Below, in pieces: positions 1 through 64,000 of a stretch of DNA of 64,000 bases (positions are counted from its first letter, which is position 1; each line of letters begins with the position of its first letter). This DNA is from Accumulibacter sp. (GTDB taxonomy: Bacteria; Pseudomonadota; Gammaproteobacteria; Burkholderiales; Rhodocyclaceae). The stretch is from contig JACKLW010000007.1 of NCBI GenBank assembly GCA_024235715.1, forward strand, positions 186,001 through 250,000, written 5' to 3'. Made by a program: the position numbers and the translations under genes. The notes under the pieces are model-generated. The model saw only the letters and a program-made list of their open reading frames with translations, had not been told where the DNA came from and made no database searches.

Positions 1-2
1 TC

Positions 3-1796
3 CGCGGGCACAGCCGCGTTGGCGAGGAGTTCACGTTTACCTACGAGATCACGGTCAGGAACCGGGCGCCGGAGATCGATTCGCTCACCACCGACGCGCT
101 CGCGGTAGGTGCGGTGGGCGCGGGCGAGACGGTTACGCTGAGCGGATCCTTCCACGACGCAGGGGCAATCGACACGCACCTTGGCGTCATCGACTGGGGT
201 GACGGCACGGTAGAGTCCCAGCGCCTTCCGCCGACCAACGTGGGCCAGGGCGGGTTCGCGTTCACGCACATCTACGCCACGGGCGGTGTGTTCGCGATCG
301 GCGTCGATATCATCGACGATGACGGCGGTCTGGCGCACGGGATGACGTCGGCGCTCGTGACCGGCGCGCGCCTGCACGACGGGGTTCTGGAGATCGTGGG
401 CACGGGCGGCAGCGACGACCTGAGAATCAAGCGCGCGGGCGGCGACATCGTGGTCGATGCGAAGGGCCGCAACGACCATGCTGCCCGCTTCGACCTCGAT
501 CTCGTTCGCTCGATCTCCATCCTGCTCGGTGACGGGAACGACAAGGCCGAGATCGACGGACGCGTGCTGGTGCCGCTGACCATCGACGGTGGTGCCGGCG
601 ACGATTGGCTGATCGCCGGCGGCGGTGCAGCGACGCTGATTGGCGGTGCGGGCCGCGATGCGCTGCTTGGCGGGAGCGGCGACGACGATCTCGACGGCGG
701 CGACGACGACGACTATCTCGACGGTGGCCGGGGCGATGACGTGCTGCGCGGCGCCGCCGGCAATGACACCTTGAACGGCGGCGCGGGCCGGGATGCGCTG
801 TTTGGCGGGAGCGGCGACGACGATCTCGACGGCGGCGCCGGTGACGACTACCTCGACGGTGGCCAGGGCGATGACGTGCTGCGCGGCGCCGCCGGCAACG
901 ACACCTTGATCGGCGGCGCGGGCCGGGATGCGCTGTTTGGCGGGAGCGGCGACGACGATCTCGACGGCGGCGCCGGCGACGACTACCTCGACGGTGGCCA
1001 GGGCGATGACGTGCTGCGCGGCGCCGCCGGCAATGACACCTTGAACGGAGGCGCGGGCCGGGATACGCTGTTTGGCGGGAGCGGTGACGACGATCTCGAC
1101 GGCGGCGCCGGCGACGACCACCTCGACGGTGGCGAGGGCGATGACGTGCTGCGCGGCGCCGCCGGCAATGACACGTTGAACGGCGGCGCGGGCCGGGATG
1201 CGCTGTTTGGCGGAAGCGGTGACGACGATCTCGACGGCGGCGCCGGCGACGACTACCTCGACGGCGGTAAGGGCAATGACCGGCTGCGTGGCGCCGGCGG
1301 GCTGGCGCAGAACGGCGTCGCCGCATCGCCGGCGACGGATGTTCGTGCCGATTCGCCGTCGATCGTGGCCGATTCGTCATCGATCATCGCCGACGCGCCA
1401 AAGATCGTGGCGCCGATCGGACCGTCGCCGGGGCCGCACCACATCGACTTCCGTCCGCGGCCGGGCGGTTTCCGCTTTGCCCGCGATGTCGTCGTCTCCC
1501 GCCAAAGCGCGGAGTGGCGGGAACGGTTCGTCACCAGGCTGGCGCAGGCCCCCTTCAATCCAAACATCGGCCTGCAAGTGACCCTGACCGGTTCCATGGA
1601 GTCCTCGGTATCGGTCGTCGATCCGCTGCCGAGCGATCTCCCGCAAGAAACGCTGGTCGATGCGAAGTCGGAGACCGCGCTGCTGCCATTTGGGCCGGAG
1701 TTCTTCAGGAGCGTGTTCGGCAAGGCGAAGCGGCTGACCAGGAAAAGGCGGCCACGGGAACAACAGCCTGTCGTCGATGCTCGCGCATCGGAATGA
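3..1796 (+). CDS. RTX-type calcium-binding repeat protein, C-terminal part (5' truncated by window edge)
   Basis: The frame is already open at the first base, so the N-terminus lies outside the window; about 597 residues are visible. The first ~130 residues look like a PKD/Ig-like module (a WGDG motif). About 75 nonapeptide-poor residues follow, then some 220 residues of GGxGxDxLx nonapeptides that should form a Ca2+-binding parallel beta-roll. The last ~165 residues carry no repeats and end in a basic KR-rich stretch. RTX proteins are usually exported by type I secretion and act outside the cell as adhesins, S-layer proteins or enzymes. No catalytic domain is visible here, so an adhesive or structural role is inferred. 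No transporter genes are adjacent. Confidence 0.85.
642..1299 (+). repeat. 135-bp in-frame tandem repeats encoding RTX nonapeptides
   Basis: Four complete 135-bp units begin at 642, 777, 912 and 1047, and a fifth partial unit begins at 1182. Each unit encodes five nonapeptides (45 residues) in the order [45 protein letters not shown]. Neighbouring units differ by only a few bases, mostly silent, which points to recent duplication or gene conversion. The second nonapeptide of unit 1 is the most divergent part. Confidence 0.9.
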
Positions 1797-2310
1797 AGAG
1801 CGGCTGGCGGCGCCTTTGCATCGTTGATCCGGCTTTCCTCGGTCGAACCCACGAAGAGCGTTGCAAACTCAGCGCTGAGAAGGGTTTGTGCCCAATGAGG
1901 CGGGTCGCCCGATGGCTGAAGTGAATCCCGAGCAGAAAGAGGGTCGTCAAGGCGATGGCCAGCGCCTTGCAGGAAACGGCGCAGCGGGCGCAAATGCGCG
2001 TGGCAACGCCCGCTGGAAGGAAGGCTGCCCAACGAACGACAGCAGCCCGGACGGGCCGACGGTGGTCAACGTTCGGGGCACCTGGCTGCTCTCGATACTG
2101 GATGGCCAACGGCGCTATGCGCATTTGAGGCTGCTAGGTGGCGACGCCGTCGCGCCAAAGTCGGGAAGGCGGCGGGACTGGTGGCCGAGAAGCTGAGCGG
2201 GGAAGATCCCGGTCAGTATGTTCGGGACACGCTGGCGGGGAAGAAGAAGCCTTGCGCCAGAAGCCTTGATCCCGAATTTCGCGTTCCTTGCCTTGCATCC
2301 TCGGTGTGAG
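1797..2310. other. Intergenic region without a recognisable gene
   Basis: About 510 bases between the RTX gene and the toxin-antitoxin promoter. An open frame with natural-looking composition runs from about 2112 to the stop at 2307-2309 (it contains LVAEKLSGEDPGQYV) but has no convincing start codon or RBS, and I recognise no family. It may be the tail of a decayed gene. Confidence 0.4.
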
Positions 2311-2329
2311 TATAACAACGGTTATAACA
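2311..2329 (+). promoter_or_regulatory. Probable operator/promoter of the AbrB-Doc operon
   Basis: TATAAC (2311-2316) and GTTATA (2321-2326) form a perfect 6-bp inverted repeat around AACG. TATAACA also occurs as a direct repeat (2311-2317, 2323-2329). The AT-rich palindrome stands out in GC-rich DNA and lies 22-40 bases before the antitoxin start. That is where AbrB-type antitoxins usually bind to autorepress. Function is inferred. Confidence 0.55.
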
Positions 2330-2350
2330 TTGAACAGCGTGGAGCCTTCC

Positions 2351-2575
2351 ATGACCACCCTCAAACTTACCCAGATCGGCAACTCGCTCGGGCTCATTCT
2401 GCCCAGGGAGGTGCTGGCGCGACTCAAGCTGCAGAAGGGCGATACGGTATTCCTTACCGACGCGGCGAATGGCGTGATGCTGACGCCCTACGATCCTGAT
2501 CTTGACCAGCAACTCGAGATCGGGCGCGAGTTCATGCACGACTACCGCGACACCTTCCACCAGCTCGCCAAGTGA
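2351..2575 (+). CDS. AbrB/MazE-family antitoxin
   Basis: A 74-residue protein with a single N-terminal SpoVT-AbrB swapped-hairpin DNA-binding domain (TQIGNSLGLILPREVLARL) and an acidic, flexible C-terminal tail. This is the standard layout for an antitoxin that binds its operator with the N-terminus and wraps the toxin with the tail. The ATG at 2351 was chosen because it begins the conserved domain and follows a GGAG; upstream in-frame starts would add unrelated residues. The stop overlaps the GTG of the Doc toxin by 4 bases, so the pair is translationally coupled. The AbrB-Doc combination is common in proteobacteria. Confidence 0.88.
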   Translation: MTTLKLTQIGNSLGLILPREVLARLKLQKGDTVFLTDAANGVMLTPYDPDLDQQLEIGREFMHDYRDTFHQLAK

Positions 2576-2961
2576 GCTGGCGCTGGCTCGACCGCCGCGC
2601 GCTCGAATTGTTGCACGACGAGAGCCTGGCCGAGCATGGCGGCGCCAGCGGACTGCGTGACGAAGGTCTGCTCGACTCCGCGCTCGCGCGGCCACTGAAC
2701 CTTGCTCTCTACGGCCAGCCGGATGTGGCCGACCTGGCTGCGGCCTACGGTGTCGGTCTGGCGCGAAACCACCCCTTTGTCGACGGCAACAAGCGCGTCG
2801 CTTTTCTGGCGGTTGGCCTGTTTCTGGCACTCAACGGCCGGCGCCTCGTGGCCAGCCAGGCCGATGCCACGCTGACCTTGCTCGCTGTCGCGGCTGGCCA
2901 GATCGATGAAGCGACGTTGGCGCGCTGGGTGCGCGAGCAGAGCGCGCCGCGCGACGGCTGA
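2572..2961 (+). CDS. doc: Doc-family (Fic fold) death-on-curing toxin
   Basis: A 129-residue Fic/Doc protein with the full catalytic motif HPFVDGNKR at residues 67-75. Doc enzymes phosphorylate elongation factor EF-Tu and stop translation. The motif residues His, Asp, Asn, Lys and Arg are all present, so the toxin looks active. The GTG start overlaps the antitoxin stop (GTGA). The length is typical for Doc (about 120-130 residues). Transcription should depend on the upstream palindrome. The gene runs convergently into the FGE-like gene of the TIR operon. A housekeeping Fic AMPylase is less likely because of the short length and the paired antitoxin. Confidence 0.9.
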   Translation: MSWRWLDRRALELLHDESLAEHGGASGLRDEGLLDSALARPLNLALYGQPDVADLAAAYGVGLARNHPFVDGNKRVAFLAVGLFLALNGRRLVASQADATLTLLAVAAGQIDEATLARWVREQSAPRDG

Positions 2962-2988
2962 GCTTTTGCGCCGCATCGACAAAGCGTA

Positions 2989-3035
2989 GGCCAAACCTCT
3001 GGATTGTCGCCTCGGCTACGCCTCCTCGCAATGAC
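2989..3035. repeat. Copy of a CGTCATTGCGAGG-type dispersed intergenic repeat
   Basis: On the minus strand this reads CGTCATTGCGAGGAGGCG followed by TAGCCGAGGCGACAATCCA. The CGTCATTGCGAGGAG...GCAATCCAG pattern recurs as a dispersed intergenic element in many unrelated bacterial genomes. Only one copy was noticed in this window. It sits in the convergent gap between doc and the FGE-like gene. Confidence 0.45.
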
Positions 3036-3139
3036 GATGGGCGGAGGAGGGTTGGCGGGTGGATGCCCTAGCACCTTGGCGGATTTCTCCGCCCGGGACT
3101 CGTTGCACGTGGGCTCCAAGCGTGGCTGACGGCAGTTGG

Positions 3140-5615
3140 TCAGCGCCGAGTACCTTCGGTAAACGACGGCGGCGTACCGCCGCGTCTGGCCAGCCCCCCG
3201 TCCGGCCCGGACGGCTGTCCGGCCAGACGCGCGGCCGGCCCCGGCCGCAAAGTCGCAGGCTCCGCCAGCGACTTCTCAATAACCCGACCCGCCGGCTCCG
3301 CCGGCCCGCCTTGACCTGGGGCGAAGCGGACCCCATGATCTGGGAGCGGGACTCGGGCTCGAGCCTGCTGCGGCCGGCACAACGCGCGCCCCCGCCGAAG
3401 CTGAACCACGAGCCGCCGCGCAACACGCGGTTGACGCCAGTCTGCGGGCCAGTCGGGTCAAGCTGTGGCGCGGTCGGGTAGTCGCCGTACCAGTCGGCAC
3501 ACCATTCCCAGACGTTGCCGTGCATTTCGTAAAGCCCCCAGGGGTTTGCGGGCAGCGAGCCGACCGGGACCGTCTTCTCGCGGTACAGGCCCTTTTCGCC
3601 ACCGGCGTAGGGATGGTTGCCGTCGTAGTTGACCTGCTCGGGAGTGATGTTTTCGCCGAAGGAGAAGGGAGTTGTCGTCGCCGCGCGGCAGGCGTATTCC
3701 CATTCGGCCTCGCTCGGCAGGCGCGCGTGCAGGCCGGGCACGTGGCGGTTCAGTCCGGCGAGGAAGGCCTGCACGTCGTTCCAGCTGACGTTCTCGACCG
3801 GGTTGCGTGCGTCGTCCTGGAACTCGCTCGGGTTGGCGCCGGTCACCGCCTGCCACAGCGCCTGCGTGCAGGCGGTGTCGGCGAGCCAGAAGCCGCGGCT
3901 CAGCGTCACTTCGTGCTGCGCCTCGTTGCCCCCGCGCTCGGCCTCGTCCGTCGGCGAACCCATCAGGAAACGGCCCGGCGTGAGCCAGCGGAAGCGCTGA
4001 CTGACGCCGGCGACGTTGATTTCGGCGAACAGCCCCCAGGCATCGACGCCGAGCGGCTGCTCGCTGGTCCAGCCGCCGGCCTGCCCGAGCCCTTCGGACT
4101 GGCCGGTCTGTCTTGGCTGCGGCGGCTGCCAGTCGAGCCGGCAGCGCTCCCCAAGCCAGTGCACTTCGGCGAACAGCCCGCGCGCGTCGCGGCCGATCGC
4201 TTGCGCCCAGGCTGGCCTGGCGAGCGCGCTGACAGTGAGTTCGAGGTGTTCGCTACGCAGTTCGATACGTTCCAGGTCGCGTCCGAGCCTGGCGATGGTC
4301 TGCGGCAGCGACCCGGCGGCGACATAGCGCAACGGGGCACCGGCGCTGGTTTCGGCGTTGCTGTCGTCTGACGCGCTCTCGGCATCGTACGTGACGCGAA
4401 CGAAGACGCCGCCATCGACCAGCGTCAGCTCGGCATAGGGGCTGGCGTTGGCCGGTGTCGTCTCGCCGGTGCCATCAGCGCTGTCGGTCAGCGCTTCGAG
4501 GCGCAGCTCCTGGCCGCGCTGGCGCAGCGCGCAGCGGACCGGCCGGCGGGCCGGCTCGGGCTGGAGAAAGAAGCTCACATCCTGCTCTTGAACGCCGGGC
4601 GGCAGTTTGAGCATTTCGCCCTGCATGCGCGTCCGCTGGGCGAGCGCCCAGAGCGCGGCCAGCGCCTCGTTGTCGGCGAACATGGCATCGCTCTGGCGGC
4701 CGACGTGGCGGCGCAGCCATTGTTGCAGGGCCGGTGAGTCGGCGCAATCGAGCGCGGTCCTGGCGATGTCGTGCTGCCAGCGGTCGACGCGCTGCGCAGT
4801 CGGGCGCCGAATTGCTGCCAGCCACGCAGCGTTTCGGGGGCGCGGTTGATCAGTCCGAGGTCGCTGAGGATCAATAGCGGCGTCGCGCCCGCCGGCACCT
4901 GCCAGCGCTGCGTGGCGCTGCGCAGCGGCTCGCGCACCAGCGGCTGCGCGCGGGGCTCGCCGTAGAGGATGCGCCGGTCCAGCCCGAGCCGGCCGTGACG
5001 ACGTTCGAGGGCGCGGCCGAGCGCGTTGAAGTCGCCGTGAAAGGGGATGGTTGGCCGGCTGTAGTCGGCGAGCAGGGCGATACGCCGGCTCCAGCCATGG
5101 CGCTTGAGCATCGGGATCGCATGCAGCACCTCGCCACGCGTCAGGCGGTCGAGCAGGTGCGGCAGGTCGGGTTGACGCGAGGCGACGGTCTGTCGCAGCG
5201 TGCGGCGCAGGAAGGGCCACAAGCGCGACCAGCGGGTCAGCGGCTGGCGCACGGGAATGCGCACCGAACCCGGAGCGGGGCAGGCGTCCTCGGCCAGCAC
5301 GCGGGCGTTCGCCAGCCAGTCCGGCGCCTCGGGGCCGCTGCCCGGCGGCGGGTCGGATTGCCGGTGCTCGGTCACGTGGAAGAAGCGCGCGGCGGGAAGG
5401 GCTGCCGGGCGCTCGGGCAGTGGTGGCGGCCCGGTGTCGACAACGAATTTTGCGTTGTGGGAGACGGTGACATAGGCGCTTGCCGCAACCAGCGCTGGCA
5501 GGCGCTCGTAGCCGAGTGCCAGCGCCGCCAACTCCAGCGCCTCCTCGCCGTATTCGGCATAGACGCGCAGCAGGTCGGCGCGGCCGACCGCTGCCCGCGT
5601 GCGCAGCGTGTTCAT
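3140..5615 (-). pseudogene. vWA-like/FGE-sulfatase-domain protein of the TIR-MoxR operon, two frameshifts
   Basis: Restoring two single-base deletions (near 4795-4800 and near 3335) gives about 825 residues. Residues ~1-270 contain two hydrophobic strands, IALLADYSRP and PLLILSDLGLI, resembling a divergent vWA fold with a broken DxSxS metal site, as in SAV_2336-related proteins. The C-terminal ~250 residues are an FGE/SUMF1 domain (LMGSPTDEAERGGNEAQHEV, EWEYACRAAT, GNVWEWCADWYGDY, RGGSWFSFGG). The paired catalytic cysteines of true formylglycine-generating enzymes are not both present, so a binding rather than enzymatic role is inferred. The ATG overlaps the MoxR gene stop as TAATG. The frame changes may be decay or sequencing errors. 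Confidence 0.75.
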
Positions 5616-6592
5616 TAGTTGGACGATGGGTGTTTTCTGAGGGTGAAGCCCTGCACCTTACCCAGCAGAGCAGCCTGCTTCTGCGGTTCGGGTTCAAGCG
5701 CGGTGACGACGCGCAGCAGGTCGATGTACTCGGCCTGTCCCGGGCCCTGCAGGCCCTGGTCCTCGGCCGCCTGGCGGTCCTGCCACAACTGCCCGGCGGC
5801 TTCCCGGTACACCTCGGCGGTGCAGCGTTCGCCGAAATGCAGCGTGCCGCGGGCGATCAGTGTGGCGATGAAGTCGTCCTGATTCTTCGGCAGTTGCGGG
5901 TTGAGCACCAGGCAGCGGCGGACGAAGGCCGCCGGCAGCTCGCGCTCCTCGTTGGTGGTGATCACCACCAGTGGCGTCGGCGCTCCCGGCGGCGCGCTCA
6001 CCGCTTGCTCCAGCCAGGGAACGGTGAAGGCGCCGTTGCCAAGCGTCTCCAGCAGTCCGTTGGGCAGGTCGGCCTCGGCCTTGTCGATCTCGTCGATCAG
6101 CAGCACGCTGCCCTGCCCGGGCTGCCAGCCGGCTGGCGGCTGCGGCCGCGCACTCTGCTGCCCGCCAAGCTGGTGTTGATCGAACGCCGACTGCCAGTCG
6201 AAGACCCACCACAGCGCGCCGGGACTCAGGTAGTTGCCTGGCGCCAGGCGCTGGCGGACTTCCTCCGGCGTGTGGCTGCCGGCGCCGATCGCCTGCGCGT
6301 CGCCGAGCCGGCCGAGCGCGTCGAAGCGCCACTGCAGGTCCTGGCTCTCGCTGCGCGCATGCACGACTTCGGCGATGAACAGACGGCCCAGGGCCTCGGC
6401 CGCCGCCCGCGCCAGCTGGCTCTTGCCCGAGTCGGGTTCGCCGCGGACCAGCAAGGGGCGCTGGGCGGCCAGCGCGGCGCGTACCGCCCAGGCCGATTCC
6501 TCGTCGAAGCGGTGCACGGCCGCCGGCCACGAACCGCGTTGGGGCAGGGGAATGGAGGTGAGCGGGAGGTCGGGGATGGCGGTAGTGTTCAT
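5615..6592 (-). CDS. MoxR-like AAA+ ATPase
   Basis: A 325-residue AAA+ ATPase of the MoxR type. Walker A is GEPDSGKS (residues 51-58), Walker B is VLLIDEID (163-170) and sensor 1 is TTNEER (around 214). MoxR ATPases usually remodel or activate a partner that carries a vWA domain. Here the probable partner is the next gene. The ATG at 6592 overlaps the TIR gene stop as ATGA, and its own TAA overlaps the next ATG by one base, so the three genes form one tightly coupled operon. The gene itself is intact, unlike both neighbours. It probably switches or gates the TIR effector in an NTP-dependent way (inference). Confidence 0.85.
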   Translation of the reverse strand: MNTTAIPDLPLTSIPLPQRGSWPAAVHRFDEESAWAVRAALAAQRPLLVRGEPDSGKSQLARAAAEALGRLFIAEVVHARSESQDLQWRFDALGRLGDAQAIGAGSHTPEEVRQRLAPGNYLSPGALWWVFDWQSAFDQHQLGGQQSARPQPPAGWQPGQGSVLLIDEIDKAEADLPNGLLETLGNGAFTVPWLEQAVSAPPGAPTPLVVITTNEERELPAAFVRRCLVLNPQLPKNQDDFIATLIARGTLHFGERCTAEVYREAAGQLWQDRQAAEDQGLQGPGQAEYIDLLRVVTALEPEPQKQAALLGKVQGFTLRKHPSSN

Positions 6593-7827
6593 GAATTCTT
6601 GGCGAGCCGTTCGGGGATGGTCAGAAGTTCTCGAATGATGGTCATCAGATAGACTTCGTCGCTGATCAGCAAGGCTGGGCGGTCGCCCGAAGACTTGAAG
6701 AAGATCACCGCGATTGCCGGCAACTTGGCCAGCAGTTTGCGGTAGAAGTTGGGCCGGCAGAGTCGTGATTCCTGCTCGGCGGCAACCGGAACGTAATGGT
6801 TGTGCGTCTTCTGCCTTTCGCGAAAACGCTGTGCACTGTTCAGTGTGCGCAGATCGCGATCTGACGGTGGCGGGAACTGACCAGTTCGACGCCAAGCGGC
6901 GTCTCGACGACGATCTCGAAACTGAGCTGACCATCGGCCAGCGCGTTTCTCTGCGCCAGTCCAAGGCTCGCGCCATCGACCGCCAGCAGGCTCAGCCAGG
7001 CAAGCGCGGCTTTCGCGTCGTTCCAGGTGTCGGCGAATTCCTGGTGGCGGGGATCGAGCAAGGCCAAGGTGCTTCGGGTCGCTGGAAACAGCAGGTCCTC
7101 GAGTGCCTTTTCCGGATCGGCGGCGCACAGGCTTGCCGCCAGGTCTGCTGCCGGCGGGATGCCGGCGTCGCTCAGGGCCGCCTGCAGCGCCTCGCTGAGG
7201 CGATTGCCGTGGGTCAAGGATGCGGCGGATTTCGTCGGTGATTCTGGCGCGGAAAGCGTCGTCCGGCGGCCCGTTCGGTGCTGGCGCGATGCGATCGAGC
7301 AGCGCAGCGAAATCGCTGTCGACATGTACATCCTCGGTCAGCGTGTTCATGTCGGCGAGAATGGACAGCAGCGTGTCCGTCAGTCGCCGGTTTTCTGCGT
7401 AGCCGTCGAGCTCGTCACGCGCTTGCCCGGTGTATTTGGGGTCACTGAGCCTGGCGAGTCCTGACTGCAGTTCATCGATTTCCGCTTGCCAGTGGTCGAT
7501 GTAGGGCAATCGGTCGGCCGCCTTGTGGAAGCGCGTTCCCTTCAGGACGATCGGGTTCACCCGCTTGGCGAAGCTGCGGTTTTCATGAATCCGGCGCAAC
7601 TCGTACATGCAATACTCGGACTTGAAATAGGCGTCGCTGAGTATCAGCACGACGTGCCCGGCTGCACCGATCCGGTCCATGAATTGCCGGATCGAATCGC
7701 CGTAGTTGATCGCCTTCTGGTCACGCCGTACTTCGATCCCGCGCGCGGCGCACGCCAGCTCAAGCTTGTCGACCAGCCGGTTCTGCTCTTCCTCTTTCCA
7801 GGCATACGAGACGTAAACGCTGACCAT
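6589..7827 (-). CDS. TIR-domain protein (predicted NADase effector), with two compensating frame changes
   Basis: The ATG at 7827 follows a strong GGAGGGGG RBS. Residues 1-~140 are a TIR domain: VSVYVSYAWKEEE, a hydrophobic core HVVLILSDAYF, and SEYCMYELRRI with the likely catalytic Glu76 of bacterial NAD+-cleaving TIR enzymes. After ITDEIRRIL (~7220) the frame open to the end turns Arg/Pro/Gly-rich. The neighbouring frame instead reads a natural helical segment (THGNRLSEALQAALSDAG onward) until about 6865, where the first frame becomes natural again (LRTLNSAQRF to the stop). A +1/-1 indel pair explains this. The true protein probably has ~412 residues. It is the first gene of the TIR-MoxR-FGE operon. 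Confidence 0.8.
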   Translation of the reverse strand: MVSVYVSYAWKEEEQNRLVDKLELACAARGIEVRRDQKAINYGDSIRQFMDRIGAAGHVVLILSDAYFKSEYCMYELRRIHENRSFAKRVNPIVLKGTRFHKAADRLPYIDHWQAEIDELQSGLARLSDPKYTGQARDELDGYAENRRLTDTLLSILADMNTLTEDVHVDSDFAALLDRIAPAPNGPPDDAFRARITDEIRRILDPRQSPQRGAAGGPERRRHPAGSRPGGKPVRRRSGKGTRGPAVSSDPKHLGLARSPPPGIRRHLERRESRACLAEPAGGRWREPWTGAEKRAGRWSAQFRDRRRDAAWRRTGQFPPPSDRDLRTLNSAQRFRERQKTHNHYVPVAAEQESRLCRPNFYRKLLAKLPAIAVIFFKSSGDRPALLISDEVYLMTIIRELLTIPERLAKNS

Positions 7828-8063
7828 CGAACCCCCTCCCGTCGGGTTTTCTGGGAAACGGATCGGCTTCGGGCGCTGCGGCCGCCGCAGGCGACACAGC
7901 GGCCGGCAATCCCGCGCGACCTGCACAGTATCGGTGCCGCTGATGCGCCAGTCAAACGGCTAACAGGTTGGCCAGCAGGGCGGGCCGTGGTTGCGGCACT
8001 GAGGGCTCGCAAGGTCTTGACGACGGGGCGGAGGCGTAGTTTCCCTGCCGGCTTGCTCGGACC

Positions 8064-8294
8064 TCACTTCCTCTGCAGGAATGCACCCGTGTCGACGCCG
8101 GCCTGCCTGAGTATGGCTCGCAAAGTCCTTTCAGGCGTGTCGCCTGGGGTGGTTCGGGCTGGGTGTGTAGCGGTCCTGTGCCGGGTCGAAGCAGATTTCG
8201 TGGGAGCCGGCGGCGTGACGATGGAACTCCAGTCCCAACTCCTTCAACCGCTCGACGATCTGCCGGTAGCTGAAGCCGGATGGCTGCCCCCTCA
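8064..8294 (-). pseudogene. hicA: Decayed HicA-family toxin
   Basis: The minus strand encodes QPSGFSYRQIVERLKELG, then a His-containing core AAGSHEICF, and PSPNHP, which match the dsRBD-like HicA mRNA-interferase family with its conserved SHEIW/F-type histidine. There is no ATG, GTG or TTG at the expected start. After PNHP an extra C in a C-run shifts the frame; the remainder (GDTPERTLRAILRQAGVD) continues in the next frame to 8064. The order, hicB then hicA on the same strand, fits a HicBA operon. Both genes are broken, so the module looks dead. Confidence 0.7.
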
Positions 8295-8519
8295 GGTGGC
8301 GACGATCAGCGGGTAGTCGAGGGTGTCGCGTGCCGGTGAATGGCTCTTTACGGTGGCGCGCGATGGCGCTTCGATCAACTTCTTCGCGATGTCGGCCGCG
8401 ATCTCGATAGTCTCGCGAATCGTACGGCCTTGCGCCACCAAGCCCTGTATCTCATCGCTGGCGGCGAGCTACACGCCCTCGGGTCGCCTCTCGATATGCA
8501 GCTGGATCACATGTTCCAT
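8292..8519 (-). pseudogene. hicB: Decayed HicB-family antitoxin with an in-frame stop
   Basis: The ATG at 8519 follows an AGGAG RBS and begins MEHVIQLHIERRPEGV, the N-terminus of HicB antitoxins that pair with HicA. Codon 17 is TAG where the family has Tyr (TAC); the frame then continues unbroken (SDEIQGLVAQGRTIRETI, then ...DIAKKLIEA) to the stop at 8292, giving 75 codons in total. A single TAC to TAG change explains the break. No C-terminal DNA-binding domain is encoded, as in the short HicB subtype. Confidence 0.72.
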
Positions 8520-8736
8520 GGTGTTCACTCCTGATAGCTGCCGCCTGTCGTGGCGCGCTGCGAACACTGGCCCTCCTGGGAGGTGACTGTCTGACGACTC
8601 ACGCGATCGTGCCAATGAAGTGATTTCGAGGCGAATCTCTACGTTCAGGCCAAGAACCAAAATCGGCTGCGCGGGAGAGGCAGTAGCTACGGAGGGCAAG
8701 GAGGCGATTGTGCTGCCACGTCTGACCCCGGCCGGC

Positions 8737-8811
8737 TGGTCCCCTCGACAGGAATCGAACCTGTATCCCACGCTTAGGAGGCGCGTGCACTATCCATTGT
8801 GCTACGAGGAG
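8737..8811 (-). tRNA. tRNA-Arg (anticodon CCT)
   Basis: A complete cloverleaf. The acceptor stem CTCCTCG pairs with CGAGGGG, the D stem is GCAC/GTGC, and the anticodon stem CGCGC/GCGTG holds loop CTCCTAA (anticodon CCT, reading AGG). The T arm is ACAGG TTCGATT CCTGT. CCA is encoded at 8737-8739. The 3' end faces the accessory block at 2.3-8.5 kb, a typical island attachment position. Confidence 0.95.
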
Positions 8812-8821
8812 TGGGGCGCGT

Positions 8822-8850
8822 ATTGTAGCCGCTGCCTCTGATTTCGCCAA
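8822..8850 (-). promoter_or_regulatory. Probable sigma-70 promoter of tRNA-Arg
   Basis: On the minus strand TTGGCG (8850-8845), a 17-base spacer and TACAAT (8827-8822) stand 10 bases before the tRNA 5' end. Spacing and match are good for a housekeeping promoter. Confidence 0.6.
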
Positions 8851-9017
8851 TTCCGCCGTGGCCGCCGCGTCCGCTTTGATCCTGCCGGAGCGCGCATCGG
8901 AGTAGAATCGCGCGCTCTTGCCGTGCTTTCGCCATTGTTGCCGCGTTCCTCGCCCGTGACCTGCACGCATTTCTGCCGAGTAGCACGACACGCCCCACAG
9001 GATATCGACCGACGCTC

Positions 9018-10940
<1,923 letters not shown>

Positions 10941-11013
10941 GTCCGGTGGCCACTGCGCAGGACGATCGAAGCCGGCAGCACTGCCAGTAACCCCGACCCC
11001 GATCTGCCGCAGG

Positions 11014-11883
11014 TCAGCGCCGACCCGCCTGTTTCAGCGCTTCGCGGATCTGTGGCAGCGCCGCCTGCGCCGCTCTTTCCCCTTCGAGGATCGCGTCATG
11101 GCGCGCCTCGAACTCGGTCGACCCGACGGCGCCGACCTGTGGGCGAATGACCACGTCGGCTTCCTTGAGTTCGTAGCGGGCCAGGCTCTGGCCCATGATG
11201 GTGAAGGTCTGCATCAGGATGTCGAGAGTGCTGCGCACCGGCTGGTTGCCGGGACGCGCCGAGATATCGACGGCGATGACCACGTCGGCACCCATTTCCC
11301 GCGCCGCGCGCACCGGAATCAGGCTGCTCAGGCCGCCATCGACGTATTCCCTGCCGCCGATCCGTACCGGCTGAAAGACGCCCGGGACGGTCGCCGAGGC
11401 GCGCACCGCCATGCCGGTGTTGCCTGTCCGGAAGACGATGCTGTCACCGCTGCGCAGGTCGGTGGCCACCGCGCCGAAAGGTTTCTTCAGCGCTTCCAGC
11501 GGACGCTGGCCAACGGCCTCGTTGATGAACTGCTGCAGTGATTCGCCCTTCAGGACGCCGCGGTCGGGCAGCGACCAGTCGCTGATCCTCGTCTCGTCGA
11601 GCCGGTGTGCCAGCTTCTGCAGCTCGAAGCCGCTGTTGCCGGCGGCGTATAGTGCGCCGACCACCGCGCCGGCGCTGGTGCCGGCGACGATGTCGGGAAA
11701 GATGCCCTGGCTTTCCAGGGTCTTGATCACGCCGACGTGCGCAAACCCGCGCGCCGCGCCGCCGCCAAGCGCCAGGGCCAGCTTTACGGTCTTGGCGGGC
11801 TGGGCGCCGGGCGGTGGCGTCTTGCCGGCGCAGCCGCTCAGGGCCAGTGCGCAGAGGGCAGCAATGAGCAGCAGTTGACGCAT
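11014..11883 (-). CDS. Patatin-like phospholipase lipoprotein (RssA family)
   Basis: A 289-residue patatin-fold hydrolase with a lipoprotein signal peptide (lipobox LSGC, Cys18). Family motifs are the oxyanion loop GGGAARG (~40-46), the nucleophile elbow GTSAG with Ser70, and the dyad Asp in DGGL. The product is expected to be an acyl hydrolase anchored to the outer or inner membrane, facing the periplasm. The start at 11883 was chosen over an upstream one because it begins the signal peptide and follows AAAGGAAAG. The gene is transcribed divergently from the NYN gene. The substrate is not predictable. Confidence 0.87.
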   Translation of the reverse strand: MRQLLLIAALCALALSGCAGKTPPPGAQPAKTVKLALALGGGAARGFAHVGVIKTLESQGIFPDIVAGTSAGAVVGALYAAGNSGFELQKLAHRLDETRISDWSLPDRGVLKGESLQQFINEAVGQRPLEALKKPFGAVATDLRSGDSIVFRTGNTGMAVRASATVPGVFQPVRIGGREYVDGGLSSLIPVRAAREMGADVVIAVDISARPGNQPVRSTLDILMQTFTIMGQSLARYELKEADVVIRPQVGAVGSTEFEARHDAILEGERAAQAALPQIREALKQAGRR

Positions 11884-12186
11884 GACTTTCCTTTCGCTGG
11901 GGCGCGTTGTTGACGGTGGCTGGCTCGCCTCGAGTGGCAATGTTACGCCGTTCGAGAAAGACTTTCCTTGCTTCCTGCAGGCAATTGTTTACCATCGCAG
12001 ATGGGCTACGCGTTCCGAGTTCCCGAACACAGCGTCTGGACGTTGAACGCTCGACCCGTCCTCGACAGGCAGGCGTTGACTTACCGCCGGCCGCAGGTGC
12101 CGCGGCCATGGATCACGCCGACCTCGCTGCGCCTTCAGACAATCGAGCCGACACGCTCAGGCGTGCTACCAATCAGTGGAGAAATC

Positions 12187-13635
12187 ATGGCCGTAGCGCC
12201 CGAAACCGCCATCATGGCGCTGTATTGCGACTTCGAGAACGTCGCCCTGGGCGTTCGCGATGCGAAGTACGACAAGTTCGACATCAAGCCGGTCCTCGAG
12301 CGTTTGTTGCTCAAGGGCAGTATCGTGGTCAAGAAGGCCTATTGTGACTGGGAACGCTACAAGGGTTTCAAGGCCGCGATGCACGAGGCGAATTTCGAGC
12401 TGATCGAGATCCCGCACCTGCGTCAGTCCGGCAAGAACTCGGCCGACATCCGGCTGGTCGTCGATGCCCTCGACCTGTGCTACACCAAGTCGCACGTTGA
12501 CACCTTCGTGATCATCAGCGGCGACTCGGATTTCTCGCCGGTGGTTTCCAAGTTGCGGGAAAACGCCAAATACGTCATTGGCGTTGGCGTCAAGCAGTCC
12601 ACCTCGGACCTGTTGATCGCCAACTGCGACGAGTTCATCTTCTATGACGACCTCGTGCGCGAGATCCAGCGCTCGGCGAGGCGGGATTCGAAGGAGGTGC
12701 AGGCAGTGGTCAGGCGCTCGCCGGAGGAGGACGCGCAGCGCCGGGAGGAACTCGATGCGCGCCGCAGCAAGGCCGTGGAACTGGCGGTTGCCACCTTTGA
12801 TGCGCTGATTGGCGAGCGCGGCGACGGCAGCAAGATCTGGGCGTCGATGCTCAAGGAGGCGATCAAGCGGCGTAAACCCGACTTCAACGAGTCGTACTAT
12901 GGTTTCCGCGCTTTCGGCAATCTCCTCGAAGAAGCCCAGAAGCGTGGGCTGCTTGAAATTGGTCGCGACGAAAAATCAGGGACTTACGTCCATCGCAGTA
13001 ACGGCGGCGAGGCGGGCGCCGAAGCCGCAGGCGAGCTCGGCCCCGATGAGTTGGCGCTGCCGCCCGCAGCCAGCAGCGAGGCGACGACCGCCGACGAAAC
13101 CGGCCAGCAGGCTGGAGGACGCCGCAAGGGGCAGGGCCGGCGCAAGGACGGCGAGAAATCCGGCAAGCGGGACCGCGAGGCCAGGGCGCTCAAGGAAGAG
13201 GCCGCGACGGTCGAGGACGGCGGGGCTGGCCAGCAGTCTGCTGCGGACGATGGCGCGCAGGCCGGCCGGCAACTCGCCGTGGCCGACGCTGGCGGAACGT
13301 CGTCGCCGTCCGACGCTCCACCTGCGCCCGCGTTTCCCGTGTCGCCGGAAACTTCGGCGCCGCGGCCGCCTGCCGAGGCAGCCGGCGAAGCGGGAATGGA
13401 ACCCGCGGACATCGAGTCGCCGGTCGAACCCGCCGAAAAGCCACGCGCGGCCGGGCGACGCCGGGCCGCCGGCAAGACCGTCGCCAATGTTGCCAAGTCG
13501 GAAGCGGGCGTTGCAGCAGACGCTGTCGTTACCGTGGCCACCGACGACGATCAGGGGGAAGTTCCGCCAGTCAAGAAAGCGGCGACGCGCGCCCGCCGGC
13601 CGCGCAAACCAAAGGCCGCGCCTGATAGCGACTGA
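12187..13635 (+). CDS. NYN-domain (PIN-like) nuclease with LOTUS/OST-HTH domain
   Basis: A 482-residue protein. Residues ~8-160 are an NYN (LabA-like, PIN-fold) domain with acidic motifs YCDFENV and IISGDSDFSPVV expected to bind metal. Residues ~195-275 are a LOTUS/OST-HTH winged helix (DALIGERGDGSKIWASML, FRAFGNLLEEAQKRG) that typically binds RNA or G-quadruplexes. The last ~200 residues are low-complexity, Ala/Lys/Arg-rich, ending like a histone tail (TRARRPRKPKAAPDSD). An RNA-processing or RNA-decay role is inferred. The ATG at 12187 follows GGAG and is preferred to an upstream frame of unnatural composition. A strong hairpin follows. Confidence 0.85.
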   Translation: MAVAPETAIMALYCDFENVALGVRDAKYDKFDIKPVLERLLLKGSIVVKKAYCDWERYKGFKAAMHEANFELIEIPHLRQSGKNSADIRLVVDALDLCYTKSHVDTFVIISGDSDFSPVVSKLRENAKYVIGVGVKQSTSDLLIANCDEFIFYDDLVREIQRSARRDSKEVQAVVRRSPEEDAQRREELDARRSKAVELAVATFDALIGERGDGSKIWASMLKEAIKRRKPDFNESYYGFRAFGNLLEEAQKRGLLEIGRDEKSGTYVHRSNGGEAGAEAAGELGPDELALPPAASSEATTADETGQQAGGRRKGQGRRKDGEKSGKRDREARALKEEAATVEDGGAGQQSAADDGAQAGRQLAVADAGGTSSPSDAPPAPAFPVSPETSAPRPPAEAAGEAGMEPADIESPVEPAEKPRAAGRRRAAGKTVANVAKSEAGVAADAVVTVATDDDQGEVPPVKKAATRARRPRKPKAAPDSD

Positions 13636-13672
13636 CCGGCATCGCGGCAAGGGCTTTGCCGTTCTACGCCGG

Positions 13673-13721
13673 CCTGAAAGCGAAGAAGCCGCGACTGGGT
13701 CGCGGCTTCTTCGCTTTCAGG
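13673..13721. terminator. Bidirectional terminator between the NYN gene and panD
   Basis: A perfect 23-bp inverted repeat (13673-13695 and 13699-13721) with a 3-base TGG loop. It lies between the convergent ends of the NYN gene and panD. The stem's outer part is A-rich on the left and T-rich on the right, as expected for a terminator that works in both directions. Confidence 0.8.
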
Positions 13722-13741
13722 AAGACGTCGGCGCCGGTGGT

Positions 13742-14125
13742 TCAGGCGGCGGCCTGCGCCGGGATCGTGCCGGCGGTGCGGACGATGCGGTTCTGGGTGT
13801 CAACGTAGATCAGGCGCGGCGCGTACTTGGCGAGTTCGACCTCGGTGTACGTCGCGAAGCTGGCGATGATCAGGATGTCCCCCGGCGCAGCGCGGCGCGC
13901 CGCCGAGCCGTTCACCGAGATGACCCCGGATCCGCGTTCGGCACGCAGCGTGTAGGTCGAGAAGCGCTCGCCATTGTTGACGTTCCAGATGTCGATCTGT
14001 TCGTACTCACGGATGTTTGCCGCGTCCAGAAGGTCTTCGTCAATGGCGCAGGAACCTTCATAGTGGAGCTCGGCGTGAGTGGTGCTGACGCGGTGCAGCT
14101 TCGACTTCAGCATTGTCCTCTGCAT
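13742..14125 (-). CDS. panD: Aspartate 1-decarboxylase proenzyme
   Basis: A 127-residue pyruvoyl enzyme that turns aspartate into beta-alanine for pantothenate and CoA synthesis. The N-terminus [13 protein letters not shown] and the self-cleavage site YEGS(Ser25)C are intact, and Ser25 becomes the pyruvoyl group. The length matches the family (~126 residues). The gene is the last of a run on the minus strand: dNK, panB, panC, panD. In many bacteria panD stands apart, so having all three pan genes together is convenient but not unusual. Confidence 0.96.
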
Positions 14126-14182
14126 GGAATCACCGGGTTTTGAGTTGGGGGGAAGGGCATTGTAGCGGCTAATTGCGCTCTG

Positions 14183-15067
<885 letters not shown>

Positions 15068-15222
15068 TCAAGAATGCCTTTCAGCAATCTACCCGGCGCA
15101 TGTCAAGCGCAGCGACCTTCGCCTTCGCGGTGTCGCCTTGCGGGTTCATTGTCAAAGCCGCGGACGCGACTCACGAAGCTCCCGTTTCCCCGTGCGGGCG
15201 AAGGGCCGGGAAAGAGCCGGGC

Positions 15223-15264
15223 GGTCATGCCCTTCATGACCTGGGATATTTGGACATGCCATGA
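15223..15264. repeat. 42-bp dispersed intergenic element, copy A
   Basis: Begins GGTCATGCCCTTCATG and ends CATGCCATGA, just beyond the panB stop. It aligns without gaps to 24414-24455 (33 of 42 positions by eye; eight of nine differences are transitions). On the minus strand both copies start an ATGAA(A/G)GGCATGAC string. Confidence 0.5.
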
Positions 15265-15267
15265 GCT

Positions 15268-16080
15268 TCAGTAGCAGTGCTCCGACGCCGGGAAGCTGCC
15301 ATCCTTGACGGCGGTGACGTAGGCAGCGATCGCCGCGGCGATGGACGGCTGGCCAGCCATGAAGTTCTTGACGAAGCGAGGCTTCCTGCCGGTCGAGATG
15401 TCGAGCATGTCGTGCAGCACCAGCACCTGCCCCGAGCACTCGCGGCTGGCTCCGATGCCGATCGTCGGGATGGCAAGTCTGGCGGTGACTTCGGCGGCAA
15501 GCGCCTCGGGGATGGCTTCGATGACAATCAGCGTGGCGCCGGCATCCTGCTGCGCGAGGGCGTCGGCGAGCAGGCTGGCGGCGCCGGAATCATCCCTGCC
15601 CTGGACGCGATAGCCGCCGATCTGGTGCACCGATTGCGGCGTCAGCCCGACATGGCCGCAGACGGGTATGCCCCTGGTCGTCAGGAAACGCGTCGTTTCT
15701 GCCATTTCGACGCCGCCTTCCAGCTTGACCATTTGCGCGCCGCTGGTCATCAGCGTGACGGCATTGCGCAGCGCCTGCCGCGGACTTTCCTGAAAGCTGC
15801 CAAAGGGCATGTCGGAAATGATCAGTGGGTGCCGGCTGCCGCGCGCGACGCTGGCGGTGTGGTAGGCGACATCGGTCAGCGTCACCGCCAGCGTCGAGTC
15901 GCGGCCCTGCAGGACCATGCCGAGTGAGTCGCCGATCAGCAGCGCGTCTACGTCGGCGGCATCGCAAAGCTGCGCGAAGCTCGCATCGTAGCATGTGAGC
16001 ATGGCGATCTTCTCGCCGCTGGCGCGCATTCTGGCGAGGTCGACGTGCGTACGGCGGCGCGTCGCGACATGGGTGGACAT
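15268..16080 (-). CDS. panB: 3-methyl-2-oxobutanoate hydroxymethyltransferase
   Basis: A 270-residue TIM-barrel enzyme that makes ketopantoate from 2-oxoisovalerate and methylene-THF. Metal-site motif [13 protein letters not shown], plus [25 protein letters not shown] and IGIGAS, are all in the expected order. The length is standard (~265). It starts 4 bases after the deoxynucleoside kinase stop, a linkage often seen in proteobacteria as folK-dNK-panB-panC. Here folK is absent from its usual place. Confidence 0.96.
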
Positions 16081-16084
16081 GGAA

Positions 16085-16738
16085 CTATTCTCCCCGGTTG
16101 AAATATTCGCGGTGTCCGCGCATCGACTCGATGCGCTTGACGAGAAGTTGAAAGTCGTCGTCGGAGTCGACGAAGTTGAGGTTTTCCGAGTTCACCACCA
16201 TCACCGGCGCTGCGTCGTAGTTATGGAAGAAGCGCATGTAGCTTTCCGCGAGGATCGTCAGATAGGCGTCGCCAATCTTGCGCTCCATGCCGACACCGCG
16301 CTTGCGAACGCGCTCGATCAGCGTCTCCGGTCGGGCCTGCAGGTAGATGACCAGGTCCGGTGGCGCGACCTCGGGCGACAGATGTTCGTAGATCTTGCGG
16401 TACAGGCCGTATTCGTCTTCACTCAGCGTCAGCAGCGCAAACAGGGGGTCCTTTTCGAGCAGGTAATCGGCGACCACCGGGCGGGTGAAGAAATCGGGTT
16501 GCGACAAATCGCGTAGCTTGTCGAGGCGCTGAAACAGGAAGAAGAGCTGCGTCTGTAAGGCAAAGCGCTGCTGGTCCTGGTAAAAGCGACTCAGGAAGGG
16601 GTTCAGTTCGGGCTGTTCCAGCAGTAGCTGCGCGTCGATATGCTCGCCGAGGCGTCGCGCAAGGCTGGTCTTGCCGGCGCCAATCGGGCCTTCGACCACG
16701 ATGTGGCTGGCAGCAGTCAGGGTATTGCGTGCAGACAT
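16085..16738 (-). CDS. Deoxynucleoside kinase (deoxyadenosine/deoxyguanosine-type)
   Basis: A 217-residue dNK-family kinase with P-loop GPIGAGKTS (residues ~18-26), lid residues [14 protein letters not shown], and the substrate motif [11 protein letters not shown]. It phosphorylates deoxynucleosides for salvage; the exact base preference cannot be read from sequence. It is 4 bases from panB, so the two are cotranscribed. The upstream neighbour is a chemoreceptor instead of the expected folK. Confidence 0.88.
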
Positions 16739-16762
16739 GAAAGGACGGCGTTCGATGCCGGG

Positions 16763-17884
16763 TCAGTTTTCCAGGAAAATGGTGTCGGGTCTGGCTTCGC
16801 CATCGATGGCCAACCGGTCGAGGCTCTGCAGTACCGCCATGCTCGCTGCTTCCATCCGTTCGATGGCATCCAGTCCGGCCGAAAAGCCACCCCCACGACA
16901 CGCTTCGACGGCCGCGCGGCCATGGCGGTGGACTTCGGCGTGCGGCGTTTCGATTGCCCGGTAACCGTCCAGGTGAGCGCAGCGGCGCCGGCCCTCGCCT
17001 TCATAATACCATTGGCCCAGCCGGCAGCCGGTATGCGAGGCAAAGTCGTCGGTGCCCTTGTCGGAGGTGCCCATGAACACCTGATAGATGTCGAACTTGA
17101 ACAGCAGATGATCCATCTTGGCCAGTTCGACAAAACTGCGCAGGGCGGCAGTGCCAACGCTTCGTTCCATTTGCCGGGCGAGACCGGTGATGCCGCCGAT
17201 TGCCGCCGATGCCTGCCGCCCTTGCTCGCTGAAAGAGTCGGACTGCTCGGCCAGATTGCCGATAGTGCTCTGGGCGGACACGGTTTCGCCCTGGATGTTG
17301 GTGACCAGTTGCGAAATGTCGCTGGTGGCGTGCGTCGTTCGGTCGGCCAGTTTGCGCACTTCGTCGGCGACGACCGCGAAGCCGCGCCCGGCTTCACCCG
17401 CGCGGGCAGCCTCAATGGCGGCGTTGAGCGCAAGGAGGTTGGTCTGGTCGGCGATTTCCTTGATCAAATGGACGATGCCACCGATCTTCTCGGTGCTGCC
17501 TTGCAGACTGACAACCTTTTTCAGCGCGTTGCGCGAGTCGCTGGCAAGCTGGTTCAATTCCGTACTGATCGCGGTCACCGACGCGCAGCTGTCCGAGGCG
17601 ACGCCCGAGGCAGCCAGCGTTTCCTTCTTCGCATTGCGCAGTCGTTGCGCCAGGCCGGCGAGGGTTTGTTGCGACTCGGCCAGTGAATTGCGGTACGACC
17701 GGAACGAGACAAACAGCCGCTGCAGTTCGCTGCTGCGCCTTTTGGCAGCCTCGGAGTCGTGCACGCACTCGTCACGTGCTGCCTGTGCCGCTGTCAGCTG
17801 ATCACGTAGCGCTTCGTTCTGCTTCTCGAGTTCGCCGAGACGCGCCTCGAGGCCGCGAATCGTTCCCCCGCTTCCGAAAATCAT
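16763..17884 (-). CDS. Cytosolic methyl-accepting chemotaxis protein with C-terminal CZB domain
   Basis: A 373-residue soluble chemoreceptor without signal peptide or membrane segments. An N-terminal coiled coil (residues ~8-50) leads to a signalling domain with the hairpin tip [20 protein letters not shown] and the conserved [17 protein letters not shown]. Residues ~255-340 are a chemoreceptor zinc-binding (CZB) domain: a His in MDHLLFK, the [13 protein letters not shown] core with His and Cys, and a His-rich end PHAEVHRHG, giving the 3-His/1-Cys zinc site. CZB receptors sense hypochlorous acid or zinc and often modulate diguanylate cyclases. No che genes are near. Confidence 0.9.
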
Positions 17885-18162
17885 TCGGGTCTCCTGCTGA
17901 CTGTGGCAGTGGTTGCCGGTTGTGATCGGGCCGTGCCACGGAGGCCAACCACCTGAAAAGGCGTCTAGGATACACAGAGCAGCGTCGATTGGGTCGAATT
18001 CGGATGCTCGCGAGGTGCAAAAAAAGGGGAAAGAGACGGTTTCCTTTCGGGCCTGGGAGGTCTGTACCCGACGTGCTCGGCCTGCGCTGGCGAAACGGAC
18101 GCTGGCGTTCGCGTCAGCGACCCCTTCGCCGCGCGGCGCTGTGCCGAGTTGGTGGCGGGCGA

Positions 18163-19065
18163 TCAGCGCCGGGCGGTCTGCTCGGCCATCATCTCACCCA
18201 GGCGGACCGGGCCAGCCGGTGCCCAGACCGGATTGAAGCGCAAGAGGTCTTTCGGAAAGAGCATCACCACCGTCGAGCCGAGCAGGAAGCGACCCATTTC
18301 TTCGCCTTTCCGGAGGACGACCCGTTGCCCGTCGTAGGACCATTCGCGGATCTTTCGGCCACGCGGCGGGTTGACCCGGCCATGCCAGACCGTGGCCATG
18401 CTGCCGACGATGGTGGCGCCGACCAGGATCTGGATGAAGCTGCCGAACTCGGCTTCGAAGACGCAGACCACACGTTCATTGCGCGCGAAGAGCCCTGGAA
18501 CACCGCGTGCAGTTGCCGGATTGACCGAGAACAGCGCGCCGGGAACGTGAATCATGCGCGTCAGGCGGCCATCGACCGGCATGTGGATACGGTGGTAGTC
18601 GCGCGGGCTCAGGTAGAGCGTGGCAAAAGCGCCATCGGCAAAGCCGGCGGCCAGATCACTGTCGCCGCCGACCAGTGCGGTGGTCGAGTAGTGGTGGCCC
18701 TTGGCCTGAAAGATCTGGTCGCCGCCGATGTCACCGAACTGGCTGATCGCACCGTCCACCGGACACAGGAAGTCCGCGTCGGCAAGCGGTCGTACGCCGG
18801 CGCGCAGCGCTCGTGTGAAGAACTCGTTGAAAGTCCTGTAGCTGGCGGGGTCGGCATCGGCGGCCTCGTTCAGGTCGACGGCGTAGCGCCGCACGAACCA
18901 TTCGATGACGCGGGTGGTCAGTTTGCCCGCAGCGGCGTCGGCGAAGCTGCCGGCGAGGGTGGTGATGGCCTGTTTCGGCAGCAGGTACTGGGCCAGGACG
19001 GCGAGACGGTCGGACACGGATCGGCCAGCGAAAGGGACAAAGCCGGGATTATACCGGTTCGGCAT
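18163..19065 (-). CDS. psd: Phosphatidylserine decarboxylase proenzyme
   Basis: A 300-residue inner-membrane-associated pyruvoyl enzyme that makes phosphatidylethanolamine from phosphatidylserine. The autocleavage motif LGST is intact near the C-terminus ([11 protein letters not shown]); the Ser becomes the pyruvoyl prosthetic group of the small alpha chain. Other landmarks are [23 protein letters not shown] and [10 protein letters not shown] with the catalytic His. The length fits the long proteobacterial form (~290-320). It is monocistronic here, with 278 bases of unassigned DNA downstream. Confidence 0.95.
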
Positions 19066-19215
19066 GGCGACGGCGGGCCCGACCGGCTCGCCACAAGCGG
19101 CAGGTCTGCGGGCGCCGTCGGAAAACTGCCGGCCGGTCGCGGTGACCGGGTCGCCTATCGAACTACCGGCACGGGAGACGCGCCGTCGCCGGGGACGCTG
19201 CTGCAGCCCGGCTGT

Positions 19216-20271
19216 TCAGCGCAGCGAGGCGTTGATCTTCTCGAGTGCGGCAGCGCCGGGGCACAGTTCGGCGGCGCCGAGCGTGTTCAGCGCCCGGTCT
19301 ATGGTGTTAAGTTGCTTGTGCAGGTCGGCAGCCTCGTTGTCGACATAGAGCAGCCCGGTCACCACTTCCCCGCGGGCCGCGTGCTCCTGGATGTAGGCCA
19401 TGGCGCTGACGCGGCTGGTCGGGTCGTAGTCGGCGTGCAGCTTGCGCAGGCGGATCACCGAGCCATCGTGCTGGCGAACGTCGGTCACCTCGCCTTCCCC
19501 ATACTCGGCGGTGATCTCCTCGCGCTGCGGGAAGAAGTCGAGTCGGTTTACCGCTTCGTTGTGCTCGCGGACATAGTCGTAGCTCTTGGTGCTTCCGGAA
19601 TGGTTGTTGAACGCGATGCATGGCGAAACGACGTCGATCACCGCAGCGCCCGGATGGGCTATCGCGGCCCGGATCAGCGGCACCAGCTGCGCCTTGTCAC
19701 CGGAAAAGCTGCGCCCGACAAAAGTCGCGCCCATGACCAGGGCAAGGCTGGCGAGATCGATCGGCGCGTCGGTGTTTGCCCGTCCGCGCTTGGATTTCGA
19801 GCCCTTGTCGGCGGTCGCCGAGAACTGGCCCTTGGTGAGCCCGTAGACGCCGTTGTTTTCGACGATGTAGGTCATGTTCACACCCCGGCGCAGCACGTGT
19901 GCAAATTGCCCGAGGCCGATCGACGCCGAGTCACCGTCGCCTGAAACACCCAGGTAGATCAGCTCGCGGTTGGCGAGGTTGGCGCCGGTTAGGACCGACG
20001 GCATGCGTCCGTGCACGGTGTTGAAGCCATGCGAGTTGCCGAGGAAATAGTCGGGCGTCTTCGACGAACAGCCGATCCCGGAAAGCTTGGCGACGCGGTG
20101 TGGTTCGATGTCGAGTTCCCAGCAGGCCTGGATGATCGCCGCCGAGATCGAGTCGTGGCCGCATCCGGCGCAGAGAGTCGATATCTTGCCTTCGTAGTCG
20201 CGGCGGGTGTAGCCGACGCGGTTCTTGGCGAGGGTCGGGTGGTGCAGTCTGGGTTTGGCGAGGTAGGTCAT
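19216..20271 (-). CDS. korB: 2-oxoacid:ferredoxin oxidoreductase, beta (TPP) subunit
   Basis: A 351-residue subunit that binds thiamine diphosphate (GVSGDGDSASIGLGQFAHVL ... ENNGVYGLTKGQ) and probably one [4Fe-4S] cluster via Cys34, Cys37 (CAGCGH), Cys68 (GIGCSSKTP) and a later Cys in VVSPCIAF. Together with the alpha subunit it should oxidatively decarboxylate 2-oxoglutarate to succinyl-CoA and reduce ferredoxin. It starts one base after the alpha subunit stop. The 2-oxoglutarate assignment rests on similarity of size and layout to the Thauera KorAB enzyme; another 2-oxoacid is possible. Confidence 0.88.
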   Translation of the reverse strand: MTYLAKPRLHHPTLAKNRVGYTRRDYEGKISTLCAGCGHDSISAAIIQACWELDIEPHRVAKLSGIGCSSKTPDYFLGNSHGFNTVHGRMPSVLTGANLANRELIYLGVSGDGDSASIGLGQFAHVLRRGVNMTYIVENNGVYGLTKGQFSATADKGSKSKRGRANTDAPIDLASLALVMGATFVGRSFSGDKAQLVPLIRAAIAHPGAAVIDVVSPCIAFNNHSGSTKSYDYVREHNEAVNRLDFFPQREEITAEYGEGEVTDVRQHDGSVIRLRKLHADYDPTSRVSAMAYIQEHAARGEVVTGLLYVDNEAADLHKQLNTIDRALNTLGAAELCPGAAALEKINASLR

Positions 20272-20272
20272 G

Positions 20273-22111
20273 TCAGGCCACTCTGTTTTCTTTGAGAGGG
20301 TGCACGTTGAGGTGCGCGACGCGGTCGGTGATCTCCCGCGTAATGAAGCGCGCGGTGATTGGCGTGCCGTCGTAATGGACGACGGTCAGCAGGCTCGCCG
20401 GGTTCACCCCGGCCTCGTTGATGAGCAGCGTGGTCAGCTGTCCGTCGAAGTTCTGTTCGAAAACGAAGACCTTCGAATGCGAAGCGACGAAGTCGGCGAT
20501 CTCGTTCTGGAAAGGAAAGGCACGCACCCGCAGGGCGTTGAGATAGATCCCGTGCCCGGCAAGCGCATCGAGCGCCTCGTGCATCGCCGGGCTGGTCGAT
20601 CCGTAATAGATGACAGCGAAGCGCGCCGGGAACCTTGCCGCGGTGAGCACCGGTAGCGGTACCAGCGACTTGGCAGTCTCGAACTTGCGCAGCAGCCGTT
20701 GCATGTTGTAGACATAGTCGGGCCCCGCCTCCGAGTAGCCGGCGTAGGCGTTCTTGGTCGTGCCGCGGGTGAAATATCCGCCCTTGGTCGGGTGTGTGCC
20801 GGGGTAGGTCCGGTAGGGGATGCCATCGCCGTCGACGTCGAGGTAGCGACCGAAGTCGGCACCGGCGTCGAGCGCGTCATGGGTCATCACCTTGCCGCGG
20901 TCGTATTCGACGCTGTCGTCCCAGGCGAAGGGGCGACACAGTCGCTGGTTCATGCCGATATCCAGGTCGGTCATGACGAACACCGGCGTCTGCAGGCGCT
21001 CGGCGAGGTCGAGCGCCTGTGCCGACATCTCGAAACACTCGAAGGGATCCTCGGGAAAGAGCAGCACGTGCCGCGTATCGCCGTGCGAGGCGTAGGCGCA
21101 GGCGAGGATGTCGGACTGCTGGGTACGTGTCGGCATGCCGGTGGATGGGCCACCGCGCTGGACGTTGATCAGAACCGCCGGGATCTCGGCGAAGAAGGCG
21201 AGGCCGATGAACTCGGACATCAGCGAGATGCCGGGGCCCGAGGTTGCGGTAAATGCGCGCGCGCCGTTCCAGCCGGCGCCGACGACCACGCCGATGGAGG
21301 CCAGTTCGTCCTCGGTCTGCACCACGGCGCAGCGCTGTTTGCCGGTCTCGGGGTCGGCGCGCAGCTTCTGGGTGTAGCTGACGAAGGCCTCGGCGACCGA
21401 CGATGAAGGGGTAATCGGGTACCAGGCGCAGACCGTCGCGCCACCATAGATGCAGCCCAGTGCGGCGGCGGTGTTGCCATCGACGAAGATGTGGTCGCCG
21501 ACCTTGTCGCGGCGTTCGACGTGCAGACCGATCGGCTTGAGGTGTTCGCGCGCGTATTCGCGGCCGACGTTGAGTGCCTGGATGTTCGAGTCGAGCAGTT
21601 TCTCCTTGCCCTTGAACTGCTGGCCGAAGAGTTTCTCGATTTCACGCGCGTCGATGTCGAGCAACTGCGCCAGCGCACCGACGTAGAGGATGTTCTTGAA
21701 CAGCTGCCGCTGTCGCGCATCGCTGTAGTTGCTGTTGCAGATCTCGGTAAGTGGCATGCCGATGACGTGGATGTCGTCGCGCGATCGCGAACGCGGCAAC
21801 GGCCGGGAACTGTCGTAGAAGAGATAGCCGCCCGGTTCGATCTCCCTGACGTCCTGGTCCCAGGTCTGCGGATTCATGGCGATCATCATGTCGACGCCGC
21901 CGCGGCGGCCAAGATAGCCGTGCTCGGTGACGCGCACTTCGAACCAGGTCGGCAGCCCCTGGATATTCGACGGGAAGATGTTGCGCGGCGATACGGGCAC
22001 GCCCATGCGCAGGATGGCGCGCGCGACGAGTTCGTTGGCCGATGCCGATCCAGAGCCGTTGATGTTGGCGAATTTGATGACGAAATCGTTGACCGCTTCG
22101 ATCTTCTGCAT
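20273..22111 (-). CDS. korA: 2-oxoacid:ferredoxin oxidoreductase, fused gamma-alpha subunit
   Basis: A 612-residue subunit. Residues 1-~190 are the gamma (POR/KOR gamma) domain (GSGSASANELVARAILRMG). From ~205 follows the alpha domain with the pyrimidine-binding core (GGATVCAWYPITPSSSVAEA), then the domain II/III region containing TRTQQSD and SLVPLPV. It pairs with the beta gene immediately downstream to make the alpha-gamma/beta complex. The upstream GltD-like gene is 9 bases away, so all three form one operon feeding electrons between 2-oxoacids, ferredoxin and NAD(P)H. Confidence 0.88.
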   Translation of the reverse strand: MQKIEAVNDFVIKFANINGSGSASANELVARAILRMGVPVSPRNIFPSNIQGLPTWFEVRVTEHGYLGRRGGVDMMIAMNPQTWDQDVREIEPGGYLFYDSSRPLPRSRSRDDIHVIGMPLTEICNSNYSDARQRQLFKNILYVGALAQLLDIDAREIEKLFGQQFKGKEKLLDSNIQALNVGREYAREHLKPIGLHVERRDKVGDHIFVDGNTAAALGCIYGGATVCAWYPITPSSSVAEAFVSYTQKLRADPETGKQRCAVVQTEDELASIGVVVGAGWNGARAFTATSGPGISLMSEFIGLAFFAEIPAVLINVQRGGPSTGMPTRTQQSDILACAYASHGDTRHVLLFPEDPFECFEMSAQALDLAERLQTPVFVMTDLDIGMNQRLCRPFAWDDSVEYDRGKVMTHDALDAGADFGRYLDVDGDGIPYRTYPGTHPTKGGYFTRGTTKNAYAGYSEAGPDYVYNMQRLLRKFETAKSLVPLPVLTAARFPARFAVIYYGSTSPAMHEALDALAGHGIYLNALRVRAFPFQNEIADFVASHSKVFVFEQNFDGQLTTLLINEAGVNPASLLTVVHYDGTPITARFITREITDRVAHLNVHPLKENRVA

Positions 22112-22120
22112 GGTCGTTCC

Positions 22121-24043
22121 TCAGGCGTTTTGCGGGTCGGGAGCTGGCGCTGGCTTTTGCTTTTGCCTGGCCCTTGGCTTTTGCTCGGGTGACGGTGGCT
22201 GCGGCGGCTCGGGCAAAGGCGGCGGAGCGCCCGCATTGCGGCAGCCGGGACCCGCGTGCGTCATTTCGAGGAGGAACTTCTGCATGTCCCAGGCGCCGGT
22301 CGGACAACGTTCGGCGCACAGCCCGCAGTGCAGGCAGACGTCTTCGTCCTTGACCATGATCCGCCCGGTCTTCAGCGCATCGGAGACGTAGAGATCCTGG
22401 CTGGCGTCGAGCGCCGGCGCGCTCAGCCGGTGGCGCAGGTCTGCCTCATCGCCGTTGATGGTGAACGAGATGCAGTCCATCGGACAGATGTCCATGCAGG
22501 CGTCGCATTCGATGCACAGCTTTGGCGCGAAGACCGTCTGCACGTCGCAGTTCAGACAGCGTTGTGCCTCCTGGAATGCGAGTTGTGGATCGAAGCCCAG
22601 CTCGACCTCGATCTTGATGTTCTTCAAGGCGACGTTGATGTCGCGCAGCGGCACGCGCAGGCGGCGATCGGGCGAAACGGTGTTGTCGTAGATCCACTGG
22701 TGGATGCCCATCTTCTGCGAAACCAGTGTCGTCCTTGGCGCGGGGCGGTCGGCAATTTCCTCGCCGTTGAGCATGCGGTCGATCGAGACGGCCGCCTGGT
22801 GGCCGTGGGCCACCGCCCAGATGATGTTCTTCGGCCCGAAGGCGGCGTCGCCGCCGAAGAAGACGTTGGGTACGGTGGACTGCATGGTCTCGGCATCTAC
22901 CTTGGGCAGCCCCCACTTGTCGAACTCTATGCCGATGTCGCGCTCGATCCACGGGAAGGCGTTGTCCTGGCCGACGGCGACCAGCACCTCGTCGCAGTCG
23001 AAGTGGGCGTCTGGCTCGCCGGTGGGTATCAGGCTGCGCCTGCCCTGTTCGTCGAACACGGCACGGACTTTCTCGAAGGTGGCGCCGGTGAGCCGGCCGC
23101 CGATGTGCGTGAAGGCCTTGGGGACCAGGTTGTTGAGAATCGGGATGCCTTCGTGCATGGCGTCCTCCTTTTCCCAGGGGCTGGCTTTCATCTGCTCGAA
23201 GCCGGAGCGGACGATGACCTTGACGTCCTCGCCGCCAAGCCGGCGCGATGAGCGGCAGCAGTCCATCGCCGTATTGCCACCGCCGAGGACGATCACCCGT
23301 TTGCCGATCGACGTGGTGTGTCCGAAAGCGACGCTGGCCAGCCAGTCGATACCCAGGTGAATCGACTTGGCTGCCTCCTTGCGCCCGGGAATGTCCAGGT
23401 CGTGGCCGCGCGGTGCGCCGGAACCGACGAAGATCGCGTCGTAGCCTTCGCCGAGCAGATCCTTGAGCGAGGCGATGTAGGCACCGCTACGAAATTCGAC
23501 GCCAAGATCGAGGACGTAGCCTGTTTCCTCGTCGATGACTTCTTCGGGCAGTCGAAACTTGGGGATCTGCGTGCGCATCATGCCACCGGCGCGGGCGTCA
23601 CCGTCGTAAATCACCACTTCGTAACCGAGCGGCGCCAGGTCGCGCGCCACCGTCAGCGAGGCTGGCCCGGCGCCGACGCAGGCGATGCGCCGGCCGTTCT
23701 TCTGCGCTGCCGGCTGCGGCAGCAGGTGCCTGATGTCCTGCTTGTAGTCGGCGGCTACCCGCTTCAGGCGGCAGATCGCCACCGGCTCCTTGCGCTCGCG
23801 GCCATCCGGGGTTTCGTCTTCGACGCGGCCGCGCCGACACGCGGGTTCGCAGGGGCGGTCGCAGGTGCGCCCGAGGATGCCGGGAAAGACGTTGGATACC
23901 CAGTTGACCATGTAGGCTTCGCTGTAGCGGCCAGCGGCGATCAAGCGAATGTACTCCGGGACAGGCGTATGGGCGGGGCAGGCCCACTGGCAATCAACGA
24001 CTTTGTGGAAATAGTCGGGGGCGCTGATATCGGTCGGGTTCAA
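22121..24043 (-). CDS. GltD-like FAD/NAD(P) oxidoreductase with 4Fe-4S ferredoxin domain
   Basis: About 640 residues. The N-terminal Fer4_20 helical domain carries a four-Cys cluster site (CQWACP, then CDRPCEPACRRG). Next are the FAD site (CVGAGPASLTVARDL) and the NAD(P) site (VIVLGGGNTAMDC) of GltD-type oxidoreductases. Residues ~520-600 hold a two-cluster ferredoxin domain (CIECDACMDICPMDC and CLHCGLCAERCP). A Pro/Lys/Gln-rich tail ends it. The TTG at 24043 is preferred because GAAAGGA precedes it; an upstream ATG-frame start at 24097 would add odd residues. It is the first gene of the kor operon and probably transfers electrons between ferredoxin and NADP(H), like KorC of Thauera. Confidence 0.85.
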   Translation of the reverse strand: MNPTDISAPDYFHKVVDCQWACPAHTPVPEYIRLIAAGRYSEAYMVNWVSNVFPGILGRTCDRPCEPACRRGRVEDETPDGRERKEPVAICRLKRVAADYKQDIRHLLPQPAAQKNGRRIACVGAGPASLTVARDLAPLGYEVVIYDGDARAGGMMRTQIPKFRLPEEVIDEETGYVLDLGVEFRSGAYIASLKDLLGEGYDAIFVGSGAPRGHDLDIPGRKEAAKSIHLGIDWLASVAFGHTTSIGKRVIVLGGGNTAMDCCRSSRRLGGEDVKVIVRSGFEQMKASPWEKEDAMHEGIPILNNLVPKAFTHIGGRLTGATFEKVRAVFDEQGRRSLIPTGEPDAHFDCDEVLVAVGQDNAFPWIERDIGIEFDKWGLPKVDAETMQSTVPNVFFGGDAAFGPKNIIWAVAHGHQAAVSIDRMLNGEEIADRPAPRTTLVSQKMGIHQWIYDNTVSPDRRLRVPLRDINVALKNIKIEVELGFDPQLAFQEAQRCLNCDVQTVFAPKLCIECDACMDICPMDCISFTINGDEADLRHRLSAPALDASQDLYVSDALKTGRIMVKDEDVCLHCGLCAERCPTGAWDMQKFLLEMTHAGPGCRNAGAPPPLPEPPQPPSPEQKPRARQKQKPAPAPDPQNA

Positions 24044-24512
24044 GGCGAGCGTATCCTTTCTTCGGCACGTGTCCGGGGTCGCGGCCGCTGGCCCCAAGAT
24101 AGGGAAAACTCAATACTAGCGCGCTCGAGCGGGCCTGAAAAGGGTTATCTTTCAGGATGATGTTGGCGAAACCTCGCCTGGACGAGAGGCCGTTCCGCGA
24201 CGCCAAGCAGTTGGGAAAGTATTGTGCCGGCGCCAGGGCAATCGGGAAAAGCGGCTTCCCGAGCAGCGCCCGCGCCGCCGTTTCGCTGACCGAAATGCAG
24301 GCCGTGTCGCGCGCTGGCCCGCCGAACCTGGGCAGGCATTGCTCGTCGAACTGGCTCATGCAGCCCCGCACCTGACGCCGTTCAATGTGCAAGCTGCGCA
24401 CGCGGCAGGGGATGGTCATGCCTTTCATGGTCCGGGGTATCTCGGCATGTCATGAACATCGGGCAGGTCCTGGTTGTAAGATGGGCGGGTGAAACTTCCG
24501 GGAGTATTGATC
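24044..24512. other. Divergent intergenic region (kor operon / rhodanese)
   Basis: About 470 bases between the divergent kor operon and the rhodanese gene. It must contain both promoters, and it carries copy B of the 42-bp dispersed element at 24414-24455. No coding region is supported; frames open on either strand have no RBS and no family resemblance that I can see. Confidence 0.5.
24414..24455. repeat. 42-bp dispersed intergenic element, copy B
   Basis: Begins GGTCATGCCTTTCATG and ends CATGTCATGA. It is colinear with 15223-15264 with nine substitutions, eight of them transitions, and lies 57 bases before the rhodanese start. Confidence 0.5.
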
Positions 24513-24959
24513 ATGATCCGTAGGCCGGCCTTCTCTCTTGCCGCCTTGCTGCTCGCGCTTTCGGTGCGCGCCGAAGTCATTGACATCGACAATGGCGAAC
24601 TGGCGCGCCTCAGCGCCGCCGGCGTGCCGATAATCGACATTCGAACGGTCGCTGAATGGCAGCAAAGCGGCGTCGTCCAGGGCAGCAGACTGATCACCTA
24701 TGTCGATGAGCGTGGCCGTGTCGATGCGCCGGCCTGGCTGGCGAGGGTCCACGCCGTGGCCAGGCCTGATCAGCCGGTGATCGTCATATGCCGCAGTGGC
24801 AACCGCACCAGGGCGGCGAGCCGCCTTCTCTCGGAGCAGGCGGGCTACCGGACGGTCTACAACGTCAAGGACGGCATGCGCGCCTGGGTGCAGGAAGGTC
24901 GGCCGGTGACGCCTCTGGCCAGTGCGCAGGCACATTGTCCTGCCGGCGCAAGCTGCTGA
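24513..24959 (+). CDS. Periplasmic rhodanese-like protein
   Basis: A 148-residue single-domain rhodanese with an N-terminal signal peptide (about 20 residues, ending SVRA). The active-site loop is CRSGNRT, so the catalytic Cys is present and sulfur transfer is possible. The ATG at 24513 was chosen because it begins the signal peptide and follows GGGAG; an in-frame GTG at 24489 is an alternative. Two further cysteines occur at the extreme C-terminus (AHCPAGASC), perhaps a redox or metal site. No thiosulfate or sulfur-oxidation genes are nearby. Confidence 0.85.
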   Translation: MIRRPAFSLAALLLALSVRAEVIDIDNGELARLSAAGVPIIDIRTVAEWQQSGVVQGSRLITYVDERGRVDAPAWLARVHAVARPDQPVIVICRSGNRTRAASRLLSEQAGYRTVYNVKDGMRAWVQEGRPVTPLASAQAHCPAGASC

Positions 24960-24998
24960 GGTCTGCGTGCGGCGGGCATCCGCTTGCACGACGCCGTG

Positions 24999-25532
24999 CT
25001 AGGGGTGATCAGGCGCCCCTGCCGTTTCACCGAGCAGTCCCTGATAGACGCGCAAGTCGTCGTCCGAGAAGCAGCAGAAGCTCACCTCCTCGATACCACG
25101 CAGCGCGTGCGTCGCCGCGCGCACGGTCGCCACGGCAAGGCGCGCGGCGTCTTTGATCGGGTAACCGTAGATGCCGGTGCTGATACTCGGGATGGCGAGT
25201 GTGCGCAGCATATTGGCGGCAGCGATCTCGATGACGCGGCGATAGCACGACGCCAGGAGTTCGGGTTCACCGTTGCCGCCGCCGCGCCAGACCGGCCCCA
25301 CCGCATGAATGATGTATCTGGCCGGAAGCCGATAGCCCCTGGTGAGCTTGGCTTCGCCCGTCCGGGCGCCACCGAGGCCCCGACATTCGTCCAGCAACTC
25401 CCGACCGGCGGCACGATGAATTGCCCCGTCGACGCCGCCGCCGCCAAGCAGCGACGCGTTGGCTGCGTTGACGATGGCATCGACCGCGAGCGTCGTTATG
25501 TCGGCGCGCAGCGCACGCAGCAGAGTGGTCAC
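24999..25532 (-). CDS. Macrodomain protein (O-acetyl-ADP-ribose deacetylase-like)
   Basis: A 177-residue macrodomain of the YmdB/MacroD type. It shows [20 protein letters not shown], the glycine-rich [14 protein letters not shown] loop with the catalytic Asp, and [12 protein letters not shown] for phosphate binding. It should hydrolyse O-acetyl-ADP-ribose or mono-ADP-ribosyl groups on protein, DNA or RNA. The GTG at 25532 follows GGAGG and starts at the domain edge; longer upstream frames have unnatural composition. It converges with the rhodanese gene. A defence link (removal of ADP-ribosyl marks) is possible but not shown by context. Confidence 0.87.
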
Positions 25533-25900
25533 GATCTGGCCGCCTCCTGATGACCCTGTTCCTGGCTTGCGCGGCAAACGCTCGCTGCGCACCGCGCTGG
25601 CACCGCTGGAGCATCGCGCGTCGGGAAATTCTAAACGACGATGCGTCCGGGTCAAATCTGCAAGATGGTGGCGGAAATGCCGAATCGCTTCCTCGGGGCT
25701 TCGTTGCGTCAGCCGTCGGCTGAACGTGGGGAAGGAACACCTGTCCGGTGACGCGGCGGATTCTCGCCGCGCGGCGCGGCGGCATGAGCACCCGCAGCCG
25801 GCATCCATGCTGTTATAGTGGCGGCCTTCGGGGCGGTGACCGCAGTAAGCGTTGTGTCGTGCCTCGTTCAGTCAATTGCCAATTGAGAGAGGAGGGGATC
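25533..25900. other. Divergent intergenic region (macrodomain / CsgG-like genes)
   Basis: About 370 bases holding the promoters of two divergent genes. Two copies of the palindrome CAATTG occur just before the RBS of the CsgG-like gene (CAATTGCCAATTG). Nothing coding is supported. Confidence 0.4.
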
Positions 25901-26767
25901 ATGTCCTTGTTGAATCATCGTGCTGCGACACGCCTTGCCGTCGCCAGCGCGGCAGCGGCGCTGCTTGCCGCTTGCTCCAACATGCAGATGGGCTCGCCGG
26001 ACGCGAAGACCACGGCCACCGGTTCGGCTGGTGGTGCGAACGCCCAGAATGCCAACGGCCAGCTTGAAAGATGCGACAGCTCGCTCGGTACGCTTGCCGT
26101 CGTCGAGGATACGAATGCGCCCTGGTACGGGATCCTCACCGGCCAGTGGGGTCTGGGGTCGACGACGCCGGTGCTGAAACTGATGGTGCAGCAGTCGAAC
26201 TGCTTCGTGGTCGTGGAGCGTGGCCGGGCGATGAACAACATGATGCAGGAGCGTGCGCTGGCAGACTCGGGTGAACTGCGCAAGGGTTCGAAGTTTCACC
26301 GGGGCCAGATGGTATCGGCGGACTACTCGATGAGCCCGTCGATTACTTTCAGCAATAGCAATGCAGGCGGTGGGGGCGGATCGCTTGGCGGCCTGAGCGG
26401 GGCGCTTGGCGTTTTCGGCGCCATTGCCGGCAGCATGAACGTCAAGGAGGCCAGCACCCTGCTGACCCTGATCGACAATCGTTCGGGCGTGCAACTGGCG
26501 GCAGCGGAAGGCAGCGCCAGCAATATCGACTTCGGTGCGGTTGGCAGCCTGTTCGGCCGTGGCCTGGGCGGCGCTGCCGGCGGCTACGCGAATACGGCGC
26601 AGGGCAAGGTGATCGTCGCCGCTTTTACCGACTCGTACAACAATCTGGTGCGGGCGGTCAGGAACTATAAGGCGCAGGAGGTCAAAGGCGGCCTGGGTAC
26701 CGGCGGCAATCTGGGCGTGCAGGGCGCCGAGGAGGCGCAGGCACCCAGGAAGAGCAGGAAGAAATAG
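25901..26767 (+). CDS. CsgG-like outer-membrane lipoprotein
   Basis: A 288-residue lipoprotein with signal peptide and lipobox LLAAC. The body resembles CsgG/curli-assembly-type proteins: LGTLAVVED near the N-terminus, CFVVVERGRAMNNMMQERAL (the typical ...vVeR.. helix) and QMVSADYSMSPSITFS. Glycine-rich stretches (AGGGGGSLGGLSG and GRGLGGAAGGYA) may form transmembrane hairpins. Such proteins form or support secretion pores, but the other curli genes are absent. The ATG at 25901 follows GGAGGGG. A rho-independent terminator follows, so the gene is a single unit. Confidence 0.75.
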   Translation: MSLLNHRAATRLAVASAAAALLAACSNMQMGSPDAKTTATGSAGGANAQNANGQLERCDSSLGTLAVVEDTNAPWYGILTGQWGLGSTTPVLKLMVQQSNCFVVVERGRAMNNMMQERALADSGELRKGSKFHRGQMVSADYSMSPSITFSNSNAGGGGGSLGGLSGALGVFGAIAGSMNVKEASTLLTLIDNRSGVQLAAAEGSASNIDFGAVGSLFGRGLGGAAGGYANTAQGKVIVAAFTDSYNNLVRAVRNYKAQEVKGGLGTGGNLGVQGAEEAQAPRKSRKK

Positions 26768-26793
26768 CCGCCGGGACCCGAACGGACGCAGCG

Positions 26794-26818
26794 GGGCCGG
26801 CATGTCCGGCCCTTTTTC
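26794..26818 (+). terminator. Rho-independent terminator of the CsgG-like gene
   Basis: GGGCCGG (26794-26800), loop CATGT and CCGGCCC (26806-26812) form a 7-bp GC stem followed directly by TTTTTC. Confidence 0.8.
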
Positions 26819-26947
26819 TTGGACGCGGTACGGGCGCGATCCCGCACTGCCACGCAGCGTGGCTGGCGCATTGCCTGCTTTGGCGGTAGGCTGGGCGTCC
26901 GCCTTGGGTTGCACGCAGACACGACCCGCAGACCAGCAGCAAGGAAA

Positions 26948-30295
<3,348 letters not shown>

Positions 30296-30311
30296 AAAGG
30301 GAGAGACAGAC

Positions 30312-30989
30312 ATGGAAAATTTCGACGTCATCGTTCATCCGCTACGCGCCTTCCTGGTCGAGATTGGCGCCTACCTGCCACGTCTGGCTGTGGCGATCGT
30401 TGTTGTGGTCGCCGGCTGGCTGATCGCGAAAGCCGTTCGCTTTGCCGTCGTCAAGGCGTTGCGGGCGCTGAACTTTCACGTTCTGACCGAACGCGCGGGC
30501 GTGGATGGCATCCTGCAGCAGGGCGGTAGCGAAACGGACAGCACCGATGTCTTCGGCCTCGTCCTTTACTGGGTGGTGATTCTGGCGGCGTTGATCATCG
30601 CTTTCAACGGCCTCGGATTGACCCAGGTCACCGATCTGCTCACCCGTGTGCTGCTCTTCCTGCCCAAGCTGCTGCTCGGCCTGCTGGTGATCATCATCGG
30701 CAGCTATTTCGCCCGCTTTGTCGGCAATGTGGTGCAGACCTATCTGCAGAATGCCGGCATCAGCGATGGCGAATTGCTCGGGCGCATCGCCCGTTACGCC
30801 ATAGTCGTCTTCATGGTGCTGCTCGCGGTTGATCATATCGAGGTCGGCGCGGGCCTGGTGCAGGACACCTTCCTGATTCTGCTGGCGGGTGTGGTTTTCG
30901 CTCTGGCCCTGGCTTTTGGCCTCGGCGGGCGCGAATCGGCGGCACGTTTGCTGGAACGCTGGTTTCCACGCCGGCACAGCGACGACTGA
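30312..30989 (+). CDS. Mechanosensitive-channel-like membrane protein (CmpX/TM_helix family)
   Basis: A 225-residue inner-membrane protein with about five hydrophobic helices (for example [67 protein letters not shown]). It ends with [15 protein letters not shown], typical of the TM_helix family found in MscS-related and CmpX proteins. The soluble beta domain of true MscS is missing. It lies 16 bases after treS and shares its transcript, so a link to osmotic adaptation through trehalose is a reasonable inference. AAGGGAG precedes the ATG at 30312. Confidence 0.8.
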
Positions 30990-31107
30990 AGATGGCCAGG
31001 CGCCGCCCTGCGGACTTGCCGGCCTTTTCTGCATGGTGGCTGCGAGGCGTGCGCCCGCGGTGCCGTCCGTGAGCCACCGGGCGAGTCGGCCAGGAATTCC
31101 GGGGAAA

Positions 31108-32115
31108 ATGGGAAGATTGCTGCTGGCACCAATGGAAGGTCTGGTCGACGACGTTCTGCGCGACGTGCTGACGCGCGTCGGTGGTTATGACCTGGCGGTC
31201 AGCGAGTTCGTCCGCGTATCGGGCAGCCTGCTGCCGCCGCGTGCCTTCCGGCGACTCTGCCCCGAGCTGGACAACGGTAGCCGAACGCGCGCCGGCACGC
31301 CGCTGGTGGTACAGCTTCTCGGCAGTGATCCGGCTTGCCTGGCGGACAATGCGGCACAGCTGGTCGAACTCGCGCCGGCAGGCATCGATCTCAACTTCGG
31401 TTGTCCGGCGCCGACGGTCAATCGCCACGGCGGCGGCGCGATGCTGCTCGCCGATCCCGAAAACCTGTTCCGCATCGTTGCCGCGGTCCGGCGCGCGGTA
31501 CCGCCGACCATCCCGTTTACCGCCAAGATGCGCCTCGGCGTGCGCGACACGGCGAGGACGCTGGATTGCGCGCGGGCGTTGGCGGCGGGAGGCATCGTTG
31601 CGCTGGTCGTGCATGCACGTACCCGCGCCGATGCCTATCGGCCGCCGGCGCACTGGGAATGGATCGATCGCATCCGCGATGTCGTGCAGCAGCCGGTGGT
31701 CGCCAACGGCGAGGTGTGGACGGTGGCCGACCATGGCCGCTGTCGTATGGTCAGCGGTGTCGATGACGTGATGATCGGGCGTGGCGCGGTCGCCGATCCC
31801 TTTCTCGCCCGGCGCATCCGCGCGCAGGCGGCAGGCGAGGCGGTCGACGCCGATCGCTCGGCCGACTGGCGGCAATTGCAGCCGCTGCTGGCGTCGTACT
31901 GGCAACAGGTGTGCGCCAAGGTTTCTCCCCGGCACGCGCCGGGTCGGCTGAAACTCTGGCTGGGGTCCTTGCGACGCAATTTCGTCGAGGCCGAGGCCTT
32001 GTTCAGGGCGGTCCGGACGCTGCGCGGGGTCGAGGAAATCAGCCGCGTGCTCGCGCTCCACGGGGTGCCGGTGTTGCGCCCAGCGCCTGGGCCGACGCCA
32101 GCAGATGCAAGCTAA
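31108..32115 (+). CDS. dusC: tRNA-dihydrouridine(16) synthase
   Basis: A 335-residue FMN-dependent enzyme reducing U16 in the tRNA D-loop. It starts with the FMN-binding strand LLLAPMEGL, has the catalytic Cys99 in [18 protein letters not shown], the tRNA-contact [10 protein letters not shown] and FMN-phosphate segments VVANGEV and MIGRGA. The MEGL start and the length point to DusC rather than DusA or DusB. The ATG at 31108 was chosen from the family N-terminus; the upstream in-frame region overlaps the previous gene. It overlaps the TrmB-like gene by 11 bases. Confidence 0.9.
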
Positions 32116-32785
32116 TTCCCGCGTCCCGAGCAGCGCGCAGACCGACATCCACGAGCAACTGCCGGCGATCCTCGAGCGGCATGCGGGGGCGTCCTTCCGC
32201 AAGCCCTATGCCGACTACAACCGCGCCGCCTTTGCGGCAAGCTGCGAACGCTGGCAGCGCCTGGCGCCGGGCGCACCCTTGATCCTCGACGCCTGCTGCG
32301 GGGTGGGGGAGAGCAGCGTCGCACTTGCCGAGGCGTTTCCGACGCACTACGTGATCGGTGTGGACCAGTCGGCCGTGCGCCTGCAGCGCGGCCGGCAGGG
32401 CCGGCGAGACGGCCTGGCGTGGCCAGACAACCTCGATCTGGTTCGCGCCGATCTGGTCGATTACTGGCGCCTGCTGCGCGACGCCGGCGTGCGGCTGGCT
32501 CGTCACTACCTGCTTTACCCCAACCCCTGGCCGAAAATCGGGCACCTGCGCCGACGCTGGCACGGGCACCCGGTTTTTCCGGCTCTGCTGGCTCTCGGCG
32601 GGGTGCTCGAGTGCCGCAGCAACTGGCCGATATACATCGCCGAGCACGCCCTGGCGGTGGAGAAGCTGACCGGCCGGGCGGCGCCTTGCCAGCCGTATGT
32701 TCCCGAGCAGGCGATGACGCCGTTCGAACGCAAGTATCTGGACTCCGGTCATCGCCTGTTTCGTAGCGTCAGCGATCTGACTTGA
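32105..32785 (+). CDS. TrmB-like SAM-dependent tRNA methyltransferase
   Basis: A 226-residue Rossmann methyltransferase. The SAM loop is [11 protein letters not shown], followed by VIGVDQS, and the family motif YPNPWPK matches the DPWPK loop of tRNA (guanine-46-N7) methyltransferases. The [11 protein letters not shown] and [11 protein letters not shown] segments also fit. It diverges from standard TrmB (Asn for Asp in the DPWPK loop; no long N-terminus), so it may be a second, specialised paralogue. Overlap of 11 bases with dusC gives a two-gene tRNA-modification operon. Confidence 0.8.
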
Positions 32786-32897
32786 GACCGGCCATGGCTG
32801 TCGCCCTGCCGTCGAACGATTCCGGCGCGCAGGCCCGAATGCACCCTGACAGCGAGGGGAAAGGTCATGAGCGTTGCCTGCCTGCCTTCCGCTGCGC

Positions 32898-33545
32898 TTA
32901 CCTGCTTCTCCGGCGACGCCAGCCGAGGCCGGACAGGCCCAAGGCCAGAAGGGCGATGGTGCCGGGCTCGGCAACGGATACCAGGTCGAATCCCACGACG
33001 GTCCCCGTTCCCGTGAAACCCGGGATCGAAATGCCGTTGAACCCGTCGACATTTACGCCATTTACGAAGTGCAGCAAGTCTCCTGGGGCAAACACGCCGG
33101 GAAGCTGCAAATCGGCCGCGTCGAAAGTCGGAAAATCAATCTCGACGAATACGTCGAAGAAGGAATCGACCTGCAGACCGCGATCCCGGCGGAGAACCGG
33201 GTATTGCGTTCCCGGCACGATGGTGCCGTTGATCGGCACGTTGACCGGATTGAAAAAAGCCGCTATCGGCCTGTCCACCGTGAAGTCGAAATACTCGATG
33301 TTGTCAAACGGCGCGTTGGGCTTGATGAAGCTCACGCTACCGTCTGCCGCCACGAAATCCTGTGCGCAAGGAATCGAGGGGTCGCCGTTCTTGAAGGTAT
33401 AGTCGCATCCGATGAGGTGGCCGGGCACCTGGCCCGTCAAGGTATCCACCTTGTTCGCGTGAGCACCGGTCGCTGCGATGCACAGTGAAGCGCCCAACAC
33501 GAACCCCGTCACATATCCACTGAAGGATCCATTCAAGCTTGCCAT
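32898..33545 (-). CDS. PEP-CTERM sorting-domain protein
   Basis: A 215-residue secreted protein. A signal peptide (hydrophobic core FVLGASLCIAATGAHA) precedes a beta-rich body with no recognised catalytic domain. The C-terminus has the sorting tripartite signal: AEPGT (a PEP variant), the hydrophobic helix IALLALGLSGLGW, and RRRRSR. Such proteins are cut by exosortase and become extracellular, often as biofilm or exopolysaccharide matrix components. Exosortase genes are not in the window. The ATG at 33545 follows GGAGGT. Two Cys in the body (GCDYTF, IPCAQDF) could form a disulfide. Confidence 0.88.
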   Translation of the reverse strand: MASLNGSFSGYVTGFVLGASLCIAATGAHANKVDTLTGQVPGHLIGCDYTFKNGDPSIPCAQDFVAADGSVSFIKPNAPFDNIEYFDFTVDRPIAAFFNPVNVPINGTIVPGTQYPVLRRDRGLQVDSFFDVFVEIDFPTFDAADLQLPGVFAPGDLLHFVNGVNVDGFNGISIPGFTGTGTVVGFDLVSVAEPGTIALLALGLSGLGWRRRRSR

Positions 33546-34180
33546 GATCGTTACCTCCTCCACGCGATGGAACTCCCATTCCAGGCAGAGCAGGGCAGGA
33601 CAGCATGCCGCGATCTTCCCCACTCGGCACAACGCCCACTGGCCCAGCCGTGCTGACCAGCAAGGACACGGCAAGCAGAAAGCATGCCGAAAAATGGAAA
33701 CGACGTCAAAACAGATAGTTGAGCCGTGCTGACGATTGCCGCGATCAGACCGATGTAAGAATTCCCGACACCAGCAGTCGCACAGGAGCGAATTCATCCA
33801 CGCCATACGGCACGGCGTGGCATGTTCGTGCCGCTCGCAACGCCGAGCATCGGGGGCGGGATTCAGGCGTCGTGCGGCCTTGCGTGCCATTCGCAGCTCG
33901 AGCGGTCGTCGACACGACTGCGTCGCAGAAGTGCGGTCACGAGGGGGCGGCGGCGTGATCGGGCGTGCGTCTTCTTTCGTATCGCGAGTCAGCGCCGGGC
34001 GGTTCACAGTATGTCCTATGTCTTATATAATACATAGCTGTTAGGCGGACGGGTCGGCAATGTGTCATGTCGCCGCCGGGGACAAGACCCCCTCCGCAGC
34101 GAGGTTGCGAACCGGTTGCGCTTCCGCCTTGCAGTACAATTGCTGTCTTGCCGCCATAAACTTTGAGAAAGGACGTCGCC
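33546..34180. other. Divergent intergenic region (PEP-CTERM gene / acnB)
   Basis: About 635 bases without a supported gene. It should contain both promoters. The notable part is the AT-rich palindrome at 34016-34037. Composition of 33700-33960 is that of non-coding DNA on both strands. Confidence 0.5.
34016..34037. promoter_or_regulatory. Candidate operator upstream of acnB
   Basis: CTATGT (34016-34021) and ACATAG (34032-34037) form a perfect inverted repeat around the AT-rich centre CTTATATAAT. The element lies about 145 bases before the acnB start. AT-rich palindromes of this kind (TTATATAA core) resemble binding sites of GntR-family TCA-cycle regulators, but no regulator gene is nearby, so the assignment is a guess. 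Confidence 0.45.
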
Positions 34181-36775
34181 GTGCTGGAATCCTATCGTGC
34201 CCATGTTGCCGAGCGTGCTGCGCTTGGCATTCCGCCACTCCCGCTGACTGCGCAGCAGACCGGGGAACTCGTCGGCCTGCTGAAGAACCCGCCACAGGGT
34301 GAAGGGGAAAGCCTGGTCGAGCTGCTCACCTATCGTGTGCCGGCGGGTGTCGATGATGCCGCCAAGGTCAAGGCCGAGTTCCTGGCCAGGGTCGCCAAGG
34401 GCGAGGAAAGCTGCGCGCTGATCAGCAAGGAAAAGGCGACCGAACTGCTCGGCACCATGCTCGGTGGCTACAACGTCAAGCCGCTGACGGAACTGCTCGG
34501 CGGGCCGACCGGCGAGATCGCCGCCGCAGCCCTCAAAAAGACATTGCTGGTTTTCGACTTCTTCCACGACGTCAAGGAGCTTGCCGACAAGGGCAACGCC
34601 AACGCCAGGGCAGTGCTGCAGAGCTGGGCCGACGGCGAGTGGTTCACCTCACGCCCGGAAGTGCCGACCTCGCAGAAACTGACGGTTTTCAAGGTCACCG
34701 GTGAAACCAATACCGACGACCTGTCGCCGGCGCCCGACGCCTGGTCGCGTCCCGACATCCCGCTGCACGCGCTGGCGATGCTCAAGAACCCGCGTCCGGG
34801 TATCGAAGCCGATATTCCCGGCGAGCGCGGTCCGATCAAGCAGCTCGAAGCACTTGCGGAAAAAGGCAACCTGATCGCCTACGTCGGGGACGTCGTCGGC
34901 ACCGGTTCGTCGCGCAAGTCGGCGACCAACTCCGTACTCTGGTTCACCGGCGAGGACATCCCATTCGTACCGAACAAGCGTTTCGGCGGCTTCTGCCTCG
35001 GTTCGAAGATCGCGCCGATCTTCTTCAACACCATGGAAGACGCCGGCGCGCTGCCGATCGAGCTCGACGTCGAGCAGATGGAAATGGGCGACGAGATCGA
35101 ACTGAAGATCGATACCGCCACCACCAAGGTCACCGCAGTCAAGAACGGCAGCGTGATCGCCGAATCGCAACTGAAGACGCCGGTGATCCTCGACGAAGTG
35201 CGCGCCGGTGGCCGCATCCCGCTGATCATCGGCCGTGGCCTGACCACCCGCGCACGCGAGGCGCTTGGTCTGCCGGCGTCCACGCTCTTCCGCCTGCCCC
35301 AGAACCCGGCCGATACCGGCAAGGGCTATTCGCTGGCGCAGAAGATGGTCGGTCGCGCCTGTGGCCTGCCCGAGGGCAAGGGCATCCTGCCCGGCACCTA
35401 TTGCGAACCGCGTATGACCACCGTCGGCTCGCAGGACACCACCGGCCCGATGACCCGCGACGAACTCAAGGACCTCGCCTGCCTCGGCTTCTCGGCCGAC
35501 ATGGTGATGCAGTCCTTCTGCCATACCGCCGCTTACCCGAAGCTCGTTGACGTCAAGATGCACCGCGAGCTGCCGACCTTCATCAGTACCCGTGGCGGCG
35601 TCGCCCTGCGTCCGGGCGACGGCATCATCCATTCCTGGCTCAACCGCCTGCTGCTGCCCGACACCGTCGGTACCGGTGGCGATTCGCACACCCGTTTCCC
35701 GATCGGCATCTCGTTTCCGGCGGGTTCCGGCCTGGTCGCCTTCGCTGCCGCCACCGGCGTCATGCCGCTGGACATGCCGGAGTCGGTGCTGGTGCGCTTC
35801 AAGGGCAAGCTGCAGGATGGTGTCACGCTGCGTGATCTGGTCAACGCCATTCCCTACTACGCCATCAAGCAGGGCCTGCTGACCGTCGAGAAGAAAGGCA
35901 AGAAGAACATCTTCTCGGGCCGCATCCTGGAAATCGAAGGGCTGCCGGACCTCAAGATCGAGCAGGCATTCGAGCTCTCCGATGCGGCTGCCGAGCGTTC
36001 CGCCGCCGCCTGCGCGATCCAGCTCGACAAGGCCCCGATCATCGAGTACATGACCTCGAACATCACGCTGATGAAGTGGATGATCGCCAACGGCTACGAG
36101 GACAAGCGCACGCTCGGCCGCCGCATCAAGGCCATGGAAGCGTGGATCGCCAAGCCCGAACTGCTCAAGGCCGACGCCGGCGCCGAGTACGCGGCGGTGA
36201 TCGAGATCGACCTCGCCGACGTCAGGGAGCCGATCGTCGCCTGTCCGAACGACCCGGACGACGCCAAGCTGCTCTCCGAGGTCGCCGGCGCCAAGATCGA
36301 CGAAGTCTTCATCGGCTCGTGCATGACCAACATCGGCCACTTCCGTGCCGCCGGCAAGGTCCTCGAAGGCAAGACCGACATCCCGACCCGGCTGTGGGTT
36401 GCGCCGCCGACAAAGATGGACGCCATGATCCTCAACGAGGAGGGCTACTACGCCATCCTCGGCAAGTCCGGCGCGCGCATGGAAATGCCCGGCTGTTCGC
36501 TGTGCATGGGCAACCAGGCGCAGATCAGGAAGGGCAGCACGGCGATGTCGACCTCGACGCGCAACTTCCCCAACCGTCTCGGCATCGACACCTTCGTCTA
36601 CCTCGGCTCGGCCGAACTGGCGGCGATCTGCGCCCTGCTGGGCAGGATTCCGACCGTCGCCGAATACATGAAGCAGGTCAAGGTGGTGAACGCCAAGGCC
36701 GCCGACATCTATCGCTACATGAACTTCGACAGGATCAAGGAGTTCTCGGACGTGGCCAATACGGTGACCGTCTGA
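34181..36775 (+). CDS. acnB: Aconitate hydratase B
   Basis: An 864-residue cytosolic [4Fe-4S] enzyme that isomerises citrate and isocitrate; it can also dehydrate 2-methylisocitrate in the methylcitrate cycle. The N-terminal HEAT-like domain ([20 protein letters not shown]) is the AcnB hallmark, followed by the swivel domain ([20 protein letters not shown]). Cluster ligands lie in GSCMTN and [12 protein letters not shown]. The GTG at 34181 follows GAAAGGA with good spacing, and the length matches AcnB (~865). A strong terminator follows. Apo-AcnB can act as an iron-responsive mRNA-binding protein in E. coli. Confidence 0.96.
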
Positions 36776-36801
36776 GGTCCGCAGTAAGCGACAGCAGAAC
36801 A

Positions 36802-36836
36802 AGCCTCCGCCGGCAAATCTGGCGGGGGCTTTTTTC
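36802..36836 (+). terminator. Rho-independent terminator of acnB
   Basis: AGCCTCCGCC (36802-36811) pairs with GGCGGGGGCT (36821-36830) across a 9-base loop, with one G-T pair, and is followed by TTTTTC. Confidence 0.85.
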
Positions 36837-36850
36837 TTGGCAGGTACGGT

Positions 36851-37380
36851 CTATGGTCCGCCGCCGACCGTTTGCGCACCAACGTTAACCGCGGCGACTA
36901 CATATGCACGTCGTGCTTGGCCTGGTCTTCCTCAAACACATCTCGGACGCTTTAAGGGAATGCCGCGACGAGTTCACCAGGGCTCTCTTCGATCCGGCGA
37001 ATGATTACTACCTCGGCGACGATTCGGGCACGGTCGATTCCGAAATGGTCGAGCACGAACTCGGGGCGCGCGACGACCACACTGAAAAGAACGTCTTCCG
37101 GGTGCCGGCCCTGGCGCATTGGTCAGCTCTCGGTCTACGGACAGGAAGCCAACCCCACCACCCGGCGGCTGGCCTCGATGAACATGGCCATTCGCGGTAA
37201 GGAGTTCGACTTTGGCAAGGAGCCGGCGAGCACCTATACCCGTCCGCAGCACTCGGATTTGCGTGCCGACTTCATCATGACCAACCCGCCTTTCAACATG
37301 AAGCACTGGAACGAAGGCGTGAAGGACGAAGACGTGCGCTGGAAGTACGGCGCGCCGCCAGCCCTGTCATCGAAAGCGCG
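36851..37380 (+). pseudogene. hsdM: Type I restriction-modification HsdM relic
   Basis: Fragments of the HsdM methyltransferase appear in successive frames. WSAADRLRTNVNRGDY is followed, after a two-base AT insertion at about 36902, by HVVLGLVFLKHISDALRE and HTEKNVFRVPALAHW. The frame then changes near 37120 to SVYGQEANPTTRRLASMNMA and DFIMTNPPFNMKHWNEG, which keeps the catalytic NPPF motif. About 130 residues that normally separate the two parts (including the SAM-binding motif) are missing. The gene fuses into an hsdR tail, and hsdS is gone. It starts directly after the acnB terminator. Confidence 0.8.
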
Positions 37381-37696
37381 CAGGTGATCGGGGAACTGAT
37401 TGCGCTGGGCCTCAACGAGTCCGAACTGGCCTTTTACGATGCGCTGGCTGACAACGAAAGCGCCGTACGGGAGATGGGCTACGAAATCCTAAAGAAGATC
37501 GCCCACGAGTTGACCGGGAAGCTGCGCAACAGCGCCAGCGTCGACTGGCAGAAGCGCGACAGCGCACGCGATTACGGAACCTGGTGCGTGTCACTCTGCG
37601 CCGCTACAAGCACCCCCGGCGAGGCAGGAAGGAGCCATCCGGCTCGTGCTCGAACAGGCACAACGGCTTTCGGATGAGTGGACGCGCTGTTGGTGA
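37381..37696 (+). pseudogene. hsdR: Type I restriction HsdR C-terminal relic
   Basis: The text GLNESELAFYDALADNESAV and ILKKIAHELTGKLRNSASVD, then WQKRDSAR, matches the extreme C-terminus of HsdR translocase subunits. The remaining residues continue in other frames (NLVRVTLRRYKHP, then AIRLVLEQAQRLSDEW to the stop at 37694), so two more frameshifts are present. The ~900 residues with nuclease and helicase domains are absent. Together with the hsdM piece this records a large internal deletion of an hsdMSR locus. Confidence 0.8.
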
Positions 37697-38005
37697 GCGT
37701 CCGCCCGACTTGCCGCCGCACGGTCGCAGTGCGCCACCGCGACATCGCCAGGACGGACTTCATCGCCGGCGCAATTGACGGCATTATGTGGGTTGGCGAG
37801 ACCAAGGGCGGCGAGAATCGCGTTCCGCAGCAGCAGATGAGCCGCCGGCGACGGTGTTGCGTGGCTGCTGCGTTTGTCGCCGAGCCGAAGGCTCGCCGGT
37901 GTAGGGTCTTGGCTGCGTCGTTTTTGCGCAAGCTTTGGAAAGCCGCAAACGAAGAGCGTCGTCGCACGCGCTGCTTGCTTTATCGAAATACCGGGAGCTT
38001 GTCTA
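37697..38005. other. Intergenic region before the AlbA_2/ParA pair
   Basis: About 310 bases of non-coding appearance holding the promoter of the next operon. A GC-rich stretch around 37840-37900 has weak self-complementarity. No gene is supported. Confidence 0.4.
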
Positions 38006-39217
38006 ATGAACCCACTCAGCGATCAAGAACTCGCCACTCTGCTCGAAGATCTCGAATCCGATCGCGTTGAGCGCAAGAAAGCTTGGGCGGGAGACGCCGC
38101 AGAAAAGTCGCGCCAGGCCGTATGTGCGTTCGCCAACGACTTGCCAAACCATTGCAGACCAGGAGTCGTGTTCATCGGCGCCAATGACGATGGCAGCGTC
38201 GCCGGCATTGACGTTACCGACCAGCTCTTGCTGACGCTTTCCGATATCAAGACCGATGGCAAGACGGTCCCGCCACCGACGTTGACGGTTGAGAGACGCG
38301 TGCTCAAAGGCGCTCCCGTGGCGATCGTGACGGTTTGGCCAGCCGATTCGCCTCCGGTGCGTTACGAGGGGCGAATCTGGATTCGGATTGGCCCACGTCG
38401 CGGTCTGGCCAGTGCACAGGATGAACGTATCCTGAATGAAAAGCGCCGCTACCACGACCGTGCCTTCGATACTCATCCGATCCAGGGCTGTCCTCTCAGT
38501 GAGCTGAATCGTATGATGTTCGAAAACGAGTACCTGCCTCAGGCAGTTGCCGTCGACGTGCTGGCGGCCAACGCGCGAAGCTATGAAGAGCGCCTGGCCT
38601 CGATGGGCATGATTGCTTCGGTGGATGACCCGACACCCACGGTCACTGGGGTTCTTACGCTCGGCAAGACGCCGCGCTCCTGGGTGCCGTGCGCCTACGT
38701 CCAGTTCCTGCGTATCCGCGGCATGGAGTGGGGCGACCCGGTGGCCGATGAGCAGGAACTGGACGGGACGCTGGACCTCGTTCTGCGCCGGCTTGACGAC
38801 AAGATCAAGGCGACGCTCGCCGTTTCGGTCGACTTCACCTCCGGTTCGACCACCGAGTTTCGGTCCAGTCCCTACCCACTCAGCGCCCTGCAACAACTGA
38901 CCCGCAACGCGGTGATGCACAGGAGCTATGAGGGCACCAATGCGCCGGTGCGTGTGTACTGGTTTGACGACCGCATCGAAATCACCAACCCTGGTGGCCC
39001 CTATGGCACGGTTACCCCGGAGAATTTCGGACGTCCAGGCGCTAGCGATTACCGCAATCCGAGCGTGGCGACGGTTCTCAAAACCATGGGATTTGTCCAG
39101 CGCTTTGGGTTCGGCATTGCCGAAGCGAGGCGGTCGCTGGCGGCCAACGGCAACCCGCCGCTGGAATTTCAGGTTGAGCCGACTGTGGTGCTGGCAACCG
39201 TAAGGAAAGGGCAATGA
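38006..39217 (+). CDS. AlbA_2-domain DNA-binding protein with HATPase_c_4 domain
   Basis: A 403-residue protein. Residues ~5-120 are an AlbA_2 (schlafen-like) domain: ESDRVERKKAW, VCAFANDLPN, FIGANDDGSVAGI, and IWIRIGPRRGLAS. Residues ~270-390 are a GHKL-type ATPase module (HATPase_c_4): LTRNAVMHRSYEGTNAPVRV with the conserved Asn/His, then IEITNPGGPYG. This architecture occurs in transcriptional regulators and in defence-associated genes. The ATG at 38006 follows GGGAG. It overlaps the ParA gene by 4 bases (ATGA). Location beside a broken restriction locus suggests a defence or mobile-element function, not shown. Confidence 0.8.
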   Translation: MNPLSDQELATLLEDLESDRVERKKAWAGDAAEKSRQAVCAFANDLPNHCRPGVVFIGANDDGSVAGIDVTDQLLLTLSDIKTDGKTVPPPTLTVERRVLKGAPVAIVTVWPADSPPVRYEGRIWIRIGPRRGLASAQDERILNEKRRYHDRAFDTHPIQGCPLSELNRMMFENEYLPQAVAVDVLAANARSYEERLASMGMIASVDDPTPTVTGVLTLGKTPRSWVPCAYVQFLRIRGMEWGDPVADEQELDGTLDLVLRRLDDKIKATLAVSVDFTSGSTTEFRSSPYPLSALQQLTRNAVMHRSYEGTNAPVRVYWFDDRIEITNPGGPYGTVTPENFGRPGASDYRNPSVATVLKTMGFVQRFGFGIAEARRSLAANGNPPLEFQVEPTVVLATVRKGQ

Positions 39218-40224
39218 GCGTCCCTGTCCTCACCTTTTTCAACAACAAGGGGGGAGTGGGCAAGACCTCGCTCGTCTTCCATCTGGCGTGGATGCTCTCG
39301 GAAATGGGTAAGCGTGTCGTGGCGATTGACCTCGATCCGCAGGCCAACCTCACTTCGGCTTTCCTGTCGGAAGACGATCTCGAGATTCTTTGGGACCCGG
39401 ACGACATCTCACAGCGCAACAGTACAATATATCAATGTGTTCGCCCACTGACCGAAGTTGGCGACATCCTTGCCCCGCAAACCCAGCGCATCAGTTCGCG
39501 CCTGCACCTCGTGCCAGGAGATCTCGGGCTGGCGGGGTTTGAAGACTTTCTTTCGCGGGAGTGGCCCGATGCACTTGGTTCCGGGAGCCTATACCGCCCG
39601 TTCCGGATTCTGTCCTCCTTCTGGCAAGTCGCCCAGATGGCTGCCGGGCAGCACGGTGCCGACATCATCCTGGCCGACGTTGGTCCCAACCTCGGCGCCA
39701 TTAACCGCTCGGCGCTGATTGGTACCGATCATGTGGTGATTCCGCTCGCGGCCGACCTCTTCTCGCTGCAAGGTTTGCGTAACCTCGGTCCAACCTTGCA
39801 GACGTGGCGAGAGGACTGGAAGAAGCGCGTGGACAACTGGAGCACTCCGGCTTTCGCACTGCCTGCGGGCAGCATGGAGCCCGTCGGCTATATCCTCATG
39901 CAGCACAGCGAGCGTCTTTCCCGTCCGGTCAAAGCGTATAACAAGTGGGCCGACCGAATTCCATTAACCTATCAACAAGCTGTACTGGGCCGGAGGGCGT
40001 CGCTGAACAGTCAGCCCATCGATGCCAACCGTCTCGCCAAGCTGAAGCACTACCGTAGTCTCGTGCCGATGGCCCAGGAAGTGCGTAAACCGATCTTCCA
40101 ACTGAGCACAGCGGATGGTGCCATCGGCAGTCATTCCTATGCGGTAAGGGACGCCAGGACCGACTTCGAGGCCCTCGCCGTTGCTATCCTCGAACGCATC
40201 GGACCCGTACCCGAAACGAGTTGA
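39214..40224 (+). CDS. ParA-family ATPase
   Basis: A 336-residue ParA/MinD-type ATPase. It has the deviant Walker A KGGVGKTS (residues ~12-19), a switch I region DLDPQANLTSAF, and the Walker B-like stretch DIILADVGPNLGAINR. It lacks an N-terminal DNA-binding domain, and no parB or parS partner is adjacent, so chromosome or plasmid partition is unlikely. It is translationally coupled to the AlbA_2/ATPase gene, which suggests the two proteins work together. The central part (residues ~220-260) is unlike typical ParA and may hold the partner interface. Confidence 0.83.
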   Translation: MSVPVLTFFNNKGGVGKTSLVFHLAWMLSEMGKRVVAIDLDPQANLTSAFLSEDDLEILWDPDDISQRNSTIYQCVRPLTEVGDILAPQTQRISSRLHLVPGDLGLAGFEDFLSREWPDALGSGSLYRPFRILSSFWQVAQMAAGQHGADIILADVGPNLGAINRSALIGTDHVVIPLAADLFSLQGLRNLGPTLQTWREDWKKRVDNWSTPAFALPAGSMEPVGYILMQHSERLSRPVKAYNKWADRIPLTYQQAVLGRRASLNSQPIDANRLAKLKHYRSLVPMAQEVRKPIFQLSTADGAIGSHSYAVRDARTDFEALAVAILERIGPVPETS

Positions 40225-40516
40225 TCAAAGCGCGAAAACCCCGCCAACGGACACGCGGCTTTGGGCCTCGTTTGGTAGTGCTCCAAGCGTTGCCGCCAAG
40301 CAAGCGCACGGTACTCTGCCGCTTCGTGCGGGCGCCTGTCGGCGTCCAGGCTGTAGGATTCCGTGGCCAGAGGAGGGGGCAGGCCAGCCTGATCCTGTAG
40401 CCGCCCGAACTGGCGGCGCGGAGCGCTGATGGGTGGCGAACATCGATGCCGCTGGTATGGCTTGATGCCAGGCTATTGGCTATGATACGCCTGCCTTCGC
40501 GCCCGAATGGACCCCA

Positions 40517-41137
40517 ATGCTTTCCATCTACGACATCAAACCCCGTTTCCAGAGCCTGCTCCGGCCGCTGACCGCACGATTGGCCGCCGCCGATGTTACA
40601 GCCAATGCGGTGACGCTGTTGGCCATGGCACTTTCGGTAGCCCTTGGTCTGCTGCTGGCGATTTTTCAGCCCGGGGGGGCAGCGTATCTGGCGTTGCCGA
40701 TATGGTTGTTCCTGCGCATGGCACTCAATGCCGTCGACGGCATGCTGGCGCGCGAGCATGGACAGCAGTCGACGCTGGGGGCGTATCTCAACGAGCTGAC
40801 TGACGTCATCTCGGATGCCGCGCTCTACCTGCCCTTTGCCTTCGTGCCGCCCTTTGGCGCTTTCAGCGTCGGCTTGGTGATCTGGCTTGCGGCAGTATCG
40901 GAGATGGCTGGCGCGCTGGGACCGATGGTGGGAGCATCGCGGCGTTACGACGGGCCAATGGGGAAAAGCGACCGGGCTTTCGTGTTTGGCGCGCTAGGTC
41001 TTTGGCTGGGGCTGGCGGGGCAGTTGCCGGGCTGGCTTGGCTGGCTGATGCCAGCCATCGCGCTGCTCATGGCGGTGAACATCGTCAATCGCGTGCGCGC
41101 CGGCCTGTCCGAGATCCGCACGCAACAACAAGCATGA
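40517..41137 (+). CDS. ynbA: YnbA-like CDP-alcohol phosphatidyltransferase
   Basis: A 206-residue membrane enzyme with about six helices. The CDP-alcohol signature appears as NAVDGMLAREHGQQSTLGAY plus LNELTDVISD: the first and third of the four consensus Asp are Asn, while the DG, AR, G and last Asp remain. As I recall E. coli YnbA shares these changes and the MGKSDRA segment, so this is a family trait rather than decay. It would transfer a CDP-activated phosphatidyl group to an unknown alcohol. It starts a six-gene operon; its stop overlaps the next ATG by 4 bases. Confidence 0.85.
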   Translation: MLSIYDIKPRFQSLLRPLTARLAAADVTANAVTLLAMALSVALGLLLAIFQPGGAAYLALPIWLFLRMALNAVDGMLAREHGQQSTLGAYLNELTDVISDAALYLPFAFVPPFGAFSVGLVIWLAAVSEMAGALGPMVGASRRYDGPMGKSDRAFVFGALGLWLGLAGQLPGWLGWLMPAIALLMAVNIVNRVRAGLSEIRTQQQA

Positions 41138-42906
41138 ATTCCATGGATCGACTGAACGAACGTGCAATGATCGAAAGCCATTTCGCGACCCACGACGGTG
41201 TCGACCTGTTTTACCGCCACTGGCCGGCCAACCGTGCGCGCCGGGGTGCGCTGGTGATGTTCCACCGTGGCCATGAGCATTCCGGGCGCATGGCGCATCT
41301 GGTGGATGAACTCGATCTCCCGGATTTCGACGTATTCGCCTGGGACGCCCGCGGCCATGGCCGCTCGCCTGGCGAGCGCGGTTTCTCGCCGAGCTTTGGC
41401 ACCTCGGTGCGCGATGTGCAGACCTTTGTCGATCACATTCGAAGCACCCATGGCGTGGCGCTGCAGGACATGGTGGTGCTGGCCCAGAGCGTGGGCGCGG
41501 TGACGGTCTCCACCTGGGCGCACGATTACGGGCCGCAGGTACGCGCGCTGGTGATCGCCTCGCCGGCTTTCAAGGTGAAACTCTACGTGCCCTTCGCGCG
41601 GCCCGGGCTGCGTCTGATGCAGAAGCTGCGCGGCAATTTCTACGTCAACAGTTACGTGAAGTCGAAATTCCTGACCCACGATCCGCTGCGGCAGGCCAGC
41701 TTCGACACCGACCCGCTGATCACGCGCGCCATTTCGGTAAATATCCTGCTCGCTTTGTACGAGGCGGCAGAGCGCGTGGTGGCCGATGCGGCCGCAATCA
41801 CCATCCCGACGCAGATGCTGATCTCCGGCGCGGACTGGGTGGTGCATCGGCAGCCCCAGCACGATTTCTTCGATCGCCTCGGCAGCACGGTGAAGGAAAA
41901 GCATGTGCTCGAGGGCTTCTTCCATGACACCCTGGGCGAAGCCGACCGGGAGCGGGCGGTCGGGCTGGTGCGCGGTTTCATTCTGCGACAGTTCGACACT
42001 CCCGCGCCGGCGGTGGACCTGAACGATGCCGACAAGGCCGGGACCACCTTCGACGAGGCGCAGACGCTGGCGGCTCCGCTGCCCGAAGGAAGCCTCAGGG
42101 GCTGGTGGTGGAAGATGTACCGCAAGGGCCTGCACTGGGCCGGCATGGTCTCCGACGGCGTGTCCCTGGGGCATCGCACCGGTTTCGATTCGGGCAGCAT
42201 GCTCGACTACGTGTATCGCAACGAGGCCGCCGGCGCCGGCTTCATCGGCCGCCTGGTGGACCGCAACTACCTGGACGCCATCGGCTGGCGAGGCATACGC
42301 CAGCGCAAGGTACATCTCGAGGAATTGATCCACGACGCCATGGCCCGGTTGCGTGCCGACGACACCCCGGTGCGCGTGCTCGACATTGCCGCCGGCCACG
42401 GCCGCTATGTGCTCGACGCCCTGATGGCCGAGGGCACAGGTCCGGAAAGCGTGCTGCTGCGAGACTACTCGGCCATCAACGTGCGCGACGGCCGCCGCCT
42501 GATCGTGGAAAAGGACCTGGCCGGCATCGCCCGCTTCGAAGAGGGCGACGCCTTCGACACCGAGTCGGTGGCCGGCGCGCAGCCGGGCACGACGATCGGC
42601 ATCGTCTCGGGCCTGTACGAGTTGTTCCCGTCCAACGACCTGATCCGCGCTTCTCTGAGGGGCATGGCGAGGGCGGTGGAAGCCGGGGGTTATCTCATCT
42701 ACACCGGCCAGCCCTGGCATCCGCAACTGGAGATGATCGCCCGCGCGCTCACCAGCCATCGCCAGGGTGAGGCGTGGGTGATGCGCCGTCGCACCCAGGC
42801 GGAAATCGACCAACTGGTGCGCGAGGCCGGCTTCGAGAAGGTCGGGCAACGCATCGACGAATGGGGCATCTTCACCGTGTCGATCGCGCGTCGCACGCGC
42901 GCATGA
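41134..42906 (+). CDS. ynbC: YnbC-like alpha/beta hydrolase-methyltransferase fusion
   Basis: A 590-residue fusion. Residues ~15-300 are an alpha/beta hydrolase (lid-less lysophospholipase type: VMFHRGHEHSGRM, FAWDARGHGRSPGERG, nucleophile Ser in LAQSVGAV, late Asp in ISGADW, His in EGFFHD). Residues ~330-590 are a class I SAM methyltransferase (LDIAAGHGRYVLDAL). The combination and the length match E. coli YnbC (~585). In context it may remodel and methylate the lipid made by the operon. The ATG at 41134 overlaps the ynbA stop and its own stop overlaps the next ATG. Confidence 0.85.
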   Translation: MNSMDRLNERAMIESHFATHDGVDLFYRHWPANRARRGALVMFHRGHEHSGRMAHLVDELDLPDFDVFAWDARGHGRSPGERGFSPSFGTSVRDVQTFVDHIRSTHGVALQDMVVLAQSVGAVTVSTWAHDYGPQVRALVIASPAFKVKLYVPFARPGLRLMQKLRGNFYVNSYVKSKFLTHDPLRQASFDTDPLITRAISVNILLALYEAAERVVADAAAITIPTQMLISGADWVVHRQPQHDFFDRLGSTVKEKHVLEGFFHDTLGEADRERAVGLVRGFILRQFDTPAPAVDLNDADKAGTTFDEAQTLAAPLPEGSLRGWWWKMYRKGLHWAGMVSDGVSLGHRTGFDSGSMLDYVYRNEAAGAGFIGRLVDRNYLDAIGWRGIRQRKVHLEELIHDAMARLRADDTPVRVLDIAAGHGRYVLDALMAEGTGPESVLLRDYSAINVRDGRRLIVEKDLAGIARFEEGDAFDTESVAGAQPGTTIGIVSGLYELFPSNDLIRASLRGMARAVEAGGYLIYTGQPWHPQLEMIARALTSHRQGEAWVMRRRTQAEIDQLVREAGFEKVGQRIDEWGIFTVSIARRTRA

Positions 42907-44219
42907 ACAGCGTCGTCTCCGCTCCGCCAGGGCCGGTCCGCTGGAAGCACAGCGTGGCCTGGCTGGTGCTGCTGGCACCGCTGTTCTTCCTGAGCTACGG
43001 CTGGAGCAACCAGCTGGCGGCCAGCCGCGGGGTGAGCGGGAGCATCGTGTTCGGCTGGGAGCGGGCGATCCCCTTCCTGCCATGGACCATCGTCCCCTAC
43101 TGGTCCATCGACCTCATGTACGGCCTGTCCTTTCTCGCCTGTCGCACGCCGCGCGAAGTCAATCACCACGGCCTGCGCCTGCTCACCGCGCAACTCATTT
43201 CGGTGACCTGCTTCGTGCTCTTCCCTTTGCGTTTTTCGGGCGAGAAGCCGGCCGCCGGGGGCGTGTTCGGCGTGTTTTTCGATGCGCTCGCCGGCTTCGA
43301 TCTGCCCTACAACCAGGCGCCGTCGCTGCACATCAGCCTGCTGGTGATCATCCGGTGGGTGCTGGTGCGCCGCGCCTCGCCCGGCCGCCGCATCGTCTGG
43401 AATGCGTGGGCGGTGCTGGTGGCGGCCTCGGTGCTGACGACCTGGCAACACCATTTTTTTGATATCCCTACCGGTGTGCTGGCGGGGCTGCTGTGCCTGT
43501 GGCTGTGGCCCGATCGCGGCACCCCACCGCTGTTGCGTGCCAACAGCGAGGCCACGCGACCGCGCCTCGCCCTGGGGTATCTTGCCGGCGCCCTGGTCTG
43601 CCTGCTGCTAGCGGTGCAGGGCGGCTGGGCGGTGTTCGCTGCGTGGCCGGCGGTGGCACTCGCGCTGGTGGCGGTCAACTACGCCTGGGCCGGCGTCGGC
43701 GGCTTTCAGAAGCACGATGGCCGCCAGAGTGTCGCGGTGCGCTGGCTGACGGTGCCCTACCGGCTGGGGGCATGGATCAACAGCCGCTTGTGGACGCGCC
43801 GAAAACCCGCACCCGATCAGATCGCCGACACGGTCTGGCTGGGCCGCCTGCCGACCCCTGCCGAACTGGCCCGGCATCGCTTCGATGCCGTCGTTGATGT
43901 CACCGCCGAATTCGACGCACCGCGCGGGGTGGCCCGATCGCACAGCGTGCCAATGCTCGATCTGGTCGTCCCGCCACTGGCGACCTTGCGTCATGCCGCC
44001 TCGATGCTCGATGCCGCCGTCGCGCGAGGCGGCCGGGTCCTGGTTTGCTGCGCGCTGGGCTACACGCGCAGCGCGCTCACCGTCGCCGCATGGCTGCTGC
44101 AGAGCGGCCGTTGCGATTCAGTCGAAGCGGCGATCGCCCGGATCAGGGCCGCGCGGTCACAGGTCGTCTTTTCCGAGGCGCACATCGCTCTGCTCAAGGG
44201 TTTGCGCGATGCGCACTGA
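42903..44219 (+). CDS. ynbD: YnbD-like PAP2 / dual-specificity phosphatase protein
   Basis: A 438-residue membrane protein. Residues 1-~290 contain about eight helices with a PAP2-type lipid phosphatase core (APSLHISLL, then HHFFDIPTG with the His and Asp). Residues ~300-438 are a cytosolic dual-specificity phosphatase domain whose P-loop is VCCALGYTRSA: the catalytic Cys, Gly and Arg are present, but Cys replaces the usual preceding His. It could remove phosphate from a phosphatidyl-alcohol-phosphate intermediate. Coupled to the previous gene by ATGA and to the next by an 11-base overlap. Confidence 0.85.
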   Translation: MNSVVSAPPGPVRWKHSVAWLVLLAPLFFLSYGWSNQLAASRGVSGSIVFGWERAIPFLPWTIVPYWSIDLMYGLSFLACRTPREVNHHGLRLLTAQLISVTCFVLFPLRFSGEKPAAGGVFGVFFDALAGFDLPYNQAPSLHISLLVIIRWVLVRRASPGRRIVWNAWAVLVAASVLTTWQHHFFDIPTGVLAGLLCLWLWPDRGTPPLLRANSEATRPRLALGYLAGALVCLLLAVQGGWAVFAAWPAVALALVAVNYAWAGVGGFQKHDGRQSVAVRWLTVPYRLGAWINSRLWTRRKPAPDQIADTVWLGRLPTPAELARHRFDAVVDVTAEFDAPRGVARSHSVPMLDLVVPPLATLRHAASMLDAAVARGGRVLVCCALGYTRSALTVAAWLLQSGRCDSVEAAIARIRAARSQVVFSEAHIALLKGLRDAH

Positions 44220-44652
44220 CGATGACGTCACGCCGCGCCTGGCGGCCGATGCTGCCGTCACCGCCGGTCTGCTCGACAGCGGCCGGCCACTCGCCTGGGC
44301 GAGCGGCATGATGCTGTTGGTGACGGCCGTCGTCTGGCTGAAGGGGCACCCGGTACATTTGCCGGCGCTCGTCGGCACGGTCGTGATGGCATCCTTGCAG
44401 GGGTTTCTTGCACAGCGCGTGCGTTTCGACGCCGGGATCTTTCGCCTCTGGGCATCGCGCTGGCATCATCCGCTTGCACCGGCTGCCGATCTGGCAGCAT
44501 TCGATGTGCGTGTGGGTCGTCAGACGCCGCCGGCCGCTTCCGTCGAGGCGGATCTCGCCGAACGGCGACGCGGTGCCATCCGGTTGCTGATGTGGCAGGC
44601 TGCCTGCGCTACCCTGCAACTTGGCCTAACCGTCATTGCCCTTTGGCCCTGA
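44209..44652 (+). CDS. Small membrane protein of the ynb-like operon
   Basis: A 147-residue protein with three hydrophobic helices (LAWASGMMLLVTAVVWL, LPALVGTVVMASLQGFLA and a C-terminal ATLQLGLTVIALWP). The loop between helices 2 and 3 is soluble and basic/acidic mixed (~60 residues). I recognise no family. It overlaps ynbD by 11 bases and is 26 bases from the acyltransferase, so it belongs to the operon. E. coli ynbABCD has no counterpart. A scaffold or lipid-handling role is speculation. Confidence 0.75.
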   Translation: MRTDDDVTPRLAADAAVTAGLLDSGRPLAWASGMMLLVTAVVWLKGHPVHLPALVGTVVMASLQGFLAQRVRFDAGIFRLWASRWHHPLAPAADLAAFDVRVGRQTPPAASVEADLAERRRGAIRLLMWQAACATLQLGLTVIALWP

Positions 44653-44678
44653 CTGCCATTTCTACAAAGCGACGAGCC

Positions 44679-45299
44679 ATGATCGAAAGACTGTTTGGCC
44701 TGCTGTTGTGCAACTTCGCCAAGCTGCTCACCGGCGTGCGCCCCCTGTGGCAGGACTGCGAGCCTGTAGCGACGCTGCGCGTGTATTTTGCCAACCACCG
44801 CAGCCATGGCGATTTCGTCTTGATCTGGGCGGCGTTGCCGGCCGAGTTGCGCGCTCAGACGCGCCCGGTCGCCGGGGCGGACTACTGGCTCGGCAGCCGC
44901 TTCAAGAGCTGGCTGATCAACGAGGTCTTCCACGCCGTGCTGGTCGATCGCCGGCCCGGGCGAGACGGTCCTGATCCGGTCACGCAGATGGCCGCTGCGC
45001 TGGATGCCGGCAGTTCCCTGATCCTGTTCCCCGAGGGTACGCGCAATCTCGGCGAGGCGCTGCTGCCCTTCAAGAGCGGCATCTTCCATCTCGCCCGGGC
45101 GATGCCGCGGGCGGAGTTTGTGCCGGTGTGGATCGAGAACCTCGGCCGGGTGATGCCCAAGGGTGCGATAGTGCCGGTGCCGCTTCTCTGCACGCTGACC
45201 TTTGGCGCACCCCTGACGCTGAGCTCGGGCGAAACCAAGGCCGAATTCCTTGAACGCGCCCGCGCCGCGCTACTCGACCTCGCCCCGCCGGCGCACTGA
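44679..45299 (+). CDS. PlsC-like 1-acylglycerol-3-phosphate acyltransferase
   Basis: A 206-residue acyltransferase with the family blocks in order: NHRSHGD (HX4D catalytic motif), GSRFKSWLINEVFHAVLVDR, and FPEGTRN (glycerophosphate binding). It attaches a second acyl chain to lysophosphatidate-type acceptors at the inner membrane. No other glycerolipid acyltransferase gene is nearby, so this is a dedicated operon member rather than housekeeping PlsC (inference). The ATG at 44679 begins the amphipathic helix; the RBS is weak. It is 13 bases from the CdsA-like gene. Confidence 0.87.
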   Translation: MIERLFGLLLCNFAKLLTGVRPLWQDCEPVATLRVYFANHRSHGDFVLIWAALPAELRAQTRPVAGADYWLGSRFKSWLINEVFHAVLVDRRPGRDGPDPVTQMAAALDAGSSLILFPEGTRNLGEALLPFKSGIFHLARAMPRAEFVPVWIENLGRVMPKGAIVPVPLLCTLTFGAPLTLSSGETKAEFLERARAALLDLAPPAH

Positions 45300-45312
45300 C
45301 CCAGGACCCGCG

Positions 45313-46254
45313 ATGAGCCCCGATCACACCCTGTTCAACGTGTTTGCTGCGGTTTTCGCCGCGCTGGCGGTTGCCAGCGGCATTGCTGCCATACTCAAGT
45401 GGCGGCTGGCGCCGGGCGCCTCGGCTGCCGTCATCGACAACCTCAACGCCCGCATCAACGCCTGGTGGTGGATGGTGGGCGTGCTGGCGGTGGCGTTCTG
45501 GATCGGCGAGGGCGGCATCATCGTTCTGTTCGGGCTCATCTCGTTCCAGGCGCTGCGCGAGTTCATCTCGCTCACCCATACCCGGCGCGGCGACCACCAC
45601 GCGCTGATGTGGTGTTTCTTCTTCTTCCTGCCCGCCCAGTACGTGCTCATCGCCAGCCACTGGTATGGACTGTTCAGCATCCTGATCCCGGTGTACGCCT
45701 TCCTGCTGCTGCCGATCTCGGCCACCTTGTGCAGCGACGCCGAGCGCTTTCTCGAGCGTGCCGCCAAGGTGCAATGGGGGCTGATGATCTGCGTGTATTG
45801 CCTCTCGCACGTGCCGGCGCTGCTGACGCTGGTGATTCCCGGCTTCGAAGGCCGTAACGCGCAGTTGATCGTCTTCCTGGTGCTCACGGTGCAGTCGAGC
45901 GACGTGTTTCAGTACGTGTGGGGCAAGCTCTTTGGCAAGCGCAAGCTGGCGCCGGCGATCTCGCCGTCGAAGACGCTCGAAGGGCTGGTCGGCGGCGTGC
46001 TTACCTCGACCGTCCTCGGCGCCGCCCTGTACTGGCTGACGCCTTTCGACGTGTGGCAGGCGGCGTTGGTGGCGCTGACCATCAACATAGTCGGCTTCTT
46101 CGGCGGCTTCGTGCTCTCGGCCATCAAGCGCGACCGCGGTGTGAAGGACTGGGGTACGCTCATCGAAGGGCATGGCGGCATGCTCGACCGTGTCGACTCG
46201 ATCAGTTTTTCGGCGCCGATCTTCTTTCACATCCTGCGCTACTGGTGGGCGTGA
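45313..46254 (+). CDS. ynbB: YnbB-like phosphatidate cytidylyltransferase
   Basis: A 313-residue CdsA-family membrane enzyme with about eight helices. The CDP-diacylglycerol synthase signature near the C-terminus is complete (SAIKRDRGVKDWGTLIEGHG then GMLDRVDS). PAISPSKTLEGLVGG is also conserved. It makes CDP-diacylglycerol from phosphatidate and CTP, the donor used by the YnbA-like enzyme. The gene order differs from E. coli, where ynbB is second; here it closes the operon. No clear terminator follows. Confidence 0.87.
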   Translation: MSPDHTLFNVFAAVFAALAVASGIAAILKWRLAPGASAAVIDNLNARINAWWWMVGVLAVAFWIGEGGIIVLFGLISFQALREFISLTHTRRGDHHALMWCFFFFLPAQYVLIASHWYGLFSILIPVYAFLLLPISATLCSDAERFLERAAKVQWGLMICVYCLSHVPALLTLVIPGFEGRNAQLIVFLVLTVQSSDVFQYVWGKLFGKRKLAPAISPSKTLEGLVGGVLTSTVLGAALYWLTPFDVWQAALVALTINIVGFFGGFVLSAIKRDRGVKDWGTLIEGHGGMLDRVDSISFSAPIFFHILRYWWA

Positions 46255-46710
46255 TCGGCGCGACACATGCGGCGAACAGACGTCCGCGGAGGCAGGCCGT
46301 GCACGCGACATTACCTAGCATCGCACTACCCGTCGGGCATCGACTCATGATCTCGCAGATCTCGGGGTCAGGTCGTCCCTTTCGACTTTGCTACGGCGAA
46401 TCGAGTTGGGATCGAGGCGTACGAGGAACTGAAGCAGCATCGTGCCTGCCGCCTGAGAAACGGTGTTCAGCCTTGCTGACCGGGGTCGGCGAATGGGTGA
46501 GCCCGCCGACTGCGCTCTGACCCGTCGCCATTGCCGCGGCGCTCCTGATCCCTGCTTCCAGCTTGGGCTTGTCGTCTTCACTCCAGCCGCCCGGCCTTTT
46601 TCGGGTTAGTGAAGCAAAGCGACCACACGGCCTGAACTGCCATTCGTATGCCTGTCAAGTCTTCAAGCGCTCGACCATCACCCAGCCGCCTTCGCTGGTG
46701 ACTTCTGAAC
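46255..46710. other. Intergenic region between ynbB and the P-type ATPase
   Basis: About 455 bases. On the minus strand an open stretch begins EDDKPKLEAGIRSAAAMATG but has no RBS and matches nothing I recognise; it may be a fragment of mobile DNA. The rest appears non-coding. Confidence 0.4.
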
Positions 46711-46740
46711 TTTTTGTCTATAATTTGTCCTAGACAAAAA
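46711..46740. promoter_or_regulatory. Large palindrome with -10 box upstream of the P-type ATPase
   Basis: TTTTTGTCTA (46711-46720) and TAGACAAAAA (46731-46740) form a perfect 10-bp inverted repeat. TATAAT, a consensus -10 box, lies inside (46719-46724). The segment TTGTCCTAGACAA (46725-46737) is the exact reverse complement of the palindrome at 63271-63283. An operator overlapping a promoter is the simplest reading. Confidence 0.6.
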
Positions 46741-46845
46741 TACAGCGTCTTGATTCCAATCGTGGGCGCATCGATATGCGTCGCTGCCGTTCCAGAAGGC
46801 AACTCGTACATGCGACCGAAAAACAACCGTACAGGAGCACAGACC

Positions 46846-49575
46846 GTGCAAGACCTCTTGGAAAAACACTGGCACCATCTGCCGGCAAGCGAGGTGTTGG
46901 ACCTGCTCGACACCCGCGGCGAAGGCGGGCTCGACCGGTTCGAAGTCGCCCGGCGCCAGGAACGATTCGGTGCCAACGCCCTGACTCCGGCCACGGGCAA
47001 GAGTCCTCTGCAGCGCTTTCTCCAACAGTTCAACCAGGCGCTGGTGTACATCCTGGTGGCTGCAATCGTGGTCAAGCTGGCGCTGGGCGGCTACGTCGAT
47101 GCGGCTGTTATTTTCGCCGTCGTCCTGCTCAACGCCGTTCTTGGCTTCGCCCAGGAAAACAAGGCCCTGAACGCCCTTGCGGCGCTTTCGCGGGCGCTGA
47201 CCACCGAGGCAACGGTACTGCGCGCCGGGAACAAACAGCGGATCGACGCTCGTGACCTTGTGCCGGGCGATCTGGTCGTGCTGGTTTCCGGTGACAAGGT
47301 TCCGGCAGACCTGCGCCTGCTGCAGGTCCGCGACCTGCAGGTCGACGAGTCGGCCCTGACCGGCGAATCGGTTCCGGTCGCCAAACAGGCCGGCGAACTG
47401 GCGCACGATGCGGCGCTCGCCGATCGCCGCAACATGGCCTACACCTCGACGTTGGTTACCTATGGCACGGCGACCGGAGTGGTCACCGCCATCGGTGACG
47501 GCACCGAGATCGGCAACATCTCGGGTCTGATCGCCAGCACGCAGCAGCTCGACACACCACTGACGCGACAGGTCGGGCGCTTCAGCCATTATCTGCTGTA
47601 CCTCATCCTGGCCCTGGCAGCCATGACCTTCGTTGTCGGACTCTTGCATGGCGAATCCTGGGTGGCGATGTTCATGGCGGCGGTCGCACTGGCGGTGGCG
47701 ATGATCCCAGAGGGCCTGCCGGCGGTGCTCACCATCACTCTGGCCATCGGCGTCGGGCGCATGGCGCAGCGTCACGCGATCATCCGCCGCCTGCCGGCAG
47801 TCGAGACACTGGGCAGCACGACCGTGATCTGTTCGGACAAGACCGGCACGCTGACACGCAACGAGATGACCGTGCAGAAGCTGTCGGCGGGGGGCGCACA
47901 CTTCGACCTGACCGGCGTCGGTTACGGCCCGGAAGGCAGCCTGCAGCAGCAGGGGCTGGCTGTCGACGCCGGCAATCATCCCGCGCTGCTGGCGCTGCTG
48001 CGCGCCGGCCTGCTCTGTAACGATTCGCTGCTGCGCGAAAAGGATGGCAACTGGCAGGTCGAGGGCGACCCCACCGAGGGTGCGCTGCTGGTAGCGGCGC
48101 GCAAGGCCGGTCTGGATGCACGGGAGGCCCTGGCCGGCGCGCCGCGCCTCGATGCGGTGCCTTTCGAATCGCAGCATCAGTACATGGCAAGCCTGCACGC
48201 CGGCGAGACGCGAATGATCTACCTGAAGGGCTCGGTGGAGAGCGTGCTGGCGCGCTGCAGCGGCACGCTCGATGCCGGAGCGCAGACGGTGCCGCTCGAG
48301 CCCGAGGTGGTCCTCGCACAGGTGGACGCAATGGCCGCCGCAGGGCTGCGCGTACTCGCTTTCGCCCAGCGTCCCGCGAGCAACGATCAGGAGACCCTCG
48401 GCCATCAGGATCTGGCCGAGGAAATGATCTTCGTCGGCCTGCAGGGAATGATCGACCCGCCACGCGAGGAAGCGATCAGGGCGGTCTCGGCGTGTCGCGA
48501 CGCCGGCATTCGCGTAAAGATGATCACCGGCGATCATGCGGTCACCGCCGCCGCCATCGCCGGCCAGATCGGCCTCGATCAGCGTGCCGGTCCGGGCGCC
48601 GCGCCGGCGGCACTGACCGGTACGCAGCTGGCAACGCTTTCCGACAGCGAATTGACGGCCGCGGTGAACGATACGGCCGTATTTGCACGGGTCACCCCCG
48701 AGCAGAAGCTGCGCCTCGTGCAGGCGCTGCAGGCGCGCGGCGAGGTGGTGGCGATGACCGGCGACGGGGTGAATGACGCACCCGCGCTGCGTCGGGCAGA
48801 CATCGGCGTGGCGATGGGAGTAACCGGCACCGAGGTGGCCAAGGAAGCCGCAGACATGGTGCTCACCGACGACAACTTCGCCACCATCGCCGCCGCCGTC
48901 GAAGAGGGGCGAGCGGTCTTCGACAATCTCACCAAGTTCATCACCTGGATCCTGGCGACCAACGCTGGCCAGGGACTGGTGATCATCGTCGCGATCCTGC
49001 TCGCCCAACCGCTGCCGGTCCTGCCCGTACAGGCGCTGTGGATCAACATGACCACTGCGGTGTTGCTCGGGCTGGCGCTGGCCTTCGAACCGAAGGAGCC
49101 GAATCTGATGAACCGTCCGCCACGCGCTCCCGGGTCGCCGATCCTGAACGGCGAACTGGCGCTGCGTATCGCCCTGGTCGGCGTGATGCTCCTGATCGGC
49201 GCCTTCGGGCTGTTCGAGTGGGCCCTGCTGCGCGGCGCGAGTGAAGATCAGGCGCGCACCATCGCGGTCAACGTGTTTGCGGTCGGGCAGTCCTTCTACC
49301 TGCTCAACTGCCGCTCGCTGCGCTGGTCGATGCTGCATCTCGGCCTGCTGAGCAACCCGTGGATCTGGGCCGGCATCAGCACCATGATGCTCGCCCAGCT
49401 CGCATTCACCTACCTGCCACTGTTCAACCGGCTGTTCCAGACTGCACCGATTGCTGCCTTCGACTGGTTGCCGATCATTGCTGTCGGACTGACGATCTAT
49501 CTGGCGATGGAACTGGAGAAGGCTTACCGGCGCCGGAGCAACGTTCTGTCGCGGTTGACGGGAGCGGTGCGATGA
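46846..49575 (+). CDS. P-type cation-transporting ATPase (type II, Ca2+/Mg2+-ATPase-like)
   Basis: A 909-residue P2-type ATPase. The order is an N-terminal cation-ATPase domain (WHHLPASEVLDLLD), actuator TGES loop (ALTGESVPVAKQ), PEGLPA in M4, phosphorylation site DKTGTLT (Asp331), the hinge TGDGVNDAPAL, and ten membrane helices in total. The PEGLPA motif and C-terminal helices fit Ca2+ or Na+/Ca2+ exporters more than heavy-metal pumps; ion specificity is not certain. The GTG at 46846 is preferred because AGGAG precedes it and it matches the family N-terminus; ATG codons upstream (46810) are alternatives. Its stop overlaps a possible start of the SOUL gene. Confidence 0.88.
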   Translation: MQDLLEKHWHHLPASEVLDLLDTRGEGGLDRFEVARRQERFGANALTPATGKSPLQRFLQQFNQALVYILVAAIVVKLALGGYVDAAVIFAVVLLNAVLGFAQENKALNALAALSRALTTEATVLRAGNKQRIDARDLVPGDLVVLVSGDKVPADLRLLQVRDLQVDESALTGESVPVAKQAGELAHDAALADRRNMAYTSTLVTYGTATGVVTAIGDGTEIGNISGLIASTQQLDTPLTRQVGRFSHYLLYLILALAAMTFVVGLLHGESWVAMFMAAVALAVAMIPEGLPAVLTITLAIGVGRMAQRHAIIRRLPAVETLGSTTVICSDKTGTLTRNEMTVQKLSAGGAHFDLTGVGYGPEGSLQQQGLAVDAGNHPALLALLRAGLLCNDSLLREKDGNWQVEGDPTEGALLVAARKAGLDAREALAGAPRLDAVPFESQHQYMASLHAGETRMIYLKGSVESVLARCSGTLDAGAQTVPLEPEVVLAQVDAMAAAGLRVLAFAQRPASNDQETLGHQDLAEEMIFVGLQGMIDPPREEAIRAVSACRDAGIRVKMITGDHAVTAAAIAGQIGLDQRAGPGAAPAALTGTQLATLSDSELTAAVNDTAVFARVTPEQKLRLVQALQARGEVVAMTGDGVNDAPALRRADIGVAMGVTGTEVAKEAADMVLTDDNFATIAAAVEEGRAVFDNLTKFITWILATNAGQGLVIIVAILLAQPLPVLPVQALWINMTTAVLLGLALAFEPKEPNLMNRPPRAPGSPILNGELALRIALVGVMLLIGAFGLFEWALLRGASEDQARTIAVNVFAVGQSFYLLNCRSLRWSMLHLGLLSNPWIWAGISTMMLAQLAFTYLPLFNRLFQTAPIAAFDWLPIIAVGLTIYLAMELEKAYRRRSNVLSRLTGAVR

Positions 49576-49664
49576 GCTGCCCGGCGGACCTGCCCTCAAT
49601 CACCACGGGTGTATCCGGGGCAGCCGCTCGCTGCCCGGTCGCAACCCCCACTGGACCGACGCCC

Positions 49665-50270
49665 ATGCGCAAGTTCCTTCTTTCCCTGGCCATTGCAGCA
49701 GCACCAGGCCTGTCGAGCGCTATCGAAGAACCCTTCTATGAAGTCGAGCGAAGGATCGGCGAAGTCGAGGTCCGGCGCTACGCGCCCTACGTCGTGGCCG
49801 AGGTGATCATCAACGCGCCGGCCGAGGACGCAGGCGGTGAAGCGTTCCCGATCCTTGCCGGCTACATCTTCGGCAAGAACAAGGGCTCGACGAAATTCGC
49901 CATGACCGCACCGGTGACCCAGGCGCCTGCGCCAGCGCGACTCGAGATGACCTCGCCGGTGACCCAGGCCGCCACCCCGGGTGGCTATCGCGTGCAGTTC
50001 GTGTTGCCCCGCGACGTGACACTCGATCTGGCGCCCGAACCGGACGACGCGCGGATAAAACTGCGTGCAGTGCCGGCAAGCACCGTCGCGGTAATCCGCT
50101 ACTCCGGGTTCTGGACCCAGGCCAATTACGATCAGCACCTCGCCGAACTCGAAACCGCCTTGCGTAAAGCAGACGTGGGCTGGCTCGGAGAGCCGGTCCT
50201 GGCACGCTACAACCCTCCATTCACGCCGTGGTTCCTGCGTCGCAATGAGATCTGGCTGCAGCTCCAGTGA
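49665..50270 (+). CDS. SOUL family heme-binding protein, exported
   Basis: A 201-residue SOUL/HBP-fold protein: a signal peptide (FLLSLAIAAAPGLSSA), EEPFYEVERRIGEVEVRRYA, then MTAPVTQ and MTSPVTQ repeats, and a C-terminal FLRRNEIWLQL characteristic of bacterial SOUL proteins. The family binds heme or other hydrophobic ligands. ATG 49665 was chosen because it begins the signal peptide. An in-frame ATG at 49572 overlaps the ATPase stop (ATGA) and would add 31 residues before it, so translational coupling with a cytosolic form cannot be excluded. Confidence 0.85.
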   Translation: MRKFLLSLAIAAAPGLSSAIEEPFYEVERRIGEVEVRRYAPYVVAEVIINAPAEDAGGEAFPILAGYIFGKNKGSTKFAMTAPVTQAPAPARLEMTSPVTQAATPGGYRVQFVLPRDVTLDLAPEPDDARIKLRAVPASTVAVIRYSGFWTQANYDQHLAELETALRKADVGWLGEPVLARYNPPFTPWFLRRNEIWLQLQ

Positions 50271-50455
50271 GCGGTGTCTCGATGGCCTGGCCTTCATGTC
50301 CATTTTGCCGCAGTGCCTGCCGGCCAGTGAGTCAGCAGCAAAAGGCCGCCGTGGCGGGCACCGCCGTCGTGCGCTTCGGAACTTTGTTCTGGCCGGAGGG
50401 GTCTTTGGCGTGCTCAGAAAAAACTCTTATTACCGTTCCAACAAGGAGAAAAGAA

Positions 50456-50926
50456 ATGCGGAATTATCCCGTCGATAGTAAGGAAGCCATGGCACGGATC
50501 GTCGCCCTCGCGCTGCTCGCCGACGGCGCGCTCGACCACAGCGAAGTCGCGGCACTCGAAAAGCACGAACTTCGCGAGAATCTGGGCCTTTCCGCCGAGA
50601 CCCTTGAGCGAGTCATACATGAATTCTGCAATGACATGATGCAAACTGCCCGCGCGCCGAATATCGGACAGATCGAGCTCGACGTGCAATTGGTTGATCA
50701 CCTGCTGGATGACATTCAGTCGCCTGAACTGCAAAAAAAGGCCTTGACCGCGATTGTGGACATCGTCAATGCGGACGGCAGCCTCAACCCCGGAGAAGCC
50801 ATTCTGATATCGCAGGCCATGAGCCGCTGGGGGCTTGAACTGCAGCGGGTGACACACATCGAGGTGCGTGAGGCGCAGCACCTGTCGCCGATCGTTCCAG
50901 CGCAGCCGCAGGTGGCTGACGCCTGA
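50456..50926 (+). CDS. TerB-like protein
   Basis: A 156-residue all-helical protein resembling the TerB/DjlA N-terminal fold, with two acidic helix caps (ADGALDHSEVAAL and ADGSLNPGEAIL) that are the usual TerB metal-binding-like motifs. Other ter genes (terZACDE) are absent. It has its own strong RBS (AAGGAG) and a 185-base leader after the SOUL gene. Function is unknown; members of this fold often associate with membrane stress or phage resistance. Confidence 0.7.
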   Translation: MRNYPVDSKEAMARIVALALLADGALDHSEVAALEKHELRENLGLSAETLERVIHEFCNDMMQTARAPNIGQIELDVQLVDHLLDDIQSPELQKKALTAIVDIVNADGSLNPGEAILISQAMSRWGLELQRVTHIEVREAQHLSPIVPAQPQVADA

Positions 50927-51050
50927 TTGACTGAACGTCCAAATGGGCAGGAAGGAGGCCAGTCACGGCTTCAATCAGGCGCTCTCTGGCAGGGGGCCGG
51001 TGTGCTGGTAGGGAACCGCCTTCGAAGCCGTGCCCTGACCGTCGGGCAGA

Positions 51051-51082
51051 GCATACCGGTGCTTTTGCAGACACCGGTATGC
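51051..51082. promoter_or_regulatory. Perfect hairpin in the nqr leader
   Basis: GCATACCGGTG (51051-51061) and CACCGGTATGC (51072-51082) form an 11-bp perfect stem with a 10-base loop. It lies 64 bases before nqrA. No T-run follows, so it is not a simple terminator. A second complementary pair (CACGGCTTC 50964-50972, GAAGCCGTG 51024-51032) encloses the preceding region. An operator or structured 5' leader is possible. Confidence 0.5.
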
Positions 51083-51146
51083 TCGAGCAGTCGCAGCGGT
51101 GACGATGTTGCTTCGCCCGGCTCGCCGCTGCGGCAGGGATAGAACC

Positions 51147-52526
51147 ATGCGACAAGCTATCACGACAATTCGGCGCGGACTGGAAATACCCGTCGCGGGC
51201 GAGCCAGTGCAGCAAATCCCTGGCGCTGTTCTCTTTCCGCCTGCAGTGGCTCTGCTTGGTGCAGATTTTCACGGTCTTCGACCCGCCCTGGCAGTTCGCG
51301 TGGGTGAGCGGGTAGAAGCCGGGCAGGTGCTGTTCTCGGACAAGGATCGCCCGGGAGTGGTGTTCACTGCGCCATGCGCGGCCACCGTGGCGGAGATTCG
51401 GCGCGGCGCGCAACGTGTCTTCCAGGCCCTGGTGCTGGAGCCCGATGCTGGTGCAAGCGATGGGCCGGCGCTGGGCCCAGCGCGCGAAGACGCTGAACTG
51501 GCCATGCTCGATGCGGCGGTCGTGCGCGCTCAGCTCTTGACCTCGGGGCTCTGGACAGCTCTGCGGACGCGTCCCTACAGCCTGCTGCCTGCGGCAGACG
51601 CGACGCCACGTTCCATCTTCGTGACCGCGCTCGACACACACCCGCTGGCAGCCGATCCGGCATTGATCATTGCCGCGCATGCCGACGATTTTCGCCGCGG
51701 CATCGTCGTCCTGTCGCGGCTGGCACGGGTTTTCGTCGCCGTCCCGGTGACGGGCGAGAGGCCTTCTCCAGCCGCCGAGGCCGCGGCCGGACTCGCCAAC
51801 GTGCAGTGCGCGGCTTTTGCCGGCCCACACCCGGCAGGGCTGCCTGGAACTCATATCCATTACCTGGATCCGGCAAGCGCCACGCGCACGGTCTGGCATC
51901 TGCATTACCAGAGCTGCATTGCCATTGGCCGCCTGTTCGGCAGCGGCCGCCCGTGGCGCGAACGAATCGTCTCGCTGGCCGGACCAGGAGTCGTTTCGCC
52001 ACGGCTGCTGCGCACCCTGCCCGGCGCCGATCTGGAGGCGCTGACCGCCGGCTCGCTCCACCCCGGCCGCCAGCGCATCGTCTCGGGTTCGCTGCTCGGT
52101 GGGCGCGCGGTCAGTGCGCCGAACGCCTTCCTCGGCGGCCTGCATCTGCAGGTCAGCGTGCTGCCGGAGGGCGATGACCGCGAGTTCATGCACTACCTGC
52201 GAGCCGGGGTGAACAAGCATTCGGCACTGCGCGTCTTCGCTTCCAGCCTGTTCGGCCGTCGCCCGCTGGCCTTGAACACGAGTACCCAGGGCAGCCCACG
52301 GGCCATGGTGCCGGTCGGCAGCTACGAGGCGGTCATGCCGCTGGACATCCTGCCCACCCAACTGCTGCGCGCGCTGATCGTCGGCGATACCGAAATGGCA
52401 CAGAATCTCGGCTGCCTGGAACTCGACGAAGAGGACCTGGCCTTGTGCACCTACGTCTGCCCTGGCAAATATGAATACGGTCCCATTCTGCGCGATGTTC
52501 TGACGCGTATCGCCAAGGAGGGCTGA
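51147..52526 (+). CDS. nqrA: Na+-translocating NADH:quinone oxidoreductase subunit A
   Basis: A 459-residue cytosolic subunit of Na+-NQR, which oxidises NADH, reduces ubiquinone and pumps Na+. It begins with RRGLEIPVAGEP, has GADFHGLRPALAVRVGERV, GLPGTHIHYLDPA and AGSLHPGRQRIVSGS. NqrA binds no cofactor but contributes to the quinone site. It is slightly longer than the V. cholerae subunit (~446). The ATG at 51147 starts the operon nqrABCDEF-nqrM; nqrB follows after 3 bases. Confidence 0.95.
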   Translation: MRQAITTIRRGLEIPVAGEPVQQIPGAVLFPPAVALLGADFHGLRPALAVRVGERVEAGQVLFSDKDRPGVVFTAPCAATVAEIRRGAQRVFQALVLEPDAGASDGPALGPAREDAELAMLDAAVVRAQLLTSGLWTALRTRPYSLLPAADATPRSIFVTALDTHPLAADPALIIAAHADDFRRGIVVLSRLARVFVAVPVTGERPSPAAEAAAGLANVQCAAFAGPHPAGLPGTHIHYLDPASATRTVWHLHYQSCIAIGRLFGSGRPWRERIVSLAGPGVVSPRLLRTLPGADLEALTAGSLHPGRQRIVSGSLLGGRAVSAPNAFLGGLHLQVSVLPEGDDREFMHYLRAGVNKHSALRVFASSLFGRRPLALNTSTQGSPRAMVPVGSYEAVMPLDILPTQLLRALIVGDTEMAQNLGCLELDEEDLALCTYVCPGKYEYGPILRDVLTRIAKEG

Positions 52527-52529
52527 GGG

Positions 52530-53747
52530 GTGCGACTGCGCGAACTGCTCGACCGTATCGCACCGCATGTCGCCCCCGGCGCGCGCCACGAAAAGTGGTA
52601 TGCGCTCTACGAGGCCGTCGATACCTTCTTCTACCGGCCGGCTTCGGTGACGCGCACCACGGCCCACGTGCGCGACGGTATCGACCTCAAGCGCATCATG
52701 ATCATGACCTGGGCGTGCACGCTGCCGGCGCTTTTCTTCGGCATGTGGAACATCGGCTTTCAGGCCAATCAGACCCTGGCGGCACAGCCAGCGCTGCTGG
52801 CGGCGCAGGACGGCTGGCGGCTGTCGCTGATCGGCCTGATGGCCGGCTTCGACCCGTCGTCGGCATGGGACAACCTGATCCACGGGGCGGCGTGGTTTCT
52901 CCCCGTCTACGCAGTCACCTTCATTGTCGGCGGCTTCTGGGAGGTCCTCTTCGCGAGCATCCGCCGGCACGAAGTTAACGAGGGCTTCTTCGTCACCTCG
53001 GTACTCTTCGCGCTGACCCTGCCGCCTTCGATCCCTCTCTGGCAGGTGGCGCTGGGCATCAGCTTTGGCGTCGTCATCGGAAAAGAGGTCTTCGGCGGTA
53101 CCGGCAAGAACTTTCTCAATCCGGCGCTCACCGGCCGCGCCTTTCTTTACTTCGCCTACCCGGCACAGTCGTCCGGCGACGCGGTGTGGACGGTGATCGA
53201 TGGTTACACCGGCGCCACGCCACTGGCCATCGCCGCACAGTCCGGTGCCGACGGCATCAGTGCCGCTGGCTACACCTGGTCGGCGGCCTTCCTCGGGGTC
53301 ATTCCCGGTTCGATCGGCGAAACCAGCACGCTGCTGATTCTCGTTGGCGGTGGCCTGCTCGTCGCCAGCGGCGTCGCATCGTGGCGCATCGTGCTCGGTG
53401 TCTTCCTGGGCATGGTGGCGATGAGTTCGCTGCTCAACCTCATTGGCTCGTCCGACAACCCGATGTTCGCCATGCCCTGGTACTGGCATCTGGTGATTGG
53501 CGGCTTCGCTTTCGGAATGTTCTTCATGGCCACGGATCCGGTTTCCGCGGCCATGACCAACGCCGGCAAGTGGATCTTCGGTGCCCTGATCGGCGTGATG
53601 GCGGTCCTGATACGGGTCGTCAATCCCGCTTTTCCGGAGGGAATCATGCTCGCCATCCTGTTCGCCAACCTGTGTGCGCCGCTGATCGACTACGCCGTCG
53701 TGCGCGCCAACATTCGTCGCCGGGAGCAACGTGATGCCTGCCCTTAG
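52530..53747 (+). CDS. nqrB: Na+-NQR subunit B
   Basis: A 405-residue membrane subunit with about ten helices. It holds covalently bound FMN through Thr230 in the motif YTGATPL, binds riboflavin, and forms part of the Na+ channel. The GTG start at 52530 follows AAGGAGGG. The conserved [27 protein letters not shown] and [12 protein letters not shown] segments are all present. Its 3' end overlaps nqrC. Confidence 0.95.
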
Positions 53748-54540
53748 GGAAACGCCGCTCGCCGTTCTGCGCATCGCGCTGCTGGTCAGCCTGGTCTGCT
53801 CGATGGTCGTCGCCGGGACAGCGGTGGGTTTGAAGTCGATGCAGCTGGAAAATCGCCGCGTCGACCGCGAGCGTCACCTGCTGGCGATCGTCGGTCTGCA
53901 CGATCGGGCACTGTCGGCCAGCGAGGTCGGCGAGCGCTTTCGCGAACGCATCACGCCGCGCCTCGTCGATCTGGATACCGGCGCCTACGTCGGTGCGCCA
54001 CCGGGCCACGACAGCTTCGACCCACTGACCTGGGAGGGTGCCCGCGCGGCCACCGATCCGGCGCTCTCACGGGTGCTGTCGCGCAGCGAGGACATCGCCG
54101 GCATCCAGCGGCGCGAGCGCTACGCGGTGGTCTATAAGCTGATGCAGGGCGAGCGCGTCGACGCGCTGATCCTGCCCGTGCGCGGCTATGGCCTGTGGTC
54201 GACCCTGTACGGCTTTCTCGCCGTCGACGCCGACCTCAATACGGTCCTCGGGCTGCGCTTCTATCAGCACGCCGAAACGCCGGGCTTGGGCGGAGAAGTC
54301 GACAACCCGCGCTGGAAGGCGCTTTGGCCAGGCAAGCGCCTGTTCGATAGCGACGGGCAGCTGAGGCTACGCGTCGGCAAGGCCGGCGGCGATAACCAGG
54401 ATTCGAGGTGGCGCGTCGACGCGCTGGCTGGCGCGACGCTGACCAGCAATGGGGTCAACAACATGATTCGCTTCTGGCTCGGTCCGCAGGGCTACGGCCC
54501 CTATCTGAAACGTCTGCGACAAGAGGGAGTTGAATCGTGA
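53734..54540 (+). CDS. nqrC: Na+-NQR subunit C
   Basis: A 268-residue subunit with one N-terminal membrane helix ([19 protein letters not shown]) and a periplasmic FMN domain. FMN is attached through Thr237 in [10 protein letters not shown]. The conserved [15 protein letters not shown] is present. The ATG at 53734 follows an in-frame GTG at 53731; either could start. It overlaps nqrB by 14 bases and nqrD by 4 bases. Confidence 0.94.
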
Positions 54541-55217
54541 ACGCCAGCACTTCGGCAAAGCCGCGCGCGCTCGCCGTGCTTTTCGCACCGGTCTTCGACA
54601 ACAATCCGATCGCCTTGCAGATTCTCGGTATCTGCTCGGCGCTGGCGGTGACCGCGAACCTCAAGACGGCGCTGGTGATGTCCGTGGCGCTGACGCTGGT
54701 GACCGCCTTCTCGAACCTCTTCATCTCGCTGCTGCGCCGACAGATCCCCGGGTCGATCCGCATGATCGTGCAGGTGGTCATCATTGCCTCTCTGGTCATC
54801 GTCGTCGATCAGGTACTGCGAGCGGTCGCCTTCGAGCTGGCCAAGCAGCTGTCCGTGTTCGTCGGGCTGATCATCACCAACTGCATCGTCATGGGCCGCG
54901 CCGAAGCCTTTGCGATGCAGAATCCGCCATGGCAGTCGTTCCTGGATGGCATCGGCAACGGACTGGGTTACAGCGCGCTGCTCGTTGCCCTGGGCATCAC
55001 CCGCGAACTCTTCGGCAGCGGCACGCTGATCGGTTTCCGGGTACTGCCGACCGTCGCCGACGGCGGCTGGTATCTGCCGAACGGGCTGCTCCTGTTGCCA
55101 CCCTCCGCCTTCTTCCTGATCGGGCTGTTCATCTGGGCTCTGCGCAGCTGGAAGCCGGAGCAGGTCGAATCGCCGGCCTTCCGGATGGCACCACAGGTGC
55201 GCGAGCAAGAACCATGA
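54537..55217 (+). CDS. nqrD: Na+-NQR subunit D
   Basis: A 226-residue subunit with six predicted helices that, together with NqrE, coordinates a membrane-buried iron centre. Motifs: [20 protein letters not shown] and [15 protein letters not shown] with the ligand Cys of the Cys-containing half-helix. The GTG start overlaps the nqrC stop (GTGA). A final charged tail follows the sixth helix. NqrE starts after 33 bases. Confidence 0.94.
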
Positions 55218-55250
55218 GCCTCCCGAACAGCAATTCCAAGGTGCGCTGAG

Positions 55251-55859
55251 ATGGAACATCTGCTTGCGCTCTTCGTACGCGCGGTTTTCGTCGAAAACAT
55301 GGCGCTGGCCTTCTTTCTCGGCATGTGCACCTTCATAGCCATCTCGAAGAAGGTCGAAACGGCGATCGGACTCGGCATCGCAGTGATGCTCGTCCAGACC
55401 ATCACTGTGCCGGTGAACAACCTGATCTACACGCACGTGCTGCGCGAAGGCGCCCTGGCCTGGGCTGGTCTGCCCGAAAGCGATCTTGCCTTCCTCGGCC
55501 TGCTGACCTACATCGGCGTCATCGCCGCATTGGTACAGATCCTGGAAATGCTGCTCGACCGCCATGTGCCGGCACTCTACAACGCGCTCGGCGTTTTCCT
55601 GCCGCTGATCACCGTCAATTGCGCGATCCTCGGCGGCACGCTGTTCATGGTCGAGCGCGATTACGATTTCGCCGAGAGCGCGGTCTATGGACTTGCTTCC
55701 GGGTTTTCCTGGGCGCTGGCCATCGCACTGCTCGCCGGTATTCGCGAAAAGCTCAAGTACAGCGATCCGCCTGCCGGTCTCGCGGGTCTGGGGATCACCT
55801 TCATCACCATTGGCTTGATGTCGCTGGGCTTCATGTCCTTTGCCGGCATCAAGCTCTGA
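55251..55859 (+). CDS. nqrE: Na+-NQR subunit E
   Basis: A 202-residue six-helix subunit, inverted-topology partner of NqrD. The iron-ligand cysteines are in [14 protein letters not shown] and [13 protein letters not shown]. It shuttles electrons from the NqrF 2Fe-2S cluster to NqrC FMN across the membrane. The start at 55251 matches the family N-terminus [19 protein letters not shown]. Length is standard. Confidence 0.95.
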
Positions 55860-55871
55860 GGACCGCCCTTC

Positions 55872-57095
55872 ATGCTTGCCGAAATCGCCCTGGCCATCAC
55901 TGTCTTCACCGGCACCGTGCTGCTGCTGGTGGCGGTCATCCTGCTGGCGCGGCAGCGACTGGTGCCCAGCGGTGACGTACGGCTGGAAATCAATGGCCAG
56001 CGCAGTCTGCTCGTCCCGGTCGGCGGCAAGCTCTTGCAGACGCTGGCCAGCCAGAATCTGTTCCTCTCGTCGGCCTGTGGCGGCGGCGGCACCTGTGCCC
56101 AGTGCAAATGCCTGGTCGAGGCCGGTGGGGGCGACATGACACCGACCGAGCGCGGGCATTTCACCCGTCGGCAGGAACGTGAGGGCTGGCGTCTGTCGTG
56201 CCAGTTGCCCGTCCGCCAGGACATGAGCATCCGGGTTCCGGAGTCGGTCTTCGGTGTTCGGCGGTGGGACTGTCGGGTGGTCGCCAACGACAACGTGGCC
56301 ACCTTCATCAAGGAACTGACCCTGGCCATGCCCGATGGCGAGGCAATGCGTTTTCGCGCCGGCAGCTACATGCAGCTGGAATGCCCTGCGCACGAACAAC
56401 GCTACGCCGACATCGATGTCGCCCCGGAATACCGCGACGACTGGGATCGCCTGAATCTCTGGCGCCACGTTTCGCGCGTAGGCGAATCGACGATTCGCGC
56501 CTATTCGATGGCCAACTACCCGGAAGAGAAGGGGCTCATCAAGTTCAACATCCGTATCGCAACGCCGCCGGCCGGCAGCGACGACATTCCGCCGGGCAGG
56601 ATGTCGTCCTGGGTGTTCGGCCGCAAACCCGGCGATAGGGTGACGCTCTACGGCCCCTTCGGCGAATTCCACGCCCGCGAAACCGACGCCGAGATGATCT
56701 ACATCGGCGGCGGTGCCGGCATGGCGCCGTTGCGCTCGCACATCTTCGACCTGCTGAAGCGCCGAGGGAGCAAGCGCCGAATCGGCTTCTGGTATGGCGC
56801 AAGGTCCCTGCGCGAAGCATTTTACGTCGACGAATTCGAGCAATTGAGCCGCGACAACAGCAATTTCACCTGGCACCTGGCGCTGTCCGATCCGCTGCCG
56901 GAGGATCATTGGCAGGGCCGCACTGGCTTCATCCATCAGGTGCTGCTCGACGATTACCTGAACGACCATCCGGCGCCGGAGGACTGTGAATACTATCTTT
57001 GTGGTCCGCCGATGATGAACAGCGCAGTGATACGGATGCTGACCGATCTCGGCGTCGCACGCGAAAGCATCCTGCTCGACGATTTCGGTGGCTGA
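55872..57095 (+). CDS. nqrF: Na+-NQR subunit F
   Basis: A 407-residue NADH-oxidising subunit. One N-terminal membrane helix leads to a 2Fe-2S ferredoxin domain with Cys69, Cys75, Cys78 and a distal Cys in LSCQLPV. The FAD domain follows (RAYSMANYP) and then the NADH domain ([27 protein letters not shown]). It accepts a hydride from NADH and passes electrons inward through the complex. nqrM follows after 30 bases, preceded by AAAGGAG. Confidence 0.96.
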
Positions 57096-57125
57096 ACAAC
57101 GCCACAGGCGCCGCAAAGGAGAAAC

Positions 57126-57386
57126 ATGACTTTTCTCAATACCTTCTGGCCGATCATGGTCGCGACGCTTGCCGTCATTGTGCTGTCAGGGCTGGGACTG
57201 TCACTCGGCATGCTCTTCGGCCGTCCGCCGCCGCGTGGAAGTTGCGGTGGGCTGGCGAGTGGCGCCTGTGCCTGTGCGAGCGGAGAGAAACCTTCACGAT
57301 GTCAGCCTGCATCCAGTGAGTCGGCACCACCAGCGGCCGTCCGTCACCCGTCGGGAAGCGCTCGAACCATTTCGCTCACTTCTTGA
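57126..57386 (+). CDS. nqrM: Na+-NQR maturation factor
   Basis: An 86-residue membrane-anchored protein: one N-terminal helix (MVATLAVIVLSGLGLSLGML), then the signature GSCGGL and a Cys cluster (ACACASGEKPSRC). NqrM delivers the iron that is bound between NqrD and NqrE, using these cysteines. The C-terminal ~30 residues are low complexity. Location at the end of the nqr operon is typical. Its last 11 bases overlap the 3' end of convergent psiE. Confidence 0.9.
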   Translation: MTFLNTFWPIMVATLAVIVLSGLGLSLGMLFGRPPPRGSCGGLASGACACASGEKPSRCQPASSESAPPAAVRHPSGSARTISLTS

Positions 57387-57849
57387 TCTGCGAAGAGACC
57401 AGCCAGTAGGTAACACCGAGCGCCAGCAGAATCGCTGCCATGCCGTAGAGATATTCGGCTTGCAAGGTGCTCAGGTCAAGCACGATCACCTTACGGGCGA
57501 TGGCCATCAGTGCAGTCGCGACGACAAGCTGGACGTGGATGACGTCGTCGCGCAGATAGAGGGTAATGTTTACCAGGATTTCGATGGCGATCAGCACTGC
57601 CAGAAAGGCCGCGAAGACGACAAAGATATCGTTGAGGTCAAGAAGCAGTACGGGCGGTTTTGACAACGCCTTGTAGAGCTCCAGCACCACATCGGCAACG
57701 CACCACAGGATTACCATTGTCATCAGGACGGCCAGCAAGCGAATGGCTTGACGGATGACTCGATGCAGTCCCCGTATCAACGGGTCGTCGTGCTTCTCCG
57801 AAAGATGATCTTCGTGATGCGACGACCCGTTTTCATCTGACATGCTCAT
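57376..57849 (-). CDS. psiE: PsiE-family phosphate-starvation-inducible membrane protein
   Basis: A 157-residue protein with a His/Asp-rich N-terminus and four helices (LLAVLMTMVILWCVADVVLE, IFVVFAAFLAVLIAIEIL, VVATALMAIARKVIVLD, MAAILLALGVTYWLV), typical of PsiE. E. coli psiE is induced by phosphate starvation and repressed by cAMP-CRP; its molecular role is unknown. The gene is convergent with nqrM and overlaps it by 11 bases. Confidence 0.82.
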   Translation of the reverse strand: MSMSDENGSSHHEDHLSEKHDDPLIRGLHRVIRQAIRLLAVLMTMVILWCVADVVLELYKALSKPPVLLLDLNDIFVVFAAFLAVLIAIEILVNITLYLRDDVIHVQLVVATALMAIARKVIVLDLSTLQAEYLYGMAAILLALGVTYWLVSSQIKK

Positions 57850-58468
57850 GGCCCCTTGACCGCTGGTTGACTGCTTACCTTAGAGCGCGTACTCCAAAGT
57901 CACATCCGGAAGTATCCTTAATCGCCATAGCCGAAGTCAATCAAGAGATTCTCGTTGCCGTCGGCCTTCGACGGTGTTGAAGCAGGCAAGCGGAAGCCAG
58001 TTCTTTCCAAAAGACGTTCCATCTCTCACGCCACTGCCGGGCAGATGCGGCCCAACGGGGCGCGGCCGCAGCGGTTCGGTTGCCGCTCTTGCCACCACGA
58101 TGCGGTTGGAGTCGGCTCGCCCGGCCGTCAACGGCAATGCGGTCGGGACATCGGGCAGCGCCGACCAGCATGCGTGATGCAAGCACCTGGGGAGGCCACT
58201 CTGCGGCGCTCGCCCTGCTGTCCATCGCGGTCCGTCGTCCTGCTCGCCATCAGTCACCTGATTCGCCGTAGCCTGGCCGCAGCGCGCGCCGCCGATTCGC
58301 GTTCTCGCCAGCTGAAGGCAGTCATTGCTGGGCAGGGCAGCGCGAAGCTGAAGAGCTACCCCTACCAGTTCCGGATCCTGACGCTCACTGGGGAAACCGC
58401 GTTCATCAGTACGCCGCGCTGTGGGTTTCAGCCCAATGATCGATGACCGGGGAGATTCGTTCAATGAG
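57850..58468. other. Long region without a recognisable gene
   Basis: About 620 bases. Frames are open on both strands, but none has an RBS, a conserved motif or natural composition throughout. A minus-strand segment (WRERWNVFWKELASACLL, ~57990-58050) looks protein-like and may be a fragment of a lost gene. Confidence 0.4.
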
Positions 58469-58705
58469 TCAGGGAGGTACCCGAACGTAGCCGCGACGAG
58501 TTCTCACCTTCTCCAAGGTCGCGATCATCTTGATGCCTTCCTCTTCGCTTGATACGAAGAGAGTCCGGAGCACACCAAGACGACTGGTCTTGCCGCCCCC
58601 GGCGACGATCAGCACCCAATCTTGAAGCAGGTCACGCACCAAGCGGCACCTTGTGGTATCTGGTACTCGTCTCCCGGCGAACACGCCTCGTTGCCTCTCC
58701 GCCAC
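58469..58705 (-). pseudogene. Degraded WGR-domain protein
   Basis: The C-terminal part (RDLLQDWVLIVAGGGKTSRL, then RTLFVSSEEEGIKMIATLEK and RTRRGYVRVP) fits the WGR domain of PARP-linked and small DNA-binding proteins. The defining Trp is Gly here (TGG to GGG), and the N-terminal strand (TRYHKVP) lies in another frame, so a frameshift near 58645 is likely. The GTG at 58705 opens the present frame. It may be dead or mis-assembled. Confidence 0.45.
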
Positions 58706-58887
58706 CTGGTATGGCAGATCATCATCGGAAGGCAGAATACGGCGTAACCGACCTCCGGCGAGCCGCTACCGCGGTCGACGCCGTTATGTCACTGCTGAAA
58801 CGCTGTCCCAGTTTCAGGCGTTTGGGGGAACACTGGAACAGCGAACCGAGTTAAGAACTCGGCGGACGTGTCGAATGGCGATCATGC

Positions 58888-59469
58888 TCATGAACCTTCT
58901 CCTGCTTCGACGGAAATGACGCCAAGCCATACTGGCGTCGGGGTTCCATTGATCTGGAAAATACTGCCGCCGCCGGCAGGCGGCGTTGCCTCGGTGAAGG
59001 CGTTCACCACCACTTGATGGGTGACCAGGATCACCGGCCGGCCATCGACCGGCAACGTGGCGAGAAACCATCGCAAGGCGTTGAGAGTTCCTTCCCGATC
59101 GTCCGGCCGTGCGAAAAAGGAATTCAGCGCCGGCATGGACTCTACCGGCCCAAGGTCCAGTAAGCGGGCCGTTTCGAGCGCGCGGCACCACTGGCTCGAA
59201 AAGACTCGCGCATCGGTCAGGCCGACCGCACGCAGACGGGCGCCCAACTGTCGTGCCTGAACCCGGCCGCCGGCGTCAAGATTTCGCTGGGTGGAACAAT
59301 CGCCGATGACGAAATTCGGCGGGTCGCCGAACCCCGGCGCGCGGGCATGCCGCAGCATCAGCACCCGGCCCGGCTTGGCAAGTTCGCCGAGCGGCAAGAC
59401 CGGATCATCTGCCCACGCCGGAAAGGACCATGACATGACCACAAGTGCAAGGATGAGCAGCTTGCGCAT
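58888..59469 (-). CDS. Histidine phosphatase family protein, exported
   Basis: A 193-residue protein with a signal peptide (LLILALVVMSWSFPAWA) and a histidine-phosphatase core: VLMLRHARAPG, with RHA in place of the usual RHG, SSQWCRALETARLL, and the second His in LVTHQVVVNA. Substrate unknown; exported members often hydrolyse phosphate esters in the periplasm. The ATG at 59469 follows GGAGG. It is the last gene of the minus-strand cluster, 13 bases after the CIA30 gene. Confidence 0.83.
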   Translation of the reverse strand: MRKLLILALVVMSWSFPAWADDPVLPLGELAKPGRVLMLRHARAPGFGDPPNFVIGDCSTQRNLDAGGRVQARQLGARLRAVGLTDARVFSSQWCRALETARLLDLGPVESMPALNSFFARPDDREGTLNALRWFLATLPVDGRPVILVTHQVVVNAFTEATPPAGGGSIFQINGTPTPVWLGVISVEAGEGS

Positions 59470-59482
59470 TTTCCTCCTTCCT

Positions 59483-59983
59483 TCAGCCGACAAAGTCGAT
59501 CGCGCGCAGATCGAGCTTGAACGGACCCATTTGTTGATCGGCGATCAGAAGGCCTACTTGTCTTGCCGATGAGGGGTCAAGCGGTGGCAGGTGGTCGAGG
59601 ACGCGCCCTCGCCAGGTCGGGATAAAATCGGCTGAAGCCAGCTCCACCATGATCCACTCCCCAGCTGGCGGCTGAAAAGCGGCCTGGTAACTGACGCCGT
59701 CGAACTCGGCGCCAGTCCGGATGCTGAACTTGTAGCGCTTGCCGTCGCCGCGCACGGTGAGTAAGCAGGCTGAGCCGCCCATGCTGGCGGACGCTATCAC
59801 CGGTGAGCGAACGGACGCAAAGCCGCCGTTGTTGGTGACAGAAAGCGATCCCGAGAAGACGGCATGTCCTTCCATGTGAAAAGCCATGCTGCTTGCCGAG
59901 ACCCCACCCATCACACGATCGTCGATGGCGTACCAGCCGGTGACGGTATCTGGGGTGTCGAATCGGCAAAATGGAGTGTTCAT
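59483..59983 (-). CDS. CIA30-family protein
   Basis: A 166-residue CIA30/NDUFAF1-like beta-sandwich protein. It shows WYAIDDRVMGGVSASSM and GGFASVRSP near the N-terminus and VGLLIADQQMGPFKLDL near the end, the family hallmarks. In bacteria such proteins occur in light- or oxidative-stress-linked clusters; the biochemical role is unknown (carbohydrate or pigment binding has been suggested from the fold). Its ATG overlaps the stop of a 41-codon ORF. Confidence 0.85.
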   Translation of the reverse strand: MNTPFCRFDTPDTVTGWYAIDDRVMGGVSASSMAFHMEGHAVFSGSLSVTNNGGFASVRSPVIASASMGGSACLLTVRGDGKRYKFSIRTGAEFDGVSYQAAFQPPAGEWIMVELASADFIPTWRGRVLDHLPPLDPSSARQVGLLIADQQMGPFKLDLRAIDFVG

Positions 59984-60105
59984 CCTTGCGGCACCGGTCT
60001 ATCGAAAGCAGGTAGCCATCCGCCTCCGCCAACCGCTGCCCGGAACGGTGCACGGCGAGGATTGGACGGCAGGCCTGAGCATTCGGTATCTCGCTGCCGG
60101 CTCAT
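59980..60105 (-). CDS. Putative 41-residue protein bridging the UbiB-like and CIA30 genes
   Basis: An ORF of 42 codons ([20 protein letters not shown]...) whose ATG overlaps the UbiB-like stop and whose TGA overlaps the CIA30 ATG, each by 4 bases. This gapless ATGA-ATGA chaining is what coupled operon genes show. Composition is Pro/Gly/Arg-rich with no hydrophobic helix, and I recognise no family, so it might only couple translation or be chance. Confidence 0.35.
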   Translation of the reverse strand: MSRQRDTECSGLPSNPRRAPFRAAVGGGGWLPAFDRPVPQG

Positions 60106-61451
60106 GACAGCGCCTGCCGCGACGCGTAAGGCAGGAACAAGGCGCCAATATCCACTCGCGCCTTGAGCTTTGCCGCCAGCAGATAAAGACCGCCTGCCTT
60201 GCGGTGCAAGAACAGGGCATCCGCCGGTGGCGTATGCCAGGAATTCCTCTCGGTGCTCAATGCCAGACCGGCGTCGCGGATTCGCGCTGGCAGATCAGAC
60301 TTCCCGAAATCGTAGGCGCCGGCGTGGCGCAAGGGTTCGCAAGCGTGCAGGAAGACATCAAGGACGAGTTGCCGCTGCCGCTCCCCGATGTCAGCCCGAA
60401 AGTAGCCGATGGTGCTGGCGGCCATGCTCAGTTCCTGCCGGTCGCCGACGACGGCACTCGCCATCAGCGCGCGATAGGCGTCGACGACGGCTGCCGGGTA
60501 GGGGCGGGTGGCGCCAAAGTCGAGCAGAATCACTTGGCGGCTGGCATTGTCGTAGCGGTAGTTGGCAAAATTGGGGTCGGTCTGGAGCAATCGGAATTCG
60601 AAAATCTCCCGGAAAAGCAGCCCGAACAACAGTCCTGCCACACGATCTCGCTCGGCCTGCGGGGCATGCAGCAAGGATTCGACCGGTATGCCTCCCATGC
60701 AAGACATCGCCAGGACGTTCTTCGTCGTCAGGTCGGCGTGCACCTCGGGCAGCATGAACTCGGGCGTGTCGACAAGCAGGCCGGCGTAGCGGCTGAGCCA
60801 GGCGCCCTCAGCGAGATAATCCGCTTCGGCGTGCAACTGACGTTTCGATTCACGCAGCAGCGGTCCGACATCCAGTCCGCTGGGCAGCAGTCCGGAGATA
60901 CGCAGCAGGGTGGCGACATTATCGACGTCGCTGTCGATGCTCTGGCGGACACCGGGGTACTGGACTTTGATGGCCAGGCGCCGCCCGTCTTTCGTCTGCG
61001 CCAGATGGACCTGGCCGACCGACGCTGCCGCCATCGGCTTGAAGGAGAACTGCCGGAAATGACGGTCCCAGCCGTGCCCCCAGTTGGCGTCGAGCACACT
61101 CACCACCTGGCTCATTGGCATGGCTTTGGCGTCGGCGCGCAAGCGCGCCAGGATAGCGCCAAACTCCGGCGGCAACAGATCGCCTGCATCCATGGACAGC
61201 AGTTGTCCGAACTTCATCGCTGCCCCGCGCAGCCGGGCAAGCTGGTCGGCAACGCGGCGGGCATTCTCGGGCGTCAGCAGCAAGGCGCCAATTCGCGGAC
61301 GCTTGCCTTGGGCCAACTGTCGCGCGCCTTCTGCCAGCATACCGCCGGCAACACCGCTGGCGAGAACACCCAGCCGGGCAATCCTGGGCAACCGTCCGCC
61401 GGGAACGGCCGAGGTGCTTGCCTCGCGTTTGCTTCGTTCATCGTCGAACAT
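60102..61451 (-). CDS. UbiB/ABC1-family atypical kinase
   Basis: A 449-residue ABC1/ADCK/UbiB-like protein. The N-terminal KxGQ motif is present ([11 protein letters not shown]), then [20 protein letters not shown] with the ATP Lys, and the C-terminal [14 protein letters not shown] and LLDFGATR metal-binding motifs. The family acts as atypical kinases or ATPases in quinone lipid metabolism. No membrane anchor of the UbiB type follows. As part of a photostress-like cluster it is not the housekeeping ubiB. The ATG at 61451 follows GGAAAG; a GTG at 61493 is an alternative. Confidence 0.83.
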
Positions 61452-61508
61452 GTGGCGTCGCTTTCCGTCTGATCCGACAGTCGCGCGGAACACGTGGCGA
61501 ACAGTTCT

Positions 61509-61868
61509 TCAGCACGAAGCCGGCTGCCGGCAATCGGGAGAATCCGGGGCTTCCGAATCCTCGAGCGGATAGGCATCCGCCACATAAGCGGGCCCTTTCA
61601 TCACCATGACGATGAATGCAGCAATCGCTACCGTGAGCACCGCCGTCCAGTGCAGGAGCGCGATGCCGAGTGCAAGAATGTCGACCATCTGGAGGCGAGT
61701 CGAAACTTCCACTGCATCCCCTTCGCCGAGAAAAACCCTCGCCGCAAGCGACGGCAGGGCCAGAAGCAGCGTGCCGAAAACGAGCACGCGGGGTAATAGA
61801 CGGAGCACGTCGCGCTCCCGTCCAGCGGCCGTCTGCACGAATCCCGGAAGTCTGTTGAAAGCGTTCAT
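61509..61868 (-). CDS. Small membrane protein of the light-stress-like cluster
   Basis: A 119-residue protein with two clear helices (RVLVFGTLLLALPSLAARVF; LHWTAVLTVAIAAFIVMVM) and a polar, Cys-containing C-terminus. I recognise no named family. It lies between the DUF3429 and UbiB-like genes with short gaps, so it is part of the same transcript. Confidence 0.75.
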   Translation of the reverse strand: MNAFNRLPGFVQTAAGRERDVLRLLPRVLVFGTLLLALPSLAARVFLGEGDAVEVSTRLQMVDILALGIALLHWTAVLTVAIAAFIVMVMKGPAYVADAYPLEDSEAPDSPDCRQPASC

Positions 61869-61900
61869 TGTGGCTCCTTTGGTCTACGGGTTTTGAACGA

Positions 61901-62359
61901 CTACCAGGTTTCAGCGAAAGCACCTGCTGTCAGGCAAATGCAGGCCACGCTAGTCAGCCGGAAGCGCAACGGCAGATACCAGCCCGGCAAATGGCTGGCG
62001 GCGATCAGAGATCTATCCTGCCAGTAGTGGGTCAGAAACCCGGCCACCAGAAGAACACTCGCCAGCATCGGCGAAAACAGAAATGCCGACCAGGCGAGAA
62101 GTGCCGGGACGACACTCCAGACAAAGCACCGCGTCCGCCGACTTGCGCTCAGGTCCCTCAACGTCATGGCGAATCCCCAATGCAGGGCGCCGACGAAGGT
62201 CAGGATCACCGCACCGTAGGAAAACATCGCATCGCTCCAGAGCTTTGCGTGGTGCGGGTCGACGAGGCTGGCGGGGGCCAGGACGAGAAACGGCAGCAGT
62301 CCTCCGTAACCGAGCCAGGCAACGCTGCGCGGCATGGGATTGGGCAGTAACTGGTCCAT
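61901..62359 (-). CDS. DUF3429 family membrane protein
   Basis: A 152-residue protein with five predicted helices and the DUF3429 pattern: AWLGYGGLLPFLVLA, FSYGAVILTFVGALHWGFAM, and QDRSLIAASHLPGWYLPLR. Function unknown; members are common in cryptochrome/photolyase-type gene clusters. It starts 6 bases after the SDR stop. Confidence 0.85.
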   Translation of the reverse strand: MDQLLPNPMPRSVAWLGYGGLLPFLVLAPASLVDPHHAKLWSDAMFSYGAVILTFVGALHWGFAMTLRDLSASRRTRCFVWSVVPALLAWSAFLFSPMLASVLLVAGFLTHYWQDRSLIAASHLPGWYLPLRFRLTSVACICLTAGAFAETW

Positions 62360-62365
62360 CGCGTC

Positions 62366-63106
62366 CTACCTAACCAACGGTCGAATGCTCGAAAAGCCGG
62401 CATCCATCGACCACACCTGGCCGGTCACCCGGGCCCCCTTGTCCGAAAGCAGCCAAACCATCAGTTCGGCCAGTTCGTCGGGAGAACCAATGCCCGGCAA
62501 GGGGTACTGGCGAGCCGCCGCGTCGCGGCCCATCGCGGTGCCGAGAATGGCGGTGGAGGCCGGCGTGTCCATGATGCCGGGGGCGACGGCGTTGATCCGG
62601 ATGCCATTGCTCGCATAGGTCGCCGCCGCGCTGCGTACCAGTCCTTCGACACCGGCTTTCGCTGCCGCTACCGCCTCGTGATTGGGAGTGCCTATCCGTG
62701 CAGCAGCCGACGAGACCAGCACCGCCGATCCGGGGCATTTGGCGTCCCGCAAGGCGCCAACGAAAGCCGCCAGGGTATGGAAGGCGCTGAAAAGATTGGC
62801 GTTGAGGCAGGCCGTGAATTCGGCGTCGGACATGCGGTGCAGTGCGCCCAGGCGAATGTTGCCGACGCAGTGCGCAAATGCCGTAGGCAGCAACTGGTGC
62901 GCTTTGGCGACCTCGAAAATGTGGCGTGCTCCGGTAACGCTGGAGCAGTCAGCGACCACCTGTATGTGGCTGTCCCCGTAGCTGTGGGTCAAGCGCTCAC
63001 CCTCCCGGCTGGTTACCAACAGTCTCCAGCCTGCCTCTGCCAGCTTGGCCGCCACCGATTGGCCCAGCCCGCCTGCTGCTCCGGTAACTACGGCTACTTT
63101 TTCCAT
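62366..63106 (-). CDS. Short-chain dehydrogenase/reductase
   Basis: A 246-residue classical SDR. It has the cofactor loop TGAAGGLGQ, the catalytic Ser in VLVSSAAARIG, but the usual YxxxK is replaced by HEAVAAAKAG, where His/Glu stands for Tyr while the Lys stays. INAVAPGIMDTP is present. Loss of the catalytic Tyr suggests altered or no activity. It is the first gene of the minus-strand cluster. ATG 63106 was chosen over an upstream GTG (63127) by the family N-terminus; GGAG precedes it. Confidence 0.85.
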   Translation of the reverse strand: MEKVAVVTGAAGGLGQSVAAKLAEAGWRLLVTSREGERLTHSYGDSHIQVVADCSSVTGARHIFEVAKAHQLLPTAFAHCVGNIRLGALHRMSDAEFTACLNANLFSAFHTLAAFVGALRDAKCPGSAVLVSSAAARIGTPNHEAVAAAKAGVEGLVRSAAATYASNGIRINAVAPGIMDTPASTAILGTAMGRDAAARQYPLPGIGSPDELAELMVWLLSDKGARVTGQVWSMDAGFSSIRPLVR

Positions 63107-63270
63107 GACATCTCTTCTCCGGATCACCTGCTCTTGAAAAAGGGATTCCCTTCTGCGCCAGCGAAATCAACCGATTCACCGTTCGGTGGGCCTGGTTTGT
63201 GCTAGACAGGAAACAAACTGATCATCAAATGAGCCCTTTCGTTTAATTACAATACGCGGTAATCTGTTAG

Positions 63271-63283
63271 TTGTCTAGGACAA
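63271..63283. promoter_or_regulatory. 13-bp palindromic operator candidate (light-stress-like cluster)
   Basis: TTGTCTAGGACAA is a near-perfect palindrome (TTGTC-TAG-GACAA) placed 2 bases before the ATG of the TIGR02450 gene and in the divergent promoter region of the SDR operon. A -10-like TACAAT lies at 63248-63253. Its exact reverse complement occurs at 46725-46737. A MerR-type light regulator (LitR/CarH) would be the expected binder in such a cluster, but none is visible here. Confidence 0.5.
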
Positions 63284-63285
63284 TA

Positions 63286-63573
63286 ATGAGCAAAACCGTG
63301 AAGTCATCTTGCGCACCCGGGTCCGAAGTGCAGGCGCTTGGTTCACCGGCGGCTCGCCGGCTGAACCCGAAGAAGCTGCTGCTCAGCAAGTGGACGGCGG
63401 CTATGCCGCATGGTAAGGAGAAGCACTTCATCGTTACCGGTGTGATTCAGCCCGAGTCCCCGGCCACTCGAATCGAGAACATCGAACTGGAAGCGGTGTA
63501 CACTCGGCGGGTGTTTTCGCTGTCCTGGCGTGATCTAGGCGATGGCCAGCGGTGGCTGCAAGGCTGGCAATGA
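63286..63573 (+). CDS. TIGR02450-family Trp-rich small protein
   Basis: A 95-residue protein. The core RRLNPKKLLLSKWTAAMP and GKEKHFIVTGV, with RVFSLSWRDLGDGQRWLQGW at the end, matches the TIGR02450 family of small tryptophan-containing proteins that accompany cryptochrome/photolyase clusters. Function unknown. The start at 63286 lies directly after the palindrome; no RBS is visible, so the mRNA may be nearly leaderless. It is about 40 bases from the FAD protein gene. Confidence 0.85.
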   Translation: MSKTVKSSCAPGSEVQALGSPAARRLNPKKLLLSKWTAAMPHGKEKHFIVTGVIQPESPATRIENIELEAVYTRRVFSLSWRDLGDGQRWLQGWQ

Positions 63574-63631
63574 GTTGTGCAGAGAAGACTTTTCGCGCAG
63601 GCTCGCCGTATCGATGATGGGTAAAGAAACC

Positions 63632-64000
63632 ATGAATCCCTCACCGCATGTTGCGCTGGTCGGTGCCGGCATCGCCGGCCTGTCCTGCGCCACGGCACTC
63701 AAACGGGCTGGCCTCGAAGTCAGTCTGTTCGACAAGAGTCGCGGCCCGGGCGGACGCATGAGCACCCGTCGCGGCGACGACTGGCAATGCGACCACGGTG
63801 CCCAGTATTTCACCGCTCGCGACGCCGACTTCCGTGCCGAAGTAGGGCGCTGGCAGCGGGCCGGGGTCGCGGGCCTGTGGGCTCCCAGGCTATGGATACT
63901 TGATGGCGATTCGTCCGAAGAACGCGAGTCGACGGTCGAGCGTTTTGTCGGTGTGCCAAACATGACCGCGCCTGCCCGGTATCTGGCCAGCACTCTGGCC
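63632..64000 (+). CDS. FAD/NAD(P)-binding oxidoreductase (renalase-like), 3' end beyond the window
   Basis: The frame runs off the right edge; ~123 residues are visible. The Rossmann FAD motif VALVGAGIAGLSCATAL is followed by LFDKSRGPGGRMSTRR and DHGAQYFTARD, the pattern of bacterial renalase-like flavoproteins in photostress clusters. Earlier in-frame ATGs (63614, 63617) may be the real start because no clear RBS separates them. A partner gene for TIGR02450 in the same transcript. Confidence 0.85.
   Translation, partial: MNPSPHVALVGAGIAGLSCATALKRAGLEVSLFDKSRGPGGRMSTRRGDDWQCDHGAQYFTARDADFRAEVGRWQRAGVAGLWAPRLWILDGDSSEERESTVERFVGVPNMTAPARYLASTLA

Follow-up and report, generated by a model that had tools for sequence, protein, structure and literature searches.

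The operon described here lies in a window of 64,000 nucleotides (the whole stretch of DNA that was analysed) and is probably what remains, in Candidatus Accumulibacter, of a MoxR ternary conflict system diversified by a diversity-generating retroelement (DGR). The interval holds three genes, all on the minus strand and joined by stop/start overlaps (ATGA and TAATG), of which one, encoding a MoxR AAA+ ATPase, is whole and two, encoding a TIR protein upstream of it and an FGE-like sensor downstream, have decayed (Table 1). This layout, proposed in a first-pass annotation, is borne out by the sequence and the list of open reading frames (ORFs) and by Pfam matches to TIR_2, AAA_5 and FGE-sulfatase. 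Intact relatives combine an effector (here TIR) carried on a C-terminal domain common to upstream proteins (UPC), the MoxR ATPase, and a sensor in which a divergent vWA domain bears a C-lectin (FGE-type) tip with residues rewritten by a retroelement.

Table 1. Features of the decayed operon, in window positions.
Feature	Position	Strand	Evidence
TIR gene, decayed, frame open to stop	start 7827, stop ending 6589	-	ORF 6589-7926
TIR domain, uninterrupted, with conserved Glu76	7483..7818	-	TIR_2 4.2e-15, residues 4-115; 3h16 alignment 3.4e-6
UPC remnant, two pieces in different frames	6607..7154	-	A3 profile
MoxR AAA+ ATPase, intact, 325 aa	5615..6592	-	Pfam AAA_5 8.6e-10; dN/dS
Sensor gene part 1, divergent vWA-like domain, ends in frame change	4740..5615	-	A2 profile; tblastn
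Sensor gene part 2, other frame, C-lectin (FGE-type) domain at end	3289..4797	-	tblastn; FGE-sulfatase
DGR variable region, 96 bases ahead of the frame change near its 3′ end	3334..3429	-	adenine mismatches against L006 template
Sensor gene tail, third frame	3143..3334	-	tblastn with L006 sensor residues 938-995

A recurrent operon with exchangeable effectors

The proposed TIR–MoxR–FGE neighbourhood recurs in other genomes: of 80 loci collected on the basis of similarity to MoxR, 20 have TIR, MoxR and an extension-bearing FGE protein together. A usable downstream ORF is present in 76 of the 80 loci (excluding L021, L043, L044 and L064); the same N-terminal extension starts 75 of these ORFs and a C-lectin domain is found in 67. 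Loci of this kind occur in Accumulibacter, Methylococcaceae, Chromatiaceae, Magnetococcales, planctomycetes and others, and 22 Accumulibacter genomes carry the extension. Three sequence sets were used: A1, with upstream proteins from 75 of the 80 loci (there is no such protein in L023 or L030, only a short piece in L050 and L056, and L075 duplicates L073); A2, for the extension, with 73 of 75 matches (excluding L008, itself frame-split, and L075); and A3, for UPC, with 67 of 68 references (excluding L052).

The effectors on the upstream proteins are interchangeable and are placed ahead of one common C-terminal domain, UPC, found in 70 of 76 upstream proteins. Of the 75 upstream proteins, 28 have a Pfam match to TIR_2 and 25 to Trypsin_2, and the other effectors include phosphoesterase, SIR2, kinase and more. 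In the window protein, Glu76 (in MYEL) lines up with the Glu conserved among TIRs of solved structure, which we take to be the catalytic residue; the intact Glu read earlier in this domain is thus confirmed by alignment, and a TIR protein of the window type would be expected to act as an NADase. The third protein with its effector domains is present in relatives and broken in the window, where the A3 profile still finds UPC remnants (G000:C7:192804-193154 and 192607-192924). UPC is not obligatory, since a profile search found it missing from 10 of the 22 extension-bearing Accumulibacter genomes; in three UPC-less Accumulibacter loci, MoxR and the sensor are joined by different third components.

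VMAP-C was rejected as the identity of this C-terminal domain, hhalign giving 0.1% against 98.3% for the positive control. PF20028 (VMAP-C) matched none of the 75 upstream proteins at E 0.01 among the families listed, and the single weak unfiltered match was to L042 (E 0.002); the earliest such comparison had used three sequences only, two of them identical. A PDB profile search with UPC returned zero matches. PADLOC and NCBIfam scans of the 75 upstream proteins also produced matches to named defence proteins, in PADLOC to LmuA (24), PDC-S66 (18), bSEFIR (16) and Avs1b (16). Identity with these named defence proteins was rejected, and the matches are read as effector domains in common because the best matched stretch of member 1, the protein covered by this stretch-level reading, is the TIR domain.

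The complete Walker motifs reported earlier for MoxR were found again (Walker A GEPDSGKS, Walker B LLIDEID); together with the AAA_5 match they point to a MoxR-type AAA+ ATPase, as in MoxR-vWA ternary systems. The MADS ATPase MadB (NF047784) was discarded as its identity: MoxR matches this model, but at 54 bits, far under the cut-off of 475 bits.

A putative vWA-type sensor with a hypermutated tip

The C-terminal part of the sensor matches FGE-sulfatase in Pfam (1.2e-42, about 3984-3331). Alignment to SUMF1 placed no Cys at either of the positions taken here as the catalytic Cys pair of FGE, in agreement with the first-pass annotation. The C-lectin domain also matches the sequence of TvpA of Treponema denticola (PDB 2y3c; 1.2e-20), an FGE-type C-lectin fold that likewise bears a DGR variable region and, to our knowledge, stands outside any MoxR operon.

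Judged by its substitution pattern, the C-terminus of the FGE domain in the window is a DGR variable region. Compared with the template of the close relative L006, 18 of its 20 mismatches are at positions where the template has adenine (P 1.8e-11), and in L006 itself the substitutions from template to variable region fall on A in 20 of 21 and 15 of 16 cases. Adenine-specific template/variable-region pairs occur in 17 of the 80 loci (one of the 17 templates, L067, was too short and was left out of the template comparison) and a DGR-type reverse transcriptase (RT) in 19. Of the 49 loci whose sequence continues for 2 kb or more beyond the sensor, 32 show no RT. Comparison with nine relatives revealed no RT, template or second target downstream of the window sensor. 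The draft genome to which the window belongs contains two RTs, both of another motif type, and no DGR-type RT (as a control, Pfam RVT_1 detects the RT of L011). Nor was a template found there: the L006 template matched the window variable region and, beyond it, only 34 bases on contig C9. Because this genome is 90.5% complete, both RT and template could sit in the missing sequence. The earlier annotation overlooked the variable region at the end of the FGE domain, as well as the conserved C-terminal domain of the upstream protein.

Profile comparison supports the reading of the N-terminal extension as a vWA domain that has diverged and whose MIDAS is degenerate, in line with the vWA-like fold suggested before. 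The extension matched CoxE-type and mixed CoxE/SAV_2336 vWA sets at 94-95%, with all controls at 0.1-4.9%; the match falls to 79% when only the 14 rows up to L020 are used. In 73 rows, the MIDAS retains its Asp in 72, the first Ser in 50 and the later Asp in 69, and the last Ser position is mostly Arg or His. Sensor part 1 of the window covers positions 8-297 of the 370 in the A2 profile. A putative vWA co-chaperone is thus placed beside MoxR by profile comparison. SAV_2336 was rejected as a direct relative, since one sequence gave 0.8% and four alone 63%, only the broader vWA set being convincing. A check for an unrelated N-terminal family returned vWA instead, VMAP-C being unmatched, and a PDB profile search with the extension gave one chance-level match (E 0.22).

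Proposed direction of signalling

In the proposed mechanism, the variable tip would bind a ligand and the vWA domain would relay the signal, through a predicted MoxR-vWA contact, to the MoxR ring. The ring would then remodel or release the effector protein, presumably by contacting UPC, and the TIR domain would consume NAD+, so that the cell stops or dies; an antiviral role for such a response is conceivable. The same roles, with the FGE/vWA protein as sensor, MoxR as switch and TIR as killer, had been proposed in the first-pass annotation; their direction agrees with the one proposed by Dore et al. in the portions of that paper used here (PMC10907252), and the roles themselves are still ones that we infer.

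Following Kaur et al. (2020), the roles could also be reversed: the UPC protein would sense the invader, the vWA protein's hypervariable C-lectin would be one of the effectors and MoxR would set the threshold. FGS (FGE-type) domains are indeed counted among vWA-linked effectors in the sections of that work consulted (PMC7159879), and swappable N-terminal domains upstream do not alone fix the direction. Such a reversal is nevertheless unlikely, because the upstream proteins bear enzymes of killing or signalling type (TIR, trypsin, SIR2, kinase), the FGE Cys pair is missing and a C-lectin surface diversified by a retroelement is better suited to ligand binding than to catalysis.

Decay of the window copy

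Comparison by tblastn with the L006 and L014 proteins showed that the TIR protein is split into three frame segments and lacks about 55 codons near 6855-6864, the middle of the gene being out of frame although the frame is open to the stop. With intact relatives as queries, the sensor/FGE protein likewise fell into three frame segments: it has lost about 150-170 codons near 4740-4797 and changes frame again near 3334; its first ORF encodes 346 aa. Values of dN/dS were 0.33 for the TIR piece and 0.53 for the first sensor piece against L006, and 0.19-0.24 for MoxR against four relatives. The view of this copy as a working system is not supported, given the internal deletions and frame changes of the TIR and FGE genes, and the window copy most likely no longer works. 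That these two genes are broken was not stated in the first-pass annotation.

Errors of assembly or sequencing, with an intact operon in the organism itself, are a distinctly unlikely source of the breaks: the genome is a draft of 25 contigs and two further sites in the window are flagged by the frame model, but at two of the breaks about 0.17 and 0.5 kb have been deleted, more than a single-base slip would remove, and the window has unbroken long ORFs in other places. Programmed frameshifting was set aside on account of these two deletions. Very improbable, too, is function in a reduced form, with TIR, MoxR and a 346-residue vWA-only protein lacking the C-lectin; the TIR frame open to its original stop, the length of the first sensor ORF and the low dN/dS of MoxR would suit it, but UPC is broken midway, dN/dS is higher in the TIR and first sensor pieces, and these values average the whole branch rather than the time since breakage. 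A housekeeping role outside conflict, as a MoxR/vWA chaperone pair accompanied by an FGE-type enzyme, is scarcely credible given an FGE tip that is hypermutated specifically at adenines and has no catalytic Cys pair, and the TIR, trypsin or SIR2 partners, even if MoxR/CoxE-type pairs are ordinary and CoxE-like vWA proteins occur in many of 200 genomes.

Relation to described systems

The window holds a broken member of an already known kind of system, contrary to the earlier impression that the trio was undescribed. MoxR/vWA/C-lectin systems with DGRs are in print (Kaur et al., 2020; PMC7159879, consulted in part), and the closest published loci, those of clade 5A together with DGR 8 and DGR 9 of Thiohalocapsa PB-PSB1 (Dore et al., 2024; PMC10907252, consulted in part), also have MoxR directly upstream of a C-lectin target with a long extension, often with TIR or trypsin-like neighbours. 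A second C-lectin-only target is counted as a further likeness, as is a VMAP domain not found in DGR 9. The same portions of that source list Accumulibacter among DGR holders and name Thiorhodococcus drewsii, the source of locus L032, as nearest to DGR 8. The likeness to clade 5A, of which the present loci are candidate members, is one of gene content, and the window copy differs in being broken, with no DGR RT or template found. As far as those portions go, the published extension is without a domain assignment, as is the effector side of VMAP-less loci, and no common effector-side C-terminal domain is described; the recognition of the extension as vWA and of one UPC common to the effector proteins appear to be new detail.

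DGR-diversified C-lectin proteins next to MoxR are candidate bacterial receptors with built-in diversification, and should the extension be vWA and the effectors have one adaptor-like domain in common, as the present results indicate, the parts would fit a MoxR/vWA relay that is testable in intact Accumulibacter homologues. The window copy is such a system in decay, its last hypermutated tip kept after the loss of the machinery. Tentatively, though as a serious possibility, the intact relatives may form a separate, unnamed MoxR ternary immune class, in which a UPC protein with swappable killers and a MoxR motor would serve a receptor, made of a degenerate-MIDAS vWA domain and a C-lectin, randomised by a retroelement before attack; in Accumulibacter these receptors would have been repeatedly diversified, frozen by retroelement loss, and lost.

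Two classes of ternary system are comparable in the sections of Kaur et al. (2020; PMC7159879) consulted. The iSTAND systems share a CoxE-like vWA component, are common in proteobacteria and carry an FGE-type domain in about 22% of examples; a possible difference is that the 75 upstream proteins here have no Pfam match of STAND type (E 0.01; the presence of an iSTAND model in the library is unconfirmed). Shared with the VMAP systems are MoxR, the fusion of a vWA-type protein to an FGE-type domain, an association with DGRs and interchangeable effectors on the third protein, which here, in contrast, has UPC, unmatched to VMAP-C. A canonical VMAP-C/MoxR/SAV_2336 operon is present separately in the same genome, on contig C5.

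A broken copy of a recurrent operon

The overlapping three-gene layout on the minus strand described in the first-pass annotation was confirmed by ORF inspection of the window, and the trio carries the Pfam families TIR_2, AAA_5 and FGE-sulfatase, with codons 1-267 of the FGE gene (the sensor gene) matching no Pfam family. Related loci were collected by scanning genome contigs once with the window MoxR protein. Of the 271 stretches found, 217 were relatives, and the best 80 of these 217 were used; the counts describe relatives of the window MoxR, not bacteria at large, with member sequences that share ancestry. Within this set, an iterated profile from the N-terminal part of the window sensor (the extension) matched 75 of the 76 ORFs downstream of MoxR, and the FGE-type domain at the sensor end (C-lectin) was present in 67, four of the nine ORFs without it (L010, L013, L028, L072) reaching a contig end. 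The upstream proteins (n = 75) carried TIR_2 (28), Trypsin_2 (25), Metallophos (7) or PNP (2), and SIR2, protein kinase and SEFIR once each. A window-like TIR was detected by iterated profile in 23/78. The TIR-MoxR-FGE neighbourhood, proposed earlier as a candidate conflict system, does recur elsewhere, the full triple being present in 20 of the best 80 loci. The names on these records include Accumulibacter, Methylococcaceae, Methylococcales, Chromatiaceae, Rhodocyclaceae, Zoogloea, Acidobacteriota, Leucothrix and Fuerstiella. A reverse transcriptase (RT) accompanies five of the TIR loci. The extension was found in 22 of the 28 genus genomes examined.

On sequence comparison, the window trio is a broken copy. 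Among named records, the best matches to its MoxR (L006-L015, 72-85% identity) come from Candidatus Accumulibacter, which suggests this genus for the window. With the intact L006 and L014 proteins as tblastn queries, the TIR protein fell into three segments in frames -1/-2/-1; its reading frame is open up to its own stop, yet the middle part is out of frame. The sensor likewise fell into three segments against L006. A codon-usage model placed frame switches at 4797, 6852 and 7213, and its stricter rule flags 4797 and 7213 of these plus two other places in the window, so the model alone is no proof of breaks. The MoxR gene is whole, with dN/dS of 0.21 (L006), 0.24 (L014), 0.19 (L011) and 0.24 (L008); against L006, the values were 0.33 for the TIR piece and 0.53 for the first piece of the sensor. 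In the Accumulibacter locus L008, the sensor extension matches ORFs in two different frames, and this copy may be broken too.

Coordinates of the features (window positions unless a locus or contig is named)
Feature	Position	Strand	Remark
TIR gene	6589-7827	minus	~55 codons gone near 6855-6864 (tblastn, L006 and L014 proteins)
MoxR gene	5615-6592	minus	
Sensor gene	3143-5615	minus	about 150-170 codons gone near 4740-4797, frame change near 3334 (tblastn, L006)
MazE-like and Fic/DOC genes	2288-2961	plus	
Repeat-rich ORF	114-1796	plus	
Other possible frame changes	about 24060-24120; 37115-37365		flagged by the codon-usage model or adjoining flagged places
L008 sensor	L008:6737-9472		
L006 DGR locus	L006:9673-11602		
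L006 template repeat	L006:10511-10640		between sensor and second target, C-lectin only
FGE-type ORFs	contig C9, 239049-240539 (L135)		one cut by contig end
VMAP-C operon	contig C5, about 752.8-759.4 kb (L132:2789-9392)		

The extension as a divergent vWA domain

No Pfam or NCBIfam family covers the extension, VWA_CoxE matching 3 of 73 sequences (best 0.0037). Profile-profile comparison of the 73 extensions with CoxE-type vWA proteins gave 94.3% (E 1e-7, columns 141-296), and with SAV_2336 added to that set 95.1% (E 3e-8), hhalign E-values holding for single pairs; controls (reversed, MoxR, TIR, C-lectin, RT, UPC, VMAP-C) gave 0.1 to 4.9%, which supports the degenerate vWA-like N-terminus of the first-pass annotation. 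Four SAV_2336 sequences alone gave 63%. The vWA match was 93.8% once the 14 rows up to L020 were removed, and those rows alone gave 79%. At the aligned DxSxS site the Asp is kept in 72/73 and the first Ser in 50/73, Arg (42) or His (12) usually occupies the last position, and the later Asp of the vWA site is kept in 69/73. Given the profile match and the altered last position, the extension is read as a divergent vWA domain with a degenerate MIDAS.

MoxR-vWA ternary systems and vWA-FGS fusions associated with diversity-generating retroelements (DGRs) are described in the available text of PMC7159879. In that of Dore et al. (PMC10907252), clade 5A loci have MoxR directly upstream of the targets and often TIR or trypsin-like neighbours, DGR 9 has no VMAP domain, and DGRs occur in Accumulibacter; the N-terminal extensions of these targets have no predicted domain there. 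Judged by title and opening of the abstract, no further listed paper assigns a vWA identity to the extension or describes an effector-side domain common to such loci. The trio is thus taken as a broken copy of a known type of system, in which the putative vWA identity of the extension and the effector-side domain UPC are newly detailed.

Traces of diversification

The L006 template differs from its two variable regions (VRs) at adenines in 20/21 and 15/16 substitutions (115-base cores). Such pairs were found within available flanks in 17 of the best 80 loci, the window having none; among 444 self-matches, A dominated in 30, G in 2, T in 1 and C in none. A DGR-type RT was found in 19/80 loci; of the 49 whose sequence extends 2 kb or more beyond the sensor, 17 have one. 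Because flanks are at most 6 kb, absence of RT or template at a locus is weak evidence. When compared with the L006 template, the window VR shows 20 mismatches in the 96 bases before the frame change, and 18 of these fall on the template's 26 adenines (P 1.8e-11, hypergeometric test). Of 16 templates compared, that of L006 fitted best; with the remaining 15 there were 27 to 43 mismatches (14 to 19 of them at adenines), in line with greater divergence. The adenine bias indicates that the window sensor gene was once diversified by a DGR, its FGE tip being the VR.

In the window's own genome, a draft of 4.14 Mb in 25 contigs (90.5% complete) with the window at 186001-250000 of contig C7, no DGR RT was found, its two RTs being of another motif type (Pfam RVT_1 picks up the control, the L011 RT), and of the template only a 34-base piece on C9. 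The L011 RT was matched in 12/28 genus genomes at E 1e-60 or better. L006 keeps template and both VRs and targets, no RT was found within that locus, and it is possibly a frozen DGR. On C9, two FGE-type ORFs have VR-like C-termini; these may be targets of a further DGR with an unassembled template and RT.

The effector side and proposed working

About 230 C-terminal residues, named UPC, are common to 70 of 76 upstream proteins among the best 80 of 217 relatives, whatever the N-terminal enzyme. A PDB search gave no match to UPC. Identity with VMAP-C was rejected (0.1%, against 98.3% between two halves of the VMAP-C set, which comprises eight sequences, six distinct), and VMAP-C occurs in only 3 of 45 genomes bearing these loci; one UPC member, L042, has a weak unfiltered VMAP-C match (E 0.002), on account of which a remote relation may exist. 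UPC was found in 12/28 genus genomes, all within the 22 with the extension. Since the other 10 lack it and three loci have other third components, UPC is not obligatory: the Accumulibacter loci L204, L205 and L206, without UPC, have MoxR and the extension-C-lectin sensor, with DUF4062 in L204 and L205 and a C-terminal TIR in L206. The RT match is full-length for L205 but partial for L204, and L206 has no match.

vWA co-chaperones associate with MoxR-clade ATPases (available text of PMC7159879). Given a binding tip carried by the vWA protein and an enzyme carried by the UPC protein, the simplest and most likely relay would admit a signal at the C-lectin tip and pass it through vWA and MoxR to UPC-TIR, where TIR would bring about the loss of NAD+; direction, ligand and killing are putative. 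The same direction was proposed for DGR systems by Dore et al., according to whom Kaur et al. cast the VMAP protein as sensor (PMC10907252, available text).

Contig C5 of the same genome carries a canonical VMAP-C/MoxR/SAV_2336 ternary operon, its genes apparently intact as ORFs. Adjoining the broken sensor gene end on the opposite strand, a MazE-like antitoxin gene (PF04014, 3.6e-7) is followed directly by a Fic/DOC gene (PF02661, 2.5e-17). Another plus-strand ORF is rich in GGxGxDD-like repeats, which resemble RTX calcium-binding repeats.
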